From assembly GCF_002952215.1 (NCBI RefSeq), contig NZ_CP022600.1, positions 2,728,001 to 2,792,000 of the forward strand: a DNA stretch of 64,000 bases. The letters run 5' to 3'. Shown here piece by piece: positions 1 through 64,000 of the stretch. The notes under the pieces are model-generated. The model ran no database searches, was not told where the DNA came from, and worked only from the letters and a program-made list of their open reading frames with translations. The first letter of the stretch is position 1. Each line of letters begins with the position of its first letter. The position numbers and the translations under genes are program-made. Source of the DNA: Porphyrobacter sp. HT-58-2 (lineage in GTDB: Bacteria; Pseudomonadota; Alphaproteobacteria; Sphingomonadales; Sphingomonadaceae).

Positions 1-23
1 TCGGTTGCCTCGCCTTCCGAGCG

Positions 24-42
24 GCCGGGTGCTCCACCCGGC
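24..42. terminator. Short GC-rich hairpin downstream of the acyl-CoA dehydrogenase gene
   Basis: A perfect 8-bp stem (GCCGGGTG / CACCCGGC) with a 3-nt loop lies 9 bp past the stop codon of the minus-strand dehydrogenase gene. Its position suits a transcription terminator, but no T-run follows on that strand, so this is a weak call. Confidence 0.3.
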
Positions 43-51
43 TCGAACACG

Positions 52-1710
52 CTACGCCGCAGCTGCCCGGCGCTGCGCGTCCAGCAGCCCGCGCCCGATC
101 ACTTGTGCCTGGATCTCCGCTGCGCCTTCGAAGATGTTGAGGATCCGCGCATCGCACAACACCCGGCTGATCGGATATTCCAGCGCGTAGCCATTGCCGC
201 CGTGGATCTGCACCGCATTATCCGCCGCGCTCCATGCGGCGCGCGCGGCGAGGAGCTTGGCCATCCCGGCCTCGATGTCGCAGCGGCTGCGGCGATCCTT
301 GGCCCGCGCCGCGAAATAGGTAAGTTCACGCGCCATCACCGTCTCTGCCGCCATCAGCGACAGTTTGTCAGCCACCCTTGGAAAGGCGACCAAGCTCTCG
401 CCGAACTGCTTGCGGCTCAGCGCATAGTCCAGGGCAAGGTCAAAGGCGTTCCACGCCACGCCCACGGCCCGCGCGGCGGTCTGAATGCGGGCGCCCTCGA
501 AAGTCCGCATCAGTTGCTTGAAGCCCTGCCCCTCGCGCCCGCCGAGCAGGCCGTCCGCAGCCACGGCAAAGCCATCAAACCCGAGCGCGTATTCTTTCAT
601 GCCCCGGTAGCCGAGCACTTCGATCTCGCTGCCCTCGATCCCCGCGTCGGGGAACGGCACGGCGTCGGTGCCGCGGGTCTTCTCTGCCAGCAGCATCGAC
701 AGGCCGGCATAGCCAGCCTCGCCCGGATCGGTGCGCACCAGCATGGTCATCAGATCAGCGCGGGCGGCGTGGGTGATCCAGGTCTTGGCCCCCGTCACCC
801 GCCAGCTGCCGTCGCTCTGGCGTTCCCCGCGCGTGCGGACAGCAGCAAGATCGCTGCCGGTATCAGGTTCGGTGAACACCGCGGTCGGCAGGCACGAGCC
901 ATCAGCAATGCGCGGGAGCCAGCGCGCCTTCTGCTCGTCCGTACCGTTCTCCCCGATCAGTTCGCCCGCGATCTCCGACCGCGTGCCAAGGCTGCCGGCA
1001 CAGATCCACCCGCGCGACAGCTCCTCGGACACCACCGCCATTGCCAGCTTGCCCAGCCCCAGCCCGCCATGGCTTTCCGGGATGCAGACGCCGAACACGC
1101 CGAGCGCGGCCATTTCGGCGATCACCGCATCGGGGATCAGCGCATCGGCAAGGTGCCATTGATGGGCAAAGGGTGTAATCTTCTCGGCGGTAAAGGCGCG
1201 GAAGCTTTCGCGCACCAGATCGAGCGTCTGGTCCCCCAGAGCCTCGCAGGGGCGCACGCCGTCCGCCAGCAGTGCCGCACAGCGGGCACGGGTTTCAGGG
1301 GTACTGCCTTCAGCGAGCAGGCGCGCGGTCGCCGGGTGCGCGGCAAGGTTGCGCGCGGCGCTTTCGAGCCCGAAGGCCGACGGGCGCACCACCTCGTGGG
1401 CGCTCATTGGCACGCCGCTGGTGATCTGCGCGAGGTATTCGCCGAACCCGATCCTCAGCGTCAGCGCCTCGATCTCACCGAACGCCCCGTCATGCTCGGC
1501 GCGCACCGCCCAGTCGAGCGTGGCTTCCAGCGCAGTGATCGTGGCCGCGATCCACGCCATGCCGTGCAGCCTGTGCTGTTCACGCGCAATCAGCGCCGGC
1601 TGCGGCACCCCGTCAGGCGCCACCACCTGCCCCGCAACGGCGCGCACCTGTTCTGCATATTCCCGCGCCGCGCCCAGACTCGCGCGCGCCAGACCGATCC
1701 ATTCACTCAT
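52..1710 (-). CDS. mcd: Acyl-CoA dehydrogenase, probable methylsuccinyl-CoA dehydrogenase
   Basis: A 552-residue FAD enzyme that would oxidise an acyl-CoA and pass electrons to ETF. The catalytic half (about 180-545) shows the flavin-binding signature [14 protein letters not shown], the [11 protein letters not shown] segment and the C-terminal FEGAAEIQ motif that carries the catalytic glutamate. The N-terminal extension of about 160 residues ([16 protein letters not shown] and onward) is longer than in ordinary 380-residue family members. It matches my memory of the methylsuccinyl-CoA dehydrogenases of the ethylmalonyl-CoA pathway, as does the segment [17 protein letters not shown]. The start at MSEWIG is preferred over an in-frame start further upstream because AAGGGGG precedes it and similarity begins there. 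No other ethylmalonyl-CoA-pathway gene is in the window, so family membership is certain but the substrate is inferred. Confidence 0.72.
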
Positions 1711-2099
1711 GCCCCCTTCGCTAGCAGAGGCGCAGGGCCAATGCGAAGCCGCAAGTTTGGTGAAAGGCAAACGATCACAGCCCAAGCAATGTTGCTTCAG
1801 GGTGACAGTGGGCGCACAAAAATGGCGTTGACAAGGGCTTGGAGCCATTTGCCCCTTAACCCGGCGTGTCAAAAGCGCGATACGTCAAATGCGCCATTGG
1901 ATCGCCAATGTGCGCCAACTTGGATGGGGGCGATGCGGACAAGGGAAAGCCTTGCCGCGTGGTCTTGCGCAGGAAGAACCGCGAAAGCGAAGCCTTCCGG
2001 GCATACAGGGGCCCGGATGCGCGGACATCGCGAAACGAACAGGCTTCGGCAGGGCTCGGCTCTGCTGGCAGGCCAGATTTACCTATGCGAGGACAATTT
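1711..2099. other. Divergent intergenic region, 389 bp
   Basis: This lies between the divergent acyl-CoA dehydrogenase and TonB-dependent receptor genes and must hold both promoters. A TTGACA at 1828-1833 faces the receptor, but no convincing -10 lies at the usual spacing. The plus-strand frame stays open back to 1866, but without signal-peptide character or a ribosome site. I see no clear operator, RNA or small gene. Confidence 0.5.
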
Positions 2100-5000
2100 A
2101 TGCGCATTTTGAAGGTTACACTCCACTCGGCCTCGCGCCCCGCGCTGGCCGCCGCTCTGCTGGTCGCCGGTTTAGTGCCGACCGCAGCAGCCAGCGCCCA
2201 GGACAGCGTGACCGATGAAGAAGCGGCCGATGAAACGGCGCAGCAGCAGATCATCGTCACCGGTTCGCGCATTTCGCGCGATCCCAACGCGGTGGCTCCC
2301 GTGCCGATCAGCACGGTCGATGCCGATGACCTGCGCAATTTCGGCGGCACCGATGCCACGGCTGCGCTGCGCCAGATCCCGGCGCTGATTTCCTCCGGCA
2401 CCGTGGCCGACTCGATCGAGCGTGGCGGCGGCGGCGTGGGTCAGGCGACCCTCAACCTGCGCCAGCTCGGCTCGAACCGCACGCTGGTGCTGGTCGATGG
2501 CTGGCGGCACGTTTCGGGCGTGGCCGGTACGCAGACGGTCGACGTGGCGACCATCCCCAACGCCCTGATCGAGCGGGTTGAAGTGCTCACCGGGGGCGCC
2601 TCGGCGGTCTATGGTGCGGACGCGGTGACCGGCGTCGTCAACTACGTGCTCAAGCGCGATTTCGAAGGCGTCCAGCTCAATGGGCAGATGGGCCTTTCGA
2701 CCAAGGGCGATGGCCGCAGCTACCGGCTTGAAGGCGTGGTCGGCCAGAACTTCGCCGATGGTCGCGGCAACGTGACGCTGGCAGCTGGCTACACCAACGA
2801 TGACGAGATCCTGTTCGGCGACCGCGAATTCACGCGGGACAATGGCCGTGGCAACAACTCGACCACCTATGCCAACCCGCTGCGCCGCTTCCAGGCCGGG
2901 GACATCAACCCGACAACCATGCCGAACTTTGCCAGCCGTTTCCGGCTCGGCGGTCCCGGGCCGGGCTCGACCCGTTTCCCGGTCGGCCCGCTGATCCCGA
3001 CGCAGGCGCAGGCCAACACCCTGTTCCCCGGCGGCATCACCCCTGCCGAACAGGCGCTGATCGACCGGGCAGCCGGTTCGCCCGCCTTCGTGATCGGATC
3101 GGACCCGCGCTTCGCGATTTCGTCGAACCGCGGCCTGATCTTCCGCAACGATTTCGATTTCTTCAGCGCGGATACCAACAACAACGGCATCCCGGATTGT
3201 AACGAGAGCTTCATCGGCCGCACCGGTTTTGGCGGCGGCGGCTGCCTCGTCACCAATGACGATGGCACTGTGCGCCCGTTCCAGGACGGCATCATCGCCA
3301 CGGGTGCGAACCAGTTCGGCGGCGACGGCGCGGTGGAGCGCACCAACGAAGCCTCGCTGATTCCGGGCTCCGAGCGCATCTATGCCAACCTGCGCTCCAG
3401 CTTCGAATTCTCGCCGGCGGCGCGGGCCTGGATCGATGCGAAGTACGTTCGCACCGAAACCACCAGCCGCAGCAACTACAACACCTTCTACGACAGCCTG
3501 TTCATCGCGCCTGACAACCCCTTCATTCCCGACGTGCTGCGCGCCGACGCGAATGAGGCTGGCGGTCTGCGCATCAGCCGCGACTTCCTCGATCTCGGGC
3601 CGGGCATTTCGACCGCCAAGCGCGAGACCTATCGCCTGGTTGCCGGGCTCGACGGGGAAATCACGCCGAACCTGCGGTACGAACTGGTCGGCAATTATGG
3701 CCGGACCGACAACGTCAACACCTTCAGCAACTCGGTGCAGTATGACCGCCTGTTTGCTGCGATCGACGTCGTGACCGATCCTGCCACCGGACAACCGGTC
3801 TGCCGCTCGACGCTCAACCCCAATGCCCCGCCGCATCCGGGTTCGGAATTCTTCCCGGTAATCGCGCCCGGCTTCTTCACTTTCCGTCCGGGTGACGGCC
3901 AGTGTGTGCCGGTGAGCCTGTTCCGCGGGATCAACTCGGTGAGCCAGGCCGGCGTCGATTTCATCACCACCCCGACCACCAACCGGTTCCGTCTCGAACA
4001 GACCGTCATCACCGGCATCCTGAGCGGCGATACGGGCGCGTTCTTCAACCTTCCGGGCGGCGCGGTGAAGTTCTCGCTGGGCGCCGAATACCGTGAGGAA
4101 AAGTCGCGGTCGCGCTTCAACGACCTGCTGCTGGGCCTGTTGCCCGAAGGCTCGCCCGCCGGCCCGGCGGGAACCTTCATCGGGGACATCTCGCCCAACC
4201 AGACCCTGCTGTTCGATGCGGCTGCGCGTCAGTTCAACGCGGGCGGCCAGTTCAACGTGAAGGAAGTCTTCGGCGAAATCCTGCTGCCGGTGCTCGATGA
4301 TACGCCGTTCTTCCACGAACTGACCATCGGTGCGGCCGGTCGCTATGCCGATTACTCGACCGTGGGCGGCACCTTTACCTGGAACGTCAACGGCGTGTGG
4401 GCTCCGATCCCCGACGTGCGGTTCCGCGGTGCCTATGCTCAGGCGATCCGTGCGCCCAACATCGCCGAACTGTTCGATCCGCAGCAGGGCGCGACCTTCC
4501 GTCCCAACGATCCGTGCAGCCAGTCGAACATCGACCGTCTGATTGCCGATGGCGATCCGGCGGCTCAGAACCGTCTGAACAACTGCCGTGCTGACGGGAT
4601 CCCGGCTGGCTATGAAGACCCGCTGACTGCGCGTTTCTCCGGTACCTCGGGCGGGAACCCCAACCTGCGGGAAGAAACCGCGACGACGATCACGGCCGGT
4701 GCTGTGATCCAGCCGCGCTTTATCCCCGGCCTGACGCTGTCGGCGGATTACTACTCGATCAAGATCGAGGACGCGATCCAGGCCGTCACATCGCAGGATA
4801 TCGTCGACAGCTGCTATGACCTGCCGACCTTCCCGAACGACTTCTGCGGTCTGTTCACCCGTAACCGGACGCCCGGCTCGCCGACGTTCCTCGGGCTGAA
4901 CTTCCTGCAGCAGACGCAGATCAACTTCGCCAAGCTCGAAACCCGCGGGGTCGATTTCCAGGCCAATTACGGGTTCGATGTTGGCAAGAACAACTTCAAC

Positions 5001-5414
5001 ATCAACATCGGCGGCAACTGGACCGAGCGGCTCAACCGCTTCTTCGATCCGGTTGATACCTCCTTCATCAACCCGGGCCTTGGCGAACTGGGCGCACCGG
5101 AATGGTCGGGCTTTGGCTCGGTCACCTGGAACCGGGGCGACTTCACGCTCAACTACGGGGTGCAGTACATCGATTCGACTGCAGTCGCATCGGTCATCCA
5201 GATCGAGCGACTGGAGACTGAATTCGGTCCGGCCGGTCTGGCGCCGGAGTACTGGCTCCACAACGTCGCCTTCAACCTCGATGCCACTGATCAGATCAGC
5301 TTCTACGGCGGCATCAACAACCTGACCGACGAGGAGCCTTACCTCTCCAGCTCGGCCTACCCGGTTTCGGGCATCGGGCGCACGGTCTTTGTCGGGGTGA
5401 ACGCGCGGTTCTGA
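2100..5414 (+). CDS. TonB-dependent outer-membrane receptor
   Basis: A 1104-residue TonB-dependent receptor for energised uptake across the outer membrane. It has a cleavable signal peptide (residues 1 to about 35, ending SAQ), then a TonB-box-like region and plug opening QQIIVTGSRI, with NRTLVLVDG and GGASAVYGADAVTGVVNYV typical of the plug. A 22-strand barrel follows, ending in the expected C-terminal phenylalanine (GVNARF). Start 2100 is chosen over 2085 because AGGA lies just upstream of it and the signal peptide begins there. A long extracellular insertion contains DTNNNGIPD (residue 358 onward), which looks like a calcium-binding loop, and has several cysteines. The neighbouring acyl-CoA dehydrogenases hint at a lipid-like ligand, but the substrate cannot be read from sequence. 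Confidence 0.9.
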   Translation: MRILKVTLHSASRPALAAALLVAGLVPTAAASAQDSVTDEEAADETAQQQIIVTGSRISRDPNAVAPVPISTVDADDLRNFGGTDATAALRQIPALISSGTVADSIERGGGGVGQATLNLRQLGSNRTLVLVDGWRHVSGVAGTQTVDVATIPNALIERVEVLTGGASAVYGADAVTGVVNYVLKRDFEGVQLNGQMGLSTKGDGRSYRLEGVVGQNFADGRGNVTLAAGYTNDDEILFGDREFTRDNGRGNNSTTYANPLRRFQAGDINPTTMPNFASRFRLGGPGPGSTRFPVGPLIPTQAQANTLFPGGITPAEQALIDRAAGSPAFVIGSDPRFAISSNRGLIFRNDFDFFSADTNNNGIPDCNESFIGRTGFGGGGCLVTNDDGTVRPFQDGIIATGANQFGGDGAVERTNEASLIPGSERIYANLRSSFEFSPAARAWIDAKYVRTETTSRSNYNTFYDSLFIAPDNPFIPDVLRADANEAGGLRISRDFLDLGPGISTAKRETYRLVAGLDGEITPNLRYELVGNYGRTDNVNTFSNSVQYDRLFAAIDVVTDPATGQPVCRSTLNPNAPPHPGSEFFPVIAPGFFTFRPGDGQCVPVSLFRGINSVSQAGVDFITTPTTNRFRLEQTVITGILSGDTGAFFNLPGGAVKFSLGAEYREEKSRSRFNDLLLGLLPEGSPAGPAGTFIGDISPNQTLLFDAAARQFNAGGQFNVKEVFGEILLPVLDDTPFFHELTIGAAGRYADYSTVGGTFTWNVNGVWAPIPDVRFRGAYAQAIRAPNIAELFDPQQGATFRPNDPCSQSNIDRLIADGDPAAQNRLNNCRADGIPAGYEDPLTARFSGTSGGNPNLREETATTITAGAVIQPRFIPGLTLSADYYSIKIEDAIQAVTSQDIVDSCYDLPTFPNDFCGLFTRNRTPGSPTFLGLNFLQQTQINFAKLETRGVDFQANYGFDVGKNNFNINIGGNWTERLNRFFDPVDTSFINPGLGELGAPEWSGFGSVTWNRGDFTLNYGVQYIDSTAVASVIQIERLETEFGPAGLAPEYWLHNVAFNLDATDQISFYGGINNLTDEEPYLSSSAYPVSGIGRTVFVGVNARF

Positions 5415-5444
5415 TCGCGCGCCGCTTTCGGCGGTGCATTACGG

Positions 5445-5474
5445 CGGGCGGGACAGTTCAGGCTGTCCCGCCCG
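5445..5474. terminator. Bidirectional terminator between convergent genes
   Basis: A perfect 12-bp stem (CGGGCGGGACAG / CTGTCCCGCCCG) with a 6-nt loop sits between the receptor stop at 5414 and the convergent dehydrogenase stop at 5484. A T-rich stretch (TTGCCGTTTCTATT) follows on the plus strand. It can serve both genes. Confidence 0.8.
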
Positions 5475-5483
5475 TTGCCGTTT

Positions 5484-6650
5484 CTATTCGCGCATGCCCA
5501 GCAGGCTGCGGGCGACCACCCAGTTGTGGATCTCGCTCGGCCCGTCATAAATGCGCATGGTGCGCAGCTTGTTCGACATGAGATACAGCGGCAGCTCGCG
5601 CGTCATGCCCATCCCGCCGAACAGCTGCATCGCATGATCGACGATCGCATAGGCGTTTTCGGTGCAGAAGCTCTTGATCATCGAGATTTCCGAGCGGACA
5701 TCCCGCCCCTCGTCGATCTTCCAGGCGCAGTCATAGGTCATCAGCCGCATCGCATGGATCCGGGTCGCGGCATCGGCGATCCAGTTCTGCACGGTCTGCC
5801 GCGCGGCGAGCGGCTTGCCGAAAGTGCTGCGCTGGGGGGCGTAGTCGATCATCATCTCAAGCGCGCGCTGCGCCATGCCGATTGACCATGACGCCATCTC
5901 GATCCGCCGTGTTCCCAGCCGTACCTGCATCGGCGCAAAGCCCTGCCCGCGCTTGCCCAGCAGCTTCCACCCCGGCACCCGGCAATCATCAAGCGCGATT
6001 TCATAGGTCGAAGTGCCATCGATCATCGGGATCCGGCGCATCACGTTGAAGCCGGGCGTGTCGCGATCGACCAGAAAGGCGGAGATACCATTGCGCCCGT
6101 CGGGGTTCCTGTCCGTGACCGCCATCAGGATGGTGAAATCAGCCTCGGCCCCCTTGGTGATCCAGATTTTGCGACCGTTGATCACCCAGTCATCGCCGTC
6201 CTGCACGGCAGTGGTCTTCATCCCCGCCGGATCGGCTCCGGCACCGGGTTCGGAAATGCCGATGGCGCTGATCGTCTCGCCGCGCACGTAGGGCTCAAGA
6301 TAGGCCACGCGCTGCCGCTCGTCGGCGGCGACCATCAGCATCCTGAGGTTGGGCGAATCAGGCGGCAGATAATAGGGGACAACGGTGCGGCCCAGTTCCT
6401 CGGACACGCCCACCATCGCCACCATTGGCAGGTTCATGCCGCCCACTTCCTCTGGCGCATCAAGCCCCCAAAGCCCCAGTTCCCGGCTGACGGCATCGAC
6501 CTTGGCGGTCTCCTCGGGGGTGAGATAGGTGCCTTGCCCGAGATTCTCGCGGGCGATGACGCTGGCTTCGAGCGGCATCAACTGATCGCGCACGAACTTG
6601 CCGACCAGTTCCTTGAGCATGGCGTGTTCGTGGTTGAGTTCGAAATTCAT
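5484..6650 (-). CDS. Acyl-CoA dehydrogenase family protein
   Basis: A 388-residue enzyme of standard acyl-CoA dehydrogenase length, oxidising an acyl-CoA with FAD and ETF. Visible features are the flavin-binding segment ISEPGAGADPAGM, the KIWITKGAEADF strand of the beta domain, and a C-terminal helical domain with QLFGGMGMTRELPL and IYDGPSEIHNWVVARSLL. The position of the usual catalytic glutamate reads D (YDGP), so the base may lie elsewhere, as in long-chain or isovaleryl-type members. The start MNFELNHEHAML (6650) is chosen because it matches family N-termini; the 20 residues upstream have no family character. It converges on the TonB receptor. Substrate is not predictable. Confidence 0.88.
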   Translation of the reverse strand: MNFELNHEHAMLKELVGKFVRDQLMPLEASVIARENLGQGTYLTPEETAKVDAVSRELGLWGLDAPEEVGGMNLPMVAMVGVSEELGRTVVPYYLPPDSPNLRMLMVAADERQRVAYLEPYVRGETISAIGISEPGAGADPAGMKTTAVQDGDDWVINGRKIWITKGAEADFTILMAVTDRNPDGRNGISAFLVDRDTPGFNVMRRIPMIDGTSTYEIALDDCRVPGWKLLGKRGQGFAPMQVRLGTRRIEMASWSIGMAQRALEMMIDYAPQRSTFGKPLAARQTVQNWIADAATRIHAMRLMTYDCAWKIDEGRDVRSEISMIKSFCTENAYAIVDHAMQLFGGMGMTRELPLYLMSNKLRTMRIYDGPSEIHNWVVARSLLGMRE

Positions 6651-6807
6651 CACTGGGGTCCCTGCATCTGATCCGGGTGCTTGCAGCGCTCCTGACACCA
6701 CAGTTTGCACGACCTGTCATCCGCCCAGATTGAGAGGGCTGATCAAGGCAACCGCCCGCATCGCCGAGGCGTCAGGCCTGCTGGACAGCCGGGACACACC
6801 GACTCGC

Positions 6808-6870
6808 TTGACACCATTTGCAAAAATACATACCTTCACATTTGCAAACCTGCAAAACTGTGCAGGTTTG
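6808..6870. promoter_or_regulatory. Operator and promoter region of the ArsR-carbonic anhydrase-SulP operon
   Basis: Upstream of the regulator start at 6881 lie a TTGACA (6808-6813), two copies of the palindrome TTTGCAAA (6817-6824 and 6841-6848, 24 bp apart) and a 9-bp perfect inverted repeat CAAACCTGC / GCAGGTTTG (6845-6853 and 6862-6870, 8-bp spacer). Winged-helix dimers of the ArsR type bind such dyads. The cluster sits where a repressor would block the promoter. The -10 element is poor and not assigned. Confidence 0.6.
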
Positions 6871-6880
6871 GGAGAGGGAC

Positions 6881-7252
6881 ATGCCAAGTCGGCTAATCGT
6901 ATCAAAGGAGCTGGCCGAGCTGCTCAAGCTGCTCGCCCACGCTGATCGCCTGCGCCTCATCGAAGAGCTCAGAACGGGTGAAATGGATGTAACAGGGCTT
7001 GCCGAGACGCTCGATCTGCCGACCACCCGGGTCTCCCAGCACCTTGCCCAACTGCGGGCTCAGCGTCTGGTCGAAGAGCGCCGCGACGGGCGCAATCATT
7101 TCTACCGCCTGTCGCACCCGCAGCTTGCCGCCTGGATCGTCGAGGCGCTCCAGTTCGTCGATATCCGCACCCGGCTGGAAGATGCCGATCACATTGATGC
7201 CGCGCGCGCCCTGTGGAGCACGCCCGCCCCTGCTTCATCCGAATCTGACTGA
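6881..7252 (+). CDS. ArsR-family winged-helix regulator, cysteine-free (copy 1)
   Basis: A 123-residue ArsR/SmtB-type DNA-binding protein. The recognition-helix region reads LPTTRVSQHLAQLRAQRLVEERRDG, followed by the wing and FYRLSHPQ. It has no cysteine at all, so it cannot use the classical alpha-3N or alpha-5 thiol metal sites; it should sense something else or act as a constitutive repressor. Start ATG 6881 follows GGGAGAGGGAC; similarity to the paralogue at 9557-9922 begins at this MPSR. It is first gene of an operon with carbonic anhydrase and SulP transporter (14-bp and 30-bp gaps) and probably binds the dyads at 6817-6870 to control itself and them. Confidence 0.88.
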   Translation: MPSRLIVSKELAELLKLLAHADRLRLIEELRTGEMDVTGLAETLDLPTTRVSQHLAQLRAQRLVEERRDGRNHFYRLSHPQLAAWIVEALQFVDIRTRLEDADHIDAARALWSTPAPASSESD

Positions 7253-7266
7253 AAGGACAATCTGCG

Positions 7267-7932
7267 ATGCCCCATTTCGCTCAAGGCGTGGTCAAGTTCC
7301 AACGCGAGGTCTTCCCCGACAAGGCCGACCTGTTCGAAAAGCTGGCCACCGGCCAGAGCCCCGAGGCGCTGTTCATCACCTGCTCGGACAGCCGGATCGA
7401 GACAGCGATGCTCACCCAGACCGATCCGGGCGAGCTGTTCATCTGCCGCAACGCCGGCAACATCGTGCCTCCGCACACCAACCAGACTGGCGGCATGACC
7501 GCCTCGATCGAATTCGCCATCGGCGCGCTGGGCATCCCCCATATCGTGATCTGCGGCCACACCGAATGCGGGGCGATGAAGGGGGCGATGAACCGCGCTG
7601 GCCTCACCAGCCTGCCGCACGTGCGCGAGTGGCTGGGCTATTCGCAGGGCGCGGTCGACATTGTCGAGGCGCTGGGCACGGATCTCGATCCCGATGCCAA
7701 GATGCGCATGCTGCTGGAACAGAACGTCATCCTGCAATTGCAGCACCTGAAGACCCACCCCACGGTCGCAGTCGCCCTCGCGCAGGGGGCGGTGAAGCTC
7801 CATGGCTGGGTTTACGACATCAAGACCGGCGAGGTTTCGGCCTTCGACGATGCGACCGGCACCTGGGTTCCGGTCGAGGAACGCTACGCTTCCGAACTCG
7901 CCTCGGCCGCGCTGCACCAGCACGCCTGCTGA
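7267..7932 (+). CDS. Beta-class carbonic anhydrase
   Basis: A 221-residue beta-carbonic anhydrase that interconverts CO2 and bicarbonate in the cytoplasm. The zinc ligands are visible as Cys39 (in CSDSRI), His98 and Cys101 (in CGHTECGAM), with the Asp41-Arg43 dyad of the active site. Full length for the family, no signal peptide. GAAAGGAC precedes the start. It lies between an ArsR-type regulator and a SulP transporter. That arrangement implies supply of bicarbonate for carboxylation reactions or pH balance, with the transporter moving bicarbonate and this enzyme equilibrating it with CO2. Confidence 0.93.
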   Translation: MPHFAQGVVKFQREVFPDKADLFEKLATGQSPEALFITCSDSRIETAMLTQTDPGELFICRNAGNIVPPHTNQTGGMTASIEFAIGALGIPHIVICGHTECGAMKGAMNRAGLTSLPHVREWLGYSQGAVDIVEALGTDLDPDAKMRMLLEQNVILQLQHLKTHPTVAVALAQGAVKLHGWVYDIKTGEVSAFDDATGTWVPVEERYASELASAALHQHAC

Positions 7933-7962
7933 TCTCAACCTCACGCGATTGGAACCCCTGCC

Positions 7963-9531
7963 ATGAAAGCGCCTGCTGCCCACCAATTGACCTCCGCCGT
8001 GATCGGGCGGGACTTTCTGGCTTCGATCGTCGTCTTTCTCGTGGCCTTGCCGCTGTGTATGGGGATCGCGATTGCATCGGGCGCACCGCCCGCGCTTGGC
8101 CTGATCACCGGGATCGTGGGCGGACTGGTGGTCGGCGTTCTGGCGGGATCACCCTTGCAGGTGAGCGGCCCTGCGGCAGGCATGGCGGTGCTGGTCTATC
8201 AGCTGGTGCAGGATCACGGCCTGATCATGCTGGGGGTGGTCGGCCTGATCGCTGGCGGGCTGCAACTGCTCGCGGGCGTCCTGCGGCTGGGCCAGTGGTT
8301 CCGGGCGATCTCGCCCTCGGTGATCCACGGGATGCTGGCGGGGATCGGCGTGCTGATCTTCGCCTCGCAGCTCCACGTGATGCTGGACGATGCGCCGCGC
8401 GCCAGCGGTCTTTTAAACATTGCCGCGATCCCCGAAGCTTTCATGAAGGTGTTCCCGGCCGATGGGTCGGTGCATCACCTCGCGGCGATGGCGGGGATCG
8501 TCACGATCATCACCATTGTGCTTTGGAACCAGTTCAAGCCCAAGCGGCTGTCGTTGATTCCCGGCCCGCTGCTGGGTGTCATTACCGGAACGATCTTCGC
8601 GATCGCCTTTGCCCTGCCGATCACCCTGGTGGAACTCCCCGCCACCCTGACGAGCGGACTCAACATCCCAACCAGTGATGCGCTGGCCGGTTTTGTCGAC
8701 CCCGACATCCTGACCCTTGGCCTGGTCTTCGCCTTTGTCGCCAGTGCTGAAACGCTGCTGTGCGCCACGGCGGTGGACAAGATGCACATCGGTGCGCGCA
8801 CGGATTACGACAAGGAACTGCGCGCCCAAGGGATCGGCAACATGATCTGCGGCGGGCTTGGTGCGCTGCCGATGACCGGCGTGATCGTGCGTTCGTCCGC
8901 GAATGTCGATGCCGGGGCAACCACCCGCATCTCTGCGATCCTGCATGGCGCATGGCTGCTGCTGGCAGTCGCCGCCTTTCCCTTCATCCTCAACGAAATC
9001 CCGACCTCGGTGTTGGCCGCCATTCTGGTCTATACCGGCTACAAGCTGGTCAATGTTGCGCAGATCCGGAAAATCGCCGAATTCGGCAAGCAGGAGCTGG
9101 TGATCTACTTCGCGACCCTTGTGGGCGTGGTGGCAATCGACCTGCTGACCGGGGTGATCCTCGGCTTCGTTCTCGCGACACTGAAGCTGGTCTACACCTT
9201 CTCGCACCTTGATATCCGGCGCGAGCATGACGCCGAAACCAATCGGATCGATCTGTGGATGACCGGCTCGGCCACGTTCTTCTCGATCCCGCAGCTGGGC
9301 AAGGCGCTGGAAAGCTCACCGTTCGGATCAGAAGTCCATATCCACGTCGAAAAGCTCGAATATATCGACCACGCCTGCCTGGAGATGCTGTCTTCATGGG
9401 AGAAGCTGCACCAGTCCACCGGCGGCACACTGATCGTGGAATGGAACGAGCTGGTGGAGCGCTACGGGCGCCGCTCGGAAGATCCGACCAAGACTGAAAT
9501 CCGCGGGCTGATGAGCCGCACCGCGGCCTGA
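7963..9531 (+). CDS. SulP-family anion transporter, probable bicarbonate transporter
   Basis: A 522-residue inner-membrane SulP (SLC26-type) carrier. About 10-14 hydrophobic segments fill residues 15-410, with SGPAAGMAVLVYQLV near TM3 typical of the family. A C-terminal STAS domain follows (about 430-510, EVHIHVEKLEYIDHACLEMLSSWEKL). SulP proteins carry sulfate, bicarbonate or other anions. Pairing with carbonic anhydrase in one operon favours bicarbonate, as in BicA and in natural SulP-carbonic anhydrase fusions. Substrate is therefore inferred from context. The gene ends 25 bp before the convergent second ArsR gene. Confidence 0.85.
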   Translation: MKAPAAHQLTSAVIGRDFLASIVVFLVALPLCMGIAIASGAPPALGLITGIVGGLVVGVLAGSPLQVSGPAAGMAVLVYQLVQDHGLIMLGVVGLIAGGLQLLAGVLRLGQWFRAISPSVIHGMLAGIGVLIFASQLHVMLDDAPRASGLLNIAAIPEAFMKVFPADGSVHHLAAMAGIVTIITIVLWNQFKPKRLSLIPGPLLGVITGTIFAIAFALPITLVELPATLTSGLNIPTSDALAGFVDPDILTLGLVFAFVASAETLLCATAVDKMHIGARTDYDKELRAQGIGNMICGGLGALPMTGVIVRSSANVDAGATTRISAILHGAWLLLAVAAFPFILNEIPTSVLAAILVYTGYKLVNVAQIRKIAEFGKQELVIYFATLVGVVAIDLLTGVILGFVLATLKLVYTFSHLDIRREHDAETNRIDLWMTGSATFFSIPQLGKALESSPFGSEVHIHVEKLEYIDHACLEMLSSWEKLHQSTGGTLIVEWNELVERYGRRSEDPTKTEIRGLMSRTAA

Positions 9532-9556
9532 CGCCAAAGCTGCGCCCCCCAAGGGC

Positions 9557-9922
9557 TCAGATCACGGTTTCAGCGGCCTCGGCATGCCACAGCTTCTTGG
9601 CCTGTTCGATATCGTTGGCGCTGGCCCGGCCGAGGCGGTGCGCGATGAAGTCGATCCCTTCGATCAGCCACAGCGCCAGTTCCGGCTGAGCGAGGCGATA
9701 GACGCGCTTTTGCCCGTGGGTCTCTGTCTCCACCAGCGCAATGGCGCGCAGCACCCCGAGGTGCTGCGAGACGCGCGTGGGGGAGATTTCGAGGATTTCT
9801 CCCAACTCGTTCACCGTCTGGTCGCCCGATTGTAGCTTCAGCAGCAGGCGGATGCGATCGGGATGGGAAATCTGACGCAGCACATGGGCCAGTTCGTTTG
9901 CAACAATCTTGCGGCTCGGCAT
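9557..9922 (-). CDS. ArsR-family winged-helix regulator, cysteine-free (copy 2)
   Basis: A 121-residue paralogue of the regulator at 6881-7252. Both begin MPSR, share TRVSQHL in the recognition helix and HP-D-R-RL in helix 2, and end in a KLW/ALW-type tail. It also lacks cysteine, so thiol metal sensing is excluded. It converges on the SulP gene. Its ATG follows the stop of the upstream 391-residue gene after one base (TGA-C-ATG), so the two are translationally coupled. It may cross-regulate the carbonic anhydrase operon or regulate only its own operon. Confidence 0.85.
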   Translation of the reverse strand: MPSRKIVANELAHVLRQISHPDRIRLLLKLQSGDQTVNELGEILEISPTRVSQHLGVLRAIALVETETHGQKRVYRLAQPELALWLIEGIDFIAHRLGRASANDIEQAKKLWHAEAAETVI

Positions 9923-9923
9923 G

Positions 9924-11099
9924 TCAGCGCCCCTTCCAGTGAGCAGAACTATCGGAATTCGAAGCTACAACGCGCAAGACCCCGATATGGCTCCCCGCGT
10001 TTGGAGTTTCTGCATTTCCCAGCGCACGCCACGGCTTGACCGGTCGCTTGCTGGCGCACTGGCCGTGGCACAGCATGGCGATAAAGTCGACATCGCGGAT
10101 CTCGTTGACATAGGGTGCATCACTGCCCCGGCCCGGCGTAGTAAGGCCGCTGTCGCGCAACCGCGCCCAGGCTTCGTGCAACCGCATGGCAGCGCGGATC
10201 GCGCCTGAGTGGTGCAGCACCAAAGCAAGCGATTGGATCAGTGCAGGCGCATCAAGCGCCGGGCGAACCGCGCCCTCGCCCGCTGCTTCACAAGCAACCA
10301 GCAGCGCATCACCGCCCTGCCACAGCATCGGCCAAGGGCCGCGCACGCCACTCGCTTCGGCCAGCAGGGTGAAGACGATGCTGCGCAGATCAGGCATGGC
10401 GATGATCGCGTCCCACCCGGCCGCGCCAGCCTTCAGCGGGCGCAGCGCCTCTTCGATGGTCAGCAGTTCAATCGCCAGTCCCTCGCGGGTCAAGCCACGG
10501 TCAGCCGCCATCAACTGGCGCGCGATCGCATTGCGCTGACGGGCGTGGAGGATGATTGCAAGCTTTTCGCGCCCTTCTTCGCGGGCGGCGCGGATCATCG
10601 CCTTCATCACATCGGCGCGTGGCATCGGCGCCCCGCCCGCTTCCTCGATGGCGCACAAAGCCGGGTGCGGGCTCATCAGCACCAGATCGATACCAGTGGC
10701 CTGCGCTGCACCAAGCCCACGGCCCTGATCGGCAAGATAGCTCGCAGCGAACTGCGCGACAGGCAAGCCTGCAAGCCCGCCATGCTGAAACGCAGTCGGC
10801 GACCAGCCGGTCCAGGGCGCAAACACCGGCACCCGGCGCGCGGTGTTGGCAGCGGGCAGCGCCCAGTCGGCCACGCGGGGCAAGCGACGCGGCACGGCAG
10901 CAGGGACGAATTCGGCCGTAATCCCCAGCCAGCCGAGCAGATTGTCGATCCCATCGCGCCATGGATCGGGCGCTGGCTGATCGGGCATGGCAAGCTGAAA
11001 ACTGGCCGAAACCAGCGCGAGGCCAGGACGCGCAAACGCCTGCATCGGCTGCGAGGCGGCTTGTGACAGCCCTTCGGAAAGGGGGGTGCCATGGTTCAT
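9924..11099 (-). CDS. Degenerate isocitrate/isopropylmalate-dehydrogenase-like protein
   Basis: A 391-residue protein that I assign to the isocitrate/isopropylmalate dehydrogenase fold by pattern only. The stretch REGREKLAIILHARQRN parallels the family's RKKVT-VHKAN strand. WDAIIAMPDLRSIVFTLLAE parallels the FD-LV-PNLYGDIVSDL segment. The region from PALDAPALIQSLALVLHH to VDFIAML parallels the C-terminal nucleotide-binding end, including a G-TT-G turn. The catalytic lysine and metal-binding aspartates expected in these segments are replaced (GDIVSD reads RSIVFT), so dehydrogenase activity is unlikely. The last 40 residues have no counterpart. AAAGGAACC precedes the ATG. It is coupled to ArsR copy 2, which suggests a regulatory or sensing role. 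Function unknown. Confidence 0.55.
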   Translation of the reverse strand: MNHGTPLSEGLSQAASQPMQAFARPGLALVSASFQLAMPDQPAPDPWRDGIDNLLGWLGITAEFVPAAVPRRLPRVADWALPAANTARRVPVFAPWTGWSPTAFQHGGLAGLPVAQFAASYLADQGRGLGAAQATGIDLVLMSPHPALCAIEEAGGAPMPRADVMKAMIRAAREEGREKLAIILHARQRNAIARQLMAADRGLTREGLAIELLTIEEALRPLKAGAAGWDAIIAMPDLRSIVFTLLAEASGVRGPWPMLWQGGDALLVACEAAGEGAVRPALDAPALIQSLALVLHHSGAIRAAMRLHEAWARLRDSGLTTPGRGSDAPYVNEIRDVDFIAMLCHGQCASKRPVKPWRALGNAETPNAGSHIGVLRVVASNSDSSAHWKGR

Positions 11100-11310
11100 C
11101 CATCGGTTCCTTTGCGGCTGCGAGGAGAGAGTGACTGCTCCCTAACCGGCTGCCGAAAGTCTGAAAAATTCAATCTTTCTTCGCAAACGTTCTAAAATCT
11201 GAATGATTGAAGATAAGCAGCCACTCCTGCGAGAACGGCGGCGAGTGCGCGCTTGCAAGGCGCGCAAGCTGGGGGCATCAACAGGGGCGGGACGAGAGGG
11301 AATAACAAAA

Positions 11311-13278
11311 ATGAAAAGATCGATGACAGGCAGCGCGCTGGCGCTGCTGATGACGGCAGAGGCTGTAATGGCGCAAGGCAATGTGCCGCCAAGCCCTGCT
11401 CCGGCCAGCGACACCACCCGCGCTGCGCAAGCCGCCGCCGCCGCGCAGCTTCCGCCCGAAGGGACGCGCGACGGCGCCTTTGCCACGCGCGGTTTTATGG
11501 CCACGCGGGCCGATCCGGTGATCCGCGATGCCGCCGGCAAGCCGGTCTGGAACCTCGATGCTTACGCCTTCGTCTCCGGCCCTGCCCCCGAAACTGTCCA
11601 CCCCAGCCTGTGGCGGCACATGACTCATCTGAAACACCACGGGCTGTTCAAGGTGAGCGACAATATCTGGCAGGTGCGCGGGTTCGACCTGTCGAACATG
11701 ACCATCGTGCGCGGCCAGACCGGCTGGATCGTGATCGACCCGCTCACCAGCGTCGAGACCGCAAAGGCGGCAATGGAGCTGGTCAACGCCACACTCGGCC
11801 AGCGTCCGGTCAGCGCGGTGATCTATTCGCACAGCCATGCCGATCATTTCGGCGGGGTGCGCGGCGTGGTCGATCCGAGCGATGTCGCGGCCGGCCGCAC
11901 GCAGGTGATCGCGCCTGAAGGCTTCATGGAAGAAGCCACATCGGAAAACATCATGGCTGGCGGCGCGATGATGCGACGGGCCGCCTTCCAGTTTGGCACG
12001 GGGATGGAACCCGGAGCCACCGGACAGATGGGCAGCGGCATCGGCGCGGCGGTTTCGGGCGGCACCCTGTCGCTGATTGCCCCGACCCGGACCGTCGCGA
12101 CCACCGGTGAAACCTTGCGAGTGGATGGTGTCGACCTGCAATTCCAGATCGTTTCCGGCAGCGAGGCACCAGCCGAATTCAACGTCTTCATCGCGCCGGA
12201 AAAGACCTTCCTCGCCGCAGAGATCGCCACCTGCACGCTCCACAACATCCTCACCCCGCGCGGGGCCAAGGTGCGCGATGCGCGGGCCTGGGCGCATTTT
12301 CTCGACGAGGCCGCAACCCGCTATGCGCCGCAAAGCGACACGGTGATCTCCAGCCATTGCTGGCCGATCTTCGGGCGTGAAGAAGGCATTGCCTGGCTCA
12401 GTGCGCAACGCGACAATTACCGCTGGTTGCATGATCAGACCGTGCGCCGCATGAATCGCGGCGAGACCATGCACGAAATCGCTGAAGCACTGGAGAATGC
12501 GACCCCGCCCGCGCTCGCGGCGGAATGGTCGACCCATGGCTATTACGGAACGGTGAGCCACAATTCGAAGGCGGTCTACCAGTTCTATCTCGGCTGGTAT
12601 GATGCGGTTCCCGCCAATCTCCATCAGCACACCCCGGTCGCGCGGGCGAGGCGGCTGATCGATGCTCTGGGCGGAGCAGAGCGCACCCTGGCCCTCGCAG
12701 ACAACGCGATGGCAAGCGGGGATTATCGCTGGGCCTCAGACCTGCTTCAGAACCTTGTCTTTGCCGAACCGGACAATGCCGCCGCGCGGGCGAAGCTGGC
12801 CGCCAGCTATGAACAGCAAGGCTACCGCGCCGAAAGCGCGATCTGGCGCAACCAGTTCCTTGCTGCCGCAGCCGATCTTGTTCGCGGACGCGCTGCAAGC
12901 AGTGCGGCGCAGAGCAGCGACCTGATCGCCGCCCTCGCAACCCAGGAACTGCTCGATAGTGCCGCAACCCGCTTCGCCCCCGAGCGCCATGGCGCGCGCC
13001 GACTGACGGTCGGCATCGAGCTGACCGATCGCAACGAACAGGCGATGATCGAGGTGAACGGGCAGGTCATGATCGGACGGATGGGCGCTTTGCCCGATGC
13101 GCCCGATGTCACCATCCGCGGCCCGCGCCTTGCGCTGCTGGCCTTGCTGTTCCTCAAGCAGCCGGTCAGCGCAGTGCAAGGGGCGGGGCTTGAGGTCAAC
13201 GGCGATGCGGCAGGCTTGCAGGCGCTGATCGACGCGCTCGATCCGATGCCGCAGGGCTTCGATATCGTCACGCCCTGA
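11311..13278 (+). CDS. Secreted metallo-beta-lactamase-fold alkyl sulfatase
   Basis: A 655-residue enzyme of the SdsA/BDS1 alkyl-sulfatase family, which hydrolyses primary alkyl sulfates such as dodecyl sulfate. It starts with a signal peptide (to about residue 22, ending VMAQG) and should be periplasmic. The zinc-binding motif HSHADHFGG (His174, His176, Asp178, His179) is intact, with later ligands in EIATCTLHNI and SSHCWPIFGR. The C-terminal quarter (about 530-655) matches the SCP2-like domain of the family, proposed to bind the alkyl chain. The ATG follows GAGAGGGAATAAC. An imperfect dyad TTCAATC-N29-GATTGAA at 11169-11211 lies upstream and may be an operator. Next to no other sulfur gene. 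Confidence 0.87.
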   Translation: MKRSMTGSALALLMTAEAVMAQGNVPPSPAPASDTTRAAQAAAAAQLPPEGTRDGAFATRGFMATRADPVIRDAAGKPVWNLDAYAFVSGPAPETVHPSLWRHMTHLKHHGLFKVSDNIWQVRGFDLSNMTIVRGQTGWIVIDPLTSVETAKAAMELVNATLGQRPVSAVIYSHSHADHFGGVRGVVDPSDVAAGRTQVIAPEGFMEEATSENIMAGGAMMRRAAFQFGTGMEPGATGQMGSGIGAAVSGGTLSLIAPTRTVATTGETLRVDGVDLQFQIVSGSEAPAEFNVFIAPEKTFLAAEIATCTLHNILTPRGAKVRDARAWAHFLDEAATRYAPQSDTVISSHCWPIFGREEGIAWLSAQRDNYRWLHDQTVRRMNRGETMHEIAEALENATPPALAAEWSTHGYYGTVSHNSKAVYQFYLGWYDAVPANLHQHTPVARARRLIDALGGAERTLALADNAMASGDYRWASDLLQNLVFAEPDNAAARAKLAASYEQQGYRAESAIWRNQFLAAAADLVRGRAASSAAQSSDLIAALATQELLDSAATRFAPERHGARRLTVGIELTDRNEQAMIEVNGQVMIGRMGALPDAPDVTIRGPRLALLALLFLKQPVSAVQGAGLEVNGDAAGLQALIDALDPMPQGFDIVTP

Positions 13279-13430
13279 GGCATCTTTTTGCGCCTTGGCG
13301 CGAAGGGAATGCAGCGTTGAGGCGTTGACCAAGCGGCAAGGGGCGCAATGCCCCATGCCGATCTGACACGCCGTGATGAGGTTTGCCCCGCCATGTCCCA
13401 GCTCCCGTCTGCTCCCTTGAAGGCCCGCCG

Positions 13431-14903
13431 ATGAGCCCGGCCAGCATCGCCTTCAACCGCTTCGGCTATGGCGCACGCGCAGGTGAGACGCCGCCTGCCG
13501 ATCCGCGCCGCTATCTGCTCGCGCAGCTTGATGCCTTTGATCCTGCGCCGCCGCAGATCGCAGGCCGCATCACCACGCGCGGCAAGACAGGCGAGCTGGT
13601 GCAGTTGATCCGGGGTCTGCGCCGCGAACAGCGGGAGATGGCGGGGATGGCGGAGAGCATGGCGGAACCGGGCGGCATGGCGATGTCTGGCGAAGACCGT
13701 CGGGCCGCCGCGCTGGCGGGATTGCCGCCAGAGCTTCGCGAACAGCTGATGATGGCGCGGCAAGCGCTGGCAGGCGACATCGCTGCGCGGGTTCAGCTTG
13801 CGGTGGCAAGCCCGACGCCGATGGCCGAGCGGCTTGTGCATTTCTGGGCCAACCACTTCAGCGTTTCGGCAGGAAAGCTCGGCACTCAGTTCGAAGTCGG
13901 CCCGCATGAATTCGCCGCGATCCGTCCGCGGGTGCTGGGGCGCTTTGCCGATCTGCTGAAGGCGGCGGTGTTGCATCCGGCGATGCTCATCTATCTCGAC
14001 CAGTTCCAGTCGATCGGCCCCAATGCCCCCATCACCCAGCGCCGCGGTCGGCGGGGCGGCAGAGACGCCGCGCAGCGCCCGCGCGGCCTCAACGAAAATC
14101 TGGCGCGTGAAGTGCTGGAGCTCCACACGCTCGGCGTCGATGGCGGCTATGACCAGGCCGACGTCACCGAACTTGCCCGCGCGCTTACGGGCTGGACGGT
14201 GCCAGGGCTTGGCCGGGTAGGCCGCCTTGCCGAAGACCAACCGGGCGGCGCCGCCTTTGTGGCGATGGCGCATGAACCAGGCGCACGACAAGTGCTCGGT
14301 CGGCGCTACCCCGAAGGCGGAGCGCGACAGGCGCTGGCGATCCTCGATGATCTCGCCGCGCATCCGGCTACCGCGCGGCACATTGCCACCAAATTCGCCC
14401 GGCACTTTGCCGCGGACACACCCCCGCCCGCGCTTGTGGATCGGCTGGAAGCGGACTTCCGAAAGACCGGCGGCGATCTGGCGAGTCTCACCCGCACCCT
14501 GATCGCCTCCCCCGAAGCATGGGAGAGCAACCCGCGCAAATTCCGCGCGCCGTTCGAATGGCTGGTCGGCGTACTACGCCTGACTGGCGGGGCCGAGGCA
14601 ATGCCGCCGCAGCGGGTCATGGGCGCGCTTACCCAATTGGGGCAAGTGCCATGGCGCGCGCCCTCGCCTGCCGGATATGACGATATTGCCGCCAGCTGGG
14701 CCGGCCCCGATGCACTGGTGCGCCGGGTCGAATTTGCCGAGCGCATCGCCCGGAGCGTCCCGCAGGAAAGCGTCATCACCCGCGCCGAAGCCGCTTTTCC
14801 CGGCGCGCTGAGCACCGCCACCCGCGACCAACTGACCCGCGCCGAAAGCGGCAGTCAGGCGCTCGCCCTGCTGCTGGTCTCGCCTGAAATGCTGCGGAGA
14901 TAA
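13431..14903 (+). CDS. DUF1800 family protein
   Basis: A 490-residue DUF1800 member, recognisable from the N-terminal FNRFGYGARAGE, the central ERLVHFWANHFSVSAGK and GLNENLAREVLELHTLGVDGGYDQADVTELARALTGWT, and HIATKFARHFAAD. These proteins are widespread in environmental bacteria, of unknown biochemical function, and almost always precede a DUF1501 gene, as here (4-bp gap). There is no clear signal peptide at the chosen ATG, which follows GAAGG. Many homologues are extracytoplasmic or co-exported with their DUF1501 partner. Confidence 0.85.
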   Translation: MSPASIAFNRFGYGARAGETPPADPRRYLLAQLDAFDPAPPQIAGRITTRGKTGELVQLIRGLRREQREMAGMAESMAEPGGMAMSGEDRRAAALAGLPPELREQLMMARQALAGDIAARVQLAVASPTPMAERLVHFWANHFSVSAGKLGTQFEVGPHEFAAIRPRVLGRFADLLKAAVLHPAMLIYLDQFQSIGPNAPITQRRGRRGGRDAAQRPRGLNENLAREVLELHTLGVDGGYDQADVTELARALTGWTVPGLGRVGRLAEDQPGGAAFVAMAHEPGARQVLGRRYPEGGARQALAILDDLAAHPATARHIATKFARHFAADTPPPALVDRLEADFRKTGGDLASLTRTLIASPEAWESNPRKFRAPFEWLVGVLRLTGGAEAMPPQRVMGALTQLGQVPWRAPSPAGYDDIAASWAGPDALVRRVEFAERIARSVPQESVITRAEAAFPGALSTATRDQLTRAESGSQALALLLVSPEMLRR

Positions 14904-14907
14904 CCCC

Positions 14908-16074
14908 ATGACGATCAATCTCAACCGCCGCACACTGATCGCCGGATCACTGCTTGGCGCAGGCAGCCTCGCCCTTCCCCGGCTCGCCTTTGCGCAAGGG
15001 GCCGGGACGCGCAACCTGCTGTTCGTGCTGCTGCGCGGCGCGGCGGACGGGCTGTCGATGCTCGCGCCCGTGGGTGATCCCGGCTTTGAACGGCTGCGCG
15101 GCGCAATGCTTGGCGATTACGAAAGTGCGCCGAGGCTCGGCAGCTTCTTTGCGGTTCACCCCGCGCTCGCCGAAATCGCGAAATCCGCGCAGGCGGGCGA
15201 GGCTCTGTTCGTCCACGCCGCGGCCACCGCCTATCGCGAGCGGTCGCATTTCGACGGGCAGAACCTGCTGGAGACGGGCGGCACTGCCCCCTATGCCAGC
15301 AAGGACGGCTGGCTTAACCGCCTCGTGGGAATGATGAACGAAGGAGCGCCCGATCCGCTGCGCACGCTCGCCATTGCCCCGACCGTGCCACTGGCCCTGC
15401 GCGGCAATGCGCCGGTATCGAGCTATGCGCCCTCGGCCCTGCCCGATGCGAGCGAGGATCTGATCGCCAGGGTCAGCCAGCTGTATGCCGCCGATGCCGA
15501 GCTTGGCGGGCTGTGGTCACGCGCGCTGGAAACCAGGGCGATGGCAGGCGATGATGGTCTCAGAAACCTCAATGATGCACGGGCAACAGGGACGCTGGCA
15601 GCGTCGCTGATGCGCGGATCACAAGGCGCGCGGATCGGCATGATCGAACTGGGCGGATGGGATACGCACGCCAATCAGCGCGGTGCCTTCATGCGGCAGG
15701 CGCGCGGGCTGGATGCGCTGATCGCGGCCTATCGCACAGGGCTTGGAGACGGCTGGGCCGATACGATGGTTCTGGTGGCGACCGAATTCGGGCGCACCGC
15801 GCGGCTCAACGGCACCGGCGGCACGGATCACGGCACGGCTGCGGCCGCGCTGATCATGGGCGGCGCGGTGCGCGGCGGGCGGGTGATCGCCGACTGGCCC
15901 GGCCTTGCCGAACGTCAGCTTTACGAAGGCCGCGACCTTGCGCCCACCATCGCGCTCGAAAACGTGCTGGCAGGTGCCGTGGCCGAGCATTTGCGGATCG
16001 ACCCTGCCCGCGCCATGTCCCGCCTGTTCCCCGGACGCACCGGCGCGCCGCTTGCGGGGATCGTTCGGAGCTAG
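14908..16074 (+). CDS. DUF1501 family protein, Tat-exported
   Basis: A 388-residue DUF1501 protein with a twin-arginine signal (NRRTLIAGSLLGAG, cleavage near FAQGA), so it is exported folded to the periplasm. DUF1501 proteins have an alkaline-phosphatase/sulfatase-like fold. Visible conserved segments are LLRGAADGLSML, YRERSHFDGQNLLETG, LGGWDTHANQRG and VATEFGRTARLNGTGGTDHGTAA. The pair with the DUF1800 gene just upstream (4 bp) is the usual arrangement. Enzymatic substrate unknown. The stop codon overlaps that of the convergent GH3 gene in the tetranucleotide CTAG (16071-16074). Confidence 0.87.
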   Translation: MTINLNRRTLIAGSLLGAGSLALPRLAFAQGAGTRNLLFVLLRGAADGLSMLAPVGDPGFERLRGAMLGDYESAPRLGSFFAVHPALAEIAKSAQAGEALFVHAAATAYRERSHFDGQNLLETGGTAPYASKDGWLNRLVGMMNEGAPDPLRTLAIAPTVPLALRGNAPVSSYAPSALPDASEDLIARVSQLYAADAELGGLWSRALETRAMAGDDGLRNLNDARATGTLAASLMRGSQGARIGMIELGGWDTHANQRGAFMRQARGLDALIAAYRTGLGDGWADTMVLVATEFGRTARLNGTGGTDHGTAAAALIMGGAVRGGRVIADWPGLAERQLYEGRDLAPTIALENVLAGAVAEHLRIDPARAMSRLFPGRTGAPLAGIVRS

Positions 16075-18452
16075 AATGAACACTCCGCGTTTGCGGCAAC
16101 CTCGTCGCGGGCGATCTCGCTGATCTGGAGCACGAAGGCTCCTTGCGAAGCGAAGGTCAATTTGGCGCCGGTCTCGCCAAGGCATTGGGCGCTCAGCACC
16201 ATTTCGCGCCAACCCTTGCCTTCCGCGACCGCAAGCCGCTGCGTGATGTCCAGCGCCGCACCGCCTGCGGTGACAGTCACCGGCCCCTTGGGGCGCTGCG
16301 CTACCTGGTAGGTGATGCGCCATGCCGCCGGGCTCTCCGGCCCGCTGAGCGCCAGTTTCGCACCGCGCGCAAAGACGATGCGGCGTGCATCTTCCTGCGC
16401 CCTGCGATCAAGCCCGGTGGCGGTGATGCCATTGCCGGTACCGCGCAGATCGGGAAGGAGGGCGTTGTCCGCCACCGCCTGCACCTCCCGCCCCAGCCTG
16501 CCATTGGCAAACCACGTCGCCCCGGTATCGGCGGAGAGCGCATCGCAGGTCTCGTCAAGCGGGGCAATCTCCCCGCTCGTGCCGAGATCAAGCCCGTAGC
16601 CGAGCGGGAACAGCGCGCCCTTGGGGCTATTGACCGGATTGCCCTCGCAGGTCGCAGGCCAGCTGAAGGACAAACGCCCGCTCGCCGGACGTGCGCCGAA
16701 CAGCACATCGGCCACGCCAGCGCCCTCGCTGCCCGGAAGCCATGAAGCGACAAAGGCATCGGCGGCATTGATTTCGCGGTTCACCCACAAGGGGCGACCC
16801 GAAAGGAACACCGCCACGGTCGGAATGCCGCGCGCCCGGTAGGCTTTCAGAAGGGTGAGACCTTCCTCGTCGCGGAATGCCAGATCCTTCCGGTCACCGA
16901 CGAATTCGGCATAGGGTTCCTCACCGAATACGACGATGGCGACATCGGGCTGACCGGATGCGCTGCCTTCAGGCGCAAGCACCGCTTCGCCGCCCGCCGC
17001 CTTGGCCGCATCGGCAATCCCGGCCCAGATCGACGTCGCACCGGGGAAGTCATCGGCGGTCAGCTCGCCGCCGCCCTGCCATGTCACCGACCAGCCCCCG
17101 GCCTGCTGCGGGATATTGTCCGCTGCAATGCCAGCCACTTCGATCCGCGCGCCCGGCTTGATCGGCAGCACGCCGCTGTTCTTCAGCAGCACCTGCGACT
17201 TGGCCACCGCCTCACGTGCGATAGCGCGATGTTCGGGCGAACCGAGCAGTTCCCACTTGCCGCCCAGCGCGCGGGACGAAGGCTTGACCTCGCCATCGAA
17301 AATGCCGAGCTGCTGTTTCAGCCGCAGCACCCGCAGCACCGCCTCGTCGAGCCGCGCCATCGGGATCGTGCCATTCTTGACCTGTTTCGTCAGCGTGCGG
17401 TGCAGCGCCTTCCAGTCTTCCGGCACCATGTAGACATCAAGCCCCGCCATCAGCGCCTGCGGGCAATCACCATTGGTGCAGCCATCGACCTGCCCGTGGC
17501 CGTTCCAGTCGCCGACAACAAGGCCTTCGAAACCCAGCTTTCCACGCAGCTCACCCGTCAGCAGCGGGGCATTGCCGTGCATCTTGGTGCCGTTGATCGA
17601 ATTGAAGCTGGCCATCACGCTCGCTACGCCCGCGCCGATTGCCGCCGGATAGGGCGCAGCGTGGATACTCATGAGCTCGGCCAAGTCGCCGTTCACATCG
17701 CCTTGGTCGACGCCCTGCGCCGTGCCGCCGTCGCCGAAGAAGTGCTTGGCCGTCGCCGCGACCTTGCCCGTGCCGAGGAAGCCGGGTTCGCCCGGTCGGC
17801 CCTGAAGGCCTTCGACCATCGCCGCACCCAGCCGGCTGACCAGCGCCGGATCTTCGGAATAGCTTTCATAGGTGCGGCCCCAGCGATCATCGCGCGCAAC
17901 CGCGATGGTGGGGGCGAAGGTCCAGTCGATGCCGGTAACCTCGATCTCGACAGCGGTGGCGGCGCCAATGCGGCGGATCAGGTCAGCATCGCCAGTCGCG
18001 CCCAGGCCGATATTGTGCGGGAAGACAGTCGCGCCGATGACATTGGCATGGCCATGCACGGCATCCGTGGCCCACACCGCCGGGATCGCCGGCTCACCCT
18101 TGGCGAGCGGCGCGGTGGAGGCTTCCCAGAATTCGTCAGCCAGCTTCAGCCAATCGGCCGCAGGTGCCTTGTCATCGCCATAAGGCCCGGAATTGCCGCC
18201 GTTGAGGATCGTACCGAAGCGATATTTGCGCACGTCCTTGGCCGTGATCGAGCCGATGTCGGGCATGATGATCTGCGCAACCTTGCGCTCAAGGCTCATG
18301 CGCGCAAGCAGCGCTTCCGGCGTATCGGCCTGGACGTCTGCCGCCGCCACCGGGGCGCTGGCCGAACGCACCTCAGACACGGGACTGCACCCGGCGACAA
18401 GCGCCCCCAGCCCCGCACCACAGGCGAGCCGCCCGAGCCATTGTCGTACCAT
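16071..18452 (-). CDS. Glycoside hydrolase family 3 lipoprotein, beta-glucosidase type
   Basis: A 793-residue exo-acting GH3 enzyme expected to release glucose from beta-glucan oligosaccharides in the periplasm or at a membrane surface. It has a lipoprotein signal with lipobox VAGC (Cys22). The TIM-barrel domain carries KHFFGDGGTAQGVDQGD and the nucleophile aspartate in LVVGDWNGHG (Asp315). The second alpha/beta domain (about 430-620) and a C-terminal jelly-roll-like region follow. ATG 18452 is chosen because GGGAGGGA precedes it; an upstream in-frame start has none. A LacI-type operator at 18482-18497 lies just upstream, so it is a separate unit of the same regulon as the GH16/TonB receptor operon. 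Confidence 0.92.
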   Translation of the reverse strand: MVRQWLGRLACGAGLGALVAGCSPVSEVRSASAPVAAADVQADTPEALLARMSLERKVAQIIMPDIGSITAKDVRKYRFGTILNGGNSGPYGDDKAPAADWLKLADEFWEASTAPLAKGEPAIPAVWATDAVHGHANVIGATVFPHNIGLGATGDADLIRRIGAATAVEIEVTGIDWTFAPTIAVARDDRWGRTYESYSEDPALVSRLGAAMVEGLQGRPGEPGFLGTGKVAATAKHFFGDGGTAQGVDQGDVNGDLAELMSIHAAPYPAAIGAGVASVMASFNSINGTKMHGNAPLLTGELRGKLGFEGLVVGDWNGHGQVDGCTNGDCPQALMAGLDVYMVPEDWKALHRTLTKQVKNGTIPMARLDEAVLRVLRLKQQLGIFDGEVKPSSRALGGKWELLGSPEHRAIAREAVAKSQVLLKNSGVLPIKPGARIEVAGIAADNIPQQAGGWSVTWQGGGELTADDFPGATSIWAGIADAAKAAGGEAVLAPEGSASGQPDVAIVVFGEEPYAEFVGDRKDLAFRDEEGLTLLKAYRARGIPTVAVFLSGRPLWVNREINAADAFVASWLPGSEGAGVADVLFGARPASGRLSFSWPATCEGNPVNSPKGALFPLGYGLDLGTSGEIAPLDETCDALSADTGATWFANGRLGREVQAVADNALLPDLRGTGNGITATGLDRRAQEDARRIVFARGAKLALSGPESPAAWRITYQVAQRPKGPVTVTAGGAALDITQRLAVAEGKGWREMVLSAQCLGETGAKLTFASQGAFVLQISEIARDEVAANAECSF

Positions 18453-18481
18453 CAGAACAGTCCCTCCCAAGACCGCGAGCT

Positions 18482-18497
18482 TTGAGAACGTTATCAA
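18482..18497. promoter_or_regulatory. LacI-type operator upstream of GH3
   Basis: TTGAGAACGTTATCAA is a 16-bp palindrome with one mismatch, centred on CG as in LacI-family operators. It differs at only two positions from the site in front of the TonB receptor (25178-25193). It lies 29 bp upstream of the GH3 start. On the minus strand it directly abuts a weak promoter candidate (TTGCAA at 18531-18536, CATAGC at 18498-18503, 27 bp between), so binding would block transcription. Confidence 0.72.
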
Positions 18498-18541
18498 GCT
18501 ATGCCGACAGGCTTGCTGTTTTGCAAGCCACTAGCATGCAT

Positions 18542-19741
18542 TCATACCCGCCGGGCAAAGCCTGCGAGCAGCGCCGCGCTTGCCAGCGAAAGGCAGGCGA
18601 ACAGGACGAAAAGCGCGCCAAAGCCGAAGCTCGGCACCAGCAGCACTGTCAGCCAGGGCATGACCATGCCCGGCACAGTGTTGGTCAGATTGAACAACCC
18701 AAGATCGCGCCCGCGATGCTGCGGCGCGGGGAGCACGCGCAGGGTCTGACTGGAATGGAGCGCGAGAAAGATCGCTGCGGCAATCGCAAACATAACATAT
18801 CCCGCAATCGCGAAGTCCAGCGTCTGGGCCGCCGCCATTATCAGCATCCCCGTCGCGCACATCACCGCAGCGGAAATGAGGGGCGCGACCGGACGACTGT
18901 GCCGATCCGACCAGCGTCCCGCGATCAGCGAAGCCGGCACCGCGCAAACCAGCACCGCGCTGAAGATATTGGCCGCACCGTTTTCGGGATAGCCCGGCGC
19001 AAGCGAGCGTAGCCAGAACAGCAGGAAAGCGAACATCCCGCCCTCTGCCACCTGCACCAACAGCCGGGCAATCCACATCCGCAACACCACCCTGTCCCTG
19101 ATGTGCAGCGGATCAAGCGATGCAAAGGCGGGAGCCATGAGCGCCGGGCGCACCCGCCCGCCGCCGAGGACCAGCGCGGGCATTACCAGCACGCTCACGA
19201 TTACAGCCACCAGCCCCAGCCGCGCACCGGGATCGACCAGTCCTGCATAGGTCACCAGCGAACCCGCCAGCGCGCCCAAAGCGGGCGCAAGCGCCAGTGC
19301 TCCGCCCAGCACACCCTTCTGACAATCGGGAAAGCAGTCTCCCGCCCATGCCATCAGCGGCGAAAGCATCAGGTTGAGTGCCACCTGCCAGACCATCACC
19401 AGCACAATCAGTTCACTGACCGAGCGCGCCTCGCCTACGGCGATCAGCAGCACATTGGACGCAATCAGCCCGGCAGCGATCCACGGACGGCGCACGCGGC
19501 TGCGGTCGCTCAGCCAGCCGACAACGATATTGGCAAGGCTCGCCATCACCGCGCCCAGAAAGGTCACCTGCGCCAGCGCCGCGACATCTTCCCCGCCCTG
19601 CAAATCGGCGATGCGTTGCGGCAGCAGTACCGTCAGCAGCGGGACATAGCCAACCGCGCCCCCGGCGGCGGCAAGCGCGAACAGGATGAGGAACCAGCGC
19701 GGCTGGCGTTCGGGCGGGTTTTCGGGGGCCGGCCGGCTCAA
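18542..19741 (-). CDS. MFS transporter, sugar-type
   Basis: A 399-residue major facilitator with twelve predicted membrane segments. The cytoplasmic loop 2-3 motif reads GWLSDRSRVRRPW, and its repeat in the second half is GRWSDRHSRP. The start is TTG, overlapping the stop of the lacI-type gene in TTGA; no better start is available without losing TM1. By position in the beta-glucan locus it should carry glucose or gluco-oligosaccharides released by GH16 and GH3 across the inner membrane. That role is inferred from neighbours only. Confidence 0.82.
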   Translation of the reverse strand: MSRPAPENPPERQPRWFLILFALAAAGGAVGYVPLLTVLLPQRIADLQGGEDVAALAQVTFLGAVMASLANIVVGWLSDRSRVRRPWIAAGLIASNVLLIAVGEARSVSELIVLVMVWQVALNLMLSPLMAWAGDCFPDCQKGVLGGALALAPALGALAGSLVTYAGLVDPGARLGLVAVIVSVLVMPALVLGGGRVRPALMAPAFASLDPLHIRDRVVLRMWIARLLVQVAEGGMFAFLLFWLRSLAPGYPENGAANIFSAVLVCAVPASLIAGRWSDRHSRPVAPLISAAVMCATGMLIMAAAQTLDFAIAGYVMFAIAAAIFLALHSSQTLRVLPAPQHRGRDLGLFNLTNTVPGMVMPWLTVLLVPSFGFGALFVLFACLSLASAALLAGFARRV

Positions 19742-20793
19742 ACCGTGACCGGTGCGGGGGCAATCGAGGAACGCTCAACCAGCCCGGCGGCCACCTCGAT
19801 CACGGCATCATCCACGCCGTCCGGTTCGCGCGCGATCAACTGTTCGACCGCGCGCGAGACGGTTTCGGCAATCGGCTGGTCGATAGCGGTCAGCGGCGGC
19901 TGGGAAAAGCGCACGATCGGGGTGTTGTCGAAGGAGATCAGCGACAGGTCGCGCGGCACCTGCCGGCCGCGATCCCGCGCGACTTCCAGTGCGGCCAGCG
20001 CCATCTGGTCGGAGGAAGCGATGATCGCAGTCAGATCGGGATTGCGATCCAGCAGCGCGCGCGCCGCACGCGTGCCGCTCTCATAGCCGAAATCCCCGGT
20101 CTCCAGCAAGCCTTGATCCGACAGACCGGCCTCAGCCAGCGCCCGCTTCCAGCCTTCGATGCGCCAGCCCGAAAGGCTGTATTGCGCAGGTCCGGCGATC
20201 ATCCCGATATGGCGATGGCCCAGTTCGATCAGACGTGAGGTTGCAAGATGGGCTGCGCCTTCATCGCCCATCGTCATCGCGATGCCCGGCCCGGGCGCGT
20301 TCGATCCGATCCGCGCAAAAGGGATGCCACGGGCCGCCAGAAGATCGGTAATCAACCGGTTTTCTGAGTGCGGCGGGGTGAGGATCACCCCGTCCGGCTG
20401 CAACGCCGATATGGCCGCCCCCAGTTCCCGTTCGACATGATCGGTGTGGGTATCCACCAGTTCCACCATCATCCGGTAGCCATGCTTCGAACAGGTCAGG
20501 ATCCCGCCCAGCAGCATCTGATCGACCCAGTCCGTGCCGCGCCGCTCACGCCAGTCGGCCAGCGTCCTTTCGCGGTCGTTGATGGCAAGGATGATGTAGG
20601 AGCGAGATCCGCTCATGCGCTGGGCCGCGAGCGAGGGGACGTAGCCCAGACGTTCGATCGAGGCGCGCACCTTGTCGCGCAGTTGTGGCCGCACGTTGGG
20701 GCCGCCGTTGACCACCCGGCTTACGGTCTGGAGCGAGACCCCGGCATCCTCGGCCACGTCCCTGATGGTGACAGTCTTGCGCGCCCGCGCCAT
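19738..20793 (-). CDS. LacI-family transcriptional regulator of the beta-glucan locus
   Basis: A 351-residue repressor. The N-terminal helix-turn-helix and hinge read TIRDVAEDAGVSLQTVSRVVNG and LGYVPSLAAQRM. The rest is a periplasmic-binding-protein-like ligand domain with IIASSDQMALAALEVARDRG and SLISFDNTPIVRFSQPPLTAIDQP. AGGAAACA precedes the ATG. It sits inside the operon between GH16 (22-bp gap) and the MFS gene (4-bp overlap). Two near-identical LacI-type palindromes, before the TonB receptor and before GH3, are its likely operators. The inducer is probably a beta-glucan-derived sugar. Confidence 0.92.
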   Translation of the reverse strand: MARARKTVTIRDVAEDAGVSLQTVSRVVNGGPNVRPQLRDKVRASIERLGYVPSLAAQRMSGSRSYIILAINDRERTLADWRERRGTDWVDQMLLGGILTCSKHGYRMMVELVDTHTDHVERELGAAISALQPDGVILTPPHSENRLITDLLAARGIPFARIGSNAPGPGIAMTMGDEGAAHLATSRLIELGHRHIGMIAGPAQYSLSGWRIEGWKRALAEAGLSDQGLLETGDFGYESGTRAARALLDRNPDLTAIIASSDQMALAALEVARDRGRQVPRDLSLISFDNTPIVRFSQPPLTAIDQPIAETVSRAVEQLIAREPDGVDDAVIEVAAGLVERSSIAPAPVTV

Positions 20794-20815
20794 TGTTTCC
20801 TGCGTCCCTGCCGGC

Positions 20816-21790
20816 CTACTTCATGCAGGCGCGCCCCTTATCGGGATCACTGCCGCACTGATAGACCCTGATCCAATCGATTGCGAATTGCGCGGGAAAG
20901 CTGCTGGCCGCAACCCCTTTTGCGTTGTTTTCTTCCGACAAGCGCCCACCCACGGCAAGGTTTGCCATGATGTAGAACGGCTGATCGAAAGGCGCAGCAG
21001 GCCTCCCCCTGGCGCGCGGCGATGCGGTCTTCCACTGATCAGCGGTGACGGTGAGATGCACCCGATCATCGACCATGAAACGGATCAACCCCTCGCCCCA
21101 TTCCACAGCGTAGACATGGAAATCGTCAGACGGCAGGGCGAGATCAGGCAGCGCCGCGCGGCCATCGACAAAACGGTTCTGCGGCGGGAAATCCCCGAAA
21201 TGGAGCGCGCTTATAGTGCGGTTCTCACCCCGCCCACCTTTGCACTTGCGGCACTTGGCCCCGATATTGACCGCTTCGAGAATATCGATCTCGCCCGAAC
21301 GCGGCCAGCCGCCATAGACGGGCTGATCGGGCATCATCCACACAGCCGGCCAGGTCCCCTGCCCTGCAGGCACCTTGGCACGCACCTCGATCCGGCCATA
21401 GCGCCAGGCGTGCTTGCCGATCGTGCGCACCTTGCCCGATGTGTGCGACTGGGTCTGGCTGGGATTTGGGTTTTCGGCGATTTCAGGCGGGCGCGCAGGC
21501 CCCGTAAAACGTTCCTTGCGCGCTTTCAGCAGCAGCATCCCACCTTCCACCGCGATGTTATCGGGCCGGTCGGTGTAGCATTGCCGTTCGTAATTCCCCC
21601 CGCCCCAGCACGAGACTTCAGGCGTCCATTTGCTGCGATCAAGCGTGGGGCCGTCAAATTCGTCAGCCCAGACCAGCTCCCACCCTGCGCCTTCGCGCGG
21701 GGCGATCACCTGTTCCGGTGGCGATGTCGCCCCGACAAGCAACAGGGCCGCTGCCAGCGTTACCGCCTTGAGCGGCCCTGTGATTGTCAT
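20816..21790 (-). CDS. Glycoside hydrolase family 16, laminarinase type
   Basis: A 324-residue endo-beta-glucanase of GH16 that would cut beta-1,3 (or mixed-linkage) glucans such as laminarin. The catalytic signature GEIDILE places the nucleophile and acid/base at Glu167 and Glu172 with Asp169 between. Other family segments are GRIEVRAKVPAGQGTWPAVWMMP and PFYIMANLAVGG. An N-terminal signal peptide (to about residue 22) directs export. The gene lies 14 bp downstream of the TonB receptor with GGGGAAG before its ATG, so they are co-transcribed. Two extra cysteine pairs (Cys61/Cys71 and CRKC near 180) may stabilise loops. Confidence 0.92.
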   Translation of the reverse strand: MTITGPLKAVTLAAALLLVGATSPPEQVIAPREGAGWELVWADEFDGPTLDRSKWTPEVSCWGGGNYERQCYTDRPDNIAVEGGMLLLKARKERFTGPARPPEIAENPNPSQTQSHTSGKVRTIGKHAWRYGRIEVRAKVPAGQGTWPAVWMMPDQPVYGGWPRSGEIDILEAVNIGAKCRKCKGGRGENRTISALHFGDFPPQNRFVDGRAALPDLALPSDDFHVYAVEWGEGLIRFMVDDRVHLTVTADQWKTASPRARGRPAAPFDQPFYIMANLAVGGRLSEENNAKGVAASSFPAQFAIDWIRVYQCGSDPDKGRACMK

Positions 21791-21804
21791 GACGCTTCCC
21801 CGTA

Positions 21805-24800
21805 TCAGAAGTCGAAGCGGGCGAGGAAGGTAAAGCGCCGGTCGTTGCGGAAGGCCGAGCGGACAACCCGCGTGCCATCGAAATCGACCACCTGACTGGT
21901 GCGCGTCACTTCATCGAGCAGGTTCACGCCTTGCACGCCAAGCTTCAGGCCGTCCATCACTGTCACGAAGATCGACGCGTCGAGCTGCCCGGTCGACTCC
22001 CCCCAGATCGGCGAGAACGGGAAGATGTCGTCACGCGGCGTGATCAGGAAGGCCGAACGCCAGTTGTAGGCGGCGCGCATCGACAGCCAGTCCTTTTCGT
22101 AGAACACTGTAGCGTTGACAGTGTGCTTCGAAATCCCGGCCAGCGGCTGGGCCCCGGCGAACGGGCCGAGGTTACCGGCAAGATCGGTGTTTTCGAAGTC
22201 CGACCCGTCGACATAGGTATAGGTCATCTGCGTGCCGAGCCCGCTCAGCACTCCCGGCAGGAAGTCGTAGGTCTGCTGGTAGGCGATTTCCGCCCCCTTA
22301 AGCCTGCCGTTCTGCGAGTTGACCGGACGCTGATACTCGACATCTTCCGACGGAATTCCCGGGCTGCTGAAGTCGATGATCGAGACCCCGGTATCGATGA
22401 TGCCGGACAGATCCTTGATGAAACCATTGATCGTTAGCGAGCCGACACGGTCGAAGTACCATTCAAGCGACAGGTCGTAGTTCCATGTCGTGATCGGACG
22501 CAGATCGCGGTTGCCGGAAACGAACCGGAAAAGCGGGCCGTTGGCGAGTTCCTCAGGGGTCTGCAACGCGGCGGTGCCATCAAAGATCAGGCCACCGGCG
22601 GTGAATGCGGCCAGGTCAGGCCGGCTCATGCCCTTCGACACAGCGGCGCGGAAGAGGAGGCCGTTGCCCGTGTCGAGCAAGAGGTTGAAGCTCGGCAACC
22701 AGTTGTCGAAAGTCACCGCCGTATCATCGACCAGAATCTCGCTGGTGTGAGCCGCGGCAAACTGCGCAAGACGCGCTTCGGACAGGCGACAGAACGAAGG
22801 ACGCTGATCCGGCGGCAGGTTCTGCGCTTGTGCGCAAGGCGCTGTCACTTCGGACAGCTGCACGATTCCGTCACCATTGCCGCCTGCGATCACGGCATCG
22901 AAACGCTCGGCATTGGGAGTGCCGATAAGGCCCGTCGCCGGAACTTCGGTCTCGACATAGCGCAGACCGATGTTGCCGCTGATCTTCCAGCCGTTGTCGA
23001 AATTGGTGCCGTAATCAAGCCGGCCGTAGAACGCCTTGGTCTGTTCAGCCACCTGCGCGATTTCGGGTGTGCAGAACGGATCGCACCGGGTCACCACGCC
23101 GGTCACGGCATTGGTGAAGGTGCGGCCGTTCACCCCGAAGAACGGGTTGGGCGTCTGCGAGAAGACGTTGATCGCGCGGGCCTGCTCGTCCGAGGCACCC
23201 GAGAGATATTCGGCGAGGAAGTTGTCCGCACCGAAGAAGAACGCCCCGCCCGGCAGCGGTGCCGGTGCATTGCCGCGCTGGAAGCCGTTGTCGAACGGCG
23301 AACGCAGGTTGGCGAAATTGGGGAAATCGTCGACATAGGCGCCGCCCCCGATCGCGAATTCCTGACCCGGCAGACCCGTGAAGAACCGGCCCGGCTGGAA
23401 CCCGCCCGTCGCAGCACAACCCGGCCCTGCGTTCCACGGCGCACAACCCGCACGGCCTGCCCAGGGTGCCGACAGGTTGCCCCATGTGGTGAAGTTGGTG
23501 TCGCGCGTCACCCGGTCACGATCCGACCAGCGCGCGCCGAAGCGGACGCTCTTGAAGAAGCCCTCGTCACTGATGTCATATTCGGCATCGAAGCGCAGGC
23601 TGTCGAGCTGACCTTCATTGCGCGCCACGCTGTCGAGCAGGAACCAGTAATAGGTGTTCTGGCCCGAGGTGAAATAATCGGACGGCGCGCCCGGAGGAGC
23701 AAGGAACTGCACCTGCGGCGTCCGGCCCGAAGCATCGACCGCAATGTTGGCCCAGCTGTTCATGGTGCCGATGATGGCATCCTGACGGAGGGTGGATTCG
23801 ATGCGTTGCGCTTCGAAGTTGACGCGCAGACGATCAGTGATGCTCCAGTCGATGTCGAACGAGAAATCGCGCGTCATCGCGAGGGTCTCACGCTCCAGAC
23901 GCAGGGTTTCAAGCGGGATACCGCCGCGGCCGAAGGGGTTGGCATAGGCGTCGCCGATGCGCTGGCTCAGAACGCCGCGCTGGAAGATGCCGTTCTGATC
24001 GAATTCCCAGGTGCTGCCCGCCGCCGGAACCGGGAACAACAGATCGTCATTGACCTGCGCCAGGGCAGAGAATTCCTTGCTGAAGAAGCTGGTGTCGGCC
24101 TGCAGGAATTCAAAGGTCATCAGGAAATCGCGCGCCGGGGTCTCGTATTGCAGCACGGCCGAAACCGCTTCGCGATTGCGTTCGAGATTGGTAGTGCGCA
24201 CACCAGCACCCTTGGGCACGATCAATGCGCCGGCGGGCGGGAAGTTCGTCGGATCGAAGGTCGGTCCTTCGCCAAAGCCGGCACTGCTGACCGGACGCGG
24301 ACGAATGCACGGCCCGTCAAGCGTGGCAGCACGATAGCACGGGTCGGTCAGCTGCGAGGCATCGGTCCGGCTGATCAGTTCGGACTTGGCATAACCAATC
24401 TGCACGCCGATCGTGCCGGCGTTGTTTTCGAAAGTGGTCGAACCCGTGATCGAGAAGCCGGGCGACCATTCCTTGGCCAGATCGCCATAGTTGCCTTCGA
24501 TCGTCCCGGCGATGTGGGTACCGCGCCGGTCGAGCGGCTTGCGGGTGACGAGGTTGACTGTACCCGCGATGCCGCCTTCGACCATGTCGGCAGTAAGGTT
24601 CTTGAACACTTCGACCCGGCCCAGCAGCTCAGGCGAGACGTCATTGAAGCTGAGAACGGTACCACCCGTGGCCGAGAAGATGTCGCGGCCATTCAGTTCC
24701 GAACGCACGAAGGGCAGACCGCGCACGATCACGCCAGTACCCTCGACCGAGAAACGGTCAGGGTCGGACGGCTTTTCGAAACGGCCGATATTGACCCCCG

Positions 24801-25101
24801 GCACGCGCTGGAGCGCCTCTGCCACCGAACGGTCCGGCAGTGCCCCGATGTCTTCAGCGGTGATCACGTCGACAAATGTATCGGCGTTCCGCTTGATATT
24901 CTGCGCACTGGAGAGCGATGCACGGAAGCCGCCGGTCACGATGATCTCGCTTTCAGGCGCGACCTCTTCTTCGGCGGGCTGCTCCGCGTCATCCGCATCC
25001 TGGGCCAGCGCAGGCGCTGCGGTGGCGGCAGAAATCGCGATCGCCGAAGCAGTGCCCAAAGCGAACAGGCGCCGACGCGGCGCGAGGCTTGCGTATTTCA
25101 T
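21805..25101 (-). CDS. TonB-dependent receptor of the beta-glucan locus
   Basis: A 1098-residue outer-membrane receptor of the large carbohydrate-linked class. It has a signal peptide (residues 1 to about 34, ending ALAQD), an acidic linker with the TonB-box-like ESEIIVTGGF, and a plug with DIGALPDRSVAEALQRVPGV and GGIAGTVNLVTRKPLD. The beta barrel ends LARFDF. Start 25101 is chosen because AGGGGAG precedes it and the signal peptide begins there; the longer frame runs through the promoter. It heads an operon with GH16, LacI and the MFS gene, and should import oligosaccharides produced at the cell surface. Confidence 0.93.
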   Translation of the reverse strand: MKYASLAPRRRLFALGTASAIAISAATAAPALAQDADDAEQPAEEEVAPESEIIVTGGFRASLSSAQNIKRNADTFVDVITAEDIGALPDRSVAEALQRVPGVNIGRFEKPSDPDRFSVEGTGVIVRGLPFVRSELNGRDIFSATGGTVLSFNDVSPELLGRVEVFKNLTADMVEGGIAGTVNLVTRKPLDRRGTHIAGTIEGNYGDLAKEWSPGFSITGSTTFENNAGTIGVQIGYAKSELISRTDASQLTDPCYRAATLDGPCIRPRPVSSAGFGEGPTFDPTNFPPAGALIVPKGAGVRTTNLERNREAVSAVLQYETPARDFLMTFEFLQADTSFFSKEFSALAQVNDDLLFPVPAAGSTWEFDQNGIFQRGVLSQRIGDAYANPFGRGGIPLETLRLERETLAMTRDFSFDIDWSITDRLRVNFEAQRIESTLRQDAIIGTMNSWANIAVDASGRTPQVQFLAPPGAPSDYFTSGQNTYYWFLLDSVARNEGQLDSLRFDAEYDISDEGFFKSVRFGARWSDRDRVTRDTNFTTWGNLSAPWAGRAGCAPWNAGPGCAATGGFQPGRFFTGLPGQEFAIGGGAYVDDFPNFANLRSPFDNGFQRGNAPAPLPGGAFFFGADNFLAEYLSGASDEQARAINVFSQTPNPFFGVNGRTFTNAVTGVVTRCDPFCTPEIAQVAEQTKAFYGRLDYGTNFDNGWKISGNIGLRYVETEVPATGLIGTPNAERFDAVIAGGNGDGIVQLSEVTAPCAQAQNLPPDQRPSFCRLSEARLAQFAAAHTSEILVDDTAVTFDNWLPSFNLLLDTGNGLLFRAAVSKGMSRPDLAAFTAGGLIFDGTAALQTPEELANGPLFRFVSGNRDLRPITTWNYDLSLEWYFDRVGSLTINGFIKDLSGIIDTGVSIIDFSSPGIPSEDVEYQRPVNSQNGRLKGAEIAYQQTYDFLPGVLSGLGTQMTYTYVDGSDFENTDLAGNLGPFAGAQPLAGISKHTVNATVFYEKDWLSMRAAYNWRSAFLITPRDDIFPFSPIWGESTGQLDASIFVTVMDGLKLGVQGVNLLDEVTRTSQVVDFDGTRVVRSAFRNDRRFTFLARFDF

Positions 25102-25164
25102 GATGTGTCGTCTCTCCCCTTGCCGCACGACAGATTCTTGCCTGACGCTGCGGGCTGCGAGATC

Positions 25165-25193
25165 GTAATAGCGCATCTTGAGAGCGTTCTCAA
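25165..25193 (-). promoter_or_regulatory. Promoter and LacI-type operator of the TonB receptor operon
   Basis: TTGAGAGCGTTCTCAA (25178-25193) is a 16-bp palindrome with one mismatch and a central CG. On the minus strand, its own TTGAGA (25193-25188) forms a -35 element, spaced exactly 17 bp from TATTAC (25170-25165) as -10. Repressor binding would therefore cover the -35 and block transcription. It matches the GH3 site at 18482-18497. Confidence 0.75.
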
Positions 25194-25271
25194 GACTTGT
25201 AATCCGCGCGCCATATTGCATTCTGGCAACAGTCGGCAGGGCGGCTTCGGCCCTGCACACAAGGCTCTCAG

Positions 25272-26807
25272 ATGCCGTCAGGGATTGAGGAAAACGTGAC
25301 TATTGAACGCATTATCATCGTCGGCGGAGGAACGGCCGGATGGATGGCAGCCGCTGCCCTGTCGCGTCTCAAGACCGGAGGATCTGTGGAAATCACGCTG
25401 ATCGAATCCGAGAGCATCGGTACGGTCGGGGTCGGCGAGGCAACGATTCCACCCTTTGTCGGCTTCAATCAGCTGCTCGGCATCGACGAGCGCGAAATGC
25501 TGGCCGAGGTCGGCGGCACCTTCAAGCTGGGCATCCAGTTCGAAAACTGGGGCAGACGGGGCGACAGCTATATCCACCCCTTCGGCGCCTATGGCTACAC
25601 GATGGGCGGCATCAGCTTCCATCATGTCTGGCACCGCATGGCGCAGGGTGGCGACAAGCGCCCGATTCAGGTCTTCAACCTCGAGACCATGGCCGCGGCC
25701 TTCGGCAAGTTCGCACGCACCGAGGATTATCAGCGCGACGACCTGCCGCCGGTCAACTACGCCTATCACCTCGATGCGGGGCGCTATGCCGCTTTCCTGC
25801 GCAAGTTCGCGGAAAAGCGCGGCGTGGTTCGGCAGGAGGGCCGGATTGCCGATGTCGCGCTGGATGGCCAAAGCGGCTTTGTAACCGGCGTCAAGCTGGA
25901 GGATGGGCGCGAGTTTGGAGGTGATCTGTTCATCGATTGCTCGGGCTTCCGCGGCCTGCTGATCGAACAGGCGCTGAAGACCGGCTATGACGACTGGAGC
26001 AACTACTTGCCCTGCAACCGCGCTGTCGCCCTGCCCTGCAAGCGCGACGATGGCAGTCCGCCCCCGCCCTTCACCCGCGCCACCGCTCACAGCGCCGGAT
26101 GGCAATGGCAGGTGCCGCTCCAGCACCGGAACGGCAACGGCCATGTCTATTGCTCGGCCTATATGGAAGACCAGAAGGCGCTCGACATCCTGCTTGGGAA
26201 TATCGCGGGCAAGCCTCAGGCCGAGCCAAACTGGCTGCGCTTCGTCACCGGGCGCCGCAAGAAGTTCTGGAACAAGAATGTGGTCGCCCTTGGTCTGGCG
26301 GCAGGGTTCATGGAGCCGCTCGAGTCGACCTCGATCCACCTCATCAACACCGGCATCGACAAGCTCATTTCGCTGCTGTCGCTGGACGGGATCACACAGG
26401 TTCAGGAAGATACCTTCAACCGCCTGACGGGCCGCGAATATGCCCGCATCCGCGACTTCCTGATCCTCCACTACAATGCCACCCAGCGCGACGACTCCGA
26501 TTTCTGGAACTACGTGCGCACCATGCCGGTGCCTGACACGCTCACCGAAAAGGTCGAACTGTTCCGTGCCAACGGCCAGATCTTCCGGGAGGAAGACGAA
26601 CTGTTTACCGAAACCAGCTGGGCAGCGGTGATGATGGGTCAGGGGATCACCATGGGCAGCCATAACGCCATGGCTGATGCGCTTGATCCGGCCCGCACAC
26701 GCACCGAAGTGGACGAAATGGAAAAGTCGATCCGCTATCTCGTGCAGCATATGCCGGGGCACGGCGATTACCTCGCGCGTTATTGCCCTGCCCCGATGGC
26801 GGCATAA
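25272..26807 (+). CDS. Flavin-dependent halogenase, tryptophan-7-halogenase family
   Basis: A 511-residue FAD enzyme. The dinucleotide motif is IIIVGGGTAGWMAA (residues 14-27), the halogenase signature is GWQWQVP (WxWxIP type), the conserved lysine is in GGTFKLGIQFENW, and the active-site glutamate is in FMEPLESTSIHL. So both residues needed for hypohalous-acid chemistry appear present. The enzyme is divergent from the TonB receptor, a pairing common in Sphingomonadales and Caulobacterales carbohydrate loci where the natural substrate is unknown. ATG 25272 has AAGG upstream; GTG 25296 with GAGG close before it is an alternative start. Confidence 0.87.
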   Translation: MPSGIEENVTIERIIIVGGGTAGWMAAAALSRLKTGGSVEITLIESESIGTVGVGEATIPPFVGFNQLLGIDEREMLAEVGGTFKLGIQFENWGRRGDSYIHPFGAYGYTMGGISFHHVWHRMAQGGDKRPIQVFNLETMAAAFGKFARTEDYQRDDLPPVNYAYHLDAGRYAAFLRKFAEKRGVVRQEGRIADVALDGQSGFVTGVKLEDGREFGGDLFIDCSGFRGLLIEQALKTGYDDWSNYLPCNRAVALPCKRDDGSPPPPFTRATAHSAGWQWQVPLQHRNGNGHVYCSAYMEDQKALDILLGNIAGKPQAEPNWLRFVTGRRKKFWNKNVVALGLAAGFMEPLESTSIHLINTGIDKLISLLSLDGITQVQEDTFNRLTGREYARIRDFLILHYNATQRDDSDFWNYVRTMPVPDTLTEKVELFRANGQIFREEDELFTETSWAAVMMGQGITMGSHNAMADALDPARTRTEVDEMEKSIRYLVQHMPGHGDYLARYCPAPMAA

Positions 26808-26916
26808 GTCGTCCGCGAGCCGGAGGAGGAGCGGGCGGCTTTCTTGACAAAGCCGGACGGCGCTAGGAGAGAGGCGCGTCGCCAACCCCCTGCTCTGCCC
26901 GAGGTTTCGTTCCGCC

Positions 26917-27711
26917 ATGAATGACGCATCCCCCGGCTGGACCGCGCTGGTGCTGGCCGGACAGCGGCCGGGTATCGACCGGCTGGCGGCGCATTTCAGT
27001 CGTGAAGCCAAGGCGCTGATCCCGGTGGCGGGCACGCCGATGCTCGCCCGCGTGCTGCGCGCGCTGGCCGATACGCCTGAGATTGCGCGCATCGTTGTGC
27101 TCGCGCAGGATGCCCCCGCTCTGCTGGCCGACGCGGCGCTGGCGTGGACAGCAACCGACCCCCGTATCGCACCGCGCGTTTCGGGGCACACCATCAGCGG
27201 ATCGGTGCTGGATGTAATTGACGATCCCACCATCGGCCTTCCGGTGCTGGTGACCACCGCCGACAACGTGATGCTTGCTCCCGCGACGATCAGCGAATTC
27301 ATCGCCGGGATCGGTGCCGGGGATGTGTCAGTGGCGCTGGTTGAGCGTTCGCGGCTAGAAACGGCGGTCGGCCCCAATCGCCGCACATGGCTGACCTTCA
27401 GGGGCGGCGCCTATACCGGTGCGAACCTCTTTGCCCTCACCGGGGCGGGCGCGGTCAATGCTCTCAGGTTCTGGGAGCGGGTCGAGGCAGACCGCAAATC
27501 GGTGCTGCGCCTTGCTGCCCATTTCGGCCCGGTGCTGATGGTGCGCCTGCTGCTGCGATCGATGAATGTCCACGAGGCACTGGCGGCCGCAGGTGCAAAG
27601 CTGGGGGCAATTGTTGCCCCGGTACTGCTTTCGGACGGGCGGATGGGTGTGGATGTCGACAAGCCCGAGGATCATGCCCTTGCCGAACGCCTGCTGGCAG
27701 AGCGTGGCTGA
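26917..27711 (+). CDS. Nucleotidyltransferase-like protein (NTP-transferase fold)
   Basis: A 264-residue protein with the sugar-phosphate/MobA-type nucleotidyltransferase fold. The N-terminal LVLAGQRPGIDRLAAHFSRE followed by KALIPVAGTPMLARVLRAL corresponds to the NTP-binding LAGG-x-K-P signature, although the second glycine is Gln. LPVLVTTADNVML matches the metal-binding aspartate segment. It heads a tight set with a HAD phosphatase, a CDP-glycerol transferase-like protein and an FkbM methyltransferase. It may make the activated donor, for example a CDP- or GDP-linked polyol or sugar, used by the transferase. The product is not recognisable from sequence. Confidence 0.72.
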   Translation: MNDASPGWTALVLAGQRPGIDRLAAHFSREAKALIPVAGTPMLARVLRALADTPEIARIVVLAQDAPALLADAALAWTATDPRIAPRVSGHTISGSVLDVIDDPTIGLPVLVTTADNVMLAPATISEFIAGIGAGDVSVALVERSRLETAVGPNRRTWLTFRGGAYTGANLFALTGAGAVNALRFWERVEADRKSVLRLAAHFGPVLMVRLLLRSMNVHEALAAAGAKLGAIVAPVLLSDGRMGVDVDKPEDHALAERLLAERG

Positions 27712-27715
27712 CCCG

Positions 27716-28378
27716 ATGCAGCGCATTGCCCTCTACGACCTTGATCGCACGGTTACCCGCGCGCCGACCTTCACGCCGTTCCTCGCGCATATGGCGGCGA
27801 GCGGCACGGGCCTTCGCCTGCTGGGCCTGCCGCTGTGGGTGCTGGCGATGCTGGGCTACAAGTCGAAGCTTTACGGTCGCAAGGCCTTGAAGCAGTTCGG
27901 CCTCAGGCTGTTGGTTGGGCGCGTGGTGAAAAGCTCGGCGCTGCAACCGCGGATCGGTGCCTTCATCGCCAAGCAGATTGACTGCAACATCCAGCCCGGC
28001 GCACTGGCGCAGATCGCTGCTGACCGGGCGGCGGGCGTACGGCTTGTCCTTGTCACCGCTGCGCCTGAAATCTACGCCGAAGCTCTCGCTGATGCGCTCG
28101 GTTTCGAGGCTGCGATCGCCACGCGCCATCAGCGTGACGAGGCAGGCAACCTGCTGGCGCTGATCGAGGGTGAGAACAATTATGGCGCGCACAAGGTTGG
28201 ACGGGTCAAGGAATGGCTTGCCGCGGAGGGAATAGCCCGATCCGACTGCCACCTCATCGCCTATACCGATCACGCCAGCGATGCGCCGATCCTGAACTAT
28301 GCCGATAGGGGCGTGCTGGTGGGCCGCTATGCCAAGCCCCAGGGCGACTGGGCCTGCGCCGACTGGAGCGCGGCATGA
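27716..28378 (+). CDS. HAD-IB phosphatase family protein
   Basis: A 220-residue phosphoserine-phosphatase-like HAD hydrolase. Motif I is DLDRTVT (nucleophile Asp8, acid Asp10), motif II is VLVTAAP, and motif III is DHASDAPIL. The ATG follows the upstream stop after 4 bp, and its own stop overlaps the next gene (ATGA at 28375-28378), so translation is coupled. In this setting it probably dephosphorylates a phosphorylated polyol or sugar intermediate in assembly of a surface polymer. That role is inferred from neighbours. Confidence 0.82.
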   Translation: MQRIALYDLDRTVTRAPTFTPFLAHMAASGTGLRLLGLPLWVLAMLGYKSKLYGRKALKQFGLRLLVGRVVKSSALQPRIGAFIAKQIDCNIQPGALAQIAADRAAGVRLVLVTAAPEIYAEALADALGFEAAIATRHQRDEAGNLLALIEGENNYGAHKVGRVKEWLAAEGIARSDCHLIAYTDHASDAPILNYADRGVLVGRYAKPQGDWACADWSAA

Positions 28379-29547
28379 AGCGCATCTGCTTCCTGTTCAA
28401 TCACGATCAGACCCACCAGCTGGCCCATTCGCTACCGATCGCACTGGCGCTGGCGGCACGGGGAAACCACCGGATCGTGCTCGCTTTCGCAAAGCCGAGC
28501 ATCCGGCGCGAGATCGAGCGGCAGGCCGACCCGGCACTGCTGGCGCGGATTGAACTGGTGCAACTCGGCCTCAGGCGCACGGGATCAAAGGCGCTGGCGG
28601 GTATGATCGAACGGCTCGTTCCTGCAACCAAGATGCTGATCTATCGTGATAATCTTGATTTCTTCCGCAGCTTCGATGCGGTGGTGGTGTCAGAGAAGAC
28701 CACGCTGTTGCTCAAGACCCGCTATGGCCTAGATGATCTCAAACTGATCCACACCCGCCACGGCGCAGGCGACCGGGCGATCGGGTTCAATCCCGAAAGC
28801 GCGCGGTTCGATCTGGTGTTGGTCTCAGGCCCCAAGATCCGCGATCGACTGATGGCGGATGCGGGATTGCGGGCTGAGCAAATCGCGCTGGTCGGCTATC
28901 CCAAGTTCGATCTATGTGCGGGCAACCGCTTTGCGGGCAGCTTCCCTGCGCCCGAGCGGCCCACAGTACTCTACAACCCCCACCCTTCGCCCAGACTCTC
29001 AAGCTGGTTCAGGCACGGTGCAGCGGTACTGGAGGCGTTTCGCGGACAGGATCGCTACAACCTGATCTTTGCGCCGCACGTGATGCTGTTCGAACGCAAA
29101 TGGGTGGTGACCATCGACCCGCCGAGCATCGCCCGTGTACGAACGCCGGGGACGGAATACCGCGCCGATCCGCGCATCCACATCGACACCGGCAGCGCCG
29201 CCAGCAGCGACATGAGCTACACCAACAGCGCCGACATCTACCTCGGCGATGTCAGCAGCCAGATCTATGAATTCCTGCGCACCCCCCGCCCCTGCCTGTT
29301 CCTGAACAGCCACGGCACCCGCTGGCAGGGCGATCCCAATTACTTGCACTGGCAAGCCGGCCCGGTGCTGAACAGCGCCGATGGTCTGCTTGATGCAATA
29401 GATGCTGCGGTTGCCGCGCATCCGGGCTATGCGCCCGTTCAGCAGGCGCTGATCGACGCGACCTTCTCGCTGTCGGAGCGTCCCTCTGCCGAGCGGGCGG
29501 CAGATGCGATCACCGCATTTCTCGAAGGAAGGGCTGCCCTTGGCTAG
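28375..29547 (+). CDS. CDP-glycerol glycerophosphotransferase-like protein
   Basis: A 390-residue protein of the TagB/TagF-like glycerophosphotransferase family, here in a Gram-negative. Supporting segments are LIHTRHGAGDRAIGF, QIALVGYPKFDL, VLYNPHPSPRLSSW, MSYTNSADIYLGDVSSQIYEFL and PCLFLNSHG. It presumably transfers a phospho-polyol from a CDP-linked donor to a surface glycan. No transmembrane segment is evident, so it is cytosolic or peripheral. Coupled to the HAD gene upstream by ATGA and to the FkbM gene downstream by an 8-bp overlap. Confidence 0.82.
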   Translation: MKRICFLFNHDQTHQLAHSLPIALALAARGNHRIVLAFAKPSIRREIERQADPALLARIELVQLGLRRTGSKALAGMIERLVPATKMLIYRDNLDFFRSFDAVVVSEKTTLLLKTRYGLDDLKLIHTRHGAGDRAIGFNPESARFDLVLVSGPKIRDRLMADAGLRAEQIALVGYPKFDLCAGNRFAGSFPAPERPTVLYNPHPSPRLSSWFRHGAAVLEAFRGQDRYNLIFAPHVMLFERKWVVTIDPPSIARVRTPGTEYRADPRIHIDTGSAASSDMSYTNSADIYLGDVSSQIYEFLRTPRPCLFLNSHGTRWQGDPNYLHWQAGPVLNSADGLLDAIDAAVAAHPGYAPVQQALIDATFSLSERPSAERAADAITAFLEGRAALG

Positions 29548-30316
29548 TCTCTCAGCATTCTGGCGTTACGGCGTGGTCAAGACAGCACGCAAGTGGAGGG
29601 CGGCGGCGCTCTCGCCCCTGCTGGCGGCACGCGGCGAGGCGGCGGTGCGATCAAGCTATGGCGTGCTGATGGTGCCCAACTGGCAGGACACGACGTTCCG
29701 CTATTGCATATTCGGCACCTATGGCCGCGATCTGGCCGACCTGCTGCTGGGCTACCCTGAGGATTTCGTGTTCGTCGATATCGGCGCCAATCAGGGGCTC
29801 TATTCGTTGATCGCCGCGCAGAACCCCCGGTGCCGCCGGATCATCGCCTTCGAACCCGTGCCCGCCACCCACGCGCGGCTGGCCGCCAATGTCGCACTGA
29901 ATGACGGTGCGGCGCGGACAGTCCTGCACCCACTCGCCATCGCCGACAGCGCAGGCGAGGTGACGATCAACGTCGCCGCCGACCACACCGGCACGGCCAG
30001 CCTGGCCGGGCGCGAGGGGTCTTCTGGTGCGGGCGACGTAACGATCCGTACCATCAATGCCCCGCTGGTCGATCCGCTGCTCGCGGGCGAATTGCCGATG
30101 TTCGTGAAGATCGACGTCGAAGGGCTGGAGGCGGTGGTGATCGCCGAATTGGCCAAGACCGCGAGCTTCTCCCGCGTCGCAGCAATCTTCTACGAGGTCG
30201 ATGACCGCTGGGCGAACGCACGGGAGATCGAGACGCGCCTGAGGGCCTCAGGCTTCACGCGCTTTGCCAAATATGGGCGCGGGCATCACTACGACGTGCT
30301 CGCGACCCGCTCCTGA
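29540..30316 (+). CDS. FkbM-family methyltransferase
   Basis: A 258-residue SAM-dependent methyltransferase of the FkbM family, often acting on sugars of surface polysaccharides. Motif I is FVFVDIGANQGLYSLIA, followed by IIAFEPVPATHARL and MFVKIDVEGLEAVVI, all typical. The start is TTG at 29540, with AAGGAAGGG six bases upstream, overlapping the end of the upstream transferase. It probably methylates the product of that transferase. The 3' end overlaps the convergent oxidoreductase gene by 28 bp. Confidence 0.85.
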   Translation: MASLSAFWRYGVVKTARKWRAAALSPLLAARGEAAVRSSYGVLMVPNWQDTTFRYCIFGTYGRDLADLLLGYPEDFVFVDIGANQGLYSLIAAQNPRCRRIIAFEPVPATHARLAANVALNDGAARTVLHPLAIADSAGEVTINVAADHTGTASLAGREGSSGAGDVTIRTINAPLVDPLLAGELPMFVKIDVEGLEAVVIAELAKTASFSRVAAIFYEVDDRWANAREIETRLRASGFTRFAKYGRGHHYDVLATRS

Positions 30317-31257
30317 AGCACCGCCTCGGCCAAGGCCCGGCCTGACAACCAAGCCCCCTCAATGCGCGGCGAGTGGAGCCAGTCTCCCGCGATCCCGATC
30401 CTAAGCGCCGGATCAAACCACGCATGCTCGCCCCGCAACGCCTGTGGCATAGCGTAAAGCCAGCGATGAGCGTCCAGATGCTGCGGCACGGCGGGGGCGA
30501 CCTTGGCAGCGGCAAAGAAATCGGCGAGCAGGATGTGCGCAACCTCGTCCTTGGGCCGGTCGACCAGTTCTAGGCTACGCGCCGGGCTGGCGTGGATCAC
30601 CCAGTTCTCCGTCCCGCTGCGCCCCGGCTTGGCTGAATTGCGTGCGGCCCAGCTGACAGAGGCGCTATCGGAACGGAAGATGTCGGAGGCCAGAGCGAGC
30701 GGCGCGGCAAAGCCTGCCATCACCGCCCAGCAGGGCGCGCTTATGACGCCAGCAGCCAGCGCCGCCAGATTAGGCGCGGCTTCGGTCAGCAGTACGACAG
30801 CCTGTTCGGCAGGCACGGCGACCAGCACGGTTGCGGCGGTAAAGACCTGCTCGCCCGCTTCGATCCGCCAGCCTTCTGCGGTGCGCGACAGCGTCTCGGC
30901 GCGCACGCCCCAGCGCATGTCCAGCGTTTCAGCCATCGCCCGGATCGGAGCGTTCATCCCCGGCATGCCGACCCATGCATCATCCCCTGCCGCTGGCCAG
31001 CGACTTGCCACACCTGCGGCTTCCCAAGCCGAGACGACATTGCGGAACGCCGGATCGCGCGCGGTGAAAAATTGCGCGCCGTGATCGAAACTCACGGTGT
31101 TACCTGCAATCTCGACCCTGCGCGCCGCCATCCGCCCACCCGGGCCGCGGCCCTTGTCGAGCACGATGATACGCCGTCCGGAGGCGGCGAGAGCGGTCGC
31201 GGCGCTGAGCCCAGCCATGCCGCCACCGATGATTACAATGTCACAATGTCCGTCCAT
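30289..31257 (-). CDS. NAD(P)/FAD-dependent oxidoreductase, amine-oxidase-like
   Basis: A 322-residue flavoprotein. The FAD dinucleotide motif IVIIGGGMAGLSAATAL is at the N-terminus, then VLDKGRGPGGRMAARR and FDHGAQFFTARDP, and a C-terminal GIAGDWLHSPRIEGAWLSG flavin segment. This set defines the short 'RenK/amine-oxidase-like' flavoproteins found in many proteobacteria and cyanobacteria. The reaction is not established. ATG 31257 is chosen because the FAD motif follows at once; an in-frame ATG five codons upstream is possible. It follows the DAHP synthase gene on the same strand by 31 bp. Confidence 0.85.
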   Translation of the reverse strand: MDGHCDIVIIGGGMAGLSAATALAASGRRIIVLDKGRGPGGRMAARRVEIAGNTVSFDHGAQFFTARDPAFRNVVSAWEAAGVASRWPAAGDDAWVGMPGMNAPIRAMAETLDMRWGVRAETLSRTAEGWRIEAGEQVFTAATVLVAVPAEQAVVLLTEAAPNLAALAAGVISAPCWAVMAGFAAPLALASDIFRSDSASVSWAARNSAKPGRSGTENWVIHASPARSLELVDRPKDEVAHILLADFFAAAKVAPAVPQHLDAHRWLYAMPQALRGEHAWFDPALRIGIAGDWLHSPRIEGAWLSGRALAEAVLQERVASTS

Positions 31258-31288
31258 CCCGCGCCAACGCATGGAGTGTCGGGAAGTT

Positions 31289-32671
31289 TCACGCCGCGTG
31301 ACTGACCTCGGCCTGCCGCTCGCCCGCTGCCTCGTTGAGCATTTCGGCCACCAGAAACGCGAGCTCCAGCGACTGTTCGGCATTGAGACGCGGGTCGCAG
31401 TGGGTGTGATAGCGGTCACCCAGACGTTCCTCTGTGATCGCCACGGCGCCGCCGACACATTCGGTCACGTCCTGCCCGGTCATCTCGATATGGATGCCGC
31501 CCGGATGCGAGCCTTCGGCGCGGTGAACGGCGAAGAAGCCCTTCACCTCACGGGTGATCCGGTCAAAGGGCCGGGTCTTGAAGCCGGTGTCTGACTTGAC
31601 GACATTGCCGTGCATCGGATCACACGACCACACCACCGGATGGCCTTCGCGCTGCACCGCACGCACCAACTTGGGCAGGCCGTCTTCAACCTTGTCGTGA
31701 CCATATCGGCTGATCAGCGTGATGCGGCCGGCCTCGCGCTTCGGGTTCAAGTCGTCGAGCAGGCGCAGCAGCGCATCGGGCTCGAGGCTCGGCCCGCACT
31801 TCATGCCGAGCGGATTGCCGATGCCACGTGCAAATTCGATGTGAGCCGAACCGGGGAAGCGGGTGCGATCACCGATCCACACCATGTGCGCGCTGGTGGC
31901 GTACCAATCGCCGGTGAGCGAATCCCGCCGGGTCAGCGCCTGTTCGTAGGGGAGCAGCAGCGCCTCGTGGCTGGTGTAGAAGCTGGTGCCCTGCAATTGC
32001 GGCACGGTGGCGGGGTCGATCCCGCAAGCCTCCATGAAATCAAGCGCCTCGCCGATGCGGTCGGCCATCTCGCTGAACTTTTCGGTCCACGGGGTACGCC
32101 CCATGAAATCGAGCGTCCACTGATGAACCTGCCGCAGATTGGCATAGCCCCCGCCCGCGAAGGCGCGCAGCAGATTCAGCGTTGCAGCGGCCTGCGAATA
32201 GGCACGCACCATGCGGGCCGGATCGTTGCGGCGGCTGACCGGATCGAACTCGATCCCGTTGATATTGTCGCCAAGGTAGCTCGGCAGGGTGACATCGCCG
32301 ATCGTCTCGGTAGGCGAGGAGCGCGGCTTGGCGAACTGGCCCGCCATCCGCCCCACCTTCACCACCGGACGCTTGGAGGCGAAGGTCATGACCACCGCCA
32401 TCTGCAACAGCACACGGAAGGTGTCGCGGATGTTGTTGGGGTGGAATTCGGCAAAGCTCTCTGCACAGTCGCCGCCCTGAAGCAGGAAGCCGTGGCCATT
32501 GGCAACATCGGCCAAATCGGCCTTGAGCGCGCGCGCCTCGCCCGCAAACACCAGCGGGGGATAGGAAGACAGGGTCTTTTCCGCCTCGGCCAGCTCGGCC
32601 GCATCTTCGTAATGCGGCAGGTGGCGCGCTTCGAAGGCCTTCCAGCTATCCGGGGTCCAGGTCTCGGGCAC
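31289..32671 (-). CDS. Class II 3-deoxy-7-phosphoheptulonate (DAHP) synthase
   Basis: A 460-residue plant-type (class II) DAHP synthase that condenses phosphoenolpyruvate with erythrose-4-phosphate, the first step of the shikimate pathway. Characteristic segments are [47 protein letters not shown] and [15 protein letters not shown]. Full length for the family. The start is GTG at 32671, agreeing with the common N-terminus that leads into [15 protein letters not shown]. It lies 119 bp downstream of the M16 peptidase gene on the same strand and likely has its own promoter in that gap. Confidence 0.95.
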
Positions 32672-32790
32672 GGTCTTGGGCTCTTTCTTTCAAATCTGCA
32701 TATTCCGGCGGCGCAAAGCGCAGCGTGCGGGGGCGCCCGGTACAGGAGCGCGGCACGAATTGTAAAGCAGCAAAGCCGCTCAGAACAATT

Positions 32791-35700
32791 TTATTTCCCA
32801 AACGCAGTCTGCGGCTTTGCCGATTCAGGCTCCGAGGCACCAGACTGCGCAGCATTTGCACCGACCCCGACGGTGGGCGCTTCGGCAAGCTGCTGGCCTT
32901 CCGGGATAATCGCCAGCCGGAACGGCGCATCCTTGCCGAAATAGCGATCAGCAAGGAATTGCATGACCTGCGGGCTGGTCTGCGAGTAATCTGCCAGCAG
33001 GGTGCGCAACAGCATCAGGCGCTGCGGATCCTGCGTTGCGCCTTCGATGTTGTAGAGCCAGAACTGGTTGCCGGTCGACGCGCGCCGGATCAGCTGCCCC
33101 AGCGGCTCGGTCACGCGTGCCAGCTCGTCGGCGGTCGGCGGATTTGCCGACAGGTCCTTGGCGATCCGTTCAGCCTCGGCAAAGAACACCGGCACGAATT
33201 CGGGCTCCAGCTGCGCGAGCGCGGTAATCCGCCCGCCGCTTGCCAGATCAGCTGGCCAGTTCGAGAAGACCTGCGGCGAATAGCTCGCCCCGGCACGTTC
33301 GCGCAGGGCATCGAGCAGACGATTGTTGAACAACTGGGTGAGGATTTCGAGCTGACGGCTTTCCCGCAACGACGCCGTGCCGCCGCCGCTTTTCCACGCC
33401 ACCACAGCGGCGGCTTGATTGGCATCGCCGCGGTGCGTGACGACCGCAGGCCTATCGGCGACGGGGGCAAAACCGGGCACGCGCGCGGCAACCTCCGGCG
33501 CAATCGGGGTGCGTGCCGGCAGAGCGCCGAAGGTCAGGCGCAATTGTTCGATGACCTTGGTCTTGTCGAACTCGCCGAACACCATCACCTCGACCGGACC
33601 CTGCTTCAGCAGCGGTTCCCACACGGCGCGGAAGCCTTCGGGCGTCACTCCCTTCAGCGCCGCGGGATCGGGTGTGGCAAAGCGCGCATCGCGCCCCGTC
33701 ACGAGAAATTCGAGATCGCGCTTCAGCACGCCGCCGGGACTGGTCGAGTAGGTATTGTAGGCCAGCTCCGCCGCCGCCCGGGCGCGCAGCACCGGGTCCC
33801 TGTCCCAGCGCGGCATCCCCAGCTTGGCTGCAAACAGATAAAGCTGGTCGTTCACGTCCTCCGAACGGGTCTGGGCGGTGAAGGTGAACACCGCATCGTC
33901 AATGCTGAAATCGAAACCGAGCTTGCGCCCTGTCGCCAGCCGGTCGATCTCGTTCTGACCAAGCTCGCCAAGACCGGAGCCGACCAGCGCCGCTTCGCCG
34001 AGATCGGCATAGACCGCGCTTGCATCGTCAAACGCCCGCCAGCCCGCACCAAAGCGCACGCGGACGGTGACGCGACCGGGTTCGGCATCATTGGCCCACA
34101 CCAGCGCCTTGACCCCATTGGCGAAATCGACCTGCTCGATTTCCAGAACGCCGAGCGACTTCTGCTCGGCAATGGTGCCGGGCGCGCCCACGGCAGGCAG
34201 ATCGGCAAAGGAGATGGTCTGAGCCGCGAGCCGTGCGCTGCCATCGACGCGGGCCTCGCTCGCCAGCGCCAACCGGAGCGCAGCGGCATCGGCCTCATCT
34301 GCCCTGGGCGTGACATAGACCGAGCGGGTCACAGTACCTTCGAACAGAGCCTGCGTGCGGGCGAGCACTTCTTCGGGATTGAGCCGCGGCTTCATGCCCC
34401 GGAACACGTCGAGTACCACCTGCGGCGCCGCGATCGTCTCTCGGATGTCGACCGCGTTGACGAGATTGTTGACGAGATCGCTGCCCGACTGGACGCTTTC
34501 CTGCTGCACTCCATTGGCAAAGGCGACATCGAACTCGGCCGCCTCGCGGTCGATTTCCTCCTGCGTCGGCGGATTGGTGACAGCATCGGCAATCACGCTG
34601 CGGACATCGGCAAGCGCGGCCTGCCAGTCGCCGGTCAAGGGCGCGAACGTGACAAAGGTCGCGTCGACCGAGCGCGAGACGTCTTCCTGCTGTACCTGCG
34701 CATAAAGATAGCTGCCCCCGCTGCGCGCGCGCGATTCCAGCCTGCGATTGATGATCGCCTGCGCCACGGCATCCAGCAGCAGACCTTCATTATAGACGAT
34801 AGTATCCTCAACCGGACGCCACGGGCGCATGACCGCATAGGTCAGGCTGCGCGGCAGATCGGGCTCGACGCCCACCGCAAGCTCACCGATGGGCGTGCCG
34901 GTTCCGGCGGTATCGGCAGTCGCTGAGGGTGCCGCCGGATCACCAAAATCGGGCGCAACGCCGGCCGTGCCGTTACCCTTCCAGTCGCCGAACCACTGCT
35001 CCACCAGTCCCGCCAGCACCATCGGGTCGGCATCGCCTGCAACCACGATCACGGTGTTTTCGGGCCGGTACCAGCGATCATAGAAGGCCTTGACGCTCTT
35101 GCCGTTCGCGGCCCGCAGCGTCTCGTCGGTGCCGATCGGACTGCGCGTGGCGAGACGCTGTCCGGCAAAGAAGGTCTGCCGGGTCAGCTCGGCCATGCGC
35201 TGCCCCGCTCCGCCGCGTTCGCGCTTTTCGGCGAGCACGATCGGTCTTTCGGCCGCGACATTGGCATCATTGAGCACCGGCTCGCGGATCATGCCCGACA
35301 GCAGCTTGAAACTCTCGGACAGCTTGGCCTCGTCGATGTTCGGAATGTCGAGCTTGTAAGCGGTGTGGGTCGGTGTCGTCTCGGCATTGGCATCGCTGCC
35401 GAAGGTCGCGCCCAGCCGCTGCCACGCTGAAATCGCCTCGGCCTGGCCGAGATACTTGCTCTCGCGGAACAGCAGGTGTTCGAGCAGATGGGCATAGCCC
35501 TGCTCGCTGTCTTCCTCATGGAGCGAGCCGGCGTCAATCCGCACCCGGATCGAGACTTGCCGCGGCGGAACGCCGTTGCGGCGCACAGCATAGCGCAGCC
35601 CGTTCTGCATCTCGCCGAACAGCCACTTGTCATCGACCGGCACATCCGATCCGCGATAGAGCCACGGCACTTCGCCATTGGTTTGTAGCGCTTTGGGGGC

Positions 35701-35844
35701 GGGAACTGGCGGCGTTGCAGGCGCCTGTGCTTCGGCGGAGGGCGCAGTCGGGGAAGCAGCCTGCTGCGCAAGCAGCGGCTGCACCAGCACGAACGGAGCA
35801 AGCAGAATGGCGAGAGCGCGATGCGCGCGGGTCAGCGACGTCAT
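32791..35844 (-). CDS. M16-family zinc metallopeptidase, exported
   Basis: A 1017-residue double-unit pitrilysin-type (M16) protease. It has a signal peptide (residues 1 to about 27, ending LLAQQ) and a proline-rich linker. The inverted zinc motif HLLEH lies at residues 119-123 in the N-terminal active unit. The C-terminal unit lacks the motif, as is normal. Such enzymes degrade peptides in the periplasm. Start 35844 is chosen because the signal peptide begins there; a longer frame extends over the divergent nifU-like gene and is spurious. The ribosome site is weak. Confidence 0.9.
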   Translation of the reverse strand: MTSLTRAHRALAILLAPFVLVQPLLAQQAASPTAPSAEAQAPATPPVPAPKALQTNGEVPWLYRGSDVPVDDKWLFGEMQNGLRYAVRRNGVPPRQVSIRVRIDAGSLHEEDSEQGYAHLLEHLLFRESKYLGQAEAISAWQRLGATFGSDANAETTPTHTAYKLDIPNIDEAKLSESFKLLSGMIREPVLNDANVAAERPIVLAEKRERGGAGQRMAELTRQTFFAGQRLATRSPIGTDETLRAANGKSVKAFYDRWYRPENTVIVVAGDADPMVLAGLVEQWFGDWKGNGTAGVAPDFGDPAAPSATADTAGTGTPIGELAVGVEPDLPRSLTYAVMRPWRPVEDTIVYNEGLLLDAVAQAIINRRLESRARSGGSYLYAQVQQEDVSRSVDATFVTFAPLTGDWQAALADVRSVIADAVTNPPTQEEIDREAAEFDVAFANGVQQESVQSGSDLVNNLVNAVDIRETIAAPQVVLDVFRGMKPRLNPEEVLARTQALFEGTVTRSVYVTPRADEADAAALRLALASEARVDGSARLAAQTISFADLPAVGAPGTIAEQKSLGVLEIEQVDFANGVKALVWANDAEPGRVTVRVRFGAGWRAFDDASAVYADLGEAALVGSGLGELGQNEIDRLATGRKLGFDFSIDDAVFTFTAQTRSEDVNDQLYLFAAKLGMPRWDRDPVLRARAAAELAYNTYSTSPGGVLKRDLEFLVTGRDARFATPDPAALKGVTPEGFRAVWEPLLKQGPVEVMVFGEFDKTKVIEQLRLTFGALPARTPIAPEVAARVPGFAPVADRPAVVTHRGDANQAAAVVAWKSGGGTASLRESRQLEILTQLFNNRLLDALRERAGASYSPQVFSNWPADLASGGRITALAQLEPEFVPVFFAEAERIAKDLSANPPTADELARVTEPLGQLIRRASTGNQFWLYNIEGATQDPQRLMLLRTLLADYSQTSPQVMQFLADRYFGKDAPFRLAIIPEGQQLAEAPTVGVGANAAQSGASEPESAKPQTAFGK

Positions 35845-35920
35845 GGGCGCGACTATAGGGCGGCAAAATGTGAAGCGATAGTGAATGCGCCCGCACAGCA
35901 CACAGTCCGGCTTTGCGCGC

Positions 35921-35948
35921 TTGAAATCCGACAAAATCGCTCTTAAAT
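35921..35948 (+). promoter_or_regulatory. Promoter of the nifU-like gene
   Basis: TTGAAA (35921-35926) and TTAAAT (35943-35948) are spaced 16 bp. The expected transcription start would fall at about 35955-35956, right at the chosen start codon, so the message may be leaderless. Confidence 0.55.
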
Positions 35949-35955
35949 GTGTGCC

Positions 35956-36537
35956 ATGTTCATCGAAACCGAAACCACGCCAAACCCGGCCGCGCTCAAG
36001 TTCCTGCCCGGCACCACGGTCATGCCCGCGGGAAGCCGCGAATTCGCCACCCCTGAGGCGGCCGACGCAAGCCCGCTGGCGCAGGCGATCTTCGATACGG
36101 GCGAGGTGGTGAATGTCTTCTTCGGGGCCGATTTTGTCTCTGTCACAGCGGCACCCGGCGCAGACTGGAGTGCCTTGAAGCCGCAGGTGATCGCGATCCT
36201 GCTCGATCACTTCGTGTCCGAAGCCCCGCTCTTCGCCCCTGCCACCGCAGGCGGCATCGCCGTGCCTCCCCCGGAAGACGACGCCGTGGTTGAAGAACGT
36301 CCCGAGGACGCCGAGATCATCGCTGCGATCAACGAGTTGCTCGAAACCCGCGTGCGCCCCGCCGTGGCAGGCGACGGCGGCGACATCGCCTATCGCGGCT
36401 TCCGCGACGGGGTGGTTTACCTTACCCTGCAAGGATCATGCTCGGGATGCCCGTCGAGCACGGCGACATTGAAGCATGGCATCGAAGGCCTGCTCAAGCA
36501 TTACGTCCCCGAAGTCACCGAAGTGCGCGCGGCGTAA
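35956..36537 (+). CDS. NifU-like Fe-S scaffold/carrier protein (Nfu type)
   Basis: A 193-residue Nfu protein that delivers Fe-S clusters to target enzymes. The N-terminal domain (MFIETETTPNPAALKFLPG) is the Nfu-N type found in alphaproteobacteria and mitochondria. The C-terminal NifU domain has the cluster-binding CxxC at Cys162 and Cys165 (GSCSGCPSS). Start 35956 rather than 35947 agrees with this N-terminus and with the promoter position. No Shine-Dalgarno sequence is visible. It is followed 3 bp later by the nitroreductase gene. Confidence 0.92.
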   Translation: MFIETETTPNPAALKFLPGTTVMPAGSREFATPEAADASPLAQAIFDTGEVVNVFFGADFVSVTAAPGADWSALKPQVIAILLDHFVSEAPLFAPATAGGIAVPPPEDDAVVEERPEDAEIIAAINELLETRVRPAVAGDGGDIAYRGFRDGVVYLTLQGSCSGCPSSTATLKHGIEGLLKHYVPEVTEVRAA

Positions 36538-36540
36538 CCC

Positions 36541-37143
36541 ATGCAGTTTCACGATTCTGCCCTGAGCGCCGAGGCGCTGGCCCAACTGTTCAACGAGGCC
36601 CGCAGCTACAACGGCTGGCTCGACAAGCCCGTCAGCGATGAACAGCTCCATGCGATCTGGGATCTGGTGAAGATGGCCCCGACCTCTGCCAACATGCAGC
36701 CGGCGCGGATCGTCTGGGTCAAGTCTGCCGAGGCCAAGGCCCGGCTTGCCGACTGCGTGATGGAAGGCAACAAGGCCAAGGTCCTCGCCGCCCCCGTCAC
36801 CGCCGTGATCGGCTACGATATCGATTTCCACGAGGAACTGCCCTGGCTGTTCCCGCACACCGATGCGAAAAGCTGGTTCGAAGGTGACGAGGAAGGCCGC
36901 AAGGAGGGCGCGTTCCGCAATTCCTCGCTGCAAGGTGCTTACCTGATGCTTGCCGCGCGCGCGCTGGGTCTTGATTGCGGGCCGATGTCGGGCTTCGATC
37001 AGGCAGCGGTCAACGCCGCCTTTTTTGCCGACACGCCCCGCCACCGGGTCAATTTCATCTGCTCGGTCGGCTATGGTGATCCTGCCAGCATCTTCGACCG
37101 CTCGCCCCGCCCGGATTTCGCGCGCTTCAACCGCATCGCCTGA
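36541..37143 (+). CDS. Nitroreductase-family protein, probable malonic semialdehyde reductase (RutE-like)
   Basis: A 200-residue FMN-dependent oxidoreductase. The pattern [36 protein letters not shown] and [13 protein letters not shown] segment ([14 protein letters not shown]) is that of RutE/HadB-like nitroreductases. RutE reduces malonic semialdehyde to 3-hydroxypropionate in pyrimidine degradation. No other rut gene is here and the gene sits in a conserved core cluster, so a broader NAD(P)H-dependent role is equally possible. Co-directional with nifU-like (3 bp). Confidence 0.85.
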
Positions 37144-37192
37144 AGCCATTTGCTCGCTTGCGCGCACTCGCTGACTGAGGCAGGGCGCGCTC

Positions 37193-37825
37193 ATGCGGAT
37201 GCTCGCCATCGAAACCGCCTCCGAGGCCTGCAGCATCGCCCTGTTCGAGGGCGAGAGCATGGTCGCGCATGATCACCGCGTGATCGGTCGCGGCCATGCC
37301 GAGGCGCTGGTTCCGATGATTGCCGCACTGCCTGACAAGGGGCGTGCTGCGCGCGTTCTGGTCGGCCTCGGCCCGGGCAGCTTCACCGGGGTACGGATCG
37401 GCCTTGCCACAGCGCGGGCGCTCGGCTTTGCGTGGGGTGCGCAAGTGCTGGGCTATCCGACGCTGGCGCTGATGGCAGCACAGGCGCAGACCGACCATCC
37501 AGCCAAGCCGCTGACCGTGTGCATTCACGGCGGGCATGGGGAGTGGTTCGTGCAGGATTTCGACACGGATGGTGTGCCTGCCAGCCGGGTTGCCTCGCTC
37601 GCCCCCGATGCCGCGGCACAGCGGCCCGTGGCTCCGACCATCGCGGGCAACCGGGCCGAGGCGCTGGCGGCGCTCGTCAGCGGTGAACGGCTTGTGCTTC
37701 CCGCACTTCTGCCGGACGCGCGCGCTGTGCCGCTGGTGAAGCAAGACCTGTTCACTGCCAATCTGGCCCCAATCTATGGCCGGGGTGCTGACGCCACCCC
37801 GATGGCCGAACGCGCACCGGCATGA
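37193..37825 (+). CDS. tsaB: tRNA threonylcarbamoyladenosine biosynthesis protein TsaB
   Basis: A 210-residue TsaB, the partner that stabilises TsaD in making t6A at position 37 of ANN-decoding tRNAs. The N-terminal MLAIETASEACSIALFEG and the signature VGLGPGSFTGVRIGLATARAL are diagnostic of the ASKHA-fold family. AGGcAGGG precedes the ATG. Its stop overlaps the rimI start (ATGA at 37822-37825), the classical tsaB-rimI pair. Confidence 0.94.
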   Translation: MRMLAIETASEACSIALFEGESMVAHDHRVIGRGHAEALVPMIAALPDKGRAARVLVGLGPGSFTGVRIGLATARALGFAWGAQVLGYPTLALMAAQAQTDHPAKPLTVCIHGGHGEWFVQDFDTDGVPASRVASLAPDAAAQRPVAPTIAGNRAEALAALVSGERLVLPALLPDARAVPLVKQDLFTANLAPIYGRGADATPMAERAPA

Positions 37826-38304
37826 TGCCATCCTCCGCCCCCTCCCCGATCCTGCTCGACCGGATCATGATGGTGATGGAGGCAGCTTTCGATCCCGCCT
37901 ATGGCGAGGCCTGGAACCGGCGGCAGGTTGCCGATGCACTGGCGATGCCCAACACTCATGCACTGGTGGTGGATGCGCAAGGCAGGCCGATGCCCGATAC
38001 GCCCGGCACAGCCCCGGCGGGTTTCGTGCTGACCCGCCACGTGCTCGATGAAGAGGAACTGCTGCTCATCGCCGTCATGCCTGGTGCTCGCCGGCGCGGC
38101 GTCGGCGCAGCACTGATCGAACATTTGTTCGCCGCAGCCCGCGACCGCGGCATCGCCCGCATCTTCCTAGAAATGCGGCGCGGCAATCCGGCGATTGCCC
38201 TGTATCAGAAATTCGGCTTTGAACCGATTGGCGACAGGCGAAACTATTATCGCATGGCCAATGGCGAAAGAGTTGACGCCATTACTTTTGCCCGATCAAT
38301 CTAA
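37822..38304 (+). CDS. rimI: Ribosomal-protein-alanine N-acetyltransferase RimI-type GNAT
   Basis: A 160-residue GNAT acetyltransferase. The acetyl-CoA-binding segment is AVMPGARRRGVGAALIEHL, followed by IFLEMRRGNPAIALYQKFGFEPIGDRRNYY, as in RimI. RimI acetylates the N-terminal alanine of ribosomal protein S18. Coupled to tsaB by a 4-bp overlap, which supports the assignment. Confidence 0.9.
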   Translation: MMPSSAPSPILLDRIMMVMEAAFDPAYGEAWNRRQVADALAMPNTHALVVDAQGRPMPDTPGTAPAGFVLTRHVLDEEELLLIAVMPGARRRGVGAALIEHLFAAARDRGIARIFLEMRRGNPAIALYQKFGFEPIGDRRNYYRMANGERVDAITFARSI

Positions 38305-38435
38305 TCAGATAGCATTTGTCGAAAATCCGTGACTAAGCAAAGCCCACCGGTTGCGAATTTCTCTGCAGTCCGGCATGGCCACCTCAGTAGCGCAATTCGA
38401 ACGACGCTGCAGAGGAACTTACGCAGGATCTCGAA

Positions 38436-38870
38436 ATGGATATGAAAGAAACACTCATCACGCTGACCAGCGACATTGTTGCCGCGCATGTCAGCAACAA
38501 TGATGTGGCTGTGGCCGATGTGCCTGGTCTCATCACCAACGTCTATGCTGCGCTTGCCAATCTTGGCGAGGCTCCGGTGGTCGAAGAAGTCAAGCCACAG
38601 CCAGCCGTATCGATCCGTAATTCGGTAAAGCCTGATTACATCGTCTGCCTTGAAGACGGCAAGAAGCTGAAGATGCTCAAGCGATATCTTCGCACCAATT
38701 ACGACATGTCGCCGGAAGAATACCGTGCGCGTTGGGGCTTGGCCGCTGATTATCCGATGGTTGCGCCCAACTATGCCGAAAAGCGCCGCGATCTGGCCAA
38801 GAAGATCGGTCTCGGCCGCAAGCCCGGAACGCCTGCGCCCAAGACCCGCCGCGCCAGGAAGTCCGCCTGA
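38436..38870 (+). CDS. MucR/Ros-family transcriptional regulator with substituted zinc ligands
   Basis: A 144-residue MucR/Ros-type regulator, an alphaproteobacterial family acting as a global or H-NS-like repressor. The DNA-binding domain is clear (KPDYIVCLEDGKKLKMLKRYL, then NYDMSPEEYRARWGLAADYPMVAPNYAEKR). Of the four Ros zinc ligands (Cys, Cys, His, His) only Cys71 remains; the others read Asp74, Tyr84 and Tyr89. Zinc-less Ros homologues are known in rhizobia, so the fold can survive. A basic tail (KTRRARKSA) may aid DNA binding. The 5' region has an 8-bp inverted repeat CTCTGCAG / CTGCAGAG (38361-38368, 38407-38414). Confidence 0.9.
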   Translation: MDMKETLITLTSDIVAAHVSNNDVAVADVPGLITNVYAALANLGEAPVVEEVKPQPAVSIRNSVKPDYIVCLEDGKKLKMLKRYLRTNYDMSPEEYRARWGLAADYPMVAPNYAEKRRDLAKKIGLGRKPGTPAPKTRRARKSA

Positions 38871-38948
38871 TCCAGGCCACTTCGGGCGCATCGCGCAAAA
38901 AGCCGGGCAAGTCGCCCCTGTTGAGAGGGCGGGAACCCTGCTTGAGCA

Positions 38949-38980
38949 AGCAGCCTCGTCCCTGTAGGGATGAGGCTGTT
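38949..38980 (+). terminator. Terminator hairpin after the mucR-type gene
   Basis: CAGCCTCGTCCC / GGGATGAGGCTG forms a 12-bp stem (one G-U pair, extendable by two pairs) with a TGTA loop, 38951-38978, followed by TTCTGCTTT. It sits between the mucR-type gene and fur. Confidence 0.75.
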
Positions 38981-39026
38981 CTGCTTTAGAGCGGCACCCA
39001 CTCTCCGCAGGTGCCGCGATTTGGTG

Positions 39027-39461
39027 ATGGAGCATCCCTTGACCCAGAAGATCGATCTCGAACAATTGTGCGCCGAAAAGGGCCTCCGCATCACCGAACA
39101 ACGCCGGGTGATTGCCAAGGTGCTTTCCGAGAGCGACGACCACCCGGATGTGGAGCTGTTGCACAGCCGCGCTGTCGCAGTCGACCCGCGCATTTCGATC
39201 GCGACGGTTTACCGCACCGTCCGCCTGTTCGAAGAAGCAGGCATCCTCGACCGCCACGATTTCGGTGACGGGCGCTCGCGCTATGAACCCGTGCCGGAGG
39301 CGCATCACGATCACCTGATCGATGTCGAAACCGGCAAGGTCGTCGAATTCGTCGATCCCGAGGTCGAGGCTTTGCAACGCCAGATCGCCGAACGGCTCGG
39401 CTATCGCCTCGTCGATCACCGCATGGAGCTTTACGGCGTGCGGCTCTCCCGCAATGATTAA
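39027..39461 (+). CDS. fur: Fur-family metal-responsive regulator
   Basis: A 144-residue Fur protein. The DNA-binding half has KGLRITEQRRVIAKVL and ISIATVYRTVRLFEEAGI; the dimer/metal half has EAHHDHLIDVETGKVVEF. No C-terminal CxxC structural zinc site is present, as in many alphaproteobacterial Fur/Mur proteins, so the metal could be iron or manganese. ATG 39027 has no ribosome site; TTG 39039 preceded by GGAG would give the N-terminus MTQKIDLEQLC common in the family and may be the true start. It precedes plsC by 9 bp. Confidence 0.9.
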   Translation: MEHPLTQKIDLEQLCAEKGLRITEQRRVIAKVLSESDDHPDVELLHSRAVAVDPRISIATVYRTVRLFEEAGILDRHDFGDGRSRYEPVPEAHHDHLIDVETGKVVEFVDPEVEALQRQIAERLGYRLVDHRMELYGVRLSRND

Positions 39462-39470
39462 AGTGGCGCG

Positions 39471-40337
39471 ATGACTGACGCCGAATTGCGCGATGCGGCC
39501 GCGCGCGGCGAAGAAACGCCGGTCTCGGTCGCGGGGTGGCTAAGGATCGGGGGGCGGGGACTGGCGCTGGTCAGCCTCATCGCCGTGTTTGTGCCGCTGC
39601 ACTACCTGTATCGCACGCTGTCCTACGGCTCGCCTTTCCCGATGCTGTTCCTGCGCTATGCGGCACGGGTCTGCGGCGCGAAGGTCGAAGTGAAAGGCAC
39701 CCACCTGAAGCGCGATGTATTCTTCGTCGCCAATCACTTGTCTTGGGTGGATATTCTGGCGCTGGCCGGTGCAAGCGGGACGGCTTTCGTTGCCAAGGCA
39801 GAGCTTGCCGATGCGCCGGTGGTGGGCTGGCTCGCGAGCCTCAACCGCACTGTCTTTGTGAAGCGCGAACACCGCATGGGCGTGGCCGAGCAGATCAATG
39901 CGCTCAAGGAGGCACTGGCCGACAACTGGTCGGTAACGGTGTTCCCGGAAGGCACCACCACCGACGGGCAATCATTGCTGCCGTTCAAGACTTCGATGCT
40001 GTCTGTGCTCGAGCCGCCGCCGCCGGGCGTGCTGGTGCAGCCGGTGATCCTCGATTATGGCCCGGTGGCCGAATGGATCGGCTGGATCGGGCAGGAAAGC
40101 GGCATCAACAACGCGAAGCGGGTTCTGTCACGCAAGGGCACGTTCAAGGTGCGGATCCACTATCTCGAACCCTTCAGCCCTGAAGATTTCCGTGGCCGCA
40201 AGGCGATCAGTCAGGAATCGCGCCGCCGGATCGAGGAAGCGTTGCTGGAGGTTCTCGGAAAGCCCCTGCGTCCCTTCGCCCACACGGTGGCACCGGTGCG
40301 GTATCAACCGAAGAACGAGGATCAGGCGGCAGGTTAG
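39471..40337 (+). CDS. plsC: 1-acyl-sn-glycerol-3-phosphate acyltransferase (PlsC family)
   Basis: A 288-residue membrane-associated acyltransferase that makes phosphatidic acid from lysophosphatidic acid. The catalytic HX4D box is NHLSWVD and the substrate-binding motif is VFPEGTTTDG. A hydrophobic N-terminal segment (about 27-50) anchors it in the inner membrane. Co-directional with fur. A lyso-ornithine-lipid acyltransferase role (OlsA-like) cannot be ruled out from sequence. Confidence 0.9.
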   Translation: MTDAELRDAAARGEETPVSVAGWLRIGGRGLALVSLIAVFVPLHYLYRTLSYGSPFPMLFLRYAARVCGAKVEVKGTHLKRDVFFVANHLSWVDILALAGASGTAFVAKAELADAPVVGWLASLNRTVFVKREHRMGVAEQINALKEALADNWSVTVFPEGTTTDGQSLLPFKTSMLSVLEPPPPGVLVQPVILDYGPVAEWIGWIGQESGINNAKRVLSRKGTFKVRIHYLEPFSPEDFRGRKAISQESRRRIEEALLEVLGKPLRPFAHTVAPVRYQPKNEDQAAG

Positions 40338-40373
40338 AGCAGTTTTCGGGACGCCGTATGATCCCGCTCGGCT

Positions 40374-41258
40374 CTAAAGCCCCGCGCGCACCAGCCAGTC
40401 GTGGAAGATCCGCACCGGGCGACTTTCCAGCGCCACGGGCTTGCACACGAACCAGTAGGAATAGGGGCTCTCCACCGGCTTGCCGGGAAGGTTGGTGAGG
40501 CGATTGTCGTTGGCGCGGCGCAGGTGATCATCATGCATGATCGCGATGCCGAGACCCTGGGCAGCCGCCTCCAGCATCAGCGCGCCCGAATCGTAATGGT
40601 CGATCGCTGCGGGGTCCATCTGCTCCAGCCCGTTGGCCTTCTTCCATGCGACAAAGCTTTCGGGCAGTTCGTTGTGGATCAGGAAGGTCTGCTTGGCCAT
40701 TACCTCGGGCGTAATGTCAGGGCCAATGCTGCGGGAAGTGTCCTTTGAGCAGATCGCATGGACGAGATTGTGATCGAGCCTGACCGCGTGCAGGCCTGAT
40801 GCAGGCCCGCGGGACAGGATAATGGCCGCATCAAGCGTGTCGCCCACCCGGTCTTCCAGGTGCGGTGCTGTATCGATGTCGATGTGGAGCAGCGGGTGGC
40901 GCTTGCGCAATTCGCCAAGCCGGGGGAACAGACGCTGGCTGCCGAACATGGGCAACACGCCAAGCCGAAGGCGCAAAAGTGCAATATTGTCCGACTGGCT
41001 TTCCACCGCCCGCGCCAGCGCTTCCATGTGCGGGTTCACAGCCTCGTAAAAGGCCTGCCCCTCGTCGGTCAGTTGCATCGACTGGCGGGCGCGGGTGAAC
41101 AGCTTCTTCCCGACGAATTCCTCAAGGTTGCTGATCCGCCGGGAGAGGGCCGAGGGGCTGAGCCCGATCTCCTCCGCTGCCGCCCGGGCTGAACCGAGCC
41201 GGACGGTGCGCATGAAAGCTTCGAGCGCGCGCAGAGGGGGAAGACGACGTGCAGGCAT
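40374..41258 (-). CDS. LysR-family transcriptional regulator, GcvA-like
   Basis: A 294-residue LysR regulator. The winged helix reads LPPLRALEAFMRTVRLGSARAAAEEIGLSPSALSRRISNLEEFVGKKLFTR; the rest is the type-2 periplasmic-binding-like effector domain. ATG 41258 is preceded by an excellent AGGAGAGAG. The PP-LRALEAF opening resembles the GcvA subgroup. It converges on plsC and is followed downstream (upstream in coordinates of transcription) by no obvious partner, so its target is unknown. Confidence 0.88.
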   Translation of the reverse strand: MPARRLPPLRALEAFMRTVRLGSARAAAEEIGLSPSALSRRISNLEEFVGKKLFTRARQSMQLTDEGQAFYEAVNPHMEALARAVESQSDNIALLRLRLGVLPMFGSQRLFPRLGELRKRHPLLHIDIDTAPHLEDRVGDTLDAAIILSRGPASGLHAVRLDHNLVHAICSKDTSRSIGPDITPEVMAKQTFLIHNELPESFVAWKKANGLEQMDPAAIDHYDSGALMLEAAAQGLGIAIMHDDHLRRANDNRLTNLPGKPVESPYSYWFVCKPVALESRPVRIFHDWLVRAGL

Positions 41259-41352
41259 GAACTCTCTCCTTGGGTGAGAGCAGATACGCCCGAAAATCGA
41301 TTTGGATGCAAAAAATCGAAGAAAAAATGCGCTTGTCTGCAAAAAGTTGCGA

Positions 41353-42282
41353 CTATTGCACCTCGTCCGCGTCAATCGGAGGGTGGAGACGCAGGCGCTT
41401 GACGTGGGTTTCGTCGCCAGCTGTCACTTCAATCCGCCACCCGCTGGGATGTTCCAGCACCGTGCCGACCGCAGGCACAGCCTCGGCCAGCACAAAGGCG
41501 AGCCCGCCGAGCGTATCGACCGCTTCCTCGACTTCGGCAAGACGCGGGTCGATGCGTTCGGCCACGTCGTCCAGCTCGGCGCGGGCATCACAGTCCCACA
41601 TTCCTTCACCGATCGGACTGATCAGCTCCTCTGGGGCCTCGTCATGCTCGTCCTCGATCTCGCCGACAATTTCCTCGACCAGATCCTCGATCGTAATGAG
41701 CCCGTCGGTGCCGGAGAATTCGTCAAGCACGATGGCAAGGTGGACGCGCTGAGTGCGCATGTCGGCAAGGACGTCCAGGGCTCCGCGCGCCTGCGGCACA
41801 TAGAGCGGCTGACGCATCAGCGTTGTCCAATCCTCAGGCGGGACTGAGCCGTTGGCAATAATCGGAAACACATCCTTGATGTGGATCATCCCGATCACGT
41901 GATCGAGCGTCTCGCGATAGACCGGCATGCGCGAATGGCCATGCTCGGAGAAGGCCGCCACCATCTCCGCCCAGCTGATCCCGGCTTCGACCGCAATGAT
42001 CTCACCGCGCGGCACGGCAACATCATCGGCGTCATGTTCCGAGAAGTGCAACAGGTTGCGCAGCATCTGCCGCTCCACCCGTGACAGGTCACCGCCCGCC
42101 TTGCCGCCGTCATCGGCGCTGCCCGGACCGTTTTCGTCCTCATGCTCGTCGATCGCTTCTTCGAGCTGTTCGCGCAAGGAACGCGCGGCTTCAAGCCCGA
42201 GGATCTTGCGAAGCGCAGGCCAAAGCCCGCTGCTACTGTCCGCGTCTCCCGCAGGCGACGCAGAGGATGGAGAATCGGCCAT
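41353..42282 (-). CDS. corC: CBS-domain protein, CorC/hemolysin C family (YbeX)
   Basis: A 309-residue cytosolic protein with two CBS domains (about 75-190: VPRGEIIAVEAGISWAEMVAAF, HGHSRMPVYRETLDHVIGMIHIKD, RVHLAIVLDEFSGTDGLITIEDLVEEIVGEIEDE) and a C-terminal CorC/HlyC transporter-associated domain. CorC is linked to magnesium/cobalt efflux and ribosome-related processes. Last gene of the miaB-phoH-ybeY-corC operon, in the same order as in Escherichia coli. ATG 42282 is chosen; an upstream TTG at 42312 overlapping the ybeY stop (TTGA) is an alternative. Confidence 0.88.
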   Translation of the reverse strand: MADSPSSASPAGDADSSSGLWPALRKILGLEAARSLREQLEEAIDEHEDENGPGSADDGGKAGGDLSRVERQMLRNLLHFSEHDADDVAVPRGEIIAVEAGISWAEMVAAFSEHGHSRMPVYRETLDHVIGMIHIKDVFPIIANGSVPPEDWTTLMRQPLYVPQARGALDVLADMRTQRVHLAIVLDEFSGTDGLITIEDLVEEIVGEIEDEHDEAPEELISPIGEGMWDCDARAELDDVAERIDPRLAEVEEAVDTLGGLAFVLAEAVPAVGTVLEHPSGWRIEVTAGDETHVKRLRLHPPIDADEVQ

Positions 42283-42308
42283 GGCCTTCGAAACAGCTCC
42301 TGTTGGTT

Positions 42309-42787
42309 TCAATCGCCATATGGGTCAGCGATGCCCAGTTTGGCAAGTATTCGGGTTTCCAGCGCCTCCATCGCTTCGGCCTGTTCGTCGGAGTCGACAT
42401 GGTCGTGACCGGCCAGATGGAGCAATCCGTGGACGATCAGATGGGTAGCATGAGCCTCAAGGCTGACACCCTTCTCCGCCGCCTCGCGCGCGCAGGTTTC
42501 ATGGGCGAGTGCGATATCACCGAGCATTTCGGGCGGGCCTTCCGGGGCAAGGCTTTCGAGTTCCTCGCGCTCCAGCATCGGGAAGCTGAGCACGTTGGTC
42601 GGCTTGTCACGCCCGCGCCATTCGCGGTTGAGGCTGTGGACTTCGGCATCGGTGGTGAACAGCAGGCTGACCGTGAGGCGCGGGTTGGCCAGCAGAGTCT
42701 CCTCCTCGCTTGCCGCCCCCCGGCGCGCTCTGCCAGAGCCTCCCACTTACCTGCGGGCCAGTGTTCAATGTCGATATCGAGTTGCAA
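42309..42787 (-). CDS. ybeY: Endoribonuclease YbeY with apparent frameshift
   Basis: YbeY is a zinc-dependent RNase needed for 16S rRNA 3'-end maturation and ribosome quality control. The zinc motif HGLLHLAGHDH and RDKPTNVLSFPM are intact. The N-terminal family segment MQLDIDIEHWPAGKWEALAERA is encoded from TTG 42787 but in another frame from the remainder (AASEEETLLANPRLTVSLLF onward). The two frames join if one base is added to the six-base tract at 42716-42721 (C on plus, G on the coding strand). As given, translation from an internal GTG (42746) would make 145 residues lacking the first strand. A sequencing error is likely because the gene is important; slippage or true mutation is possible. 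Confidence 0.8.
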
Positions 42788-42790
42788 GGT

Positions 42791-43198
42791 TCAGCGGGCT
42801 CTCTGGCTGCCGGTTTTCACGTCACGCAATGGGATACCATCGCAAAAGGGGTCAGGGCCGATATTGACGGTGGGCGCCCATATGTGAGGTTTGGACAATC
42901 GGTCATAGCAGATTTTCGTATCCCCCGGCGTTGCGAATACGATGACAGTCGCAAATGCCCAGCACGTCAGGATTATCATGGCAAGGCCGATGCGCCAGGT
43001 TCGCGTGACCCGTTCGTTCACCGCGCGCCGGGCAAAGAAGGCTGTCGCGCCGGTGAGATAGGCAGACAGGCCAAGAAACCAGTAATCCTGCTCGTAGAAA
43101 GCCATGACGAGAAAGGCCAGAACCAGTCCATAGAGCACAGCATACTTGGCCAGCCAGATGTGTGGCCATGTGCTGGTATCGCTATTGGGATGCTTCAT
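42791..43198 (-). CDS. Small hypothetical membrane protein within the phoH-ybeY operon
   Basis: A 135-residue protein with three hydrophobic segments (about 17-36, 41-57 and 69-91) and a short C-terminal extramembrane part containing two cysteines (KICYDRL and PFCDG). Not recognised. Its ATG overlaps the phoH stop (ATGA, 43195-43198) and its stop lies 3 bp before the ybeY start, so it is part of the operon. This position is normally empty in the conserved miaB-phoH-ybeY-corC cluster. Confidence 0.75.
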   Translation of the reverse strand: MKHPNSDTSTWPHIWLAKYAVLYGLVLAFLVMAFYEQDYWFLGLSAYLTGATAFFARRAVNERVTRTWRIGLAMIILTCWAFATVIVFATPGDTKICYDRLSKPHIWAPTVNIGPDPFCDGIPLRDVKTGSQRAR

Positions 43199-44256
43199 GC
43201 CGGAAGGTCAGCCGCCCCCACACGGTCAGCATCCTTGCCCTCATAGGCTTCGACGATCCGGCCCACGATCGGGTGGCGCACGACGTCCGCGGCGCTGAAG
43301 CGGATCGTGCCGAAGCCTTCCACCCCTTCGAGCCGTTGCACCGCATCGTTCAATCCGCTCATGCCGGGGCCGCCGGGAATGTCGACCTGCTTCGGATCGC
43401 CGCAAATCACCATCCGGCTGTTCTGGCCGAAGCGGGTGAGGAACATCTTCATCTGTTCGCGCGTGGTGTTCTGCGCCTCGTCCAAGATGATGAAGCTGTC
43501 CGCCAGCGTGCGCCCGCGCATGAAGGCGATCGGGGCGATCTCGATCTCGCCATTGGCCAGCCGCCGCTCGACCTGTTCGGGCGGCATGCAGTCGTTCAAG
43601 GCGTCATAGAGCGGGCGGAGGTAGGGATCGACCTTCTCCTTCATGTCGCCCGGCAGGAAGCCCAGCTTCTCCCCCGCCTCGACCGCCGGGCGCGATAGGA
43701 TCAGGCGCTGCACGCTGCCGGTGATGAGCTGGCTGACCGCCTGCGCCACCGCGATATAGGTCTTGCCCGTCCCCGCCGGGCCAAGCGCGAAGATGATGTC
43801 GTCCTTGGCCAGCGACCGCATGTATTCGATCTGTGTTGCCGAGCGCGGCACGATGGTTTTCTTGCGCGTGCGGATCATGATCGGCGGACCATCCATATCG
43901 CCCGCAATGATCCCTTCGAGCGTCGGTTCGGCCGACATCGCAATCAGCGATTCGATCGCCCCGCTGTCCAGCGCCTCGCCCCGCGCCAGCCGGTCATACA
44001 TGGTCTTCAGCGTCTCGCGGGCGCGGGCGACATCGTCCTCCGGCCCTTCGATCACCACCTGATGGCCGCGGGCGTGGATATAGACCCCAAGCCGGTTTTC
44101 GACCTGCACCAGATTGGCGTCGAACTGCCCGAACAGCGGCCCCAGCAAGGCCTGGTTCTCGAAGGTCAGATCGACACGCGCGCGCCGGGGTTCCGGGATG
44201 CCGCGCGGATCGGGCGAGAGCGCCGGGTGTCCGGCACGGGAGGGTCGTCGGCCCAT
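43195..44256 (-). CDS. phoH: PhoH family ATPase (YbeZ)
   Basis: A 353-residue PhoH/YbeZ protein, a P-loop NTPase with RNA-helicase-like sequence that partners YbeY in RNA metabolism. Walker A is GPAGTGKT, Walker B is SFIILDEAQN, and MVICGDPKQVDIPGGPGMSGL is the family motif III. An N-terminal KH-like segment (VENRLGVYIHARGHQVVIEGP) binds nucleic acid. AAAGGAAACC precedes the ATG. It lies 110 bp downstream of miaB and overlaps the next gene by 4 bp. Confidence 0.93.
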   Translation of the reverse strand: MGRRPSRAGHPALSPDPRGIPEPRRARVDLTFENQALLGPLFGQFDANLVQVENRLGVYIHARGHQVVIEGPEDDVARARETLKTMYDRLARGEALDSGAIESLIAMSAEPTLEGIIAGDMDGPPIMIRTRKKTIVPRSATQIEYMRSLAKDDIIFALGPAGTGKTYIAVAQAVSQLITGSVQRLILSRPAVEAGEKLGFLPGDMKEKVDPYLRPLYDALNDCMPPEQVERRLANGEIEIAPIAFMRGRTLADSFIILDEAQNTTREQMKMFLTRFGQNSRMVICGDPKQVDIPGGPGMSGLNDAVQRLEGVEGFGTIRFSAADVVRHPIVGRIVEAYEGKDADRVGAADLPA

Positions 44257-44366
44257 GGTTTCCTTTGGCTAAGGCACAAGGGACAATCCCGTGTCCTTGA
44301 GTCGCAAAGGTAAGCCTGAGGCAGCGGATAGCAAGCCGGGTGCGGCGAGATGGCGGTGGAAAGTCG

Positions 44367-45710
44367 TCAGACTGTCACGGTCTGGCGCACCAGCCCCATG
44401 AGCGAATTCGGCCCGGCTTCGGCCAGCTCCACCTCGACCATGTCACCGATCGCGGCGGGTGCTTCGAACCACACGCTCTGAAGCCAAGGCGACTTGCCGA
44501 GCCACTGACCTTCGTGCTTGCCTCTGCGTTCGACCAGCACGGTGCAGGTCTTGCCGGTGCTGGCCTGATTGAAGGCCATCTGGTGGTGGCCGATGCGCTG
44601 CTGGAGGCGCTGGAGCCGCTCGTCCATCACCTCGGGAGCGATCTGCCCCTGCATCGTCGCGGCAGGCGTGCCAGGGCGCGGCGAGTATTTGAAGCTGAAG
44701 CAGGCGGCGTAGCGGACTTCATCGACGATGCTGAGGGTGTCCTGAAACTCCGCCTCGGTCTCGCCCGGGAAGCCGACGATGAAATCGCCCGAAAGCGCGA
44801 TGTCGGGGCGAGCGGCACGGAAGCGCTCGATCAGCTTGAGGTAGCTTTCGGCGGTGTGCTGGCGGTTCATCGCCTTGAGGATGCGGTCATTGCCCGCCTG
44901 CACGGGCAGGTGCAGATAGGGCATCAGCTTCGCCACGTCGCCATGGGCGGCGATCAGATCATCGTCCATGTCGTTGGGGTGGCTGGTGGTGTAGCGGATG
45001 CGCTCCAGCCCCTCGATCCCGGCCAGCACCCGAATCAGCCCGCCCAGCCCGGTCCCGCGGCCCTTGTCATCCTCGCCGCGCCACGCATTGACGTTCTGGC
45101 CGAGCAGGGTGATCTCCTTCGCGCCTGCTTCGACCAGCTTGTGTGCTTCGGTAACGAGATGGCTGAAAGGCCGCGAGATTTCCGCACCGCGGGTATAGGG
45201 CACCACGCAATAGGTGCAGAACTTGTCGCAGCCTTCCTGCACCGTCAGAAAGGCGCTGGGGCCACGCTTCTTGCGCTGGGGGAGCGCGTCGAACTTGGCG
45301 ATGGCGGGCATGTCGGTGTCGGTCGCCCGGCCACCTTCCACCGCCTTATCAAGCATTTGTGGCAGGCGGTGATAGGCCTGCGGGCCGACCACGATGCTCA
45401 CCGCCGGGGCGCGTGCCATGATCTCCTCGCCCTCGGCCTGCGCGACGCAGCCCGCGACCGCGATCAGCGGTTTCTTCCCCGCCTCCTCGCCTGCCTTCAC
45501 CAGCCGGCCGATATCGGAATAGACCTTTTCCGCTGCCTTTTCACGGATATGGCAGGTGTTGAGGATGACGAGATCCGCCTCCTCCCCCTCGGGCGCAGGC
45601 ACAATACCGCGCTCCGCCAAGAGCTCGCCCATGCGCTCGCCGTCATAGACGTTCATCTGGCAGCCGAAGCTCTTGACCCGGTAGGTCTGGGGGGGTGCGG
45701 AGGGTTTCAT
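44367..45710 (-). CDS. miaB: tRNA-2-methylthio-N6-dimethylallyladenosine synthase MiaB
   Basis: A 447-residue radical-SAM methylthiotransferase acting on i6A37 of tRNAs. The N-terminal UPF0004 domain holds the auxiliary cluster cysteines ([21 protein letters not shown]). The radical-SAM cluster motif is [10 protein letters not shown]-terminal TRAM domain (about 375-440) binds tRNA. Full family length. Start 45710 gives the normal N-terminus leading into [11 protein letters not shown]; the frame upstream runs through the parS-like site and is not coding. Confidence 0.96.
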
Positions 45711-45766
45711 GAGGGGTGCGCCTTTAGCGCCGATCGTCCGCGCGTTCAATCGCGCCGACAGCGCAT

Positions 45767-45782
45767 TGTTCCACGTGAAACC
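45767..45782. promoter_or_regulatory. Candidate parS site (ParB-binding palindrome)
   Basis: TGTTCCACGTGAAACC matches the bacterial parS consensus TGTTNCACGTGAAACA at 15 of 16 positions; only the last base differs, and the core CACGTG is perfect. It lies in the non-coding gap between the cyclophilin and miaB genes. parS sites cluster near the chromosomal origin, in keeping with the origin-proximal gene set here. Confidence 0.75.
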
Positions 45783-45880
45783 GCGCAACAGGCAGGGGCC
45801 AAGACGGGGCGAGAGAAGGTCTGGAGGGGGTCAAAGGGGGGGCAAGCGCGCTCGACACCCCCGCAGACTGGTACGAAAGA

Positions 45881-46342
45881 TCAGGCCACCGTCGCCTTCA
45901 CAATCTTGCCGGGGCTGCGCGGCGGTTCGCCCTTGGGGATGGCGTGGACGTGTTCCATGCCGCTGATCACCTGGCCCCAGACGGTGTATTGCTTGTCGAG
46001 GAAGCGCGCGTCGTCGAGGCAGATGAAGAACTGCGAGTTGGCGCTGTTCGGGTTCTGCGCACGCGCCATCGAGCACACGCCTTCGACGTGCGGCTCGGCG
46101 TTGAATTCGGCGGCGAGGTCGGGCTTGTCGCTGCCGCCCATGCCGGTGCCGGTCGGATCGCCGCCCTGCGCCATGAAACCGGCGATCACGCGGTGGAAGA
46201 TCACCCCGTCGTAGAAGCCTTCCTGCGCCAGCTCGGTGATGCGCGCGACGTGGCCGGGGGCCAGATCAGGGCGCAGCTTGATGACGACATCGCCGGTCTC
46301 GCCGGTGCCGTTGTCGAGGGTGAAGGTAAGGGTTTCGGCCAT
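45881..46342 (-). CDS. Cyclophilin-type peptidyl-prolyl cis-trans isomerase
   Basis: A 153-residue single-domain cyclophilin that speeds proline isomerisation in protein folding. Family segments are GVIFHRVIAGFMAQGGDPTGTGMGG (catalytic Arg within FHRVI) and SMARAQNPNSANSQFFICLDDARFLD. No signal peptide at the chosen ATG, which follows AGGAGA, so it is cytoplasmic (PpiB-like). Divergent from mgtE. Confidence 0.94.
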   Translation of the reverse strand: MAETLTFTLDNGTGETGDVVIKLRPDLAPGHVARITELAQEGFYDGVIFHRVIAGFMAQGGDPTGTGMGGSDKPDLAAEFNAEPHVEGVCSMARAQNPNSANSQFFICLDDARFLDKQYTVWGQVISGMEHVHAIPKGEPPRSPGKIVKATVA

Positions 46343-46445
46343 TTCGATGTGTCTCCTGATGGAATTTGCTCCGGCTTTACGCAGCCAATCGCTGCCTGTC
46401 ACCCTCCAGCCTTGCTTTTCATTCCTCCCCCCGTAAACGCCTCAT

Positions 46446-47894
46446 ATGACCGATGATCGCATCCTCGATGAAGACCTTGCGCTCGCCGATGTGGGCGAGG
46501 TCGAGGTGCGTCCGGATGACCGCGTCGATGATGAACGCCACGACGAGGAAAACCGGCTCAAGCCGGAATATGTCAGCGCCGTCCATCTTGCACTGGAAGC
46601 GGGTGACAAGGGCGCGGTCTATGATCTGGTCGAGCCGCTCCACGCCGCCGACATTGCCGACCTCATCGAACTGCTCGAACCGCGCGAGCGCGCGCAGCTC
46701 GCCGCGGCCATCACCGACCTGATGACCGGCGACGTGATCGCCGAACTCAACGATTACGTCCGCGAAGACCTGATGGACACGCTGTCCGCGCAGGCAGTCG
46801 CAACCATCGCGGAACAGCTCGACACCGATGATGCGGTGCAGCTGATCGAAGACCTCGACGAGGCCGATCAGCGCGCGGTTATAGCCGAGCTGGAGCCGGA
46901 AACCCGCGAAGCAGTCTCCAGCGCGCTCGCCTATCCCGAAGAGACCGCCGGACGCCTGATGAGCCGGCACTTCGTGGCGGTGCCGGAGCATATGAGCGTG
47001 GGCGACCTGATCGATTATCTGCGCGAGGAAGGCGATCTCGAACATGACTTCTTCGAAGTCTTCGTGATCGACGAGCGGCATCACCCGGTCGGCACCTGCG
47101 CGCTCTCTTGGGTGCTCACCACACCCCGAAGCGTGCGCCTGACCGACGTGATGAAGCGCGAACAGACCCTGATCCCGGTGACGATGGATCAGGAAGAGGT
47201 CGCGCTGATGTTCCAGAAATACGCGCTGATCTCGGCCGCTGTGGTGGATGAAAGCGGCCGGCTGGTTGGGCAGATGACGGTCGACGATATCGTCCACATC
47301 ATCTCCGAGGAAGCGGGCGAGGACGCGCTGCTGCTGTCCGGCGCGGGCGACGGGGACATCAACGAGCCGATCCGCGAGGCTTACACCGCGCGGGTGCGCT
47401 GGCTGATCGCCAATCTGGGGACGGCGGTGGTGGCCTCGGCGATCATCGCCTTTTTCGGCGCTGCCATCGAACAACTTGTCGCACTCGCCGTGCTGATGCC
47501 GATTGTCGCCAGCATCGGCGGCAATGCCGGGACACAGACGATGGCCGTGGCGGTGCGCGCAATCGCGACCAATCAGCTGACACGCTCCAACACCCGGCGC
47601 ATCCTGTGGCGCGAATTCCGCGTGGCGCTGCTCAATGGCGGCACCATCGCGCTGTTGATCGGCGCGGCGGCGGCGGTGCTGTTCACCCCGCTGATGGGCG
47701 TGGTGATTGCGCTGGCGATGATTATCAACATCGCCGTGGCAGGGCTGGCTGGCGTGCTGGTGCCGGTGATCTTCGAGCGGCTCGATCAGGATCCGGCGGT
47801 GGCGAGCAGCGTGTTCGTGACCATGATCACCGACTCGATGGGCTTCTTCGCCTTCCTAGGTTTGGCAGTGGCGGCAGGTCTCGCCCCGCTTTAA
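46446..47894 (+). CDS. mgtE: Magnesium transporter MgtE
   Basis: A 482-residue MgtE-type channel for Mg2+ uptake. The N-terminal superhelical domain (about 40-160, with LHAADIADLIELLEPRERAQ and LDTDDAVQLIEDLDEADQ) is followed by a CBS pair (about 165-290: PEETAGRLMSRHFVAVPEHMS, VVDESGRLVGQMTVDDIVHI), a plug helix and five membrane segments with the pore motif VASIGGNAGTQTMAV. All domains of the family are present. Gating by cytosolic Mg2+ through the acidic CBS interface is known for this family. Confidence 0.95.
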   Translation: MTDDRILDEDLALADVGEVEVRPDDRVDDERHDEENRLKPEYVSAVHLALEAGDKGAVYDLVEPLHAADIADLIELLEPRERAQLAAAITDLMTGDVIAELNDYVREDLMDTLSAQAVATIAEQLDTDDAVQLIEDLDEADQRAVIAELEPETREAVSSALAYPEETAGRLMSRHFVAVPEHMSVGDLIDYLREEGDLEHDFFEVFVIDERHHPVGTCALSWVLTTPRSVRLTDVMKREQTLIPVTMDQEEVALMFQKYALISAAVVDESGRLVGQMTVDDIVHIISEEAGEDALLLSGAGDGDINEPIREAYTARVRWLIANLGTAVVASAIIAFFGAAIEQLVALAVLMPIVASIGGNAGTQTMAVAVRAIATNQLTRSNTRRILWREFRVALLNGGTIALLIGAAAAVLFTPLMGVVIALAMIINIAVAGLAGVLVPVIFERLDQDPAVASSVFVTMITDSMGFFAFLGLAVAAGLAPL

Positions 47895-47928
47895 CCCTCG
47901 TCTCCGAGAGACTATCGGGGAGAGTGCA

Positions 47929-48687
47929 ATGGCAGGACGGGTTTCGGGCAAGGTGGTGCTGCTGACCGGCGGCGCGATGGGCCTCGGCAAGGCAGCGACC
48001 AAGGCGCTGCTGGCCGAGGGCGCGACAGTGATCATCACCGACATCGACGAAGCCGCAGGCCGCGCCACGGCGGAGGAACTGGGCTGCGGCTTCCTCCATC
48101 AGGACGTCACCGACTGGGCGCGCTGGCAAGCGGTCATAGCCGAGGTCGAAGCCACCCACGGTCGGCTCGACGTGCTGGTCAACAATGCCGCGATCACCGT
48201 GTTCGGAAGCATCGCCGACATCTCGCCTGAGGATTTCCGGCGTTGCTACACCGTCGATGTCGATTCGATCTTCATGGGCTGCAAGGCGGCGATCCCCTTG
48301 ATGGCCAAGGGGGGCGGGGGCTCCATCGTCAATTTCTCCAGCGCGGCGGGCAACAAGCCCTCGCCCGATCTTGCCGCCTATAACTCCGCCAAGGCGGCGG
48401 TGGTGACCCTGACCAAAAGCATCGCGCTCTATTGCGCACGGGAGAAGAACGGCGTGCGGGTCAACTCTGTCCAGCCGGGGACGATCCTGACCCCCAATGT
48501 CGAAAGCGTGATCGCCGGAACGCCCGATCCCGATGCCACCCGCGCGGCCTTTTCGGTTGCGCAGCCCATCGGCCGCATGGGATTGCCTGAGGATATCGCG
48601 CATCTGGTGGTCTACCTTGCCAGCGACGAAAGCAAGTTTGCCACCGGCGCACCCTTCATTGTGGACGGGGGCCTCTCCATCGCTTGA
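47929..48687 (+). CDS. Short-chain dehydrogenase/reductase
   Basis: A 252-residue classical SDR. The cofactor motif is LLTGGAMGLGKAA (TGxxxGxG type), NNAA lies at residues about 85-88, the catalytic serine is in NFSSAAG and the YxxxK pair in AAYNSAKAAV. Asp in the second strand (ITDIDEA) favours NAD(H). GGGGAGAG precedes the ATG. Resembles 3-alpha-/cyclopentanol-type dehydrogenases, but the substrate is not predictable. It follows mgtE by 34 bp. Confidence 0.9.
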   Translation: MAGRVSGKVVLLTGGAMGLGKAATKALLAEGATVIITDIDEAAGRATAEELGCGFLHQDVTDWARWQAVIAEVEATHGRLDVLVNNAAITVFGSIADISPEDFRRCYTVDVDSIFMGCKAAIPLMAKGGGGSIVNFSSAAGNKPSPDLAAYNSAKAAVVTLTKSIALYCAREKNGVRVNSVQPGTILTPNVESVIAGTPDPDATRAAFSVAQPIGRMGLPEDIAHLVVYLASDESKFATGAPFIVDGGLSIA

Positions 48688-48717
48688 TCGCGGGGCGCTT
48701 TGCCCCACATTGGCGCC

Positions 48718-49110
48718 ATGCCTCTCCACCTTACCAAAATCGCCTTCGGGGCGAAAAGCTATGACCAATTGGCGCGCTGGTTTGACGGGCGCGAAGCCAT
48801 CGGCCTCACGACCCGCAACCGTCCGACCCGGCACGAGGAATGCATCGGCGGCTCGCTTTACTGGATCATCAATCACGCGATCGTGGCGCGTTCGCCGATC
48901 CTCGGCTTTGCCAAGACTGATGACGGGCGCTGGGACATCGTGCTGGAGCCGCGCCTGATCCGCGTCCATACGCAACCCAAGCGCGCGCATCAGGGCTGGC
49001 GTTACCTTACCGAGGACAAAGCGCCGCGCGATGTCGCGGAGGGCGAGGATATCGGCGATGCCCTGCCCGGCCGTCTCGCGATGAAGCTGGAGCGGCTCGG
49101 CCTCGTCTGA
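48718..49110 (+). CDS. DUF1489 family protein
   Basis: A 130-residue protein of the alphaproteobacterial DUF1489 family, recognised by the N-terminal LHLTKIAFGAKSYDQLARW, the TRNRPTRHEECIGGSLYWIINH block and HQGWRYL. The family has no known function. Start 48718 gives the conserved N-terminus; an earlier in-frame start at 48700 is possible. It lies 30 bp after the SDR gene and converges on the beta-propeller lipoprotein gene. Confidence 0.8.
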   Translation: MPLHLTKIAFGAKSYDQLARWFDGREAIGLTTRNRPTRHEECIGGSLYWIINHAIVARSPILGFAKTDDGRWDIVLEPRLIRVHTQPKRAHQGWRYLTEDKAPRDVAEGEDIGDALPGRLAMKLERLGLV

Positions 49111-49134
49111 TCAGGGCGTGCGACTGCACCCGCT

Positions 49135-50100
49135 TCAGGGTTTTGGCGGCGCGCTCCACCACGAAAGCGTCTGGTTGTCGTGGGCCGATGTCCACACGCC
49201 TGCGGGCGTCCAGCGCAGCGCGCCGCTGCCCACCGCCGCACCCATCCGCGCGCGGATCGCGCCGCTCTCGGGATCGATCACCACCATCGTCTGATCGTCA
49301 GTGGTGCGCAGCCACACCGCCCCGCCGCCGGTGTCGATATCGCCCCACTTGAGATTGTCGCCAACCTTGGTGCGGCCCGCCACTGCCAGCGTGTCCGGAT
49401 CGACCTTGGCCACGGTGCCGTCGCCCTGTTCCTGCACCCACACCGCGCCCTCGCCCGCCGCGAGGAAGCCCGGCGTATCGCCCAGCGCCGCGGTGCCGGT
49501 GACGGTGTTGGTGGCCGGGTCGATCCGCTGGAGCAGCTTGCCCTCGCTGCTGACGGCCCAGATCGCGTCGAAACCATAAGCGAGATACCAGGTCTCAGGC
49601 GCGACCGGGATGGTGGCGATCACTGCGTTGGTGGCTGGATCGATCCGCGCGACCTTGCCGGCCGGGTCGCTCGCCACCCAGACCGAGCCTGCGCCCGCGA
49701 CCACATTGGTCTCGCCCTTGGCATTGGCTAGCCCGGTGGCGACCTTGGCTTCGAGCGTCGCAGTCTCGAGATTGATGCGATAGATCTCCGCACCCTTGCA
49801 ATTGGCGACCCACAGCGACCCTTCGGCAATCGCCATAGTCCCGCACGGGCGCGGCACGGCAAAGCTGGCGAGCTTTTCGGACGTCGACCATTTCTCGACC
49901 CGCCCGTCATTGGTGACCCAGACGGCATCGCCATCGACCGCGAGAAAATCGGCAAAGCCCGGCACCTGCAGCGCCTTTTCGACGAGATCGGGCGCGGGGC
50001 CTTCTGCCGGAGGCGGCGGATCACCCGGGCCGCAGGAAGAGGCCAGCAGGGCCGAAGCCATGAGAAGCGAGAACGGGCGTGCTGCCGGGTATCGGGCCAT
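49135..50100 (-). CDS. Beta-propeller lipoprotein (YncE/Vgb-like repeats)
   Basis: A 321-residue putative lipoprotein (lipobox ASSC, Cys23) with six or more repeats of about 45 residues. Each contains a strand like GAVWVTN or GSVWVASD followed by VARIDPATNAVIATIPV-type segments, the pattern of YncE/virginiamycin-lyase-like propellers. It is exported and membrane-anchored. It is divergent from the ABC transporter operon. The TATTAC-N14-GTAATA operator lies 80 bp upstream, so it may belong to the same regulon. Possible role in binding a ligand or partner at the cell surface; function unknown. Confidence 0.8.
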   Translation of the reverse strand: MARYPAARPFSLLMASALLASSCGPGDPPPPAEGPAPDLVEKALQVPGFADFLAVDGDAVWVTNDGRVEKWSTSEKLASFAVPRPCGTMAIAEGSLWVANCKGAEIYRINLETATLEAKVATGLANAKGETNVVAGAGSVWVASDPAGKVARIDPATNAVIATIPVAPETWYLAYGFDAIWAVSSEGKLLQRIDPATNTVTGTAALGDTPGFLAAGEGAVWVQEQGDGTVAKVDPDTLAVAGRTKVGDNLKWGDIDTGGGAVWLRTTDDQTMVVIDPESGAIRARMGAAVGSGALRWTPAGVWTSAHDNQTLSWWSAPPKP

Positions 50101-50180
50101 CGCAATCCTTTCCTGTATCGTCCGGGCGCGGGGCTCGCAGGCAGGCGCAACCCCGGCAAGACTGGCATGATGGTCGCGGA

Positions 50181-50206
50181 TATTACACTTTTTAGCAATC
50201 GTAATA
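50181..50206. promoter_or_regulatory. Operator 1 of the NikR-like regulator (TATTAC-N14-GTAATA)
   Basis: A perfect 6-bp inverted repeat, TATTAC and GTAATA, separated by 14 bp, lies between the divergent beta-propeller and ABC-transporter genes. The same repeat with the same spacing recurs at 52945-52970 just before the NikR-like gene, and both copies continue ATT after GTAATA. NikR-family tetramers bind long dyads of this layout. Confidence 0.72.
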
Positions 50207-50267
50207 ATTCCCCATAGACAAAAGCGGCTGATGGGGTGATGCTGCGACTGCGAAAGGATTCCGAATC

Positions 50268-51350
50268 ATGCTCCATCAGCTTCGCCGCGCGGCCCGCTTC
50301 CTCTTGATCGCCTGCGCCTTGGCGGTCGCTGGGTGTTCGGAAACGGAGGGGCCGGCCGAGCCGCGCACCGAATTCACCATCGGCTGGTCGATCTACGCCG
50401 GATGGATGCCCTGGCCCTATGCCGAGCAGGCCGGGATCGTGAAGAAATGGGGCGATAAATACGGCATCACGATCAAGTTCGTGCAGGTCAACGACTATGT
50501 CGAAAGCGTCAACCAGTACACCGCTGGCAAGCTGGACGGGGTGACGGTCGCCAACATGGATGCGCTGACCATTCCGGCGGCGGGCGGCAAGGATACCAGC
50601 GCGATCATCCTCGGCGACTATTCCAACGGCAATGACGCGGTGCTCCTGAAAGGCGCAAGCGATGTGGGGGCGATCAAGGGGCGCGAAGTCAATCTGGTCG
50701 AGCTGTCGGTGTCACACTACCTGCTCGCCCGCGCGCTCGAAAAGAACGGCATGAAGCTGACCGACGTCAAGACGGTCAACACCGCCGATGCCGACATCGC
50801 CAGCGCCTTCGCCTCGCCTGAGGTCACCGCCGCCGTGGCCTGGAACCCGCAGGTGACGACGATGAAGGGCGTTCCCGGCACCACTGCTGTCTTCACCTCG
50901 GCCGATATTCCGGGCGAGATTCTCGATCTGCTGGTGGTCGACACCGCTACGCTCAAGGCCAATCCGAACCTCGGCAAGGCGCTCGCGGGCATCTGGTACG
51001 AGACGATGGCACTGATGGCCAAGCAGGATGCCGAAGGCGCTGCCGCGCGCGCGGCCATGGCCAAGCTGGCTGGCACCACGCCGGAAGCCTTCGAAGGCCA
51101 GCTCGCCACGACCTTCCTCTACACTAACCCGGCAGCGGCGGTGGCGGCAATGGAATCGCCCGATCTCGTCACCACCATGACCCGCGTGCGCGATTTCAGC
51201 TTCGCTCAAGGCTTGTTCGGTCAGGGCGCGCGCTCAGCGGATGCGGTGGGCATGGAGTTCCCCGGCGGCAAGACGCTGGGGGATCCGAACGCGATCACCT
51301 TGCGCTTCGATCCGACGTTCATGCAACTGGCCGCCGACGGCAAGCTGTAA
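50268..51350 (+). CDS. ABC transporter substrate-binding lipoprotein (guanidine/urea-carboxylase-associated)
   Basis: A 360-residue solute-binding lipoprotein (lipobox VAGC, Cys23) of the nitrate/sulfonate/taurine type, with opening FTIGWSIYAGWMPWPYAEQAG and NQYTAGKLDGVTVANMDALTIPAAGG. Homologues of this subtype are encoded with urea-carboxylase-type gene sets and are thought to bring in guanidine or a related compound. First gene of the operon; the permease and ATPase follow. The operator at 50181-50206 lies 61 bp upstream. Confidence 0.9.
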   Translation: MLHQLRRAARFLLIACALAVAGCSETEGPAEPRTEFTIGWSIYAGWMPWPYAEQAGIVKKWGDKYGITIKFVQVNDYVESVNQYTAGKLDGVTVANMDALTIPAAGGKDTSAIILGDYSNGNDAVLLKGASDVGAIKGREVNLVELSVSHYLLARALEKNGMKLTDVKTVNTADADIASAFASPEVTAAVAWNPQVTTMKGVPGTTAVFTSADIPGEILDLLVVDTATLKANPNLGKALAGIWYETMALMAKQDAEGAAARAAMAKLAGTTPEAFEGQLATTFLYTNPAAAVAAMESPDLVTTMTRVRDFSFAQGLFGQGARSADAVGMEFPGGKTLGDPNAITLRFDPTFMQLAADGKL

Positions 51351-51381
51351 GGGCGGCGGGCGGATAGCGGGGGCCGAGGCG

Positions 51382-52197
51382 ATGCGCTGGGTAAACCGCA
51401 CAATCAGCCGCAGCAATGCACTGCTGCTTGGCGCGCTCCCGCTGGGGGTGCTGGCGCTCGGCTATATCTTCGCCGCTGCGGCCCGCCATGCGGGAAATCC
51501 CGCCGACAAGATCCTGCCCCTGCCCGGCGCGATGGCGAGCGCCATGGCGGCGCTGGTGTTCGAAGCCGATCCGCTCTCGGGGCAATACCTGTTCTGGGCT
51601 GATACCATCGCCAGCCTCAGCAGGCTCGGCATGGGCCTCGGCATTGCCACGCTGTCGGCGCTGCTGGTAGGCCTCGTTCTCGGCGCGCTGCCGCCGGTGC
51701 GCGCCACATTTGGTCCAACGGTAACGGCGATCGCGGTCATCCCGCCGATTGCGCTGCTGCCGATCCTGTTCATCACCTTCGGCCTTGGCGAGACCGCCAA
51801 GGTGGCGCTGATCGTGGTCGGGATCACTCCCTTCATGATCCGTGATCTGGCCGGACATATCGCCGCCCTGCCACGCGAACAGGTGGTAAAGTCGCTGACG
51901 CTGGGCGCATCGAGCTGGCAATTGCTGCTGCGCGTCGCCTTGCCGCAGGCCATGCCGCGGCTGATTCAGGCGCTGCGCCTGTCGCTCGGCCCGGCCTGGG
52001 TGTTCCTGATCTCGGCTGAAGCCATCGCGGCGGATGTGGGCCTTGGCTACCGCATCTTCCTTGTCCGGCGCTATCTCGCGATGGACGTGATCCTGCCTTA
52101 TGTTGCGTGGATCGCGTTGCTGGCTGTCGCCATCGATTTCCTGCTGACCCGCACCAGCCGCAGCCTGTTCGGCTGGGCGCACAAGGCGGGGCATTGA
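51382..52197 (+). CDS. ABC transporter permease, TauC/SsuC type
   Basis: A 271-residue inner-membrane permease with about six membrane segments. The ATPase-contact loop is KSLTLGASSWQLLLRVALPQAMPRLIQALRLSLGPAW, the EAA motif of importers. It works with the binding protein (31 bp upstream) and the ATPase (4 bp downstream). Start ATG 51382 is preceded by GCCGAGGC and leads straight into TM1; longer in-frame readings overlap the binding-protein gene. Confidence 0.9.
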   Translation: MRWVNRTISRSNALLLGALPLGVLALGYIFAAAARHAGNPADKILPLPGAMASAMAALVFEADPLSGQYLFWADTIASLSRLGMGLGIATLSALLVGLVLGALPPVRATFGPTVTAIAVIPPIALLPILFITFGLGETAKVALIVVGITPFMIRDLAGHIAALPREQVVKSLTLGASSWQLLLRVALPQAMPRLIQALRLSLGPAWVFLISAEAIAADVGLGYRIFLVRRYLAMDVILPYVAWIALLAVAIDFLLTRTSRSLFGWAHKAGH

Positions 52198-52201
52198 TCG
52201 G

Positions 52202-52975
52202 ATGCTGAGCCTTGCCAACGTCTGGGTCGAATATGGCGAGAGGGTGGTGCTCGAACGCATCAGCCTCGACATTGCCGAGGGCTCTTTCGTGTCGATCATC
52301 GGGCCTTCGGGGGCGGGCAAGAGCAGCCTTTTGCGCGTCATCCTCGGGCAGGACCAACCGAGCCGAGGCAGCATCACCCTAGACGGCGCGCCCCTGCCCA
52401 GGGAATGCGGGCCGGATCGCGGGGTGGTGTTCCAGCGCTATTCGGTCTTCCCGCATCTGACTGTGCTCGGCAATACGCTGCTGGGGCTGGAATTCGCGCA
52501 GGCGCCGCTGGCCGCGCGCCTGTTTGGCGGAACCCGCAAGGCCGCCATCGCGCAGGCGCAGGAAATGCTCGCCGCAGTCGGCCTCGCCGACAGCATGAAC
52601 CTCTACCCCAGCGAAATGTCAGGCGGGATGCAGCAGCGCCTCGCGATTGCGCAGGCGCTGATCAAGCGGCCGCGCATCCTCTTGCTCGACGAGCCGTTCG
52701 GCGCGCTCGATCCCGGCATCCGCACCGACATGCACGCGCTCATCACCCGGCTGTGGCGCGAATTCGGCCTCACCATCGTCATGGTAACCCACGACATCAA
52801 GGAAGCCTTTGGGCTCGGCACGCGGGTGCTCACGCTCGACAAGCGCCGCCACGATCCGCACGCGCCGCATCGTTACGGCGCAGGCGTGATCTACGACATC
52901 ACGCTGACGCGGAAAATGGCGGCGGGGATTGGCGAGGATACTGGTATTACGATTGACACGATTGGTAATAATTGA
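52202..52975 (+). CDS. ABC transporter ATP-binding protein
   Basis: A 257-residue ATPase of the nitrate/taurine importer type. Walker A is GPSGAGKSS, the Q-loop is RGVVFQRYSVFPHLTVLGN, the signature is MSGGMQQRLAIAQAL, Walker B is ILLLDEPFGALD and the switch histidine is in VMVTHDIKEAF. The last dozen residues (TGITIDTIGNN) are encoded by the second TATTAC-N14-GTAATA operator, so the tail is probably not under protein-level selection. Confidence 0.93.
   Translation: MLSLANVWVEYGERVVLERISLDIAEGSFVSIIGPSGAGKSSLLRVILGQDQPSRGSITLDGAPLPRECGPDRGVVFQRYSVFPHLTVLGNTLLGLEFAQAPLAARLFGGTRKAAIAQAQEMLAAVGLADSMNLYPSEMSGGMQQRLAIAQALIKRPRILLLDEPFGALDPGIRTDMHALITRLWREFGLTIVMVTHDIKEAFGLGTRVLTLDKRRHDPHAPHRYGAGVIYDITLTRKMAAGIGEDTGITIDTIGNN
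52945..52970. promoter_or_regulatory. Operator 2 of the NikR-like regulator (TATTAC-N14-GTAATA)
   Basis: A perfect copy of the inverted repeat at 50181-50206, with identical half-sites and spacing. It overlaps the 3' end of the ATPase gene and ends 17 bp before the NikR-like start. A TTGACA (52953-52958) lies between the half-sites and could be the -35 of an internal promoter. Binding here would give autoregulation and control of the downstream catabolic genes. Confidence 0.72.
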
Positions 52976-52987
52976 GATGGCCAAACC

Positions 52988-53500
52988 ATGAGCACTCCAG
53001 AGCCTTCGCGCCCCGAACCTGCACGGTTGGCCCGCCTGTCCATGAGCCTTCCGGCAGACCTGTTCCGCCAGCTCGACGTGATGGTGGAAGAACGCGGGCT
53101 CCCGTCCCGCTCGCAGCTGATCGCCGAGCTGATCCGTCATGCACTGGCCGAGCATGAGGCACTGACCCGCCCGGACGATATGCTCGCTGGCACGGTCACC
53201 ATCGTCTATGCCGGCGGCGGCGGAAGGGTGCGCCAGCAGCTTGCCGAGACCCAGAGCGATTACCTCAAGGAGGTCATCTCCTCGCAGCACGTCTTCCTCG
53301 AACAGGATCAGTCGCTTGAAGTGCTGCTGGTGCAAGGCCCGGCAGTGCGGCTGAAGCAGATGTGCGATGCATTGCGCAAGATCAGGGGCGTGCAGCAATT
53401 GCAGCTGGTCACCACCACCGCCCTGCTGCCGCCGCTGCACGAACAGGACGCAGCCGGTGCGCCAGATGCGACCGACCCCGCGCAGGAGGCCGCCGAATGA
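52988..53500 (+). CDS. NikR-like ribbon-helix-helix regulator without the nickel site
   Basis: A 170-residue regulator of NikR architecture. The ribbon-helix-helix domain (about 14-57) has RLSMSLPADLFRQLDVMVEE and RSQLIAELIRHALAEH. An ACT-like C-terminal domain follows (about 67-145) with VISSQHVFLEQDQSLEVLLVQG. Aligned to Escherichia coli NikR, the high-affinity nickel ligands His76, His87, His89 and Cys95 become Ser90, His101, Phe103 and Ser109, so only one is kept. Nickel sensing is therefore unlikely; the effector may be guanidine, a pathway intermediate or a nitrogen signal. It sits between transporter and catabolic genes (ATGA overlap with the next gene) and is flanked by its presumed operators. 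Confidence 0.85.
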   Translation: MSTPEPSRPEPARLARLSMSLPADLFRQLDVMVEERGLPSRSQLIAELIRHALAEHEALTRPDDMLAGTVTIVYAGGGGRVRQQLAETQSDYLKEVISSQHVFLEQDQSLEVLLVQGPAVRLKQMCDALRKIRGVQQLQLVTTTALLPPLHEQDAAGAPDATDPAQEAAE

Positions 53501-54318
53501 GCCAGACGGCAGATCCGAAGGCCGCCCGCGAACACGCCCGCGCCCAAGGCGGCACGCGGGTAGAGACCATGCCGATCCTCCCGCCGGTGGCCGACGACCT
53601 GCCCGACGATGTTGCCCCTGCCGACCTCGTTTGGGAGGAAACCGTCGCGCCGGGGGGCTACACCTCGCGGAGGCTGTCACGCGGCACCCGCCTGCGCCTG
53701 ATCGACAAGGGCGGCGATGCCTGCGCCTCGCTCAACATCTTCAATGCCGAATTGCCGACCGAACGGCTCAATGTTGCCGACACCGTCAAGGTACAATGGA
53801 ACGCCTACCTCGGTGTCGGCAAACTGCTGCTGTCGGACATGGGCCGGGTGCTGATGAGCATCCTTGCCGACGATGCGGAAACCCATGACGCTTTCTGCGG
53901 CACCTCCAACGCCGCCACCAATGAAGCGAAATATGGCGAGGGGCGCAATTCCGGCGCCTTCCCCAATGGTCGCGACCGGCTGATCCTGGGCGCGGCCAAG
54001 CACGGGCTGACGCGGCGCGATGTTCACCCGTGCATCAACCTGTTCAAGGGCACGCGGATCGAGGCCGACGGGGCGATCACGCCGGTCATCGGCCCCTTCG
54101 CTCCGGGACGCAGCGTGGTTCTGCGGGCCGAGATGGACGTGATCGTGGTCATCGCCAACTGCCCCCACGTGCGCGACCCGCGCCCCGAATATTGCTCCAC
54201 CCCGCTGCGCCTCACCGCATGGCGCGGCGCGATCACGCCCGAAACCGACCCGCTGCGCAATGCCACGCCAGAAGGGCAGCGCGCCTTCCTCAATGTCGAG
54301 GACTATTACCGCCGCTGA
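53497..54318 (+). CDS. Urea-carboxylase-associated protein 2 / carboxyguanidine deiminase subunit (DUF1989)
   Basis: A 273-residue DUF1989 protein. Features are GGYTSRRLSRGTRLRLID, GDACASLNIFNAEL, CGTSNAATNEAKYGEG, RDVHPCINLFKG and VVLRAEMDVIVVIANCPHV. Proteins of this type, long called urea-carboxylase-associated proteins, have been shown in other bacteria to form a two-subunit carboxyguanidine deiminase, converting carboxyguanidine to allophanate and ammonia. The partner is the next gene (17-bp gap). Metal binding through conserved Cys and His is expected. Confidence 0.88.
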   Translation: MSQTADPKAAREHARAQGGTRVETMPILPPVADDLPDDVAPADLVWEETVAPGGYTSRRLSRGTRLRLIDKGGDACASLNIFNAELPTERLNVADTVKVQWNAYLGVGKLLLSDMGRVLMSILADDAETHDAFCGTSNAATNEAKYGEGRNSGAFPNGRDRLILGAAKHGLTRRDVHPCINLFKGTRIEADGAITPVIGPFAPGRSVVLRAEMDVIVVIANCPHVRDPRPEYCSTPLRLTAWRGAITPETDPLRNATPEGQRAFLNVEDYYRR

Positions 54319-54335
54319 GACAGGAAAACCCTGCC

Positions 54336-54971
54336 ATGACTGACGATACGGCCCTCTCCGGCCTTTCCGGTTCCATCGTTCTCGACACCATCGTCCCGGA
54401 ACGTGCGCCCTGGCTGCACCATGTTGCCAAGGGGCAGACGCTGCGCATCGTCGATGTCGAGGGCAATCAGGCGGTCGATTTCCTGATCTATGCCGCCTCC
54501 GACGATGCCGAGCGTTATTCGGCGCAGGACACCGTCGCCGCGCAGGGCAACCTGTTCCTGCGCACCGGCACCGTGCTGCTGTCGAACGAGGGCAACCCGA
54601 TGATGACGATCGCCGGCTCCGCGGTCGATTATCACGACACGATCGGCGGGGCGTGTTCGTGCGAATCCAATACTTTGCGCTACGGACATCACACGAGACA
54701 TCAGCACGCCTGCGTCGACAATTTCCTCGAAGCCAACCTCACCCAAGGGCGCGGCAAGCGCGACATCGTGTCCAACATCAACTTCTTCATGAACGTGCCG
54801 GTGGAAGAGGATGGAACGCTCGGGATTGTCGACGGAATTTCAGCACCGGGCCTGACAGTCGATCTCAGAGCCGAGATGGACGTGGTCGTGGTCGTGTCCA
54901 ACTGCCCGCAAATCAACAATCCCTGCAACGCCTTCAACCCCACCCCCGTGCGCATGATCGTTGCGGCATGA
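54336..54971 (+). CDS. Urea-carboxylase-associated protein 1 / carboxyguanidine deiminase subunit (DUF1989)
   Basis: A 211-residue DUF1989 paralogue of the preceding protein and its likely partner. Family segments are GQTLRIVDVEGNQAVDFLIY, RYSAQDTVAAQGNLFL, GGACSCESNTLRYG, SNINFFMNVPVEEDG and LRAEMDVVVVVSNCPQINNPCN. CAGGAAAAC precedes the ATG. Its stop overlaps the start of the carboxylase gene (ATGA, 54968-54971), so deiminase and carboxylase should be made in step. Confidence 0.88.
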   Translation: MTDDTALSGLSGSIVLDTIVPERAPWLHHVAKGQTLRIVDVEGNQAVDFLIYAASDDAERYSAQDTVAAQGNLFLRTGTVLLSNEGNPMMTIAGSAVDYHDTIGGACSCESNTLRYGHHTRHQHACVDNFLEANLTQGRGKRDIVSNINFFMNVPVEEDGTLGIVDGISAPGLTVDLRAEMDVVVVVSNCPQINNPCNAFNPTPVRMIVAA

Positions 54972-57900
54972 GTTTCGACACGGTCCTCGTCGCCAATCGG
55001 GGCGCGATTGCCACCCGGATCATCCGCACCTGTCGGCGGATGGGGCTGAAATCGGTGGCGGTCTATTCCGAGGCCGATGCAGGCTCGCTCCACGTGGCGC
55101 AGGCCGATGTGGCGGTGTGCATCGGCCCCGCCCCCGCCGCCGAAAGCTACCTCAACGTCGCCGCGATTCTTGCCGCAGCGCAGGCGACCGGCGCGGGTGC
55201 AATCCATCCGGGCTACGGCTTCCTCGCCGAGAACGCCGACTTCGCCGAACAATGCGCCGCGGTGGGAATCGCCTTCATCGGGCCGACGCCTGACAACATC
55301 CGCACCTTCGGCCTCAAGCATTCCGCCCGCGCACTGGCCGAGGCGCATGACCTGCCGCTCGCTCCCGGCACGGGCCTCTTGACCGGCGAGGACGAGGCGG
55401 CAGAGGCTGCCGCGCGCATCGGCTATCCGGTGATGCTCAAGGCCACGGCAGGCGGCGGCGGCATCGGCATGCGGATCTGCGAAACCGAGGCCGCCGTGCG
55501 CGAGGGCTTTGCCGCTGTCGTCCGGCAGGGGCAGGCGAGTTTCGGCGATGCGGGCGTGTTCCTTGAACGCTACATCGCCAATGCCCGCCACATCGAGGTG
55601 CAGGTCTTCGGCGACGGGCAGGGCCGCGTCATGGCGCTGGGCGAACGCGACTGTTCGCTCCAGCGCCGCAACCAGAAGGTGGTCGAGGAAGCCCCCGCCC
55701 CCAACCTGCCTGAAGCCAAGCGCGCCGCGCTGATCGCGGCGGCGGTGCGATTGGGCGAAGTGGCACGATACCTTTCGGCGGGAACGGTCGAATTCCTCTA
55801 TGATGCCGACCGCGCGGAATTCTTCTTCCTCGAAATGAACACCCGGCTTCAGGTCGAACACGGCGTCACCGAGGAGGTGATGGGGATCGACCTCGTCGAA
55901 TGGATGATCCGCGGCGCGGCGGGCGATTTCGCCATGCTGGATGCCCCAGCGCCGACCCCCAAGGGCCATAGCGTGCAGGTGCGGCTCTACGCTGAAGACC
56001 CGGCATTGGATTACCGCCCGACCACGGGCAAGCTTACCAATGTCGTCTTTCCCGGCGATGTCAGGGCCGAGACCTGGGTGATGGCGGGCAGCAATGTCAG
56101 CGCCTTTTACGATCCGATGCTGGCCAAGCTGATTACACATGCGGCAACCCGCGAGGACGCGATTGCGGCGATGCAGGTCGCGCTCGCAGCATCGCGCGTG
56201 GACGGGATCGAGACCAACCTCAGGTGGCTGCGCGATGTGCTCGGCGAACCCCGCTTCATCAGCGGCGATGTCACCACCCGCCTGCTGGCGAGCGTCACCC
56301 ACCACCCCGCCAGCATCCGGGTAATCTCCGGCGGCACATCGACCACGGTGCAGGACTGGCCCGGCCGGCTCGGCCTGTGGGACGTGGGCGTGCCGCCTTC
56401 GGGGCCGATGGATGATCGCTCGCTTCGGCTCGGCAATCTGCTGCTCGGCAACCCCGAAGGCACGGCGGGGCTGGAAATCACTGCCAGCGGCCCGACCCTG
56501 CTGTTTGAGGCACCTGCGCGCATCTGCCTGACGGGCGCGGATTTCGGCGCGAAGCTGGACGGCGCGCCGGTGGCGCTCGGCCAGCCGCTCGACGTTGCCG
56601 CCGGGCAGACGCTTGCCATGGGGCGGGTCAGCGGCGGGGGGATGCGCGGCTATATCCTGTTCGCGGGCGGGCTCGACATTCCCGCCTATCTCGGCAGCGC
56701 GAGCACCTTCACGCTCGGCCAGTTCGGCGGCCACGCCGCGCGCGCGCTGGTGGCGGGCGATGTGCTGCACCTCGCCGGGGGCGAGACCACGGCCCCGGCA
56801 CTGGCCGGGGGCCTGCCACCGCTCGGCAAGAGCTGGGAGCTGCGCGTCCTCTACGGCCCCCACGGCACGCCCGATTTCTTCACGCCGGATGATATCGCCC
56901 GCTTCCTCGCCGCCGATTGGCAGGTGCATTACAACTCCAACCGCACCGGGGTGCGTCTCGTCGGTCCCAAGCCGGAATGGGCGCGGCGCGACGGGGGCGA
57001 GGCGGGGCTGCATCCGTCGAACATCCACGACAACCCCTATGCCATCGGCGCGGTCGATTTCACCGGCGACATGCCGATCATCCTCGGGCCGGACGGGCCA
57101 TCGCTGGGCGGGTTCGTCTGCCCCTTCACCGTGATCGCCGCCGACCGCTGGAAGATCGGGCAACTTGCGCCCGATGACCGGGTGCGCTTCGTCCCCGTCA
57201 CCATCGACGACGCCATGGCTGCCGACGCCGCGCCGCTCACCGCCCTGCCCGCGCCGACAGCAGCGCGAAGCATTGCCACCCTCTCCCCGATCCTCGCCGA
57301 ATTGCCCGCGCAAGGCGCCCGCCCGCGCGTCACATGGCGCCAGCAGGGGGATCGCAACATCCTCGTCGAATATGGCGAGATCGTGCTCGATATCGAACTG
57401 CGCATCCGCGTCCACGCGCTGATGCAGCAGCTCGAAGCGATGCAGCTTCCCGGCGTGATCGACATCACCCCCGGCATCCGTTCGCTGCAATTGCATTTCG
57501 ACGGCAAGGTGCTCGATCAGGCGGGCGCGCTCGCGGCGCTGATGCAGGCCGAGGAGGCAATGGGCGATCTGGAGGATTTCACCACGCCGTCGCGCATCGT
57601 CCACCTGCCGCTGAGCTGGCGCGATCCCGCGATCACCGAGACCATCGAGAAATACATGGGCGCAGTGCGCGACGATGCGCCGTGGTGCCCGGACAATATC
57701 GAGTTCATCCGCCGCATCAACGGCCTTGCCGATACGCAGGCGGTGGAAGACCTGATCTTCGATGCCAGCTACCTCGTGCTAGGCCTCGGCGATGTCTATC
57801 TCGGCGCGCCGGTGGCGACACCGGTCGATCCGCGCCACCGGCTGGTGACCACCAAATACAATCCCGCGCGCACCTGGACCCCGCCCAACGTGGTCGGCAT

Positions 57901-58552
57901 CGGTGGGGCTTACATGTGCATCTACGGCATGGAAGGGCCGGGCGGTTACCAGCTGTTCGGGCGCACCATCCAGGTGTGGAACACCCACCGGCAAACCGAT
58001 GCTTTCGTCGATGGCAAGCCGTGGCTGCTCAGGTTCTTCGACCAGATCCGCTTCTATCCGGTCTCGGCAGAGGAACTGGCCGAATGGCGGCGCGATTTTC
58101 CCACCGGGCGGCGGTCGATCCGGGTGGAGGAGACCACCTTCCGCCTCGCCGATTACCGCGCCTTCCTGAAGGAAAATGCCGACAGCATCGCCACGTTCGA
58201 GGCCCAGCGACAGGCCGCCTTCGATGCCGAACGCGCCGCGTGGGAGGCAAGCGGCGAATTCGACCGCGTCACCGATCTGCTTGCCGAAGATGCGCCCGGA
58301 GCGGCCGAAGCCATCGACCTGCCCGAAGGTACCGACCTGATCGAGGCGCCCTTTGGCGGCTCTGTGTGGAAGCTGCTGGTCGCTCCCGGTGACGAGGTGG
58401 CCGAAGGCGAGGTTATCGCCGTGATCGAGGCGATGAAGATGGAATGCCCCTTGGAAAGCCCGGCCAGTGGCACCATCGCCGCGCTCTATATCGAGGAACG
58501 CCAGTCGCTCCAGCCTGGCGCGCCGATGCTGGCGCTGAGGAGAGCCTCGTGA
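54968..58552 (+). CDS. Biotin-dependent guanidine/urea carboxylase
   Basis: A 1194-residue carboxylase. Residues 1-450 are biotin carboxylase (VANRGAIATRIIRTC, KATAGGGGIGMRI, FFLEMNTRLQVEHGVTE). About 465-1010 is the carboxyltransferase region with KipA-like then KipI-like domains (TTVQDWPGRLGLWDVGVPPSG; DGGEAGLHPSNIHD). The C-terminal biotinyl domain carries the acceptor lysine in EAMKMEC (Lys1157). Classically called urea carboxylase; homologues in clusters with two DUF1989 proteins prefer guanidine. The residue reported to separate the two groups appears as Asp697 (AVDFTGDMP), which would favour guanidine; I recall this from the literature and cannot verify it here. ATP and bicarbonate are cosubstrates. 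Confidence 0.92.
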   Translation: MSFDTVLVANRGAIATRIIRTCRRMGLKSVAVYSEADAGSLHVAQADVAVCIGPAPAAESYLNVAAILAAAQATGAGAIHPGYGFLAENADFAEQCAAVGIAFIGPTPDNIRTFGLKHSARALAEAHDLPLAPGTGLLTGEDEAAEAAARIGYPVMLKATAGGGGIGMRICETEAAVREGFAAVVRQGQASFGDAGVFLERYIANARHIEVQVFGDGQGRVMALGERDCSLQRRNQKVVEEAPAPNLPEAKRAALIAAAVRLGEVARYLSAGTVEFLYDADRAEFFFLEMNTRLQVEHGVTEEVMGIDLVEWMIRGAAGDFAMLDAPAPTPKGHSVQVRLYAEDPALDYRPTTGKLTNVVFPGDVRAETWVMAGSNVSAFYDPMLAKLITHAATREDAIAAMQVALAASRVDGIETNLRWLRDVLGEPRFISGDVTTRLLASVTHHPASIRVISGGTSTTVQDWPGRLGLWDVGVPPSGPMDDRSLRLGNLLLGNPEGTAGLEITASGPTLLFEAPARICLTGADFGAKLDGAPVALGQPLDVAAGQTLAMGRVSGGGMRGYILFAGGLDIPAYLGSASTFTLGQFGGHAARALVAGDVLHLAGGETTAPALAGGLPPLGKSWELRVLYGPHGTPDFFTPDDIARFLAADWQVHYNSNRTGVRLVGPKPEWARRDGGEAGLHPSNIHDNPYAIGAVDFTGDMPIILGPDGPSLGGFVCPFTVIAADRWKIGQLAPDDRVRFVPVTIDDAMAADAAPLTALPAPTAARSIATLSPILAELPAQGARPRVTWRQQGDRNILVEYGEIVLDIELRIRVHALMQQLEAMQLPGVIDITPGIRSLQLHFDGKVLDQAGALAALMQAEEAMGDLEDFTTPSRIVHLPLSWRDPAITETIEKYMGAVRDDAPWCPDNIEFIRRINGLADTQAVEDLIFDASYLVLGLGDVYLGAPVATPVDPRHRLVTTKYNPARTWTPPNVVGIGGAYMCIYGMEGPGGYQLFGRTIQVWNTHRQTDAFVDGKPWLLRFFDQIRFYPVSAEELAEWRRDFPTGRRSIRVEETTFRLADYRAFLKENADSIATFEAQRQAAFDAERAAWEASGEFDRVTDLLAEDAPGAAEAIDLPEGTDLIEAPFGGSVWKLLVAPGDEVAEGEVIAVIEAMKMECPLESPASGTIAALYIEERQSLQPGAPMLALRRAS

Positions 58553-60315
58553 CCGCGCCCGAACGCCTTTCCGCCGGGGCCATCGCAGCCGCCGTCACTG
58601 CGGGCGAGAGCAGCGCGGTCGCGGTGATGGAAGCCACGCTCGCCCGGCTCGCCGCCTATGACGCGATCCAGCCGCAGGTGTGGATCAGCCGCGCCGACCC
58701 GCAAGCCCTGCTGGACGCCGCCCGCGCCATCGACGCGCGCGTGGCGGCAGGCGAGTACCTGCCGCTGGCAGGCGTGCCCTATGCCGCCAAGGACAATATC
58801 GATGTTGCGGGGCTTGAGACCACCGCCGCCTGCCCCGCCTTCGCCTATCAGCCGGAACGCTCGGCGACGGTGATCGAACGGCTTGAGGGGGCGGGCGCGA
58901 TCTGCGTCGGCAAGACCAATCTCGACCAGTTCGCCACCGGCCTTGTCGGTACGCGCAGCCCCTATGGCGCGCCGCGCAACGCCAGCAACCTCGCCTATGT
59001 CAGCGGCGGATCGAGTTCCGGCTCGGCGGTGGCGGTGGCGGCGGGGCTGGTCGCCTTCGCGCTCGCCACCGATACGGCGGGATCGGGGCGGGTTCCGGCG
59101 GCGTTCAACCACCTCGTCGGGCTGAAGCCGACCAAGGGCCGCTGGAGCACGCAGGGGCTGGTGCCCGCGTGTCGCAGCATCGACTGCATCACCGTGTTCA
59201 CCGACGCGCCCGGCGATGCGGCGCTGGTCGACAGCGTGGTTGCGGGGTTCGATGCGGCCGACCCCTTCTCGCGCCCGCTGGCCGATGTGGCGATTGCGGG
59301 CAAGCGCATCGGCGTTCCGCGCCCTGACCAGCGGGTGTTCTTCGGCGATTTGCAGTCGGAGGAACTCTACGCGCGCGCACTGGCGGTGCTGGGCCAGACG
59401 CACGCGCTGGTCGAAGTGGACATCGCCCCGCTGCTCGAAGCCGCGCAATTGCTCTATGGCGGGCCGTGGGTGGCCGAGCGCACTGCTGCGGTCGAAGCCC
59501 TGCTGCAGAGCGATCCCGATGCTATCGAACCCACCGTGCGCAGCATCCTTGAACCCGGTCTCGCAATGACCGCGGTCGAGACCTGGAACGGGATCTATCG
59601 CCTCGCCGAACTCGCCCGCCATGCCGAGGCACTGTGGCACCACGTCGATGCGCTCGCCTTCCCCACCACTGGCACCACCTATCGCGTCGCCGAACTGGCC
59701 GCGGCGCCGGTGGCGCTCAACAGCAATCTCGGGCGCTACACCAATTTCGTCAATTTGTTGGACATGGCTGCGGTCGCGGTACCGGCAGGCGCGCGGCACA
59801 ACGGCACAGGCTTCGGCATCACTCTGATCGGCCCGGCGCACAGCGACCTCGCGCTGATCGCCATGGCGCAGGATTATCTCGCAGCCGCAATGCTTCCCGC
59901 CCTCCCCCCGCTTGACCTTGGAGACCACATGGACACCGTCAAACTCGCCGTCGTCGGCGCGCATCTTGAAGGCATGCCGCTGCACTGGCAGCTCACCAGC
60001 CGGAGCGCGAAATTCATCGGTGCATTCACCACCGCGCCGACCTATCGCCTTTACGCCATGGCCGATTCTGTTCCGCCCAAGCCTGCCCTCGTGCACAGCC
60101 CCGATGGCGGCGAAATCGCACTCGAGGTGTATGAGCTGGGCATGGCCGAATTCGGCAGCTTCGTTGCCGAAGTCCCGCCGCCGCTGGCGATCGGCACGGT
60201 CACGCTTGCCGACGGCACCAGCGTCAAGGGCTTCGTCGCCGAGCCGCGCGCGACCCTTGGGGCCGAGGACATCACCCATCTGGGCGGCTGGCGCGCCTAT
60301 ATCGGGAGGGACTGA
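58549..60315 (+). CDS. atzF: Allophanate hydrolase AtzF
   Basis: A 588-residue amidase-signature enzyme that cleaves allophanate to two ammonia and CO2, the last step of the pathway. The catalytic triad is visible as Lys81 (AAKDNID), Ser155 (SGGSSSGSA) and Ser179 (DTAGSGRVP). A C-terminal domain (about 465-588, DTVKLAVVGAHLEGMPLHWQL) is the small allophanate-hydrolase domain. The start is GTG in a GTGA overlap with the carboxylase stop, with GAGGAG before it. An ATG-free in-frame extension upstream lies in the carboxylase gene and is rejected. Confidence 0.95.
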   Translation: MTAPERLSAGAIAAAVTAGESSAVAVMEATLARLAAYDAIQPQVWISRADPQALLDAARAIDARVAAGEYLPLAGVPYAAKDNIDVAGLETTAACPAFAYQPERSATVIERLEGAGAICVGKTNLDQFATGLVGTRSPYGAPRNASNLAYVSGGSSSGSAVAVAAGLVAFALATDTAGSGRVPAAFNHLVGLKPTKGRWSTQGLVPACRSIDCITVFTDAPGDAALVDSVVAGFDAADPFSRPLADVAIAGKRIGVPRPDQRVFFGDLQSEELYARALAVLGQTHALVEVDIAPLLEAAQLLYGGPWVAERTAAVEALLQSDPDAIEPTVRSILEPGLAMTAVETWNGIYRLAELARHAEALWHHVDALAFPTTGTTYRVAELAAAPVALNSNLGRYTNFVNLLDMAAVAVPAGARHNGTGFGITLIGPAHSDLALIAMAQDYLAAAMLPALPPLDLGDHMDTVKLAVVGAHLEGMPLHWQLTSRSAKFIGAFTTAPTYRLYAMADSVPPKPALVHSPDGGEIALEVYELGMAEFGSFVAEVPPPLAIGTVTLADGTSVKGFVAEPRATLGAEDITHLGGWRAYIGRD

Positions 60316-61806
60316 TTGCCGAACGATGCCGCCGATACCCTGCTGACATTGCTGCATGAACGCGGCGAGGATGCGCATGCGGCGACGCTGGCGGCGTTGC
60401 TCGACGATTACGCAGCACTGGCCCGCGCCAAGGACGCTGCCGAAGCCGCCAACGAAGCCAAGACCCGCTTCCTCGCCAGCGTCAGCCACGAGATTCGCTC
60501 GCCGCTCAATGCGATCTACGGCTATGCCCAGCTGCTTGAACGCGGCGAAGGACACAATCCGGTCGAAGCGGGCAAGGTCATCCGCCGCAGCGCCGAACAC
60601 CTGTCCAACCTTGTCGAAGGCCTGCTCGATATCGCGCAGGTCGAAAGCGGATCATTGAAGCTGGCGCGCAACACGATCCGCTTTCCTGCCTTTCTGCGGC
60701 AGGTGGTCGACATGTTCGCTCCGCAAGCGACGATGAAGGGTCTGTCACTCACACTGGATGCACCGCCAAGCCTGCCCGAATTCGTCCGCACCGATCCCAA
60801 GCGTTTGCGGCAGGTGCTTATCAATCTCCTGTCCAACGCCATCAAGTTCACCGATCATGGGACAGTCGCGCTGAAGGTGCATTACCGCAACCAGCTGGCG
60901 CGGTTCGAGGTGGTCGACAGCGGGATCGGCATCCCGCCCGATGACATGGCGCGCATCCTGATGCCGTTCGAGCGCGGCGGCGGCGCTTCCGCAGAGCGGG
61001 CAGGGGTCGGCCTCGGCCTCGCGATCACGCAGGCGCTGGTGCATATCATGGGCGGCGAACTGACGGTGGAGAGCACGCCCGATGAAGGCTCGCGCTTCAT
61101 CGTCCGGCTGATGCTCTCGCAGCCCCTGACGCCGCCTGCGGATCTGCCAGAGGGCGAGACGCCGCACCTTTACCTCGGGCGCGAGCGCAGGCTGTTGCTG
61201 ATCGATGATGATCCCGCACACCGCGAAGCCCTGCGCGCCCTGCTGGAGGCGCGCGGCTTTCGGGTAAAGAGCGCCGCCAGCGGCGAAGAAGGGCTGGCAC
61301 AGGCAGGCGACATGCAGCTCGATCTGGTTCTGCTCGATGTCTCCATGCCGGGCATGAGCGGGTGGGAGACAGCGGCATTGCTGCGCCAGCGCCATGGCCA
61401 ACGGCTCAGGATTGTAATGCTATCGGGCGAAGCGCAGCAGTCGGGCCCGGAGGAGAATGGTGCTCCGGTCAACGATGTGTTCGTGACCAAGCCGTTCGAT
61501 TTCGCCGTGCTGCTCGACGTCATCAGCCAACAGCTCGGTCTGGAATGGCCGCAGCCGCCCACAAGCGCAAAGGACGACGCCCACGCCGCGCTGCCCACCT
61601 TGATGGTGGCAGAGGCCCGGCCCCACTTGGACGAAATCGCACGGCTGGTGCGGATCGGCCATGTCCGCGCGATCGAGGCGCAGATCGATGCCATCGCCGC
61701 GCTAGGACCGCAGGCGGCTGCATTGGCAGAGCGGATGCGCGTGTATCTTGACGCTTTCGACCTCAAGGCGCTGGCAGCGCTGGCGCGGACGGAGAACGGG
61801 ACATGA
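60316..61806 (+). CDS. Soluble hybrid histidine kinase
   Basis: A 496-residue kinase with no membrane segment. A short N-terminal coiled region leads to HisKA (phospho-acceptor His58 in SVSHEIRSPLNA), HATPase (NLLSNAIKF, VVDSGIGIPPDD, GVGLGLAITQ), and a receiver domain (about 295-410) with Asp341 in LLDVSMPGMSG. An 80-residue helical tail may be an Hpt-like or dimer region. The TTG start abuts the AtzF stop directly (TGATTG), with GGAGGG just before, so it is translated with the guanidine operon. It lacks a recognisable sensor domain and may sense a cytosolic signal through a partner. Confidence 0.88.
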   Translation: MPNDAADTLLTLLHERGEDAHAATLAALLDDYAALARAKDAAEAANEAKTRFLASVSHEIRSPLNAIYGYAQLLERGEGHNPVEAGKVIRRSAEHLSNLVEGLLDIAQVESGSLKLARNTIRFPAFLRQVVDMFAPQATMKGLSLTLDAPPSLPEFVRTDPKRLRQVLINLLSNAIKFTDHGTVALKVHYRNQLARFEVVDSGIGIPPDDMARILMPFERGGGASAERAGVGLGLAITQALVHIMGGELTVESTPDEGSRFIVRLMLSQPLTPPADLPEGETPHLYLGRERRLLLIDDDPAHREALRALLEARGFRVKSAASGEEGLAQAGDMQLDLVLLDVSMPGMSGWETAALLRQRHGQRLRIVMLSGEAQQSGPEENGAPVNDVFVTKPFDFAVLLDVISQQLGLEWPQPPTSAKDDAHAALPTLMVAEARPHLDEIARLVRIGHVRAIEAQIDAIAALGPQAAALAERMRVYLDAFDLKALAALARTENGT

Positions 61807-62729
61807 TTGCGACAGACCGCCCATCCAGCGCGCGCGACTGCATTCTGGTGGTCGACGACAATCCTGAATCATTGCGCTTTCTGGTCGATACTCTCGAAGC
61901 AGAAGGCATGGACGTGCTGATCGCTCGCAGCGGCGAGGCAACGCTTGAACTGCTGGGCGAGGTGTTGCCCCATCTCATCCTGATGGATGCGGTGATGCCG
62001 GGCCTGTCGGGGCTGGAGACCACCCGCCGGATCAAGGCGAACCCGGCGAGCGCGCATATCCCGGTGATCTTCATGACCGGCCTGACCGATCCTGATCATG
62101 TCATCGCTGCCCTTGAAACCGGCGGGGTCGACTACGTCCGCAAGCCTGTGGTGGTCGGCGAACTGCTGGCGCGCATGAGGGTGCATCTTGCCAATGCCCG
62201 CGCCTCGTACCGCTCGCGCCTCGCCTTGGGCCGCGCCGGGCGCAGCCTTGCGGCTATCGGCATTGCAGGCGACCTGCTGTGGTGCACGCCGCAGGCCGAG
62301 GGCCTGTTTCAGCGCCTTGACCCTGACTGGGACAGCAACAGCAGCAGGGTGCCGTTAGGCCTTGCTCCCGCCCTTGCCCAATTGCGCGGCGATCCGGGCC
62401 ACGGCAGCAACGTCACGCTCAAGCTTGCCGGGATCGAGATCGAGGTCGCGCTGGCCGAAAGCGACCGCCCCGAAGAGGCGCTGTTCAAGATCACCGAAGT
62501 GGGCGAGGCTTCCAAGGTCGATGTCCTGCTGCGCAACACCGATCTGACCCGGCGCGAGGCCGAGGTGCTGTTGTGGGTCAGCTATGGCAAGACCAACCGC
62601 ACGGTCAGCGAGATTCTCGGCATCAGCCCGCGCACGGTCAACAAGCACCTGGAGCAGGTGTTCCGAAAGCTCGGTGTGGAAACGCGCGCTGCCGCAACTG
62701 CAGTCGCTGTGCGGTATCTTTCTGAATAA
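61803..62729 (+). CDS. Response regulator with receiver and LuxR-type HTH domains
   Basis: A 308-residue regulator. The N-terminal receiver (about 13-125) has acidic pocket VVDDN and phospho-acceptor Asp62 in LMDAVMPGLSG. A middle segment of about 110 residues is not recognised. The C-terminal LuxR helix-turn-helix reads LTRREAEVLLWVSYGKTNRTVSEILGISPRTVNKHLEQVFRKLGV. It overlaps the kinase gene by ATGA and is its cognate partner. It could regulate nitrogen or guanidine genes. Confidence 0.9.
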   Translation: MIATDRPSSARDCILVVDDNPESLRFLVDTLEAEGMDVLIARSGEATLELLGEVLPHLILMDAVMPGLSGLETTRRIKANPASAHIPVIFMTGLTDPDHVIAALETGGVDYVRKPVVVGELLARMRVHLANARASYRSRLALGRAGRSLAAIGIAGDLLWCTPQAEGLFQRLDPDWDSNSSRVPLGLAPALAQLRGDPGHGSNVTLKLAGIEIEVALAESDRPEEALFKITEVGEASKVDVLLRNTDLTRREAEVLLWVSYGKTNRTVSEILGISPRTVNKHLEQVFRKLGVETRAAATAVAVRYLSE

Positions 62730-62890
62730 ATTCAGACACCTGAACCAAAGGGGTGTCGATCAGCCGCACACCCTACGTCATTTGGACACTTACCCAAACC
62801 CGGCAGCTTGCCATGGGTAGCAGCGTGGATCGGAGACCGAGGTTGCGCAGCCAGTGCAACCAGTGACAAACGTCTGATCGGAGTGAGTAA

Positions 62891-63898
62891 ATGGCCGGAG
62901 TACGGGTTGGAAATCGGATCATCGGGGCAGATTCCCCCGTTACGGTCGGATGGGAGAACATCGGCCGGGTGGAAGGCGGCCCGATCAAGCAGTTTGTCTT
63001 CACCTGGTTCCAGCCGGCCGTCCTGTTCGGCCTGATCGCCTTCTGGTATTACGCCCCCAACGAATGGGCGCTTGCCTCGATCGGGATTGCGATCGGCCTC
63101 GGTTTCAAGGTGCTGCTGCTGGGCCTCGAATGGGTCAATCCGCGGTATCGCAGCTGGCAGCTGACCTGGAAGGAATTCGCCACCGACGTCTTCTATGTCG
63201 GGATGGGCTACACGCTGCTGCGGATCGTTGACGCCTATATCGGCGACGGGGTGATGATCGAGGCTGTTCAGAACGCCTTCGATTGGGAAAAGGTCTCGTG
63301 GTTCACAGGCCTCCCGCTGCTCGTTCAGGCCATCCTGATTTCGATGATTTTCGATTTTGGCCAATACTGGATGCATCGCGGGATGCACAACTGGTATCCG
63401 CTGTGGCTGACCCACGCGCCGCACCACTACATCACCCAGCTCAACATCAACAAAGGCGCGGTCGGAAACCCGGTCGAACTGTTCCTGATCGGTTTGGGGA
63501 TTGGCGGGTTCTTCGATTTCCTGCCCCGCGCGGCCCTGCTGGCGGGCGCGATCGGCATGGCGGTGGGAACCTATCAGCACATCAATGTGCGCTTCAACAC
63601 CCCGCGCTGGTGGAGGTTCATCTTCAACACCACCGAGCATCATTCGGTTCACCATTCGCAGGACTACGAAGCAACCCGCAGCAATTACGCCAGCACCTGG
63701 ATCATCTGGGATCGCATTTTCGGCACCTGCGTCGATGGAGAGGCCGAACTCCTGGGCATGGAGGGCGGTCGCCGCATGGATATCGCCGAAACCATGGTGT
63801 TCCCCTTCACTGAGGGTTACAAGACCTTCAAGGCATGGTTGCGCGGGCGGTTACAGACACCCGAGACTGCCGAGCCGCAGGCGGAGCCGGCCGAGTGA
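62891..63898 (+). CDS. Sterol desaturase / fatty acid hydroxylase family protein
   Basis: A 335-residue membrane di-iron enzyme of the sterol desaturase/fatty acid hydroxylase superfamily. Its histidine boxes are HRGMH (162-166), HAPHH (175-179) and EHHSVHH. Four to five hydrophobic segments anchor it in the inner membrane. The family hydroxylates or desaturates lipids such as hopanoids, carotenoids or fatty acids; in Sphingomonadales carotenoid or hopanoid modification is plausible, but the substrate is not shown. CGGAGTGAG precedes the ATG. The stop overlaps the next gene (GTGA). Confidence 0.88.
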   Translation: MAGVRVGNRIIGADSPVTVGWENIGRVEGGPIKQFVFTWFQPAVLFGLIAFWYYAPNEWALASIGIAIGLGFKVLLLGLEWVNPRYRSWQLTWKEFATDVFYVGMGYTLLRIVDAYIGDGVMIEAVQNAFDWEKVSWFTGLPLLVQAILISMIFDFGQYWMHRGMHNWYPLWLTHAPHHYITQLNINKGAVGNPVELFLIGLGIGGFFDFLPRAALLAGAIGMAVGTYQHINVRFNTPRWWRFIFNTTEHHSVHHSQDYEATRSNYASTWIIWDRIFGTCVDGEAELLGMEGGRRMDIAETMVFPFTEGYKTFKAWLRGRLQTPETAEPQAEPAE

Positions 63899-64000
63899 GC
63901 CGCGCCCCGGCCGGGCAGAGCGCGCTGCGTACGGGCATTGACCTGCCCTATATCGACCGCATCTGGCGCGCGTCCGGCGAGGTCGCAATCGACGAAGCCT
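63895..64000 (+). CDS. Partial gene at the window end, unidentified
   Basis: An open frame from GTG 63895, overlapping the desaturase stop in GTGA, runs to the window edge and encodes 35 residues beginning MSRAPAGQSALRTGIDLPYI. The overlap supports translation. Too short to identify. Confidence 0.5.
   Translation, partial: MSRAPAGQSALRTGIDLPYIDRIWRASGEVAIDEA

Follow-up and report, generated by a model that had tools for sequence, protein, structure and literature searches.

A NikR-like protein and two paired inverted repeats as a candidate control circuit for a guanidine carboxylase locus

The 64,000-nucleotide stretch of Porphyrobacter sp. HT-58-2 DNA analysed here (the window) contains the genes of a guanidine carboxylase pathway together with an ABC transporter operon and a gene for a NikR-like protein. 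It raises the question of how these genes are controlled. Scanned with Rfam over its full length at gathering score, the window showed no guanidine riboswitch, and thus no aptamer upstream of the genes; a search of genome G000 with RF00442 also gave no match. We consider it likely that a NikR-type repressor has been repurposed to sense guanidine, that two dyads are its operators and that both operons are under its control.

The locus and its two dyads

UAAP1, UAAP2, the carboxylase and allophanate hydrolase are encoded next to each other and all score above the NCBIfam cut-offs (Table 1). From the pair of DUF1989 (UAAP) partners, we infer that the carboxylase would prefer guanidine. The ABC transporter operon probably imports guanidine.

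Table 1. Genes and predicted control elements of the locus (window positions)
Feature	Position	Strand	Evidence
Operator 1 (predicted), TATTAC-N14-GTAATA	50181..50206	.	precedes ABC-transporter operon; exact pattern, position in relatives
ABC transporter substrate-binding protein (TIGR03427 ABC_peri_uca)	50268..51350	+	530.7 bits, cut-off 333.9
ABC transporter permease	51382..52197	+	PF00528
ABC transporter ATPase	52202..52975	+	PF00005
Operator 2 (predicted), TATTAC-N14-GTAATA	52945..52970	.	precedes nikR-like and degradation genes; exact pattern, conserved in relatives
TTGACA, -35-like element inside operator 2	52953..52958	+	conserved TTGAC offset
NikR-like regulator, ribbon-helix-helix + NikR_C, nickel ligands largely lost	52988..53500	+	PF01402, PF08753
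UAAP1 (DUF1989), carboxyguanidine deiminase-type subunit	53497..54318	+	TIGR03425 306.7 bits, cut-off 205.95
UAAP2 (DUF1989), carboxyguanidine deiminase-type subunit	54336..54971	+	TIGR03424 335.1 bits, cut-off 284.7
Urea/guanidine carboxylase	54968..58552	+	TIGR02712 1773.1 bits, cut-off 1303.85
Allophanate hydrolase	58549..60315	+	TIGR02713 728.3 bits, cut-off 511.05

As the initial annotation had noticed, the window contains two perfect inverted repeats that share their half-sites, their 14-bp gap and a trailing ATT. The coordinates bear out the placement it gave, with one repeat before the ABC transporter operon and the other before the NikR-like gene. Operator 1 ends 61 nt before the ATG of the substrate-binding protein (SBP) gene, its centre lying 74 nt 5' of this start. 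Operator 2 lies over the final codons of the ATPase gene, and 17 nt separate its end from the NikR-like ATG. Read as heptamers, both sites conform to (A/G)TATTAC-N14-GTAATAA.

The repeat does not recur at random elsewhere in the genome: TATTAC-N14-GTAATA is found only at operators 1 and 2 in 3,279,145 bases (one contig), and the reversed control pattern is found nowhere in the same sequence. A scan of the window allowing up to two mismatches revealed no match beyond the two dyads, and shuffling gives an expectation of 0.00 exact matches in the window, or 0.03 with two mismatches. When gaps of 0 to 40 were compared in the window, exact arm pairs were obtained at a gap of 14 only.

The NikR-like protein and the arms of its putative operators

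The NikR-like protein contains a ribbon-helix-helix domain (PF01402, 29.2 bits) and a NikR_C domain (PF08753, 70.5 bits), both scoring over the gathering threshold. Five NCBIfam NikR models match the protein, every one below its cut-off (95.8 bits against 105 for the best); TIGR02793 scores 56.8 bits against a cut-off of 175.45. An AF2 monomer model (pLDDT 83.8, pTM 0.62) matches NikR structures and serves as confirmation of the fold only; all 50 of the 50 PDB fold matches listed are NikR entries. Of 36 rows chosen for the structure alignment, 33 were used.

Only H87 of the nickel ligands H76, H87, H89 and C95 is kept in the window protein. The same is largely true of its relatives: in 114 NikR-like rows, which include second copies from 21 loci, H87 is present in all, H76 in one, H89 in five and C95 in none, compared with 28/28 for each of the four ligands in canonical NikRs. 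The residue aligned with E. coli E30 (position 43), a potassium ligand in E. coli NikR according to the available part of PMC7055735, is Gln in 112/114 NikR-like rows versus Glu in 28/28 canonical ones. Pro148 is found in 114/114 NikR-like rows and falls in a gap in 25 of the 28 canonical rows. E95, a candidate acidic contact, is Glu in 112/114 NikR-like rows and Gln in both Acinetobacter proteins. Three sequences, L113 and L114 (NikR-like) and L119 (canonical), were omitted as duplicates, their genes being the same as those of L171, L126 and L159. The tree separates the NikR-like proteins by a branch with support 100/98, all of them falling on the same side.

The initial annotation had recognised the layout of the dyads as that of the NikR family, and their register and spacing indeed match published NikR signals. 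The available part of PMC545781 gives GTATGAT-[N13/14]-ATCATAC for enterobacteria and GTGTTAC-[N13/14]-GTAACAC for delta-proteobacteria, and further signals with a like layout are found in the available part of PMC7055735. Measured against these signals (7-bp arms, GTRTKAY-like, N13/14), the dyads are exact, with a gap of 14; they share heptamer register and spacing with the enterobacterial signal, and their arms are close to the delta-proteobacterial one. The E. coli operator, GTATGA-N16-TCATAC, is of equal register and spacing. The arm TATTAC had been set apart from E. coli GTATGA; the two do differ, but since the heptamer register equals that of the enterobacterial signal, the difference is one or two core bases and not wholesale.

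In the aligned sequences, the dyad arms vary with the DNA-reading residue of the NikR protein, the cases other than Ser being few. Where the residue aligned with E. coli NikR Thr5 is Ser, exact TATTAC arms are found in 86 loci and no exact dyad in four. A Gly at this position goes with TGTTAC arms (two loci, one genome), and a Thr in a NikR-like protein with TATGAC arms (one locus). Stretches encoding canonical NikRs have a dyad in 5/31 cases, all five with Thr at the reading position; four of these dyads are exact GTATGAY, three of the four coming from one genus. Ser and Gly also occur at the reading position of canonical NikRs (L142 and L131, respectively), but no dyad was found in the stretches scanned around them, and these cases are therefore no test of the arm-residue code.

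The dyad and guanidine riboswitches in relatives

A genome-collection search found 95 relatives, 80 of which were kept, representing 79 distinct loci. When all 6-bp arms with gaps of 6 to 22 were scanned in the 79 nikR-like loci, a procedure not tuned to the TATTAC motif, TATTAC with a gap of 14 ranked first (77/79, compared with 43 for the runner-up); as the loci are related, they are not 79 independent observations. The set is also redundant, in that L124 and L125 come from one genome, as L018 and L171 probably do as well; L172 has the same three dyads as L130 and was excluded from the counts. Conservation upstream of homologous clusters, on which the annotated control circuit depended, is evident: across 92 loci, 204 sites with at most one mismatch were counted, of which 191 are no more than 500 bp upstream of an SBP, NikR-like, UAAP1 or permease homologue; only three loci have no site. 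Of the 83 sites located within 110 nt of an SBP start, 74 have their centre 70-80 nt 5' of it. Base profiles were built from sites preselected for at most one arm mismatch; arm conservation in these profiles is thus by construction and was not used as evidence. Eight of the minus-strand reading frames beside extra dyads were tested for families. Exact or near-exact dyads also occur in distant clusters of Asticcacaulis, Acinetobacter, the Methylobacterium type and others.

The proposed co-occurrence of dyad and NikR-like gene, checked in part, held in 147 genomes of the order: the exact dyad is present in 8/9 genomes with the NikR-like gene versus 14/138 without (Fisher p = 5.9e-7). At the level of sequence, the dyad goes with the NikR-like gene in both Alpha- and Gammaproteobacteria, and its conservation in these loci greatly exceeds that of other inverted repeats. 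The exact pattern is present somewhere in 14 genomes without the gene, an observation that counts against the association.

In a survey of 385 genomes of the class, UAAP1 scored over the cut-off in 22. Guanidine-I was found in 18 of these and the NikR-like gene in three, with an overlap of zero. The one genome with neither (G232) has a UAAP1 match that barely exceeds the cut-off (208.9 bits) and is interrupted by a stop. The 18 include G407, although riboswitch and UAAP1 are on different contigs, and G435, although its riboswitch falls slightly short of the gathering score (62.1 against 63 bits). Mutual exclusion with the NikR-like gene holds only for guanidine-I, within this class survey. Strict exclusion between the NikR-like gene and all guanidine riboswitches is ruled out by two Methylobacterium-family genomes (L126, L170), in which a guanidine-II riboswitch precedes UAAP1 in a dyad-bearing cluster, and by an Acinetobacter baumannii record (L130), in which a dyad is located directly upstream of a guanidine-I riboswitch. 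The earlier suggestion that the circuit replaces the riboswitch therefore agrees with the loci scanned in Sphingomonadales and Asticcacaulis, no guanidine riboswitch at gathering score being found in the Sphingomonad loci scanned (29 of the 79), and fails for L130, L126 and L170.

The gene content of distant clusters is varied. Acinetobacter cluster L129 also contains genes for a 2OG-Fe(II) oxygenase, a hypothetical protein and an SMR transporter, a family that includes guanidine exporters. The first two are annotations of methylguanidine genes in the available part of PMC12508155. The UAAP1 dyad in Acinetobacter is just upstream of a sequence that, by eye, resembles a sigma-54 promoter. In L167 and L168, two distant relatives, the NikR-like gene is accompanied by a creatininase-family gene, and in L168 also by a type III glutamine synthetase and the ABC transporter; no transporter homologue was found in the L167 stretch. 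Neither stretch contains a carboxylase cluster, and so the wider clade may respond to something other than guanidine.

A proposed circuit, its alternatives and known systems

A transcriptional control circuit for guanidine/urea-carboxylase genes, as first proposed in the initial annotation, is supported by co-occurrence, placement, NikR geometry and the variation of arms with the reading residue. The NikR-like protein is predicted, with high confidence, to bind both dyads, a NikR-type tetramer bridging the two half-sites of each. On operator 2 it would cover the -35-like TTGAC; of the 63 sites no more than 60 nt from a nikR-like start, 59 have TTGAC at this fixed offset inside the dyad. Bound protein would thereby block RNA polymerase and repress both operons, including its own gene. 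A consensus scan recognised no sigma-70 promoter at either dyad and no -10 element at operator 2, so that the conserved TTGAC is the one sign of promoter overlap; as the dyads near SBP also lack TTGAC (0/83 sites), we infer the geometry of repression rather than observe it. Guanidine or a close derivative would bind the remodelled ACT/NikR_C domain at the former nickel position and free the DNA, and the importer and carboxylase pathway would then be made only with guanidine present. The residues predicted to line this pocket are Glu95, His101, Phe103, Ser109 and Gln116 of the window protein; the Gln that both Acinetobacter proteins have in place of Glu95 counts against the proposal. We lean towards guanidine itself as the effector.

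The same circuit may respond to another effector, such as carboxyguanidine, methylguanidine, allophanate, urea or a nitrogen-status signal, a lesser possibility that has to be taken seriously. The creatininase-family genes of L167 and L168 agree with it, as does the sigma-54-like sequence in Acinetobacter, a hint of nitrogen control; the guanidine-I and guanidine-II riboswitches that share clusters with the dyad, and the lack of overlap between guanidine-I and the NikR-like gene over the UAAP1 genomes of the class, do not. It is unlikely that the NikR-like protein activates from the dyads: H. pylori NikR both activates and represses, according to the available part of PMC7949043, and activation would suit the SBP-proximal dyads without TTGAC and the Acinetobacter dyad upstream of the sigma-54-like sequence, but the fixed TTGAC offset at the nikR-like-proximal dyads is a repressor position. 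We strongly favour repression.

We think it improbable that the protein continues to regulate in response to nickel or another metal, governing for example a urease-independent nitrogen route when nickel is short. The NikR fold and operator are retained, and because H87 is kept in all 114 rows some residual metal binding may persist. Against this stand the near-complete loss of H76, H89 and C95, the Glu-to-Gln exchange at the E30 position and the finding that none of the family-tested genes behind dyads encodes a nickel transporter or a nickel enzyme. Binding of the NikR-like protein to the dyads is a prediction, and an unrelated regulator could in principle use them with the NikR-like gene as a bystander; NikR geometry, the dyad before the nikR-like gene itself, co-occurrence within the order and the arm-residue variation make this very improbable. 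The dyads are inverted repeats and might be read as RNA hairpins (terminator or attenuator), a reading we rejected as their predicted folding energies are no better than those of shuffled sequences (z = -0.12 and -0.38), no terminator-like site was found at them and the Rfam scan of the window gave no match at gathering score.

Thus, our preferred reading remains a guanidine-responsive NikR-type repressor. More broadly, a widespread branch of NikR, with an operator code of its own, may well have exchanged nickel for guanidine as its effector. In Sphingomonadales, the NikR-like protein would stand in for the guanidine riboswitches of other bacteria; Acinetobacter and the Methylobacterium type would use both, the protein working beside the RNA sensors and stacked with them. 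The locus offers a concrete, testable candidate with operator and regulon. If the proposal is correct, a metalloregulator has been turned into a small-molecule sensor with its DNA code kept, and protein and RNA sensors trade places over one pathway. A literature search gave no earlier report of a NikR-like/guanidine circuit among the matches listed, subscription papers being outside its scope; the available part of PMC2667541, a match for NikR with urea carboxylase, makes no link to guanidine.

The guanidine carboxylase pathway (GC, CgdAB, AtzF) is described in the available part of PMC9800807. All four enzyme genes are present here without notable difference, and the regulator is the part that differs. 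Guanidine riboswitches precede the same genes elsewhere (ABC importer, DUF1989 pair, carboxylase, allophanate hydrolase); whereas these are RNA sensors, control in the present host would be exerted on DNA, by a protein. The window protein shares the RHH and NikR_C architecture of canonical NikR, but proteins of its type have largely lost the nickel ligands and occupy their own side of the tree, and its gene adjoins guanidine-type genes instead of nickel uptake genes. The operator arms belong to the same series as those of known NikR systems, and the arms of L124 and L125 are identical to the delta-proteobacterial NikR consensus.

Conservation of the putative operator

The window contains two exact copies of the inverted repeat (dyad) TATTAC-N14-GTAATA, as the initial annotation had claimed. 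A third match with up to two mismatches was not found in the window. Chance occurrence elsewhere was checked in the 3,279,145-base genome, which holds no further exact match and no copy of a reversed control pattern. The plus-strand gene order is substrate-binding protein (SBP, TIGR03427), permease, ATPase, NikR-like, UAAP1, UAAP2, urea/guanidine carboxylase and allophanate hydrolase. Neighbouring features are included in the table below; a YncE-family gene also lies 3' of allophanate hydrolase in Locus L132.

Features of the window and of related loci
Feature	Sequence	Position	Remark
Site 1	window	50181-50206	5' of ABC transporter operon
Site 2	window	52945-52970	5' of nikR-like gene
YncE-type β-propeller lipoprotein gene (resemblance by eye)	window	49135-50100 (-)	divergent, adjoins site 1
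Hybrid histidine kinase and response regulator	window	60316-62729	directly 3' of allophanate hydrolase
FA_hydroxylase gene	window	62891-63898	no dyad
Stacked control	L130	1771-1990	5' of UAAP1; exact dyad, sigma-54-like sequence (by eye), guanidine-I riboswitch (82 bits)
Guanidine-II riboswitch	L126	13530-13579	5' of UAAP1
Guanidine-II riboswitch	L170	6269-6316	5' of UAAP1
Deeper NikR-like relative	L167	9804-11188	creatininase-family gene behind dyad
Deeper NikR-like relative	L168	3872-9556	creatininase-family gene, ABC transporter, type III glutamine synthetase behind dyads

Queried with the NikR-like protein, genome collections yielded 95 relatives, of which 79 distinct loci were kept. By name, 78 are Sphingomonadales, an order assignment that we presume from their genera. 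The remaining locus, L054, is titled Candidatus Poribacteria and is probably a mis-binned MAG contig; it shares identical dyads with Croceicoccus L053 and L058. A dyad with at most two mismatches is present in 78 of the 79 loci, the exception (L064) having only ~0.4 kb of sequence upstream of its gene. In an unbiased scan counting loci with a perfect inverted pair for each 6-mer arm and each gap of 6-22, TATTAC with gap 14 ranked first (77/79 loci; runner-up among all combinations, 43), and the dyad is thus conserved at homologous clusters. Because the loci are related, the contrast with other arm/gap pairs outweighs the raw count.

When the stretch from the window and 12 others are added (92 loci), 204 sites have at most one mismatch, and only L064, L124 and L125 lack any. 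Within 500 bp upstream of an SBP, NikR-like, UAAP1 or permease homologue lie 191 of them, some of which probably serve divergent genes instead; 13 lie elsewhere. The dyad centre is 70-80 nt from the SBP start, as extrapolated from tblastn, at 74 of the 83 sites within 110 nt of it.

Extra dyads, for which the families of eight neighbours were tested, occur 5' of TonB-dependent receptors (L029, L030, L072), which may add an outer-membrane importer to the regulon, and 5' of genes for an FA_hydroxylase (fatty-acid hydroxylase; L021, L026, L171) and a metallo-beta-lactamase fold (L027, L047). Two NikR-like copies per cluster, mostly ~3.4 kb apart, are found in 21 of L001-L079 (e.g. L015, L021, L032).

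Across 147 genomes of the window's order, the NikR-like gene (E <= 1e-10) was called in nine, and the predicted co-occurrence was observed: an exact dyad is present in 8/9 carriers versus 14/138 non-carriers (Fisher p = 5.9e-7). Lone exact matches in several families other than the window's own are probably background, as the reversed control pattern is as frequent or more frequent there. The ninth carrier, G054, has two nikR-like copies (protein 57% identical), each directly preceded by GTGTTAC-N14-GTAACAC.

The NikR-like protein and its distant relatives

Against the phylum (398 genomes), a NikR-like profile gave bimodal scores (nine genomes at or above 177 bits, 34 at or below 87.7 bits). 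One branch splits 24 NikR-like from 28 canonical proteins (support 100/98); given a long-branch warning and a midpoint-drawn root, deep placement was not relied on. The AlphaFold2 model has a pLDDT of 83.8, and the 50 PDB matches listed in a structure search are NikR entries. According to PMC7055735, nickel is bound by His87, His89, Cys95 and His76 of a neighbour, and Glu30 is a potassium ligand. All four nickel ligands are present in 28/28 canonical proteins; the NikR-like counts are 1/114 (H76), 114/114 (H87), 5/114 (H89) and 0/114 (C95). The Glu30 position is Gln in 112/114, and conserved residues specific to the NikR-like group include Glu95 (112/114), Gln116 (114/114) and Pro148 (114/114).

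Exact dyads separate divergent SBP and nikR-like genes in Asticcacaulis excentricus and in genome G897 of a Methylobacterium-type family (labelled from the names of protein-search matches); G426 and G932 of this family have one mismatch at the same place. G798 has an exact dyad immediately 5' of nikR-like. In Acinetobacter (Gammaproteobacteria), where the protein is 33-34% identical to that of the window, exact dyads lie upstream of the ABC permease in both L129 and L130 and 5' of UAAP1 in L130, and dyads with one mismatch precede nikR-like/allophanate hydrolase. In G835 and G844 the NikR-like gene accompanies a creatininase-family gene, with dyads TATTAC-N14-GTAATA and TATGAC-N14-GTCATA. Given the creatininase-family neighbours in L167 and L168, the clade perhaps has a second effector.

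Guanidine riboswitches and the NikR-like gene

The initial annotation proposed that this circuit replaces the riboswitch. UAAP1 scored over the cut-off in 22 of 385 genomes of the class, and 18 of these have a guanidine-I riboswitch, counting G407 (on a different contig) and G435 (just under gathering score); 17 of the 18 riboswitches are on the UAAP1 contig, within ~3.2 kb of UAAP1. Three genomes (G000, G019, G426) have the NikR-like gene without guanidine-I. The last, G232, has neither, and its UAAP1 may not be a true one. Nine further genomes gave weak matches in the NikR-like search (E 1e-11 to 1e-8), three of which (G187, G313 and G485) also count towards the 18; the canonical set of 28 rows, complete in all four ligands, represents eight of these nine and does not include G360.

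An Rfam scan of the whole window gave zero families at gathering score. Of the 79 loci, 29 from Sphingomonads were scanned and none showed a guanidine riboswitch, nor did L124, L128 or L166-L169; L129 also gave no match but is uninformative, as its sequence ends before the UAAP1 upstream region. Replacement would thus fit the class survey, as regards guanidine-I, and the Sphingomonad loci scanned, but not A. baumannii L130, where a dyad, a guanidine-I riboswitch and UAAP1 follow in that order, nor L126 and L170, which carry guanidine-II. Control in the latter two is split within one cluster, with guanidine-II at UAAP1 and the dyad at the transporter/nikR-like pair. The NikR-like gene looks like a riboswitch alternative in certain lineages and, in others, like a partner; both relations tie its regulon to guanidine beyond enzyme annotation alone.

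Proposed control and proposed operator code

Where a nikR-like start lies no more than 60 nt away, 59/63 sites have TTGAC two bases past the left arm, against 0/83 sites near SBP, so the operator at site 2 may cover a -35 element. No -10 element was recognised at sites 1 and 2, and for site 1 no promoter was located at all; with this reservation, the NikR-like protein would repress sterically at the dyads and regulate its own gene, and guanidine would lift repression. The former nickel site, where Ser/Phe/His now stand near a conserved Glu and Gln, is a candidate ligand pocket. Among the matches listed in a literature search, no paper linked NikR to guanidine genes.

The arms vary with the strand residue aligned to E. 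coli NikR Thr5, which we take to contact bases. Within a half-site, the RHH strands occupy the major groove (PMC4486848). Counting only arms that fit T[A/G]T[G/T]A[C/T], Ser goes with exact TATTAC in 86 loci (no exact dyad in four), Gly with TGTTAC in two loci of one genome and Thr with TATGAC in one locus. Among canonical NikR, a GTRTKAY-type dyad is present in 5 of 31 stretches scanned, every one with Thr (exact in L162 and, within one genus, in L146, L149 and L154; near-exact in L151), and was not found within the other 26 extracted stretches, including L142 (Ser) and L131 (Gly). As NikR-like cases other than Ser amount to two events, it is suggestive, not conclusive, that arm sequence follows this residue.

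The circuit would be NikR operator logic with a new effector, probably guanidine. The published NikR signals (PMC545781) are GTATGAT-[N13/14]-ATCATAC for enterobacteria and, for delta-proteobacteria, GTGTTAC-[N13/14]-GTAACAC; the NikR-like arms belong to the same series, in agreement with the NikR-type layout originally claimed.
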